DNA from: a virus
IMG/VR virus record: IMGVR_UViG_3300029266_000906
Coordinates: 1 to 24,676 of that record
Strand: one strand, 5' to 3'
DNA: 24,676 bases
Shown here: piece after piece, positions 1-24,676 of the stretch
Numbering within the stretch: position 1 is the stretch's first letter
Layout: every line of letters starts with the position of its first letter
The notes under the pieces: generated by a model
Databases searched by the model: none
What the model was told of the DNA's origin: nothing
Seen by the model: only the letters and a program-made list of their open reading frames with translations
Translations under genes and position numbers: made by a program

Positions 1-897
1 GCAAGAACTCTTACAGTAGATGTATCTGATTTCATGACTAATGGTTCAAATAATAGAATTGTAACAGCAACTGGTGCTGATGCAATGAATGCTGAAGCAA
101 ATTTAACCTTTGATGGAACTAAATTAGGTATTGGAACTGCTACTCCAGCTCACAAACTTAACGTTAACGGCACAGACGCAAGGATTTATCTAACTGGCGC
201 AAACACTGACATAAATATGGATAGTTCAGCAAATGGCCAACTTCATTTAGATGGTAATGGTTATGGATTTGGTATAGCTGTAGGTAATTCACATGTTGCT
301 TTATATCATAACTCATCAGGCAGAAGTCTTGTTCTTGGTACAAATGAAACTGCCAGATTAACAATTGCCGGGAATAGTGGAAATACAACCTGTACAGGAA
401 CATTAACAGGAACAGGATTATTTGCAGGAACAGGTGGTAAAATAGGAGCTGATTCAACAGATTATATTTCATTCACAAATAATACTAGAGCAGACATATA
501 TATTAACAACTCCAATGAATTTAGATTTGAATCAGATGGAGACTTTCATGCAGATGGAGATATTATTGCATCATCAACTACTGTATCTGATAAAAGACTA
601 AAAGATAATATAATTCAAATTGGCGGAGCGTTAGACACAATAAAATCTTTGAGAGGAGTTTCATATACATGGAATGCCGGCAAGAAAAAGGGTAAACAAG
701 ATATAGGTTTGATAGCACAAGAAGTAGAAGAAATAATACCAGAAGTAGTTAAAGATAAAAAAATGCCATTAATGGATGGGATAGATCCAAATAAAACATA
801 TAAAACTATTGATTATGAAAAAATTATTGCAGTTCTTATAGAAGCAGTAAAAGATCAACAAATTCAAATAGACGAATTAAAAAAGAAAATCAAATAA
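1..897 (+). CDS. Tail fibre protein, C-terminal part, with peptidase S74 chaperone domain (5' partial)
   Basis: The reading frame is open to the first base of the window, so the ATG at 34 is probably internal and the true start lies upstream. Seen: a Gly/Asn/Thr-rich repetitive beta body containing LGIGTATPAHKLNV (about 31-44 counted from the Met at 34), a sequence type common in trimeric fibres of Bacteroidetes and their phages. It is followed by a C-terminal S74 (endosialidase-type intramolecular chaperone) domain starting at SDKRLKDNI (Ser at 586-588), then GLIAQEVEEIIPEVV and a terminal coiled coil (DQQIQIDELKKKIK). Known for the family: the domain helps the trimer fold and then cuts itself off, usually at the Ser of the S-D dyad, which is present. 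It sits at the distal end of a tail-fibre group and probably contacts the host receptor. The C-terminal domain call is firm; receptor and full length are unknown. Confidence 0.9.
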   Translation, partial: ARTLTVDVSDFMTNGSNNRIVTATGADAMNAEANLTFDGTKLGIGTATPAHKLNVNGTDARIYLTGANTDINMDSSANGQLHLDGNGYGFGIAVGNSHVALYHNSSGRSLVLGTNETARLTIAGNSGNTTCTGTLTGTGLFAGTGGKIGADSTDYISFTNNTRADIYINNSNEFRFESDGDFHADGDIIASSTTVSDKRLKDNIIQIGGALDTIKSLRGVSYTWNAGKKKGKQDIGLIAQEVEEIIPEVVKDKKMPLMDGIDPNKTYKTIDYEKIIAVLIEAVKDQQIQIDELKKKIK

Positions 898-910
898 TAA
901 GAAAAATAAA

Positions 911-1222
911 ATGTCAATAACAAAATCAACAATAGTAACATCAATTACAGTTACGCCAGCATTGGACGCAGCAGCAAAAACAGCAGCAGCAGCTTCACCA
1001 AACAATGATTATCCAACCATGACAGTATGGACTAATATAAGTATAGATGATCCAACGGACGATCAGTTACCAATAATTAGCAATACAGCAACAAATTTAG
1101 CTAAATATACAGCAGATTCTACCGGATCATTTGTAGTACCAACAAACGTTACCGCATCATTAATGGCAACAACTGGAAGTGCATTAGTAGTATCAATTGC
1201 AGATGCAATTTGGAGTTATTAA
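911..1222 (+). CDS. Small Ala/Thr-rich putative virion structural protein
   Basis: A 103-residue protein that I do not recognise. It starts 13 bases after the fibre stop, with an A-rich leader (aataagaaaaataaa) and no clear Shine-Dalgarno. It is rich in Ala, Thr, Ser and Asp with almost no charge clusters, has no cysteine, and carries no signal peptide or membrane segment. The region TAADSTGSFV-like to the C-terminal DAIWSY looks like beta-structured virion material. Its place between a fibre and an FN3-like adhesin, with only a few bases to each, suggests co-expression and a role in the fibre tip or as a small decoration protein. That role is inferred from context only. Confidence 0.6.
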   Translation: MSITKSTIVTSITVTPALDAAAKTAAAASPNNDYPTMTVWTNISIDDPTDDQLPIISNTATNLAKYTADSTGSFVVPTNVTASLMATTGSALVVSIADAIWSY

Positions 1223-1225
1223 ATA

Positions 1226-1945
1226 ATGCCAGTAGGTACTGACAATATATCAATGGAAGGCATTGCAGCTTCTGGAAGTTCAATAGAGCCGCCTAATATA
1301 AGTTTAACAACTATAGCTACAACCTATATAGTAGCAAATCCATCAGGAGGAAATTTAAAATTAAATGATATGGCAAACAAAGACTATCCGTCAATAACAA
1401 CAAATGCAGCATCTCAAGTAACATCTACTGCCATGAAGTGTAATGGCAACGTTACCGCTGACGGTGGCATACTTGGAGGAATAACACAACGAGGATTTTA
1501 TTTTGGAACAAATTCAAATTATGCATCAAACACAAAAACTTCAGTAGCAGGAACAACAGGCGCATATGTATTAGTAAAAACCAGTTTAAATAGCGGCACA
1601 ACGTTTTACATAACAGGGTATGCTATAAATGCATTAGGTGAAAGACAAGGCTCAACGGTATCTCAAGCAACATCAGTGAGTTTAACTTCATTTACAGCTA
1701 TTTTAAGCTCAGAAGGTGGAACTTTTGAGGACTCTGAATCTGCATGTAATGCTGAAGAGATAACTCAAGATACATGGTATCATGACGGTACAGGAACATT
1801 CCCAGAAGCCACCGGTGACGCTGTATTTACAAATAGTGGAGGTACAACTGATGCACCAGACGGATTCTTTAGAGTCAATGCTGGTAGATCAAACAAATTT
1901 ATACAATTAGCAGATGGTGCAACTGCATCCAGTGGATTTTGTTAA
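1226..1945 (+). CDS. FN3/FISUMP-like virion adhesin
   Basis: 239 residues, starting 3 bases after the previous stop. Residues about 60-150 form one fibronectin-III-like repeat of the type seen in Bacteroidetes surface proteins: 'ITQRGFYFGTNSN', then 'TSLNSGTTFYITGYAINALG'. The last 80 residues form a second module with two cysteines (Cys174 and the C-terminal Cys239), YHDGTGTFPEATGD and FFRVNAG, which resembles C-terminal modules I associate with flavobacterial and phage surface proteins. There is no signal peptide, as expected for a virion protein. Likely role: carbohydrate- or surface-binding appendage on the fibre or baseplate. The repeat assignment is by eye; the binding target is unknown. 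Its stop overlaps the next start (TAATG). Confidence 0.65.
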   Translation: MPVGTDNISMEGIAASGSSIEPPNISLTTIATTYIVANPSGGNLKLNDMANKDYPSITTNAASQVTSTAMKCNGNVTADGGILGGITQRGFYFGTNSNYASNTKTSVAGTTGAYVLVKTSLNSGTTFYITGYAINALGERQGSTVSQATSVSLTSFTAILSSEGGTFEDSESACNAEEITQDTWYHDGTGTFPEATGDAVFTNSGGTTDAPDGFFRVNAGRSNKFIQLADGATASSGFC

Positions 1946-2580
1946 TGAATAACATGAATAAACATACAGAGTATTTAAATAGTAAAGATAAGCATACGGA
2001 ATATTTAAATAACAAAGTTTATTTCATGAAGGATGCCAGACTGCTAACTCCTAATGCTCAACCAGTTATGATGGGTTGGGAAGATCCTATAATGAAAAAA
2101 TCTGCAGAATTAATATGTCATAACAAAGGAAGAATACTTAATGTAGGATTTGGGTTAGGTCTTATAGACACTTACATTCAATCTCATCAAGTACAAGAAC
2201 ATTGGATTATAGAAGCACACCCTGATGTACAAAATAAAATGAAAAAGGATGGATGGGATAAAAAATCCAATGTTACATGTTTGTTTGATAAATGGCAAAA
2301 TGTTTGGGATGCGTTGCCTAAATTTGATGGTATTTATTTTGACACTTGGAAAGAGTCGTTAAACCCATTTCATAAAATAGTACCTAATATATTAAAGCCT
2401 GGAGGCAAATACACATATTGGTCACCTACAGATTTGGAAGTACATTCTGTATTTAAATCAAATGATTATAAAGTAGAAGAAGATACTATAAAATTAGAGC
2501 ATATATCATCGAATCAAAAATATTATAATACTTCTAAAGATCTATTTAACTATAAACTAATAACTAAGAGCTATAATTAA
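1945..2580 (+). CDS. Class I SAM-dependent methyltransferase, guanidinoacetate/arginine (GAMT/RMT2)-like
   Basis: 211 residues from the ATG at 1945, which overlaps the previous stop (TAATG); an in-frame TTG at 1939 is possible but less likely. Seen: VMMGWEDPIM (about 41-50), the SAM-binding glycine loop ILNVGFGLG (64-72), an acidic strand-2 end HWIIEAHPDV (86-95), FDGIYFDTW (127-135) and LKPGGKYTYW. This order closely follows guanidinoacetate N-methyltransferase and the RMT2 arginine N5-methyltransferase domain ('MERWETPYM', 'VLEVGFGMA', 'HWIIECN', 'DGILYDTY', 'LKPGG'). The fold is firm; the substrate (protein arginine, small guanidino compound, other) cannot be read from sequence. The N terminus holds a 10-residue tandem duplication, KHTEYLNSKD/KHTEYLNNKV. 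It lies between fibre genes and a nucleotidyltransferase-ligase fusion, so modification of a virion or host component is conceivable. Confidence 0.82.
   Translation: MNNMNKHTEYLNSKDKHTEYLNNKVYFMKDARLLTPNAQPVMMGWEDPIMKKSAELICHNKGRILNVGFGLGLIDTYIQSHQVQEHWIIEAHPDVQNKMKKDGWDKKSNVTCLFDKWQNVWDALPKFDGIYFDTWKESLNPFHKIVPNILKPGGKYTYWSPTDLEVHSVFKSNDYKVEEDTIKLEHISSNQKYYNTSKDLFNYKLITKSYN
1960..2019 (+). repeat. 30-bp imperfect tandem duplication in the methyltransferase N terminus
   Basis: Two adjacent 30-base units, 1960-1989 and 1990-2019, match at 24 of 30 positions and keep frame, encoding KHTEYLN twice. Most differences are transitions, which suggests an old duplication rather than a sequencing artefact. 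Confidence 0.8.
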
Positions 2581-2600
2581 CCATGAATTATTTTAAAGGA

Positions 2601-2613
2601 ATATTTATATAAA
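2601..2613 (+). promoter_or_regulatory. Palindromic AT-rich late element, copy 1
   Basis: ATATTTATATAAA, containing the perfect palindrome TTTATATAAA (2604-2613). It abuts the ATG at 2614. If it acts as a -10 type element, the transcript would begin at or next to the start codon, i.e. be leaderless or nearly so. AAAGGA (2595-2600) lies just upstream of the element. Confidence 0.5.
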
Positions 2614-4770
2614 ATGAAGAACGTAACAGTATTATTTCCAGGCGGCTTTAAGCCAATTACAGGCGCACATATAGCTCTTGCACAACGATATGCTCAAAAC
2701 CCTACCGTTAACAAAGTTATCATGTTAATAGGCCCTAAAGAAAGAGACGGTATAACTAGAGATATTAGTATTAAAATGTTTAATCTATTAAACAGAAATA
2801 CAAACATTGAAATACAACCTACTAATTTTAATTCTCCTATAATGGCTGCATATGAATATCTTTTTGAATTACCAGAAGACACCCAAGGAAAATTTGCATT
2901 AGCAGCATCTGAAAAAGATGATGATTATGTCCGTGTCAAATCATTTTTACCAAATATTGATAAATATAAATCAGTTGGAGATAGATCAGGAAGAAAAATT
3001 GCACCTGGTATAGATGCTATAGAATTAACAGTTGCAGTAGATCCATTAAAATATAAAGACGGTAATGCAATATCGGCTTCTACTATTAGAGCAGCATTAA
3101 AGAATAACGATTATGAAATATTTGCAGCAAGTTATCCTAATTATGATGAATCAATAATAAAAAATCTTTGGCAAATGCTTACTGGTGATTCTGTTAATGA
3201 AGGAGATGGTCTTTGGGCTAATATTCATGCAAAAAGAAAACGTGGTGAAAAATCAGCTAAAAAAGGATCTAAAGCATATAAAGCAGCAAAGAAAGCTGGG
3301 GATAAAATAAATAAAGAATCTATTAGTATACAAGAATGGTTTTTGCAAGAGTTAGTAAAAGATGCTATTGAAATTGAAGAGCAATTTATGGGTGGCGGTT
3401 ATATGACACCAAAAGGTTCTCAAGCACATTCTAAAAAAATTAAAAAATTAAGAAAAGCATTAGACAAACAAGACAATGAAGATGGATTTGTTTATAACTT
3501 TGATAAATATCCAAAGACAGTATTTGGAGCTAAATATTTAAATGAAGGTGGATTAGGCGGACATATGTCTCATCCATTTGATAAGAATAAATCTCAATCA
3601 TTATCATTTGCAGATTTTAAAGAAATGATTCAGCGTGGATTACAAGGAAGATTAGATATAGAATCAGCCGTTACTGAAAAAACAGATGGCCAAAATATAT
3701 TTATGACATTCAAAGACGGCGAAGTTAAATTTGCTAGAAATAAAACAGAACGAAAAAATCCATTGTCAGTACAAGGCTTACAAGCAAAGTTTGCTAATCG
3801 AGGATCAATATCTGCGGCATTTGGAGAAGCTGGCACAGATTTAGAAGCTGCATTTGCAAAAGTTAATCCAGAACAATTACAAAATATATTTCAAAATGGT
3901 AAAGTATTTGCAAATATGGAAATTATATATCCAGATACAAAAAACGTAATAGCATATGAAGTAGCAGTACTTCAATTTCATAACTTGGTTGAATATGATG
4001 AAAATGGAAATGTTGTGCAAACAGATTTAGATGGCGGAAATGTAGTACAAAAAGCGGTAACAGATGCTAATGCAGATATGCAAAAAACATTTAATTTAAT
4101 ACCACCACAAAAAATTAAAGTAGGCGCAGTAGAAAATTTTCAAGACTATCAAGATGCATTATTTAATGAATTAGATCAATTACGAGATATGTATAAATTA
4201 AAAGATACCGATCCTATATCAACTTATCATAAAGCTTGGTGGAGAGATGTTATAAAAGACAAAGCTGCTAAAGTAGGATATGAAATTCCAGACGAAATTA
4301 TAGATCAATTGGTTACTAGATGGTCATTTAATGATAAATCAAATTCAATTGTTAACATTAAAAAACAAATAGATAATCCAGAATTTGTAGAATGGGTTAA
4401 TATGTTTGACAAAAAAGATTTTAAATTATATCAAAAACAAAATATTGAACCATTTGAATCTATATTTTTAAAATTAGGTGCAGAAATAATGAAAAATGCA
4501 TCTAATTTTTTAGCAGCAAATCCTAACAAAGCTGTACAAGCAATAAGAAAAGAAATTGCACAAATAATCCGTGAGCTTAGATCTACCGGAGATATTGGCC
4601 AAATGGATCTTTTAAAGGGGCAATTAGAACGTATTAAACGATTGGGTGGATTTGAGAAAATAGTACCAGTCGAAGGAATTGTATTCACGTACGGCGGTAA
4701 TACATATAAATTAACAGGTGCATTTGCACCCATAAATCAGATATTAGGAACGTTAAAGTATTCTAGATGA
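2614..4770 (+). CDS. Bifunctional HIGH-type nucleotidyltransferase fused to ligase-type nucleotidyltransferase
   Basis: 718 residues. The N-terminal domain (about 1-190) is a cytidylyltransferase-like fold: LFPGGFKPITGAH (7-19; the GxFxPxxxGH signature), GPKERDGITRD (40-50), and ISASTIRAAL (153-162; the ISxTxxR signature). This resembles NMN adenylyltransferases, but the substrate is not proven. A basic linker, GLWANIHAKRKRGEKSAKKG (199-218), looks like a linear motif I associate with marine T4-like phages. The C-terminal domain (about 310-718) has the covalent nucleotidyltransferase/ligase motifs: motif I EKTDGQ with Lys356, motif III-like FANMEIIYP (432-440), motif IV EGIVF (687-691) and motif V YKLTG (698-702). 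Known for the superfamily: Lys of KxDG carries AMP in DNA and RNA ligases or GMP in capping enzymes. Inferred: an NAD- or nucleotide-making domain tethered to a nucleic-acid end-joining or repair domain. Nearby palindromic element suggests late expression. Confidence 0.85.
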   Translation: MKNVTVLFPGGFKPITGAHIALAQRYAQNPTVNKVIMLIGPKERDGITRDISIKMFNLLNRNTNIEIQPTNFNSPIMAAYEYLFELPEDTQGKFALAASEKDDDYVRVKSFLPNIDKYKSVGDRSGRKIAPGIDAIELTVAVDPLKYKDGNAISASTIRAALKNNDYEIFAASYPNYDESIIKNLWQMLTGDSVNEGDGLWANIHAKRKRGEKSAKKGSKAYKAAKKAGDKINKESISIQEWFLQELVKDAIEIEEQFMGGGYMTPKGSQAHSKKIKKLRKALDKQDNEDGFVYNFDKYPKTVFGAKYLNEGGLGGHMSHPFDKNKSQSLSFADFKEMIQRGLQGRLDIESAVTEKTDGQNIFMTFKDGEVKFARNKTERKNPLSVQGLQAKFANRGSISAAFGEAGTDLEAAFAKVNPEQLQNIFQNGKVFANMEIIYPDTKNVIAYEVAVLQFHNLVEYDENGNVVQTDLDGGNVVQKAVTDANADMQKTFNLIPPQKIKVGAVENFQDYQDALFNELDQLRDMYKLKDTDPISTYHKAWWRDVIKDKAAKVGYEIPDEIIDQLVTRWSFNDKSNSIVNIKKQIDNPEFVEWVNMFDKKDFKLYQKQNIEPFESIFLKLGAEIMKNASNFLAANPNKAVQAIRKEIAQIIRELRSTGDIGQMDLLKGQLERIKRLGGFEKIVPVEGIVFTYGGNTYKLTGAFAPINQILGTLKYSR

Positions 4771-4787
4771 TATTTATTATTAAATAA
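4770..4787 (+). promoter_or_regulatory. Palindromic AT-rich late element, copy 2
   Basis: ATATTTATTATTAAATAA; TATTTA and TAAATA pair around TTAT. It begins on the last base of the previous stop codon and lies 15 bases before the next ATG. Confidence 0.5.
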
Positions 4788-4801
4788 TAGGACACAGTAA
4801 A

Positions 4802-5599
4802 ATGGCTAAATATAAGCAACCAAAAAACGAAAAACATAAATCAAGAAAAGATTTAAAAGATTATACTAATGACAAAGAAGTTCAAGGCATGGTGCCTAAT
4901 GCATCAGGCGAGCCTATGCCAAATGTTGATAGAAAAATTGATTATAATGATATACTAGATACAGAAGATATGGTACCTAAAATAAAAGATTCTGACATAA
5001 AATATGTTACAAAACAAATGGAAGATGGCGATGATAAGCGTCCTGCTAACACATTAAAAGTATTTGTAAAAAATCAAGAAGAAGATGCAGAAGAATTAAT
5101 CCATACATTATCTAAAAAAGACGGAGGCTATATGTCACAAATAAAGAAACTAACAAAAGAACAAAAAGAAAAATTAGTTCGTGAAATTGTTAAAAGAAAA
5201 GTTACTAAATTTTTATCTGAACAAGCGTTAAGTACAATTACCAACGAACAAGAAGAAGAAGAGCCAGTAGCTGATACACCAGAACCAACTCCAGCACCAG
5301 ATGCACCAGCAGTACCAGCAGATGCACCAGTAGAAGAACCAGCAGTAGAAGATCCAGCAGTAGAAGATCCTGCAGCTCCAGTAGAAGAACCAGCTGCAAC
5401 TGATGATACTCCAACGGGGGATGACCGAATTGAAAAATTTATACAAGCCCTAGAACAAAAACCAAATATTGTACAACAAATGAAAACTATTATGTCGGTT
5501 ATTAATAAAATAACAGCTGATGACGATAGAAAAAGACAAGTTGGTAAACTAATGTTATTGAAACGAGCTATAGATAAATCAGTTGCCAAAATAAATTAA
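4802..5599 (+). CDS. Hypothetical charged protein with Pro-Ala-Glu linker
   Basis: 265 residues, not recognised. Starts MAKYKQPKNEKHKSRKDLKDY; the first 150 residues are strongly charged and probably helical (TKEQKEKLVREIVKRKVTKFLSEQAL). Residues about 150-205 form a low-complexity acidic linker of Pro, Ala, Glu and Asp with repeated EEPAVEDP units. The last 60 residues are a compact helical region (DRIEKFIQALEQKPNIVQQM ... LMLLKRAIDKSVAKIN). There is no membrane segment or enzyme motif. A weak TAGGA precedes the start by 9 bases. The architecture (two helical ends joined by a flexible acidic linker) would fit a structural or core protein, but this is not established. It ends 7 bases before the zinc-ribbon gene. 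Confidence 0.6.
   Translation: MAKYKQPKNEKHKSRKDLKDYTNDKEVQGMVPNASGEPMPNVDRKIDYNDILDTEDMVPKIKDSDIKYVTKQMEDGDDKRPANTLKVFVKNQEEDAEELIHTLSKKDGGYMSQIKKLTKEQKEKLVREIVKRKVTKFLSEQALSTITNEQEEEEPVADTPEPTPAPDAPAVPADAPVEEPAVEDPAVEDPAAPVEEPAATDDTPTGDDRIEKFIQALEQKPNIVQQMKTIMSVINKITADDDRKRQVGKLMLLKRAIDKSVAKIN
5329..5397 (+). repeat. 15-bp tandem repeats coding for the acidic Pro-Ala linker
   Basis: AGCAGTAGAAGATCC occurs exactly twice in tandem (5341-5355 and 5356-5370), flanked on both sides by diverged copies (GTAGAAGAACCAGC). It encodes the (V/A)E(D/E)PA repeats. Length probably varies between relatives. Confidence 0.75.
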
Positions 5600-5606
5600 T
5601 TAAATT

Positions 5607-6242
5607 ATGTCAAAAAAGTTACAAAATATAAAAGCAGTCAAAGAAATGATTGCCGGAACTCATAAGTTCCAAACTAAAAAATCAATTGGATTTTCAGATG
5701 CTAAACAAAAAGCTGAAAAAAACAGACGCCGAGATATTGGAGATGTTTGGGAAGAAAAAATTGGAACTACTCTTTATCGTATAGAACAAAAAAAGGGATT
5801 TAGGGTAAAAACTCCAGCTAATTCAGTAGCAAAAGAAGTTAGAAAAGAACTTAATTCATATCCAAATTGTAGAAAAGATTGCCGCACAACAACACATAAT
5901 CATCTAGATAAAAAAATGCAAATTATACATGGAATGTGTTATGATTGTGTAATAGAGATGGAACATAAACTTCGTGTTGCTGGTACATATGAAAAATATG
6001 AACAAACAAAAATTCTAGAAAATAAAAAAGCTTGGTTAAAACGAGCGGAAGAAGATGTTAAAGCATTAAAACAAGCATATACAGAATCACAACAATATGT
6101 AACCAATGCCGACGGATTATTAGAAACATGGAACGCACAAATGACTCCTGTAGAATTCGAAGAAACAGTAGAAAAACAATTTACGGAATTTAAAAAGAAC
6201 TTTTTAAATGATATAAATAAAGAAAAGGTAAATAATGATTAA
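5607..6242 (+). CDS. Zinc-ribbon protein upstream of terminase
   Basis: 211 residues. Seen: an N-terminal segment AGTHKFQTKKSIGF followed by RRDIGDVWEE and QKKGFRVKTP, then a four-cysteine cluster Cys88-x3-Cys92 ... Cys111-x2-Cys114 (NCRKDC and GMCYDC) with His97/His99 between, which fits a zinc ribbon. The C-terminal 90 residues are helical (KKAWLKRAEEDVKALKQAY...). Short proteins with 'GTHK...VGDVWEE..G..W..K.G' are, to my recollection, common near the terminase of marine T4-like phages; no function is known to me. Nucleic-acid or protein binding is plausible. The gene overlaps the next one by 8 bases, so the two are translationally coupled. Confidence 0.65.
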   Translation: MSKKLQNIKAVKEMIAGTHKFQTKKSIGFSDAKQKAEKNRRRDIGDVWEEKIGTTLYRIEQKKGFRVKTPANSVAKEVRKELNSYPNCRKDCRTTTHNHLDKKMQIIHGMCYDCVIEMEHKLRVAGTYEKYEQTKILENKKAWLKRAEEDVKALKQAYTESQQYVTNADGLLETWNAQMTPVEFEETVEKQFTEFKKNFLNDINKEKVNND

Positions 6243-6564
6243 AAAATATTGGAAAATTGTAATAGGAATTATCACAGGAATAATTGGAATCCTATTTATT
6301 GTATCAAAAAATAATTCAAAAAAAGCAACAAAAGCAAAAAAGAAAATTGATACAAATAATACAACTATTAATAAGTTAGACGGAAAAATAGAAGAAGTTC
6401 AAAAACAAAAAGAAGTTATTAAGAAAAAAGCATCTGTTAAGAAAACTAACATAGAAACATTAAAACAACAAAAATTAAAGCCAGTTCCAAAAAAAGTAGT
6501 AAAGAATAAAAAAGAATCAGTTAAATCTGCAGCTGCAAATATTAGAAAAAGAATTAGGAAATGA
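6235..6564 (+). CDS. Small membrane-anchored Lys-rich coiled-coil protein (possible inner-membrane spanin)
   Basis: 109 residues. One N-terminal hydrophobic helix (residues 7-23, KIVIGIITGIIGILFIV) followed by about 85 mostly basic and helical residues (KKIDTNNTTINKLDGKIEEV...). This is N-in membrane anchor plus periplasmic coiled coil, the topology of an inner-membrane spanin, though the strongly basic tail would also suit a cytoplasmic DNA- or membrane-binding role if the orientation were reversed. It starts within the previous gene and ends in an ATGA overlap with the next small membrane protein, so the pair is coupled. No family recognised; lysis role is inference from topology and pairing. 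Confidence 0.6.
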   Translation: MIKKYWKIVIGIITGIIGILFIVSKNNSKKATKAKKKIDTNNTTINKLDGKIEEVQKQKEVIKKKASVKKTNIETLKQQKLKPVPKKVVKNKKESVKSAAANIRKRIRK

Positions 6565-6941
6565 AAAATATTTTTATTATATTAATTATATGTCCATTAA
6601 TAAGTATTGGACAATTAGCAGATACTTGTTTTACTAGTGATGAAATAATAGATATATCAGAAACATTAGATTCTTTATATTACACTGATTCACTTAATAA
6701 TAAAATTATTACAGAACAAGATAATTTAATATCTGAATTAGAAACTATTATAAGATTTGATTCTATTGAATTAATATATACAAATACAAAATTGGAATTA
6801 TTAAAAGAAAATATAGATTTGTATATTGAAAGAGAAAAACATTTAAGGCCAAAATGGTATGATCATAAAGCAATATGGTTTAGCACTGGCATATTAACTA
6901 CTCTATTCACCGGAAAGATGATCGTCGAAGTTATTAATTAA
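6561..6941 (+). CDS. Signal-peptide protein with coiled coil and C-terminal membrane helix (spanin/lysis-like)
   Basis: 126 residues. Seen: signal peptide MKNIFIILIICPLISIGQ with the 'SIGQ' end typical of Bacteroidetes secreted proteins; a predicted coiled coil (about 30-95) containing SDSLNNKIITEQ-like heptads; then KWYDHKAIWFSTG leading into a C-terminal membrane helix (about 103-123). I recall similar 'signal - coiled coil - KPKWYENKWLWF - membrane helix' proteins in Bacteroidetes phages. An outer/inner membrane bridge (unimolecular spanin-like) or holin-associated role is possible. A classical lipobox is not evident (Cys11 lies inside the hydrophobic core, Cys23 after it). It starts in an ATGA overlap and ends directly before the terminase start (TAAATG). 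Confidence 0.65.
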   Translation: MKNIFIILIICPLISIGQLADTCFTSDEIIDISETLDSLYYTDSLNNKIITEQDNLISELETIIRFDSIELIYTNTKLELLKENIDLYIEREKHLRPKWYDHKAIWFSTGILTTLFTGKMIVEVIN

Positions 6942-8525
6942 ATGAGCGATCAAAAAAATATAAAACAAATAGTACAAGAACAATATTTAAAATGCGCAGA
7001 AGATCCTGTTTATTTTATGCGACAATATTGCTATATTCAACATCCTACAAAAGGAAAAATTAAATTTAATTTATTTCCATTTCAAGAAGAATCATTAACA
7101 ACATTACAAGAAAATCGTTACAATGTAATTCTTAAATCTAGACAGTTAGGAATATCAACATTATCTGCAGGATATGCATTATGGTCAATGTTATTCAACG
7201 AAGATTTTAATGTCTTAGTTATAGCAACAACCCAAGATGTAGCAAAAAACTTAGTAAGTAAAGTTCAAATAATGAATGAAAATTTGCCAAGTTGGTTAAA
7301 AACTAATATTATTACAAATAATAAATTATCATTAAAATTTGCAAATGGCTCACAAATTAAAGCAATTTCAAGTTCATCAACCGGTGCACGATCTGAAGCA
7401 TTATCATTATTAATAGTGGATGAAGCTGCATTTATTAGAAATATTGAAGAAATTTGGGTAGCATCCCAAGCTACATTATCTACTGGTGGAGGAGCTATTG
7501 TGTTATCTACTCCAAACGGTATTGGTAATTGGTTCCATCAAACATGGGCAGACGCTGAAAATGGAATTAATGGATTTGAAACAATTAAACTAGATTGGAA
7601 ATTACATCCAGAACGAGATCAACTATGGAGAAATGATCAAACTAAATTATTAGGAGAAAGAGGAGCTGCTCAAGAATGTGATTGTGATTTTATATCATCT
7701 GGTCATACTGTTGTAGATGGGGCAATTCTTCAAGAATTTGAATCAAGATGCGAAGAACCTATTGAAAAACGTGGATATGATAATGGATATTGGGTATGGG
7801 AATATCCTGATTATACAAAAAATTATATTGTTGTTGCTGATGTTGCACGTGGTGATGGCGCCGATTGGTCTACATTCCATGTTTTAGACGTAGAAACAAT
7901 AACACAAGTTGCAGAATATAAAGGTAAACTACCTCCAAAAGATTTTGGAAATATGTTAGTAACCGTTGCAACCGAATGGAATAATGCATTATTAGCTATA
8001 GAAAATGCAAATATAGGCTGGGCCGCTATACAACCAGCATTAGATAGAAATTATACAAATATATTTTATACATATAAAGATGATGGGTATGTAGATTTAG
8101 AAGTTCAACTTTTAAAAGGATATGATATAAAAGACAAAACTAAAATGGTACCTGGAGTTTCTACAACTTCAAGAACAAGGCCATTAATGATATCAGCATT
8201 AGAAATGTATATGCGTGAAGGAACACCTATTATTAAATCAAGAAGATTAATACAAGAATTATTTGTATTTGTTTGGTTAAATGGAAAAGCTCAATCACAA
8301 GTAGGTTATAATGATGATTTGGTAATGGCGTATGCTATTGGGTTATGGTTACGGGATACTAGTTTAAAATTAAGACAACATGGAATTGACTTAAATAAAC
8401 GAGCATTATCAAAAGTACAAAAAACAGATACTACAATTTTCACCGGAAATAATAAAGATGGGTCAAATGACACATGGAACTGGAATAACGGTGAAAATGA
8501 TGAAAATTTAACATGGCTTCTGTAG
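6942..8525 (+). CDS. gp17: Terminase large subunit (T4 gp17-like)
   Basis: 527 residues; packages DNA into proheads. ATPase domain: adenine-binding region FNLFPFQEE (42-50), Walker A region KSRQLGIST (65-73), Walker B LLIVDEAAF (156-164, Asp160-Glu161), and the coupling motif STPNG (189-193). Nuclease domain: VADVARGDGAD (298-308, Asp300), AIENANIG (Glu354), and YNDDLVMA (Asp458/459), the three acidic groups of the RNase H-like fold. T4 gp17 is 610 residues; this is shorter at the N terminus. The usual P-loop lysine (SRQLGKT in T4) is Ile71 here; Lys65 or Arg67 at the start of the loop may substitute, as in lambda-type deviant P-loops. No small terminase (gp16) is recognisable next to it. The start directly follows the upstream stop, so translation is probably coupled. 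Confidence 0.97.
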   Translation: MSDQKNIKQIVQEQYLKCAEDPVYFMRQYCYIQHPTKGKIKFNLFPFQEESLTTLQENRYNVILKSRQLGISTLSAGYALWSMLFNEDFNVLVIATTQDVAKNLVSKVQIMNENLPSWLKTNIITNNKLSLKFANGSQIKAISSSSTGARSEALSLLIVDEAAFIRNIEEIWVASQATLSTGGGAIVLSTPNGIGNWFHQTWADAENGINGFETIKLDWKLHPERDQLWRNDQTKLLGERGAAQECDCDFISSGHTVVDGAILQEFESRCEEPIEKRGYDNGYWVWEYPDYTKNYIVVADVARGDGADWSTFHVLDVETITQVAEYKGKLPPKDFGNMLVTVATEWNNALLAIENANIGWAAIQPALDRNYTNIFYTYKDDGYVDLEVQLLKGYDIKDKTKMVPGVSTTSRTRPLMISALEMYMREGTPIIKSRRLIQELFVFVWLNGKAQSQVGYNDDLVMAYAIGLWLRDTSLKLRQHGIDLNKRALSKVQKTDTTIFTGNNKDGSNDTWNWNNGENDENLTWLL

Positions 8526-8532
8526 TAAGTTA

Positions 8533-8548
8533 TATTTATATATAAATA
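8533..8548 (+). promoter_or_regulatory. Palindromic AT-rich late element, copy 3
   Basis: TATTTATATATAAATA is a perfect 16-base palindrome and contains the T4 late-promoter sequence TATAAATA in its second half. It lies 13 bases before the portal ATG; GAAACAAT follows as an A-rich leader. Confidence 0.55.
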
Positions 8549-8561
8549 AAAAAGAAACAAT

Positions 8562-10385
8562 ATGGCGTCTTTAAGAAAACGTTTACAAAATTTATTTTCT
8601 ACTAATGTAGTAGTTCGTAAATATGGTAAAGATCGACTTAAAATAGTTGATACAAATAGACTACAATCTACCGGTAATCTATCGCAAACTAGATTAGCAG
8701 ATAGATATAGTAGATTACATGGATCTAGAAAACATGCAGGAGGATCATATGGTGGATATGATTCAAATCATTATGCTCAACAAAATCGTATGCAGTTATA
8801 CACTGATTATGAGATGATGGATAAAGATCCTATAATATCATCAGCATTAGATATATATTCAGATGAATCATCATTAGCAGATCAATTTGGGGAAATATTA
8901 ACAATTAAAACAAATAAAACTCCAATTCAAAAAATATTACATAATTTATATTATGACATATTAAATATTGACTTTAATATGTGGCCATGGATCCGAAACT
9001 TATGTAAATATGGAGATTTTTATTTAAAATTAGATATTGCAGACGGACTTGGAATAATGAGTGCTAGACCGTTTTCTGCTTATGAAATAGAAAGATTGGA
9101 AGAGTTTGATGAAGAAACTGGAGAGTATAATATTAAATTTAGACACCAGTTTACTGAAATGAGTGAATATGAAGTTTTTGAAATAGCTCACTTTAGAATG
9201 ATTTCTGATTCAAATTTTTTACCGTATGGTAGATCAATGTTAGAAGGAGCAAGACAAGAATTTCAAAAATTAATGATGCTTGAAGATGCAATGTTAATTC
9301 ATAGAATAATGAGAGCACCAGAAAAACGTATTTTTAAAATTGATATTGGTAATATTCCACCAAATGAAGTAGACTCATTTATGGAAACAATTATTAATAA
9401 AATGAAAAAAGTTCCATATATTGATAAAAATACAGGAAATTATAATTTAAAATTTAATTTAAATAATATGTTAGAAGATTATTATTTACCTGTAAGAGGT
9501 GGAAATAGTCAAACTCAAATAGATACACTACCAGGAATGCAATTTACTGGTATTGATGATATTGAATATGTAAAAAATAAAATGATGGCTGCTTTAAAGA
9601 TACCAAAGCCATTCTTAGGATACTCTGAAGGAGTAGAAGGAAAATCAACATTAGCTTCTATGGATATTAGATTTGCTAGAACAATTGAACGAATTCAAAA
9701 AATTGTTGTATCTGAATTAGTAAAAATTGGAATTATACATTTATATTCTCAAGGATATGAAGGAGAAGATTTAGTAGGATTTGAATTAGAATTAACAGCT
9801 CCATCTATTATTTATGATCAACAAAAAGTTGCATTAATGAATGAAAAAATTCAATTGGCAACATCAATGAAAGATTCTAAGCTATTATCAGATAAATACA
9901 TATATGAGTATATATTCAATATGTCCGAAGATCAGTGGTTAGAAGAACGTAATAACGTAGTAGAGGATCTAAAATTAAGATTCCGTCAAAATCAAATTGA
10001 ACAAGAAGGAAATGATCCAACTATAACTGGAACATCATATGGTACACCACATGATATGGCGTCATTACATATGAGTTCAGATGATGTAGAAAATAAAGAT
10101 AAAGGCGGCCGACCACCAGAAGGAATTAAATATGGACAACATAACAACGAATTTGGATGGGATCCGACTGGCGCAAAAACAATAAAACAAGGAACTAATC
10201 CTAAAAACTTTGATACGACATTTAAACCAGAACCTAGAATGAGGGGTAAAGTAACTAAAGCAACTGCAATGGAAAATGCTAGTATAATTAAAAACTTAAC
10301 ATCAAAAAAATCAAAAATATTAACCGAAACTGATAAAAATATAAATAATTCTTCTTCTTTATTAGACGAAGATAATATTTTATAA
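8562..10385 (+). CDS. gp20: Portal vertex protein (T4 gp20-like)
   Basis: 607 residues; forms the dodecameric portal that joins head, packaging motor and neck. Diagnostic stretches include YEMMDKDPIISSALDIYSDE (about 84-103), WIRNLCKYGDFYLKL, the stem/crown region RIMRAPEKRIFKIDIGNIPP, PVRGGNSQTQIDTLPG, and KIPKPFLGYSEG. The C terminus carries a hydrophilic tail with GGRPPEGIKYG and WDPTGAK, longer than in T4 (524 residues) and of a type I associate with marine T4-like phages. It follows the terminase by 36 bases with a palindromic element between, and so may begin its own transcript. The leader is A-rich with no Shine-Dalgarno. Confidence 0.97.
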   Translation: MASLRKRLQNLFSTNVVVRKYGKDRLKIVDTNRLQSTGNLSQTRLADRYSRLHGSRKHAGGSYGGYDSNHYAQQNRMQLYTDYEMMDKDPIISSALDIYSDESSLADQFGEILTIKTNKTPIQKILHNLYYDILNIDFNMWPWIRNLCKYGDFYLKLDIADGLGIMSARPFSAYEIERLEEFDEETGEYNIKFRHQFTEMSEYEVFEIAHFRMISDSNFLPYGRSMLEGARQEFQKLMMLEDAMLIHRIMRAPEKRIFKIDIGNIPPNEVDSFMETIINKMKKVPYIDKNTGNYNLKFNLNNMLEDYYLPVRGGNSQTQIDTLPGMQFTGIDDIEYVKNKMMAALKIPKPFLGYSEGVEGKSTLASMDIRFARTIERIQKIVVSELVKIGIIHLYSQGYEGEDLVGFELELTAPSIIYDQQKVALMNEKIQLATSMKDSKLLSDKYIYEYIFNMSEDQWLEERNNVVEDLKLRFRQNQIEQEGNDPTITGTSYGTPHDMASLHMSSDDVENKDKGGRPPEGIKYGQHNNEFGWDPTGAKTIKQGTNPKNFDTTFKPEPRMRGKVTKATAMENASIIKNLTSKKSKILTETDKNINNSSSLLDEDNIL

Positions 10386-10393
10386 TTAAACCC

Positions 10394-10410
10394 ATATTTA
10401 TATGAAAAGG
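10394..10410 (+). promoter_or_regulatory. AT-rich late element, copy 4 (imperfect palindrome)
   Basis: ATATTTATATGAAAAGG, 16 bases before the ATG at 10427; a G interrupts the second half of the palindrome. Confidence 0.45.
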
Positions 10411-10426
10411 ACTATGTATTAAAGTA

Positions 10427-11278
10427 ATGAAAAATTTAAAACATTCAAAATATAAAAATACAGCAATACTCTTTGAAATATTAGTTAGAAAATTAACTTC
10501 TGAGTCATTGACTACTGATAAATCTCTAACAATTAATATTATAAAAAAGTATTTTGGAAAAAATACAGAGTTATCTAAAGAATTACAATTATATAATTCG
10601 TTAATTAAAGAACAATTAAAATCCGAAGCTACTGTATTAGACTTTATTCGTACATGTAAAAGCGCTCATAATCATTTAAATAAAAGTGTTTTAAAAAGAC
10701 AACGATATAATTTAGTTAAAGAAATTTCTGAGAATTTTAATTTCACAAAAATATCTAAAATACGAATTAATAACTATAAAACATTGGCATCTATATATAA
10801 AATATTTGAATATAATGATGTTGATAATCCAAAACAGTTATTAGAATGTAAAACAGAAATTATAGGGCATATATTAATACATACAGAGAAAAAACCTCAA
10901 CTTGACACTATAATTGAAGCATATAAATCACAAAGCACTGATACACGATTATTGTCATATAAATTATTAATAGATAAATTTAACGAAAAATATTCAGGAT
11001 TAAACGAAAGTCAAAAAAATCTTCTTAATCAGTATATTACACACGTTAATGATACTGAACAATTAAAACAATATTTTAGTAAAGTTATCCCGTCAATCAA
11101 AAAAGAATTAAAAGAGCAAGTATCATTAGTAACAGATAAAGCAACAAAAATTAAAATTAATGGATTATCTAAAATGTTATGCAATGTTGAAACCATACAA
11201 GTTGTTAAAGAATCTCATGTTTTATCATTATTAAGATATTATGATTTAATAACTGAATTAAAGAAAGTAAATAAATGA
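10427..11278 (+). CDS. Hypothetical helical protein between portal and prohead protease
   Basis: 283 residues, not recognised. Starts MKNLKHSKYKNTAILFEIL; predicted almost wholly alpha-helical, Lys- and Ile-rich, without membrane segment, cysteine cluster or enzyme motif. In T4 the same interval (gene 20 to 21) holds the prohead-core genes 67 and 68, so a role in head assembly or the core is a positional guess; it is much longer than either. It overlaps the next start by 4 bases (ATGA), so the two are coupled. Confidence 0.65.
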   Translation: MKNLKHSKYKNTAILFEILVRKLTSESLTTDKSLTINIIKKYFGKNTELSKELQLYNSLIKEQLKSEATVLDFIRTCKSAHNHLNKSVLKRQRYNLVKEISENFNFTKISKIRINNYKTLASIYKIFEYNDVDNPKQLLECKTEIIGHILIHTEKKPQLDTIIEAYKSQSTDTRLLSYKLLIDKFNEKYSGLNESQKNLLNQYITHVNDTEQLKQYFSKVIPSIKKELKEQVSLVTDKATKIKINGLSKMLCNVETIQVVKESHVLSLLRYYDLITELKKVNK

Positions 11279-11961
11279 AATCTTTTTTAAAAGAAATAGA
11301 ATCTAAGTTTAAAGAAATAAACGAAAAAGATTGGGATGGCGATGGCGAACAAGAATCTCCTAGAGATGAATATATGGGCGTCAAAGATAGAGCTATTAAA
11401 AAAGCTATGAAAAAAGAAGATGCTAAACCTGACTTCTTAGACTTAGATGGCGATGGCGATACTGAAGAAGATATGAAAAAAGCTGCTAATGAAACTATAA
11501 AAACATCAGATCCAGATGCCGCAGCAGAAATGCAAAAAAAGAATCCAGATGCTGAAATTGAATTAACAGAAGATGAATTAGATGAAATGAGTACCACTGG
11601 GGGAGTAGCTGGATATCAAACTCCAAATGCATTTACTAGACCAGGAGCTAAAAAGAAAAAATATAAATGGTCATCTGTTTCAGAAGCAATGGATCTAAAA
11701 TATGAAAAATTAATTGAATCATATTCAAAGTTTTCAAGTGGTAATCCAACGTCGACTCCTACTCAAACAGTAAATAGTACTATTAAAGAAGTAGCAAAAA
11801 AATTGCAAGAAATAGAACAATTAGTTAAATATACATCTAGATTAAAAAATGAATCTGGTATAGCTGGATCAACATATAAAAAATCTACTAGTAATGCATT
11901 AAATAAAATTTCAGAAAGATTATTAAAAATTTCAGAAAGAGTAAGAAGTCTAGGAGAATAA
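11275..11961 (+). CDS. Acidic DxDGDG-containing putative prohead core protein
   Basis: 228 residues. The N-terminal half is strongly acidic with two EF-hand/dockerin-like loops, DWDGDGEQESPRDE (19-32) and DLDGDGDTEED (56-66), which could bind calcium. A stretch TTGGVAGYQTPNAF (107-120) followed by a basic KKKKYKW resembles a linear motif I have met in head-region proteins of marine T4-like phages. The C-terminal 90 residues are helical (EVAKKLQEIEQLVKYTSRL). Position between portal and protease matches T4 gp68 (prohead core), and acidity matches core proteins, but sequence similarity to gp68 is not claimed. It starts in an ATGA overlap with the previous gene and ends 1 base before gp21. Confidence 0.65.
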   Translation: MKSFLKEIESKFKEINEKDWDGDGEQESPRDEYMGVKDRAIKKAMKKEDAKPDFLDLDGDGDTEEDMKKAANETIKTSDPDAAAEMQKKNPDAEIELTEDELDEMSTTGGVAGYQTPNAFTRPGAKKKKYKWSSVSEAMDLKYEKLIESYSKFSSGNPTSTPTQTVNSTIKEVAKKLQEIEQLVKYTSRLKNESGIAGSTYKKSTSNALNKISERLLKISERVRSLGE

Positions 11962-11962
11962 T

Positions 11963-12583
11963 ATGAGTAAATCATTATTAGTTGAATATATGCCATTTAA
12001 ACCAATTGGTAAAGTTAATGAAGATATGGGTGCCGAATTTGGAGTACCAGGAGGACTAGTTGTACAAGGAGTATTACAACGTGCTGGAGCTAAAAACCAA
12101 AACGGGAGAGTATATCCAAAAAACATACTTCAACGTGAAGCCCAAAAATATCAAAAAGAATATATTGAACAAAATAGAGCCTTAGGAGAATTAGATCATC
12201 CAGAGTCTTCAGTTGTTAATTTAAATAACGTATCTCACAATATTTTAAAAATGTGGTGGGATGGCGATGACTTAAAAGGAGCAGTTCAAATATTAGAAAC
12301 TCCAAGTGGACAAATATTGAAATCTTTATTTAGTGCCGGCATTACATTAGGCATATCAAGTAGAGGATTAGGATCAGTAAAAGAATTATATAAAGAGTCA
12401 GCTGTGGAAGTTCAAGAAGATTTTGAATTAATATGTTTTGACTTTGTATCTAATCCATCAACTCATGGAGCATTTCTAAGACCAATGTCCGAGTCACATA
12501 ATAAAAATTTAAAAACTAATTATTTAAAAGTAAATAAAATTATTACATCAATCTTATGTGATGATGGAAAATGTAGGATTTAA
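11963..12583 (+). CDS. gp21: Prohead core protease (T4 gp21-like)
   Basis: 206 residues; the serine protease that cleaves scaffold, core and capsid proteins before DNA packaging. Diagnostic: FGVPGGLVVQGVLQRAGAKN, NGRVYPKNIL (48-57), GELDHPESS with the conserved His79, and GITLGISSRGLGSV with the conserved Ser in SSRG (132-133). Length agrees with T4 gp21 (about 212). The last 30 residues after FLRPM are a variable tail. It is preceded closely by the acidic core candidate and followed after 2 bases by a small unknown, so the whole set is probably one transcript. Confidence 0.95.
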   Translation: MSKSLLVEYMPFKPIGKVNEDMGAEFGVPGGLVVQGVLQRAGAKNQNGRVYPKNILQREAQKYQKEYIEQNRALGELDHPESSVVNLNNVSHNILKMWWDGDDLKGAVQILETPSGQILKSLFSAGITLGISSRGLGSVKELYKESAVEVQEDFELICFDFVSNPSTHGAFLRPMSESHNKNLKTNYLKVNKIITSILCDDGKCRI

Positions 12584-12585
12584 TC

Positions 12586-12951
12586 ATGAAAATAAAAGAA
12601 ATATTAGAAGCATTAGAAAATGAACCAATACAAATCTCAAAAGAACAAAAGCGTGAATTTGTTGAATCTGTAAAAGAATATTCACAATTAGGAGAAGCTG
12701 TATATGGTAAAGGTAATCTTCAAGAATTGTGTGAACGTATTAAGAATATGGTTGAAATGGCTCAACAAGTAACATTAGCAGAAGGCGATTGGTTTGATGG
12801 TATTACTGTTAATCGACACATGAAAGGTTTAAATGAATCATATAAGGTGTTTGAAAAAACAGCTAAAGAAATTTCTCAACTACAAGAAAGAATGTCTGCA
12901 GCATATGAAGATATAGGACAAGGTTTAAGTAAATATTTTGAAATTAAATAA
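12586..12951 (+). CDS. Small helical protein conserved next to gp21 (unknown role)
   Basis: 121 residues. Starts MKIKEILEALENEPIQISKEQ. Contains GDWFDGITVNRHMKGL (about 67-82) and the C-terminal ERMSAAYEDIGQGLSKYFEI. I recall small proteins with '.DWFDKITVKRNMK.L ... YED.G..L.RYFEI' near the head genes of marine T4-like phages, without a known function. Mostly helical, no membrane segment. The position between protease and scaffold suggests head assembly. It follows gp21 by 2 bases. Confidence 0.65.
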   Translation: MKIKEILEALENEPIQISKEQKREFVESVKEYSQLGEAVYGKGNLQELCERIKNMVEMAQQVTLAEGDWFDGITVNRHMKGLNESYKVFEKTAKEISQLQERMSAAYEDIGQGLSKYFEIK

Positions 12952-12965
12952 TTGGATCTTTAACA

Positions 12966-12993
12966 AATAATTATTATAATATATAGGAAACAA
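12966..12993 (+). promoter_or_regulatory. Second-class AT-rich upstream element, copy A
   Basis: AATAATTAT - TAT - AATATATA - GGAAACAA directly before the ATG at 12994. The same ordered blocks recur at 19604-19635. Both gaps lack the ATATTTAT element found in the other gaps over 20 bases. Confidence 0.3.
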
Positions 12994-13362
12994 ATGGCAA
13001 AATTTGATAAAATGTATCACGATTTTTTTGGAATAAAACCTCAATTAAACGAAGCGGATTTAGTAAATAAGATATCTGACTACAGAGGAGGATTTCTTTA
13101 TAAATTGATTGACCCAGCAACAGCTGGAAATGTAAAAGCAGATATACAAGCATTTTTAAATAAAAAAGCTATGCATGTTATTAAAACAAAATTTCAAGAT
13201 GAAAATGGAAAAGGATTTTTTTATGTTAGATTGGGAGAAGATCCAGCTAAAGAATCACAACGAATACAGGGATTTATAAGTCAATTACCTGAAGTTGAAA
13301 AATTTTCATTTACATTAAAGCCAATACAAAAACAAGTTACAAAACAAACCCCAAATATATGA
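12994..13362 (+). CDS. Hypothetical protein upstream of the bS21-like gene
   Basis: 122 residues, not recognised. Starts MAKFDKMYHDFFGIKPQLNE with AGGA 7 bases before the ATG (TATAGGAAACAA). Mixed alpha/beta: FLNKKAMHVIKTKF, then FFYVRLGEDPAKESQRIQGF and VEKFSFTLKP. The strand-loop-strand pattern and length would fit a small ferredoxin-like domain, but I see no motif that proves it. It overlaps the bS21-like gene by 4 bases (ATGA), so that gene's translation is probably coupled to this one. Confidence 0.6.
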   Translation: MAKFDKMYHDFFGIKPQLNEADLVNKISDYRGGFLYKLIDPATAGNVKADIQAFLNKKAMHVIKTKFQDENGKGFFYVRLGEDPAKESQRIQGFISQLPEVEKFSFTLKPIQKQVTKQTPNI

Positions 13363-13598
13363 ATAAAAAATTAAAACAACATCAAACAATTATTCCAGGA
13401 CATAGTATAGGATCAAGCGTAGTTGGTAAAGATATAAACTTTGCATTACGTAATTGGAAACGAAAATTAAAATTTGCAGACACATTAACTATTCTTAAAG
13501 AGAAAAAAGAATTTATTAAACCTAGTGTTATAAAAAGACAACAAATGATTCAAGCTAGTTATAAACAACGAATGCAATCATTAAATGACCAAGAATAA
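13359..13598 (+). CDS. rpsU-like: Phage-encoded ribosomal protein bS21 homologue
   Basis: 79 residues. Residues 26-56 read INFALRNWKRKLK then KEFIKPS, followed by VIKRQQMIQASYKQRM. This follows the bS21 pattern (ALR.(F/Y)KR ... G.l..lr.r..F.KPS..R......A..k...) and especially the Bacteroidetes form, which as I remember reads 'ALKRYKRK ... FIKPSVKRR..I.KAAY.Q'. A 20-residue N-terminal extension (MNKKLKQHQTIIPGHSIGSS) is extra; cellular bS21 is about 64-70 residues. Known: bS21 sits near the anti-Shine-Dalgarno end of 16S rRNA, helps hide it in Bacteroidetes, and viral bS21 genes have been reported (for example in pelagiphage HTVC008M). Inferred: the protein enters host ribosomes late in infection. 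It is the last gene of the gp17-gp21 unit, translationally coupled to the preceding gene and followed by a terminator. Confidence 0.82.
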   Translation: MNKKLKQHQTIIPGHSIGSSVVGKDINFALRNWKRKLKFADTLTILKEKKEFIKPSVIKRQQMIQASYKQRMQSLNDQE

Positions 13599-13629
13599 AT
13601 AGCAGCTCGTTAGCATCTATTAATATAAT

Positions 13630-13661
13630 AAAAGCCCTAGCAGAAATGTTGGGGCTTTTTT
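13630..13661 (+). terminator. Rho-independent terminator after the packaging/prohead unit
   Basis: Stem AAAAGCCC (13630-13637) with GGGCTTTT (13652-13659), extended inward by TAGCA/TGTTG (two G-U pairs) to a GAAA tetraloop (13643-13646), then a T run. The best-formed hairpin in the window. Confidence 0.9.
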
Positions 13662-13682
13662 ACTGTTTTTTTTACTTTACCT

Positions 13683-13698
13683 ATATTTATTTAAAATA
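13683..13698 (+). promoter_or_regulatory. AT-rich late element, copy 5 (scaffold/capsid unit)
   Basis: ATATTTATTTAAAATA, 92 bases before the gp22 ATG and about 20 bases after the terminator. If it is the promoter, gp22-gp23 mRNA has an 80-90 base leader, the longest in the window. Confidence 0.45.
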
Positions 13699-13730
13699 CG
13701 TTATTAATCTATATAGCGTCATATAATAAT

Positions 13731-13762
13731 ATAATCTTATTAAGATTCACAATAATCTTATT
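13731..13762. repeat. Direct and inverted repeats in the gp22 leader (operator-like)
   Basis: ATAATCTTATT occurs exactly at 13731-13741 and 13752-13762, start-to-start 21 bases (two helical turns). The first copy overlaps the palindrome AATCTTA-T-TAAGATT (13733-13747). This could be a protein-binding site or an mRNA hairpin in front of the most highly expressed unit. Confidence 0.5.
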
Positions 13763-13778
13763 TCCAAAACATAAATTT

Positions 13779-13785
13779 AAGGAGA
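13779..13785 (+). promoter_or_regulatory. Strong Shine-Dalgarno of gp22
   Basis: AAGGAGA ending 5 bases before the ATG at 13791; a canonical site. Notable because other starts in the window (gp20, gp23) have only A-rich leaders. Confidence 0.8.
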
Positions 13786-13790
13786 AAACA

Positions 13791-14840
13791 ATGGCAAAAT
13801 CTGATTTGCTTAAAGAAGCAATCGCAGATGCTAAAGCTGTTAAAGAAACGGCATTAGCAAACGCAAAGATAGCACTAGAAGAAGCTTTTGCACCTAGAAT
13901 TCATGGTATGTTATCCGCAAAGTTATCTGAAGAATTAGACGACGAAGATATGGACGAACCTACACCAGAACCAACTATGGAACATGACGTAATGTATGAA
14001 CCAAAAGGCGAAGAAGGAATGGGATCTGAAATGGACATGGAAGCACCTGCACCAGAAATGGATACAGAAATTGATATGGAAGCACCTGCCCCAAATATGG
14101 ACGCACCTGCTGACGAAGAAATGTCAATGGAAGGTATGTATATGAAGGATGAGGATGAAAATCCTGCAGACGCTGATTCAATGATGGCACCGGATGAAGA
14201 CCTAGAACTAGAAGCAATAATTCGTGAACTAGAAGAAGACTTAGACGAAGAAATGGATCCAGAAGAAACAATTGAAGAAGATGCATATAATAAAGATGCA
14301 GCTGATTCAACTGATTCAAAGGGTAATGATCTTATGGCTGGTGCTTCAGGAATGAAAAATGAAGAATTTAATATAGACGAAATCATCGAAGAAATTTTAT
14401 CTGAAGATGACGAAGCTGTAGTAACAGAAGAAGAAGATGAGAAAGACGAACCAAAAGAAAAAATGGAAGAAATCTCAAATGAACTTACTGAAGCTTATAA
14501 TACTATTCATTCTTTAAAAGACACGATTAACGAAGTTAATCTTTTAAATGCAAAACTTCTTTATACCAACAAATTATTCAGAAATTTTGAATTATCAGAA
14601 AATCAAAAAATGACTGTAATTGAAAATTTTGATAGAGCTGGTAATACAAGAGAAGTAAAATTAGTGTTTAGTACGTTAGCTGAGAGTTTTCAACTTCCTG
14701 TTAAAAAGAAAAAGATTGTGAAAGAAAGTTTCGCATCTAAAGCTTCAGGAACAACAGCTCCAAGTAACAAAACTAAACAAATTATTAATGAAGGCAACCA
14801 ATTAGCTAATCGTTGGAAACAATTAGCCGGTTTGCTTTAA
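13791..14840 (+). CDS. gp22: Prohead scaffold protein (T4 gp22-like)
   Basis: 349 residues; the main component of the assembly core inside the prohead, normally degraded by gp21. Seen: an N-terminal helix (SDLLKEAIADAKAVKETALA) and APRIHGMLSAKLSEEL; a long acidic, Met/Pro/Ala-rich middle (about 50-230) with near-repeats of MEAPAPEMD; and a conserved C-terminal block INEVNLLNAKLLYTNKLFR (246-264), QKMTVIENFDRAGNTREVKL (272-291), ending in ANRWKQLAGLL. The C-terminal block is typical of gp22. T4 gp22 is about 270 residues, so the acidic middle is expanded. It is followed 19 bases later by the capsid gene, with which it forms a unit ending at 16617. Confidence 0.93.
   Translation: MAKSDLLKEAIADAKAVKETALANAKIALEEAFAPRIHGMLSAKLSEELDDEDMDEPTPEPTMEHDVMYEPKGEEGMGSEMDMEAPAPEMDTEIDMEAPAPNMDAPADEEMSMEGMYMKDEDENPADADSMMAPDEDLELEAIIRELEEDLDEEMDPEETIEEDAYNKDAADSTDSKGNDLMAGASGMKNEEFNIDEIIEEILSEDDEAVVTEEEDEKDEPKEKMEEISNELTEAYNTIHSLKDTINEVNLLNAKLLYTNKLFRNFELSENQKMTVIENFDRAGNTREVKLVFSTLAESFQLPVKKKKIVKESFASKASGTTAPSNKTKQIINEGNQLANRWKQLAGLL
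14034..14101 (+). repeat. 39-bp-spaced direct repeat in the gp22 acidic region
   Basis: GA(C/T)ATGGAAGCACCTGC at 14034 and 14073, each continuing (A/C)CCA(G/A)A(A)ATGGA; encodes DMEAPAPxMD twice. Confidence 0.7.
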
Positions 14841-14859
14841 ACAAGAAAGAAAAATAAAA

Positions 14860-16542
14860 ATGGAAATTTCATCTTTATTAGAAGACAATAATCCTTCCCA
14901 AAGAAATGCTGCTAAAGGTTTAGTATCAAAATGGGAAAGAACAGGACTTCTTGAAGGATTAGATGGAGATACTCAAAGATCTGGTATGTCGCAATTGCTT
15001 GAAAATCAAGCTAGACAATTAGTGAAAGAAGCTTCATCTAGTGGTACATCTGCTAACTCTGAAGAGTGGGCTGGTGTAGCTTTACCATTGGTAAGAAGAA
15101 TATTTGCTGAATTTGCAGCAAAAGAATTCGTCTCTGTACAACCAATGAATTTACCTTCAGGACTAGTATTTTATCTAGATTTTAAATACGGTACCGCACA
15201 ACCAGGCTTTAATACAACTGGTGGTACATCAAATGAGTTTAAATTTGGTTCTCCAAATGCTGACAACTCTATGTTTGGTGTAACATCTGCTGACACAGCT
15301 TCTGGTGGTTTATATGGTGCAGGTAGATTTGGATACTCACTTAACGAAACAGCATCAGGTGCTGGTGTAGGTGGATTTGGACTTAATGTAACAGTTGCTA
15401 GTGCAACTTCTGCATCTATGAATTTTGATAGTAGTGTTACCGGTTTAGGTAAAAATACTGTTGAACATAGAATAATACAAGTACCTACAACATCATTATC
15501 AGGATCAGACCTTACAGCAGTAAGATCATTTACAATTACATCACAATCAAGTGCTACCGCATTTTCAACATTCCCAGCTTTTACAAGAGTTGTTGGCGGA
15601 AATGTAGAATTTGTAGTAACTGGATCAGGTGCACTTTTAAATACAAATGCTGCCCATAGAGGATTTACAGTAAAGTATAGTAAACAACCAACTGATATTA
15701 CAAGAGGTGATTTCGAAGATGCTAATCCATTCGCTGGTGGCGGTGCCAACAACGGTGGTATTGACAAAGGTGATGATATTAATATTCCTGAAGTTAATCT
15801 TGAAATGCAGTCAGACCCAATTGTCGCTAAGACAAGAAAGTTAAAAGCTGTATGGACTCCAGAATTTGCTCAAGATTTGAATGCATATCATTCAATTGAT
15901 GCAGAAGCTGAGTTAACTTCAATGCTAAGTGAATATGTATCAATGGAAATTGATCTTGAAATATTAGATATGTTAATCAATGGCGCAGTAACAACTGAGT
16001 ATTGGTCAGCTGTATCTAATCAATTTGTAAATGCCGCTGGAACAGCCTTCGTAGGAAAAGCTGTTGCTGATGGTGGATTTTATAATACACAAGGAGAGTG
16101 GTTCCAAACTTTAGGAACTAAACTTCAAAAAGTATCTAATAAGATTCATCAAAAAACCCTAAGGGGTGGCGCTAATTTCTTAGTAACATCACCTGCTGTC
16201 GCAACTATCCTAGAATCAATTCCTGGATTTGCTGCCGACACAGATGGTACTAAAATGGAATTTGCTGCTGGTGTTCAAAAAATTGGTGCAATCAATAATA
16301 GATACACAGTATATAAGAATCCATACATGAAAGAAAACGTAATCCTTATGGGTTATAGAGGAGCTCAATTCCTTGAAACTGGTGCAGTTTATGCTCCATA
16401 CGTACCTTTGATTATGACTCCACTAGTATACGATCCTGTTAATTTCACCCCAAGAAAAGGTGTAATGACAAGATATGCTAAGAAAATGGTAAGACCAGAA
16501 TTCTACGGTAAAGTATATGTTGCTGGATTAGATTCAGTTTAA
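14860..16542 (+). CDS. gp23: Major capsid protein (T4 gp23-like)
   Basis: 560 residues (T4 gp23: 521). Diagnostic: the N-terminal prohead-targeting part (MEISSLLEDNNPSQRNAAKG), VALPLVRRIFAEFAAKEFVSVQPMNLPSGLVFYLDFKYG, KTRKLKAVWTPEFAQDLNAYHSIDAEAELTSML-type HK97-fold core, GANFLVTSPAVATILESIPGF, and the C-terminal PRKGVMTRYAKKMVRPEFYGKV. A Ser/Thr/Gly-rich insert (about 110-275) probably forms the surface domain. A likely gp21 cut site is LVKE-ASSSG (after Glu57), the position expected from T4 (about residue 65). The leader is A-rich (AAGAAAGAAAAATAAAA) without Shine-Dalgarno, as is usual for Bacteroidetes genes. Followed by a strong terminator. Confidence 0.98.
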   Translation: MEISSLLEDNNPSQRNAAKGLVSKWERTGLLEGLDGDTQRSGMSQLLENQARQLVKEASSSGTSANSEEWAGVALPLVRRIFAEFAAKEFVSVQPMNLPSGLVFYLDFKYGTAQPGFNTTGGTSNEFKFGSPNADNSMFGVTSADTASGGLYGAGRFGYSLNETASGAGVGGFGLNVTVASATSASMNFDSSVTGLGKNTVEHRIIQVPTTSLSGSDLTAVRSFTITSQSSATAFSTFPAFTRVVGGNVEFVVTGSGALLNTNAAHRGFTVKYSKQPTDITRGDFEDANPFAGGGANNGGIDKGDDINIPEVNLEMQSDPIVAKTRKLKAVWTPEFAQDLNAYHSIDAEAELTSMLSEYVSMEIDLEILDMLINGAVTTEYWSAVSNQFVNAAGTAFVGKAVADGGFYNTQGEWFQTLGTKLQKVSNKIHQKTLRGGANFLVTSPAVATILESIPGFAADTDGTKMEFAAGVQKIGAINNRYTVYKNPYMKENVILMGYRGAQFLETGAVYAPYVPLIMTPLVYDPVNFTPRKGVMTRYAKKMVRPEFYGKVYVAGLDSV

Positions 16543-16581
16543 TAGTTTTAATAACTAATTAAATTTTATTTAACTATAATA

Positions 16582-16617
16582 AGTAAGAAGGGATGATTTT
16601 GTCATCCCTTTCTTACT
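16582..16617 (+). terminator. Terminator after the major capsid gene
   Basis: Long hairpin: AGTAAGAAGGGATGA (16582-16596), loop TTTTG, TCATCCCTTTCTTACT (16602-16617), with one bulged T in the right arm. The tail is TACTGTTTTG. Near-symmetric flanks could let it act on both strands. Confidence 0.85.
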
Positions 16618-16622
16618 GTTTT

Positions 16623-16638
16623 GATATTTATTATAAAG
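16623..16638 (+). promoter_or_regulatory. Palindromic AT-rich late element, copy 6
   Basis: GATATTTATTATAAAG; TTTAT-T-ATAAA is palindromic. Six bases after TTACTG of the preceding terminator and 10 bases before the ATG at 16649. Confidence 0.5.
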
Positions 16639-16648
16639 AAAAAGTATT

Positions 16649-16924
16649 ATGGCAGTACCAAGAACAAAATACTCTATGCAAATGCGAATCCGATATAAAG
16701 GTAATCTTGTTGATGTATTAGATAGAATACGTGCAATACGTATGGTATTAATGGTTCATATAGAACAAGACTTAGGAAAAGGATCTGAATTAATAACAGT
16801 CAAGATTATGACACCATATCCAGGAATTAAATCATTCCAAGCAATAAGAAAATTAGGTGTAGGAAAAATAGAAACTTTAGAACAGATTCAATTATTAGAA
16901 ACCACATTAACTAAACTTCAATAA
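16649..16924 (+). CDS. Small hypothetical protein between capsid and neck genes
   Basis: 91 residues, not firmly recognised. Reads MAVPRTKYSMQMRIRYKGNL, DRIRAIRMVLMVHIEQDLG and ITVKIMTPYPGIKSFQAIRK. The strand-helix-strand pattern (charged strand, 'RIRAIRMV' helix, 'ELITVKIMTP' strand, second helix) would fit a small ferredoxin/ACT-like fold. It is set between its own late elements, one 10 bases upstream and one just after its stop, so it may form a unit of its own. Its conserved place next to gp23 suggests a virion or head-completion role, by context only. Confidence 0.6.
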   Translation: MAVPRTKYSMQMRIRYKGNLVDVLDRIRAIRMVLMVHIEQDLGKGSELITVKIMTPYPGIKSFQAIRKLGVGKIETLEQIQLLETTLTKLQ

Positions 16925-16940
16925 TATTTATATATAAAGG
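16923..16940 (+). promoter_or_regulatory. Palindromic AT-rich late element, copy 7
   Basis: AATATTTATATATAAAGG; TTTATATATAAA is a perfect 12-base palindrome. The final AAAGGA doubles as a Shine-Dalgarno 9 bases before the ATG at 16951. Confidence 0.5.
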
Positions 16941-16950
16941 AATATATTAA

Positions 16951-18174
16951 ATGGCAGATTATAGTGAAAATAAACCAATTTGGCCTGGAAGCTCATCGTT
17001 TCAAACAGGATCAACCCCATTTGGCTTTTTTGATAATGATACCATGTTTCAAACTCAAGCAGATGCATTTGCAAAGTTTGCAGCACAAAATGTTGGATAT
17101 CCAATCATGGATGTCGAATTAATAGATATAAATTTTTATACAGCATTCGAATCTGCAGTAATTGAATATTCAAATCAAGTAAATCAAGTAAATATTACAA
17201 ATAACTTATTAAGTACATTAGGAATACAAACAGGGTCTGACTTTTTAGTAAGTCAAAGTTTATCAAACACATTGGTAGGATCTTCATTATCATATGTTAC
17301 AAAATTATCTAAAACATATGGCGCAGAAGCTGATTCTGGCGGACATGACAAATGGTATACTGCTAAAGTAAAAACTTCGCCAGGCGTTCAAAATTATAGT
17401 ATAAGAACAGCTGTATCTGAATCTGGATTACCATTAGATGACTCTAGTTCAATTGAAATTAAACGAGTGTTACATAATGTACCACCTGCAATTATAAGAT
17501 ATTTTGATCCATTTGTTGGAACTGGGTTAGGCTCACAAAATTTATTAGACTCAATGGACTTTGGAGGATTTTCTCCATCTGTTAATTTTATGATGATGCC
17601 ATTACACCAAGATTTATTAAGAATACAAACTATCGAATTTAATGATAGAATAAGAAAATCCCATTGGTCATTTGAAATACATGGCGATGATATAAAAATA
17701 TTTCCAGTACCATCTACATCTGGTTCAATTGCAGATTTACATTTTGATTCTTTTTATGTAGAATACATATATGAAGAGAAAAAAGCAGATCAGTCTGTAT
17801 TATTTGGTAATACTGCAGTAATGAACAATGTAATAAGTGATGCATCAAATATACCATATACATATCAGCAATTTAGTCACATTAATGATATGGGTAGAGC
17901 TTGGATTATTAAATATGGATTAGCAGTAATTAAAGAAATGTTAGGATATGTTAGAGGAAAATATTCAACCGTACCAATACCAAACTCAGAAGTAACATTA
18001 AACGGCACTGAATTAGTATCACAAGGACAATCAGAAAAAGATACACTAATTACTCAACTTAGAGAATTTCTAGAAAAAATGACAAAAGAAAGTATGATGA
18101 CAAGACAACAAGCAGAAAATGATGCAATGAATGAAGTATTGTCTAGAGTACCAACAAAAATATATATAGGATAA
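16951..18174 (+). CDS. gp13: Neck protein (T4 gp13-like)
   Basis: 407 residues. Part of the collar between portal and tail. Recognised from NVGYPIMDVELIDINFYTAFESAVIEY-type N terminus, VLHNVPPAIIRYFDPFVGTG (about 172-191), the long helical region with YGLAVIKEMLGYVRGKYSTV, PIPNSEVTLNGTELVSQG, and a helical C terminus with MNEVLSRVPTKIYIG. The 'VTLNG.EL' and 'KEMLG.(I/V)R.K(F/Y)S..P.P' pattern is what I associate with gp13-type neck proteins in marine T4-like phages. Longer than T4 gp13 (309). The order with gp14- and gp15-like genes just downstream supports the call. Spacing to the next gene is 2 bases. Confidence 0.8.
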   Translation: MADYSENKPIWPGSSSFQTGSTPFGFFDNDTMFQTQADAFAKFAAQNVGYPIMDVELIDINFYTAFESAVIEYSNQVNQVNITNNLLSTLGIQTGSDFLVSQSLSNTLVGSSLSYVTKLSKTYGAEADSGGHDKWYTAKVKTSPGVQNYSIRTAVSESGLPLDDSSSIEIKRVLHNVPPAIIRYFDPFVGTGLGSQNLLDSMDFGGFSPSVNFMMMPLHQDLLRIQTIEFNDRIRKSHWSFEIHGDDIKIFPVPSTSGSIADLHFDSFYVEYIYEEKKADQSVLFGNTAVMNNVISDASNIPYTYQQFSHINDMGRAWIIKYGLAVIKEMLGYVRGKYSTVPIPNSEVTLNGTELVSQGQSEKDTLITQLREFLEKMTKESMMTRQQAENDAMNEVLSRVPTKIYIG

Positions 18175-18176
18175 TT

Positions 18177-18701
18177 ATGGCATTATTTGGCACACAACGA
18201 GACGCAAAATTTCTAGCTTCAATTAATGCAGAACTATTGAATGCAATTATTGACACTGAAATTGAATTCTATAAATTAGTAGTTGAACAATCAAATTCAA
18301 ATATATATGGTGAATCCACATCTAAAACATATTTTGATTCTATTTTAATTCCAGTACTTATAACAAAAGAAACTAAAAATGCAAATATGGATGAGTTTGG
18401 CCATTCATATAATCGTACAGCACAATTTGGCATTTCTAGAGATATATTAGAAAGAGCTGGATTTTATCCTGAGGTTGGCGATATTGTAAAATGGGATTCT
18501 GAATTTTATGAATTAGACAATGTAGATGCAAATCAATATTTTGCAGGGAAGAATCCAGATACATGGCCTAATGGTAGTGAGTTTGGATATAGTGTATCTG
18601 TTGTATGTGATTCTCATGTAACAAGACAAACCCCAACTAATATTAGAAAAATGAGATTTGGATCTACAAATGACGAACCATCATATAAAGGATTTAATTA
18701 A
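18177..18701 (+). CDS. gp14: Neck protein (T4 gp14-like)
   Basis: 174 residues (T4 gp14: 256). Seen: FLASINAELLNAIIDTEIEFYKL, SNIYGESTSKTYFDSILIPVL (about 42-62), and GFYPEVGDIVKWDSEFYELDNVDANQYFAG (about 96-127), which matches the 'YGE ... GD...(W/F)....YE(I/L)..V....F.GK' pattern of gp14. With gp13 it completes the head and joins the tail. The stop overlaps the next start (TAATG at 18699-18703), so translation is coupled. Confidence 0.82.
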   Translation: MALFGTQRDAKFLASINAELLNAIIDTEIEFYKLVVEQSNSNIYGESTSKTYFDSILIPVLITKETKNANMDEFGHSYNRTAQFGISRDILERAGFYPEVGDIVKWDSEFYELDNVDANQYFAGKNPDTWPNGSEFGYSVSVVCDSHVTRQTPTNIRKMRFGSTNDEPSYKGFN

Positions 18702-19570
18702 TGTCTAGAGTCAATCGACAAAATATTGATAGAAAAACTAATAAGCCATCTTTAAAGCGTACTGAATCTTCTAGAGACGATCAAGTATTAAATAGAGCTA
18801 ATGAAACACGTAGAGATGATGATGTAGTTAAAACTCCTAAACGTACTGTATATGATATAGATTATGCAATAAAATGGTTTATTGAAAATGAAATACAACC
18901 ACAAGTAGAAGCAAATGGAGAATTAATAGATGTGCCAGTTATATATTCAAACGGAGAAAAATGGGACAATGTTCGAAGATTGGGATATTTGCGTGACGAA
19001 AAAGGAATGTTACAATCTCCATTAATTATGCTTAAGCGTAATTCATTACAAGAACGTGACACATTAAAAAAACTAGATATAAATAGACCTGCAGACGGAA
19101 ATCAAATAATATATAAAAATAGTTATAATAAAAGAAATAAATATCGAGATGAAATATTTCCAACTCCAGCTAATGAACCAATTGAATCTGCAGAATTATT
19201 TGCAATTAATATACCAGAATATGTAGATATAGAATATGACTTATTAATATGGACAGACTTTACTACACAATTAAATGCGTTAGTTGAACAAATTATGCCA
19301 TATGGTACATTTGCTTGGGGAAATGATTTTAATAAATATAGAACATTTATTAGAAGTTTAAACTTTGAAACTATAAATACAGTAGGAGAAGATAGATTAG
19401 TTAGATGCACAATGCCACTTACTGTTAATGGTACATTAATGGCAGAACAAGAATATAGAAAATCTACAATACAAAAAAGATACTCTATAAAGCAAGTACA
19501 ATGGCAAGGCGTAATTAGTGGGTCATCACAATTACCACCAAATCAATTACAAATAAATAGAAATGACTAA
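18701..19570 (+). CDS. gp15: Tail sheath stabiliser/completion protein (T4 gp15-like)
   Basis: 289 residues (T4 gp15: 272). Caps the tail end and binds the neck. Seen: ELIDVPVIYSNGEKWDNVRR (about 77-96), LQSPLIMLKRNS, YVDIEYDLLIWTDFTTQLNALVEQIMPYG (about 176-204; gp15 of T4 has the comparable YELSIFTRYEDDMFQIVEQILPY), and LVRCTMPLTVNGTLM. The first 45 residues are polar and probably disordered (SLKRTESSRDDQVLNRANE). It is the third gene of a gp13-gp14-gp15 run, as in T4. Confidence 0.85.
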   Translation: MSRVNRQNIDRKTNKPSLKRTESSRDDQVLNRANETRRDDDVVKTPKRTVYDIDYAIKWFIENEIQPQVEANGELIDVPVIYSNGEKWDNVRRLGYLRDEKGMLQSPLIMLKRNSLQERDTLKKLDINRPADGNQIIYKNSYNKRNKYRDEIFPTPANEPIESAELFAINIPEYVDIEYDLLIWTDFTTQLNALVEQIMPYGTFAWGNDFNKYRTFIRSLNFETINTVGEDRLVRCTMPLTVNGTLMAEQEYRKSTIQKRYSIKQVQWQGVISGSSQLPPNQLQINRND

Positions 19571-19603
19571 ATACTTTATTTGAATATATATTTGATTAAT
19601 GAA

Positions 19604-19635
19604 AATAATTATATATAATATATAATAAGAAACAA
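19604..19635 (+). promoter_or_regulatory. Second-class AT-rich upstream element, copy B
   Basis: AATAATTAT - ATAT - AATATATA - ATAAG - AAACAA, 27 bases before the ATG at 19663; includes the inverted repeat TTATATA-TAA-TATATAA (19609-19625). It shares its block order with 12966-12993. The rest of the 92-base gap (19571-19662) shows nothing else I can support. Confidence 0.3.
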
Positions 19636-19662
19636 TAAGAATTAAAAAGAAGTTATAATAAC

Positions 19663-19935
19663 ATGGCAACAAAAAAATTAGAGAAAATAGATATAGATGC
19701 AATGACTAATATCAGAGTACAATATCAAGAAAATAATTCTAAATTAGGAATGATAACAGCTGACGAATATTTTATCGATCAACAATTAACACAACTGACA
19801 AATGCAAAATCAGAATGTTTTGAAATATTAAATACATTACGTGGTGATGAGCAAGAATTAGTAAAGAAATTAGAAGACAAATATGGCGAAGGTCAAATAA
19901 ATTTAGAAGAGGGTATATTTATTCCAAAATCATGA
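19663..19935 (+). CDS. Small coiled-coil protein between gp15 and gp18
   Basis: 90 residues, unknown. Starts MATKKLEKIDIDAMTNIRVQ; heptad-like helix over about 20-70 (FIDQQLTQLTNAKSECFEIL), ending in KLEDKYGEGQINLEEGIFIP. The 'YG.G.I(N/D)...G' ending with a preceding coiled coil is, as I recall, a recurrent pattern of small proteins in T4-like marine phages. Tail assembly or virion role is inferred from neighbours only. Confidence 0.65.
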   Translation: MATKKLEKIDIDAMTNIRVQYQENNSKLGMITADEYFIDQQLTQLTNAKSECFEILNTLRGDEQELVKKLEDKYGEGQINLEEGIFIPKS

Positions 19936-19954
19936 GGTTTTGAGTATTTTACTT

Positions 19955-19968
19955 ATATTTATAATAAA
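19955..19968 (+). promoter_or_regulatory. Palindromic AT-rich late element, copy 8
   Basis: ATATTTATAATAAA; TTTAT-A-ATAAA palindrome. Preceded by TTTTACTT, followed by a GGGAGA Shine-Dalgarno (19977-19982) six bases before the gp18 ATG. Confidence 0.5.
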
Positions 19969-19988
19969 AAATTAATGGGAGAATTTTA

Positions 19989-22460
19989 ATGGCAGAAAGA
20001 ATAGTATCGCCTGGTGTATTTACTAATGAAAAAGATCAATCCTTTTTACAAAGAGGAGTTAGTGAAATTGGAGCATCAATAATTGGGACAACAATAAAAG
20101 GTCCTGCGCAAATTCCAACAAAAGTAAATTCGTTTTCCGAGTTTCAAGAAATATTTGGCGGATATACCGATGAATCATATGTACCATTTACAGTACAAGA
20201 GTATTTAAAGAATGCTGGTGTAATGACTGTTACAAGATTATTATATGAAGACGGTTATCAATTAGACAACGGTAGTATAGCTATATTAGCTGGATCTGCT
20301 AGTGTCGGACCAATTGTTACTCATGTATTACATCCAACTGCACCTGTATCTACTGTAGGAGCTGGAAATAATGTATTTCAAACATCTTTGTTGACCTCTA
20401 ACGATTCCGGCAGTTTTGTATTAAGTATATCTGGATCATTTACAAATGATTCTTCACTACCTGGATTTAGTGGAGCATATTTACAAGAAATAGGAATAAG
20501 TTCTTCTATTGACTCAACTAAAAATAATTACATAACAAAAATATTTGGTACTAATCCAAAAGGGGTTAATTATCCAGTATATGTACAATATGAAAATACG
20601 GCAGCAACTAGTTTATTTAATAACATGGCTGGGGTAACAATGTCTATAGGTATAAACAATTTATCATTGCTTCAAGACTTTCAACCAGGAACAACACCAT
20701 TTATTACATCACAAAAAATAGGTACGACATCAGTTAATCTATTTAAAATGCATACATTGTCACATGGTAACGCAGAAAATGTAGATGTTAAAATTGGTAT
20801 TAGGGATGTTAGAGTAGCGTCTGAAGTAGCAGATCCAAATGGATATGGTACATTTACAGTAGAAATAAGAAAAGTAAATAATGTTAATATACCTAATTCA
20901 CCGTTTGATTCTGACGACACTGATAAAACACCAGATATAGTAGAATCATTTACAAATTGTAATTTAGACCCTGATTCACCAAATTACATTGCAAGAAAAA
21001 TTGGAGATCAATTTATAACAATTAACTCTGAAGGAAAAATTAGAGATAATGGAGAATATCCAAATGCATCTAGTTATGTAAGAGTTGAAGTTACTAACAG
21101 TGTTAAAGAAAAAACATTAAATAAGATACTAGTACCATTTGGATCTAGAGCATTAAGTTCTCCAATACCAGATGCATCAGGATCTGGAGTAGACGGAACA
21201 CAAAGTTTAATATCGGCATCAATGTCATTAACACAAACAATTGGCGGATCATTTAGTGGTAAAAACTTCCATGGATTTGATTTTACAAATTTAAATAACT
21301 TAAATTATTTAGCTCCACTCCCAACTACTGGTATAACGACTGCATCAAATTCAGATTTTTATTTAGGAGACGTTAGTCAATCTAGTGGCGCAAATTTCCC
21401 AAGTGTGTTATCACCATATACCGGATCTATTCAAAATGTATTAGATGCCAATACAATTGGTTCTAATGTAGCTTTACAAACTAGAAAATTTATGGTACCA
21501 TTTCAAGGTGGATTTGATGGCGCAAGGCCAAATTTACCTAAATTATCTGGAACAAATATAACAGCTACAAATACATTTGGATTTGATTGCTCTGGCAATT
21601 CTACCACAGGTACTAAAGCATATAGGAAAGCGTTTGCAGCTTTAAGTAATACGGATTTCTATGATATTAATATGTTATTAACACCTGGTATATTGCATAG
21701 TAAACATCCAAATGTAACTGCAGAAGCTAGACAAATGGCAGAAGAAAGACAAGACACATTTTATGTAATGGATGTACCTGCATTAACAGATAGTATTACA
21801 ACCACTATTAATAATGTAACTAGTTTAGATTCTAATTATTCAGCAACATATTTTCCATGGGTAAGAATAATTGATCCAGCAAAAAATAAACCAATATTTG
21901 TACCACCGTCGGTATTAGTACCTGGAGCATTATCATTTAATGATGCAACATCAGCACCATGGTATGCCCCCGCAGGTTTGAATAGAGGTGGACTAACAGC
22001 GGCAATTAATACTTATGAAAAATTAACCCAGGCAGATAGAGACTCGTTGTACGAAGCTAGAATTAACCCAATAGCAAACTTCCCTAATCAAGGAATATGT
22101 ATATGGGGACAGAAAACATTACAATCTAGACCAAGTGCTTTAGACAGAGTTAATGTTAGAAGATTATTAATAACAGTTAAGAAATTTATAGCATCTGCAA
22201 CTAAGTTTTTAGTATTTGAACAAAATACGGATGCAACTAGATTAAGATTTTTAAGTATTGTTAATCCTTATTTAGAAGGAGTAAGATCGCAGCAAGGTTT
22301 GAGTGCGTTTAGAGTAGTAATGGATGACACAAATAATACACCAGATCTAATAGATCAAAATATATTATATGGTCAAATATTTTTACAACCAACTAGAACG
22401 GCAGAATTTATTGTCTTAGACTTTAATATTCAACCAACTGGTGCTTCATTCCCTGAATAG
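19989..22460 (+). CDS. gp18: Contractile tail sheath protein (T4 gp18-like)
   Basis: 823 residues (T4 gp18: 659), so larger than T4's by about 160, mostly in the variable outer domains (about 110-520). N terminus MAERIVSPGVFTNEKDQS with FLQRGVSEIGASIIGTTIKG and TVQEYLKNAGVMTVTRLL is the usual sheath start. The C-terminal core is conserved: WYAPAGLNRG, EARINPIANFPNQGICIWGQ, KTLQSRPSALDRVNVRRLLI, KFLVFEQNTDATRLRF and EFIVLDFNIQPTGASFPE. The sheath contracts to drive the tube through the envelope. It has its own late element and a good Shine-Dalgarno, fitting high expression. Confidence 0.97.
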   Translation: MAERIVSPGVFTNEKDQSFLQRGVSEIGASIIGTTIKGPAQIPTKVNSFSEFQEIFGGYTDESYVPFTVQEYLKNAGVMTVTRLLYEDGYQLDNGSIAILAGSASVGPIVTHVLHPTAPVSTVGAGNNVFQTSLLTSNDSGSFVLSISGSFTNDSSLPGFSGAYLQEIGISSSIDSTKNNYITKIFGTNPKGVNYPVYVQYENTAATSLFNNMAGVTMSIGINNLSLLQDFQPGTTPFITSQKIGTTSVNLFKMHTLSHGNAENVDVKIGIRDVRVASEVADPNGYGTFTVEIRKVNNVNIPNSPFDSDDTDKTPDIVESFTNCNLDPDSPNYIARKIGDQFITINSEGKIRDNGEYPNASSYVRVEVTNSVKEKTLNKILVPFGSRALSSPIPDASGSGVDGTQSLISASMSLTQTIGGSFSGKNFHGFDFTNLNNLNYLAPLPTTGITTASNSDFYLGDVSQSSGANFPSVLSPYTGSIQNVLDANTIGSNVALQTRKFMVPFQGGFDGARPNLPKLSGTNITATNTFGFDCSGNSTTGTKAYRKAFAALSNTDFYDINMLLTPGILHSKHPNVTAEARQMAEERQDTFYVMDVPALTDSITTTINNVTSLDSNYSATYFPWVRIIDPAKNKPIFVPPSVLVPGALSFNDATSAPWYAPAGLNRGGLTAAINTYEKLTQADRDSLYEARINPIANFPNQGICIWGQKTLQSRPSALDRVNVRRLLITVKKFIASATKFLVFEQNTDATRLRFLSIVNPYLEGVRSQQGLSAFRVVMDDTNNTPDLIDQNILYGQIFLQPTRTAEFIVLDFNIQPTGASFPE

Positions 22461-22475
22461 AAATTAGATTAAGTA

Positions 22476-22491
22476 ATATTTATATAAAAAG
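22476..22491 (+). promoter_or_regulatory. Palindromic AT-rich late element, copy 9
   Basis: ATATTTATATAAAAAG; TTTATATAAA (22479-22488) is a perfect palindrome identical to that of copy 1. 16 bases before the gp19 ATG. Confidence 0.5.
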
Positions 22492-22507
22492 AACATAGGA
22501 ATATAAA

Positions 22508-23017
22508 ATGGCATTAGAACAAAATTTACCCGGTATTAATCAAAATGATTTATTTTTGAATGCATTTGATTGGGAACCAAAAATGGCCAATAGGTTTATT
22601 ATGTATATTGGAGATATTCCAAGTTATATAATAAAAGCTGCAGCTAGACCATCTTTAACAAATGGAGAAGTAGTATTAGACCATATCAACATTGATAGAA
22701 AAGTTAAAGGAAAGACTAGATGGAATGATGTAGCTATTACATTGTATGATCCTATAGTTCCTTCTGGAGCACAAGCTGTCATGGAATGGGTTAGACTTCA
22801 TCATGAATCATTAACTGGTAGAGATGGATATAGTACTCAATATAAAAAGGATATAACATTTCATTCTTTATCTCCAACGGGAGAAAAAATAGAAGAATGG
22901 ACATTGAAAGGTGCATTTATATTAGATACTAATTTTGGTCAAATGGATTGGGGTACAGAAGAATCTGTACAAATTGAAATGACATTGAAATATGATTATG
23001 CAGTCTTAGAATATTAA
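22508..23017 (+). CDS. gp19: Tail tube protein (T4 gp19-like)
   Basis: 169 residues (T4 gp19: 163). Forms the inner tube inside the sheath. Diagnostic: DWEPKMANRFIMYIGDIPSYIIKAAARPSL-type N terminus (about 21-50), TRWNDVAITLYDPIVPSGAQ, VMEWVRLHHESLTGRDGYS, and the C-terminal MDWGTEESVQIEMTLKYDYA. AGGA lies 8 bases before the ATG. Followed by a terminator, so it may end a gp18-gp19 transcript. Confidence 0.96.
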   Translation: MALEQNLPGINQNDLFLNAFDWEPKMANRFIMYIGDIPSYIIKAAARPSLTNGEVVLDHINIDRKVKGKTRWNDVAITLYDPIVPSGAQAVMEWVRLHHESLTGRDGYSTQYKKDITFHSLSPTGEKIEEWTLKGAFILDTNFGQMDWGTEESVQIEMTLKYDYAVLEY

Positions 23018-23029
23018 TTTATTTATTAT

Positions 23030-23057
23030 AGTGGGAGTAGTTTTTACTCCCATTTTT
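23030..23057 (+). terminator. Terminator after the tail tube gene
   Basis: Stem TGGGAGTA (23032-23039) with TACTCCCA (23045-23052), loop GTTTT, then TTTTT, followed by ACTGTTT. Confidence 0.88.
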
Positions 23058-23067
23058 ACTGTTTAAT

Positions 23068-23082
23068 ATATTTATAATAAAG
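23068..23082 (+). promoter_or_regulatory. Palindromic AT-rich late element, copy 10
   Basis: ATATTTATAATAAAG, seven bases after ACTG of the terminator tail; identical to copy 11. A strong Shine-Dalgarno AAAGGAG (23086-23092) follows, 5 bases before the ATG at 23098. Confidence 0.55.
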
Positions 23083-23097
23083 AATAAAGGAGTTACA

Positions 23098-23859
23098 ATG
23101 GCAAAACACACCGATCGTTATCAAAACGACAATTTAATAAATCTAGCTAAAAACAAATACGAAGAAAAAAATCGAGGCACTATACCTTCTGAAATTATAA
23201 CATTAACAAGCGAAGGAAAAATTTATCCACATTCTAGTCCATTAGCTTCTGGCAAAATAGAAATGAGATATATGACTGCATATGATGAAGATATTTTAAC
23301 TAACTCATCATATGTTAAAGAAGGAATAGTTTTAGATAAATTATTAGAATCTTTAATAATTACAGATATTAATTTAGATGATATAGCTCAAGTTGATAAA
23401 GATGGATTAATTTTAAACGCTCGTATATTAAGTTACGGCGCAGAATATCCAGTTGTAGTTACAGACCCAAAATCTGGCAAAAAACTAGACCAAACGATTG
23501 ATTTATCTAAAATTAAAACAAAAACAATTGACATTCAATCAGATGAAAAAGGAGAATTTGAGTATACTATTAGTAAACATACTATAAAATTTAAATTCCC
23601 AACTAATTCTCAATCACAAACTGTGTCTACTATAAGTGAATATTTAGAGCAAACTATAGTTGAAGTAAATACGTCCCGGGACATAAATGACATAAAACAT
23701 TTCATACGTTATGAATTTCTAGCAAAAGATAGTAAAGAATTTCAAAAATATATAATAGATAACACCCCAATGGTTTTACTAGAATATGAGTTTGTAGGTG
23801 AAGACGGAGGCGCCTTTACTGCCGGGTTTCAAGTTGGCACCAACTTTTTTTGGATTTAA
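23098..23859 (+). CDS. gp26: Baseplate hub/T4 gp26-like protein, in tail-assembly-chaperone position
   Basis: 253 residues. The pattern IPSEIITLTSEGKIYPHSSPL (about 26-46), KIEMRYMTAYDEDILTNSSYVKEG, VLDKLLESLIITDINLDDI and NARILSYGAEYPV follows the T4 baseplate (gp26) family, in which a '(L/I)PS.G..Y' strand is followed by 'R..T..DE..L' and a short acidic helix. Here the zinc-binding cysteines seen in some relatives are replaced by PKSGKK. It lies between tube and tape-measure genes, the position occupied by tail assembly chaperones in most tailed phages. It ends at TTT TTT TGG ATT TAA, while the overlapping +1 frame stays open for 73 more codons, suggesting a frameshifted longer product. It starts with the second-best Shine-Dalgarno of the window. 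Confidence 0.75.
   Translation: MAKHTDRYQNDNLINLAKNKYEEKNRGTIPSEIITLTSEGKIYPHSSPLASGKIEMRYMTAYDEDILTNSSYVKEGIVLDKLLESLIITDINLDDIAQVDKDGLILNARILSYGAEYPVVVTDPKSGKKLDQTIDLSKIKTKTIDIQSDEKGEFEYTISKHTIKFKFPTNSQSQTVSTISEYLEQTIVEVNTSRDINDIKHFIRYEFLAKDSKEFQKYIIDNTPMVLLEYEFVGEDGGAFTAGFQVGTNFFWI
23845..23851 (+). other. T7 run, candidate +1 (or -2) frameshift site
   Basis: AAC TTT TTT T in the gp26-like frame. Skipping one T here would continue as GGA TTT AAA ACA (G-F-K-T) into the frame that ends at 24073. The zero-frame stop lies only 6 bases beyond the run. A homopolymer count error of one base would give the same picture. Confidence 0.45.
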
Positions 23860-24073
23860 AACATCGGATCGACCAAAATTACATGACACTATATTTGAAT
23901 TAATATGGGCAGGCGAAGGTAGATGGGATTGGAATACTATATATAATATGCCAGTATTCCTTAGAAATTTTTATATACGCAAATTAAATAAAATGTATGA
24001 TCAAAAAAAAGAAGCACAACAAAAAGCTAAAAGTAAACCTTCTAAATCAAAAGTCATAAAATCTCCATTGTAA
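23852..24073 (+). CDS. Overlapping downstream frame of the gp26-like gene (C-terminal extension, probably made by frameshift)
   Basis: The frame is open from a GTG at 23798 (right after a stop at 23795), but that GTG has no Shine-Dalgarno and the residues before the T7 run look like an out-of-frame shadow of the gp26-like gene. From 23852 on it reads like real protein: GFKTSDRPKLHDTIFELIWA, GEGRWDWNTIYNMPVFLRNF, YIRKLNKMYDQKKEAQQ, with a basic tail. The short 'xxLHxxIF.(L/V)...G......(I/V)Y.MP...R.FY...L' helical pattern resembles C-terminal parts of gp26-like/chaperone proteins. Translated by +1 shift it would give a 324-residue fusion (251 + 73). Alternatives are a separate small protein from GTG or a sequencing error. 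The stop is followed 23 bases later by the tape-measure start. Confidence 0.6.
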   Translation, partial: GFKTSDRPKLHDTIFELIWAGEGRWDWNTIYNMPVFLRNFYIRKLNKMYDQKKEAQQKAKSKPSKSKVIKSPL

Positions 24074-24088
24074 ATATTTATAATAAAG
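24074..24088 (+). promoter_or_regulatory. Palindromic AT-rich late element, copy 11
   Basis: ATATTTATAATAAAG, identical to copy 10; 8 bases before the ATG at 24097. It begins right after the stop at 24071-24073. Confidence 0.5.
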
Positions 24089-24096
24089 AGATTTAT

Positions 24097-24676
24097 ATGC
24101 ACATTCCTCATAATTACATAACTTTATTGAAACAATATCCTAGAACAGGCATTAAAAAAACTCAAAAACAAAAAGACGATGCTCTTGACAAAGCTGAAAT
24201 TGAAGTACAAAAAGGTCAAATTGATAACATAGGCACTATTAACAAATTACAAAAAGCATTTGATCAATTAACCACTACTCAAGCTAGAAATTCAATAGGT
24301 TTAGAAAAATTAGTCGGACAGCAAGAACAATTAGGCAAAACAATTCTAAATGCTGCACAACAGTCGACCTTCTTAGAACAACGAAACAGAGAATTAAATA
24401 AAACTTTTAAAATAAGTTCTGTAGCAGCTGCAGGTTTAGGAGATCGATTTGACACAATAGCTGACTCTATAGGTACTGGCGGTAAACAAATACGAAAATA
24501 TGCTCAAGAATTAAATACATTACTTCCATTACAGGCCGCAAATATTACTAAAAACGATAAAGCTACTAGTACAATGAATAAGTTTGGTAAGCAATTACTA
24601 ACTACTGGAAAGTATTTTCGAGAAAATTTTGGAATGGGTGCAGAATCAGTACAAGGATTTGCTAGATTTGCTGCAA
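24097..24676 (+). CDS. Probable tail tape-measure protein, N-terminal part (3' partial)
   Basis: Open from ATG 24097 to the window end (193 codons and one base). Starts MHIPHNYITLLKQYPRTG; long helical, Gln/Lys-rich stretches (KDDALDKAEIEVQKGQIDNI, EKLVGQQEQLGKTILNAAQQ) followed by FKISSVAAAGLGDRFDTIADSI and YAQELNTLLPLQAA. This is the usual look of the start of a tape-measure protein: coiled coil, then repeated 'aggregation' helices around a Gly/Ala-rich turn. The position after the tube and chaperone-like genes supports it. No transmembrane segment has appeared yet in the visible part. Confidence 0.65.
   Translation, partial: MHIPHNYITLLKQYPRTGIKKTQKQKDDALDKAEIEVQKGQIDNIGTINKLQKAFDQLTTTQARNSIGLEKLVGQQEQLGKTILNAAQQSTFLEQRNRELNKTFKISSVAAAGLGDRFDTIADSIGTGGKQIRKYAQELNTLLPLQAANITKNDKATSTMNKFGKQLLTTGKYFRENFGMGAESVQGFARFAA

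Follow-up and report, generated by a model that had tools for sequence, protein, structure and literature searches.

A Bacteroidia-type bS21 gene in the head-gene cluster of a T4-like phage whose genes carry Shine-Dalgarno motifs

Genes for ribosomal protein bS21 have been reported from viruses (Mizuno 2019, PMC6375957), and the bS21 of pelagiphage HTVC008M enters E. coli ribosomes, which in vitro then retain about 5% of their activity (PMC6375957). Bacteroidetes phages with bS21 beside head genes were described by Chen 2022 (PMC9723584); there bS21 carries an aromatic residue 54 and is expressed late, and it was proposed to replace the host protein in the ribosome. N-terminal extensions of rpS21 are known from huge phages (Al-Shayeb 2020, PMC7162821). 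In Flavobacterium johnsoniae, Tyr54 of bS21 stacks on A1534 and thereby directs the tail of the 16S rRNA into a pocket (PMC9976891). The same study states that Tyr54 is uniquely conserved in Bacteroidia, and reports that the state of bS21 alters the use of Shine-Dalgarno (SD) sequences in F. johnsoniae and that removal of Tyr54 frees the anti-SD (PMC9976891).

We analyzed a stretch of DNA of 24,676 nucleotides from a marine bacterial virus (IMG/VR record IMGVR_UViG_3300029266_000906; hereafter ‘the window’) in which a 79-residue product had been predicted, from the sequence, to be bS21 in its Bacteroidetes form. Both parts of that prediction were borne out. The profile search proposed as a check placed the product above the cut-off of Pfam PF01165 Ribosomal_S21 (32.2 bits against 27; E 8.7e-8), and its score with NCBIfam S21p (TIGR00030) was 28.6 bits, slightly below the cut-off of 28.95. 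The closest sequence in the PDB was F. johnsoniae bS21 itself (7jil_z, E 5.5e-7), in an alignment that pairs window Tyr68 with F. johnsoniae Tyr54, and the C-terminal 8-mer ASYKQRMQ was seen in Bacteroidota genomes only. The three helices predicted in the AlphaFold model (mean pLDDT 81) would fit the alpha1-alpha3 plan of F. johnsoniae bS21, and comparison of the model with known structures (Foldseek, VIA) returned weak matches only, all of them mitochondrial ribosome entries (Z <=3.9). The product is a genuine bS21 of the Bacteroidia type. It is under strong purifying selection, with a dN/dS of 0.12 in the window clade and 0.08 in the N-terminal extension. This extension had been put at 20 residues, a figure that needs correction: 22 residues stand ahead of the shared core versus 8 in Flavobacteriales bS21, an excess of about 14.

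Table 1. Features of the head-gene region of the window (positions of the whole stretch)
Feature	Position	Strand	Remarks
Terminase large subunit (terL)	6942..8525	+	Same head region as bS21
Portal protein, gp20 family	8562..10385	+	
Prohead protease gp21 (Peptidase_S77)	11963..12583	+	AGGAG in leader
Conserved ORF in gp21-bS21 slot	12586..12951	+	
Conserved ORF immediately 5' of bS21	12994..13362	+	Overlaps bS21 start codon
bS21 gene, 79 aa	13359..13598	+	Start ATGA-overlaps stop of previous ORF; without SD motif
N-terminal extension, residues 1-22	13359..13424	+	K-x-H-x-S-I-x-P-G, a motif that class II phages conserve; dN/dS 0.08
Predicted helices alpha1 and alpha2, residues 26-40 and 42-48	13434..13502	+	AlphaFold
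Predicted helix alpha3, residues 55-78	13521..13592	+	Near-identical to marine Flavobacteriales rpsU (KRQQ.I.ASYKQRMQS)
Gln65 codon (position 51)	13551..13553	+	Lys/Arg in candidate hosts; Lys in class I phages
Tyr68 codon	13560..13562	+	Aligned with F. johnsoniae Tyr54, which stacks on 16S-tail A1534 (PMC9976891)
Intrinsic terminator after bS21	13630..13659	+	
Conserved gp22 leader	13682..13793	+	Late-promoter-like ATATTTAT, two hairpins, UUUCC
Scaffold-position protein (gp22)	13791..14840	+	AAGGAG before start; assigned by position and conservation, without library match
Major head protein (gp23)	14860..16542	+	

The window presents the T4-like order terL, portal, gp21 protease, gp22 position and gp23 (Table 1), and bS21 occupies the slot between prohead protease and scaffold, as expected from its predicted place in the head operon. 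Its start codon overlaps the stop codon of the preceding ORF (ATGA, 13359-13362). The arrangement terminase, portal, two ORFs, gp21, one or two ORFs, bS21, gp22 position and gp23 recurs in dozens of IMG/VR loci, at bS21 identities down to about 30%, and Microcystis phage Mel-JY01 has the same slot order, bS21 included. Flavobacterium phage immuto has an equal order of head genes, but a search of the slot revealed no bS21 homologue. Because the terminator downstream of bS21 is followed by the gp22 leader, bS21 closes the packaging and protease unit, and scaffold and capsid belong to the unit after it; bS21 is thus the last gene of its unit and lies outside the capsid transcript. The proposed position in the head operon, directly before the scaffold-capsid unit, is supported. 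The terminator and the gp22 leader of its own weaken the further suggestion that bS21 shares the timing of the capsid. Elsewhere in the window, a strong hairpin with a T-run on both strands (16587-16611), probably a terminator, separates gp23 from the ORF at 16649, and the product of 2614-4770 has an N-terminus (FPGGFKPITGAH) resembling a nucleotidyltransferase, without a Pfam match; phage immuto carries a gene annotated as NadR-like.

The gp22 leader contains two hairpins (13698-13704/13713-13719 and 13741-13747/13754-13760), followed by a UUUCC (13761-13765) that is able to pair with the SD GGAGA (13781-13785). Among class II phages (defined below), the sequence of the first hairpin varies while its pairing is kept (seven of eight leaders form 7/7 pairs), and the second shows two compensatory changes. 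No fitting family for this leader was found in Rfam. A model built on it gave weak matches at the corresponding position of three further loci (L068, L072 and L084) and no match in the class I loci searched or in immuto. The gp22 leader of another locus (L061, 5' of 6325) has an unrelated sequence, CCUC-UUA-GAGG, placed right over the gp22 SD as a possible SD-hiding hairpin.

Additional phage bS21 genes were gathered and sorted, and those with an aromatic residue 54 split into two classes. In class I, the N-terminus is short and host-like, residue 51 is Lys, and the bS21 genes run antisense to the head genes where those are near. Class II, which includes the window, has the K-x-H-x-S-I-x-P-G extension and is co-directional with the head genes; by estimate it comprises perhaps six to eight branches. 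Residue 51 is mostly changed in class II (to Gln, Thr or Ala, with Lys in L057 and Arg in L058 and L059), and the aromatic residue at 54 is retained in every protein of the class. As separate observations, the head-cluster bS21 of an SD-using, non-aromatic group (L065, L070, L093, L097 and L103) bears a lysine-rich C-terminal tail of about 30-40 residues, and class I loci such as L148, L175 and L137 have a TATTTATA-like motif about 10-25 nt 5' of the gp21 start, with the look of a late promoter and a very short leader.

The two classes also differ in their gene starts, which were assigned mechanically by taking the longest ORFs without overlap and, in each, the first ATG. On this basis, 13 of the 21 window genes carry an SD motif, with ordinary pairing strengths of about -4 to -9; the counts were 5/153 genes for a set of five isolated Flavobacteriia phages and a related huge phage, and 9/174 genes in two candidate hosts. 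SD motifs precede 65 of 144 class II genes versus 6 of 232 class I genes (57/144 versus 1/232 with strict spacing) and, among homologous head genes, 27/39 versus 0/59, and since the phages are related to each other, p-values overstate this difference. Most class II motifs lie 5-9 nt from the start. None of the class II bS21 genes themselves has one (0/13), but neither does any portal gene (0/8), and an SD-less start is therefore no special trait of bS21. In the longest class II contig (57 kb), no early genes could be clearly recognised for a comparison of early with late SD use.

For bacteria, 40 Bacteroidota genomes were sampled. SD motifs preceded 10 of 154 genes in the 11 genomes whose bS21 has Tyr or His at position 54, versus 94 of 419 in those with Arg54. 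Two apparent cases of Tyr54 combined with SD use in Bacteroidota (L317 and L319) were dropped, the signal having gone in larger samples (5/91 and 0/71). An aromatic residue 54 thus goes with SD-blind translation in the sampled bacteria, as it does in class I phages; class II alone breaks the rule. Its SDs are kept at homologous places over deep divergence, as in the gp22 leader, and are therefore presumably functional in the infected cell.

The reading that we favor, with some reserve, is that the window bS21 binds the 30S subunit of the host where the host protein would otherwise sit and tilts initiation toward phage late messages. The protein would be made late in infection and would enter host ribosomes instead of host bS21, and the ribosomes so modified would shift which mRNAs are favored, to the advantage of late phage messages. 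Because the bS21 gene lacks an SD and overlaps the gene before it, its first synthesis could take place on unmodified host ribosomes, by coupled re-initiation. Replacement is supported by the helix that contacts the 16S tail, which matches that of marine Flavobacteriales, by purifying selection and by the fixed slot among the head genes. By analogy, the entry of HTVC008M bS21 into E. coli ribosomes and the late expression of the Chen 2022 bS21 would also fit. The same analogy tells against a benefit, since the HTVC008M protein left E. coli ribosomes only about 5% active, and incorporation need not improve phage translation.

How the SDs are to be explained depends in part on the host. A search of 84,980 species genomes with peptide patterns from the window bS21 yielded 22 relatives; all are Bacteroidota and 20 belong to Flavobacteriales, many of them marine. 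The 8-mer ASYKQRMQ is common to all 22, and it is rare: in a phylum sample it was present in one of 296 genomes, that one being the centre itself. As this C-terminal motif was seen in Bacteroidota only, mostly Flavobacteriales, bS21 alone suggests a Flavobacteriales host for the window phage. The 16S rRNA of a candidate host ends in ACCTCCTTT, with the anti-SD intact. No window-clade contigs were found in samples of Flavobacteriales-group genomes, which overlapped in part (399, 120, 240, 200 and 200 genomes). One genome bin (G298) contained three T4-like contigs, which were rejected as a host link because their capsid proved to belong to the L068 type and not to class II. The idea that a host gene had recently donated the C-terminus was likewise set aside: DNA identity is just 41-44 of 57 positions, and about half to three quarters of the shared codons are identical. 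The Bacteroidetes promoter motif does not discriminate and was discarded as host evidence.

The main rival to our reading is that the host is an SD-using bacterium rather than a typical member of the Bacteroidia, that the phage SDs simply match it, and that the Bacteroidia-like bS21 was inherited or borrowed. We regard this as possible, if on balance unlikely. It would account for SDs that are conserved over deep divergence and presumably function during infection. Elsewhere, phages resemble their hosts, as the almost SD-free isolated Flavobacteriia phages do; Bacteroidota with Arg54 do use SDs; and Mel-JY01, the closest phage by portal, is recorded from a cyanobacterium. Against it stand the statement that the conservation of Tyr54 is unique to Bacteroidia (PMC9976891), the 11 sampled Bacteroidota with an aromatic residue or His at 54, which lack SD use, and the occurrence of the exact ASYKQRMQ in Bacteroidota only. 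Class II in any case cautions against inferring a phage host from bS21 alone.

We give a similarly tentative place to replacement of the kind proposed by Chen and coworkers without any SD specificity, in which the phage protein supplements host bS21 or takes its place, general initiation is kept high, and the SDs are neutral leftovers. The C-terminal helix and Tyr54 are kept, so a host-like action may hold (PMC9723584). Neutral leftovers fit poorly, however, with class II SDs held at 5-9 nt across lineages whose bS21 identity falls to about 40%, or with the absence of SDs from class I phages that have the same head genes.

A more specific form of the replacement that we favor is, in our judgment, doubtful: that class II bS21, with its extension, lets the anti-SD of an SD-blind Bacteroidia ribosome pair with SDs carried only by phage late messages, so that host messages lose. 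The location of bS21 on the ribosome would put an N-terminal extension near the mRNA path, and the altered class II N-terminus possibly helps the modified ribosome to use SD leaders. In favor of such a switch are the pattern seen in class II, the conservation of the extension and the lack of an SD in the bS21 gene. The aromatic residue 54, which is never lost, and SDs far weaker than F. johnsoniae would require argue against it, as does a host that is itself deduced. Hijacking of autoregulation, with phage bS21 silencing an SD-driven host rpsU, was considered separately and is unsupported for this host group; the rpsU leaders of the Crocinitomicaceae type that we read are mostly SD-less.

Two further explanations can be largely set aside. 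That the protein was recruited from bS21 into the prohead core is very improbable: it is small and basic, and T4-like phages keep core proteins at this position, in a slot fixed beside protease and scaffold, but its ribosome-contacting residues are conserved and host-like, other phage bS21 genes lie away from head genes (Pelagibacter phage Mosig), and one phage bS21 enters ribosomes (PMC6375957). An origin of the SD difference in the mechanical choice of starts or in base composition is just as hard to credit, even for AT-rich and mutually related phages, given frequencies of 0-5% in upstream control windows of the same genes and 2-3% in phages of similar GC (immuto and class I), together with the spacing of the motifs and the gene-by-gene comparison of homologues described above.

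That phage bS21 redirects ribosomes has long been proposed, without a sequence handle on what gets selected. Class II supplies one, and makes the idea of a specialised ribosome directly testable with a reporter and an F. johnsoniae complementation strain.

Several described systems resemble the window in part. HTVC008M (PMC6375957) and Mosig EXVC030M likewise encode bS21 in a marine T4-like phage; the Mosig protein lacks the aromatic residue 54, and its gene, located outside the head cluster, has sliding clamp and heat-shock genes nearby. Huge-phage rpS21 (PMC7162821) shares a basic N-terminal extension, predicted to help binding or initiation, which, unlike that of class II, is not connected in that study with an aromatic-54 class or with SDs in the phage's own genes. 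F. johnsoniae bS21 (PMC9976891) shares the Tyr54 position, the predicted helix plan and the link between bS21 and SD reading, but there SD use follows loss of bS21 (autoregulation, bS21-free ribosomes) and requires pairing stronger than -13 kcal/mol, well outside the range of the window SDs. Closest are the freshwater phages of Chen 2022 (PMC9723584), which have predicted Bacteroidetes hosts and a Bacteroidia-type, aromatic-54 bS21 near terminase, portal, protease and capsid genes; the core observation of a Tyr54-bearing bS21 near head genes in Bacteroidetes phages is therefore already published. In those phages bS21 is antisense to the head genes, as in class I, whereas in the window and the rest of class II it is on the same strand, and the window differs further in its conserved N-terminal extension, its changed residue 51 and its SD-bearing genes. 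What is new is that class II phages pair a Bacteroidia-type bS21 with phage genes that bear SDs.
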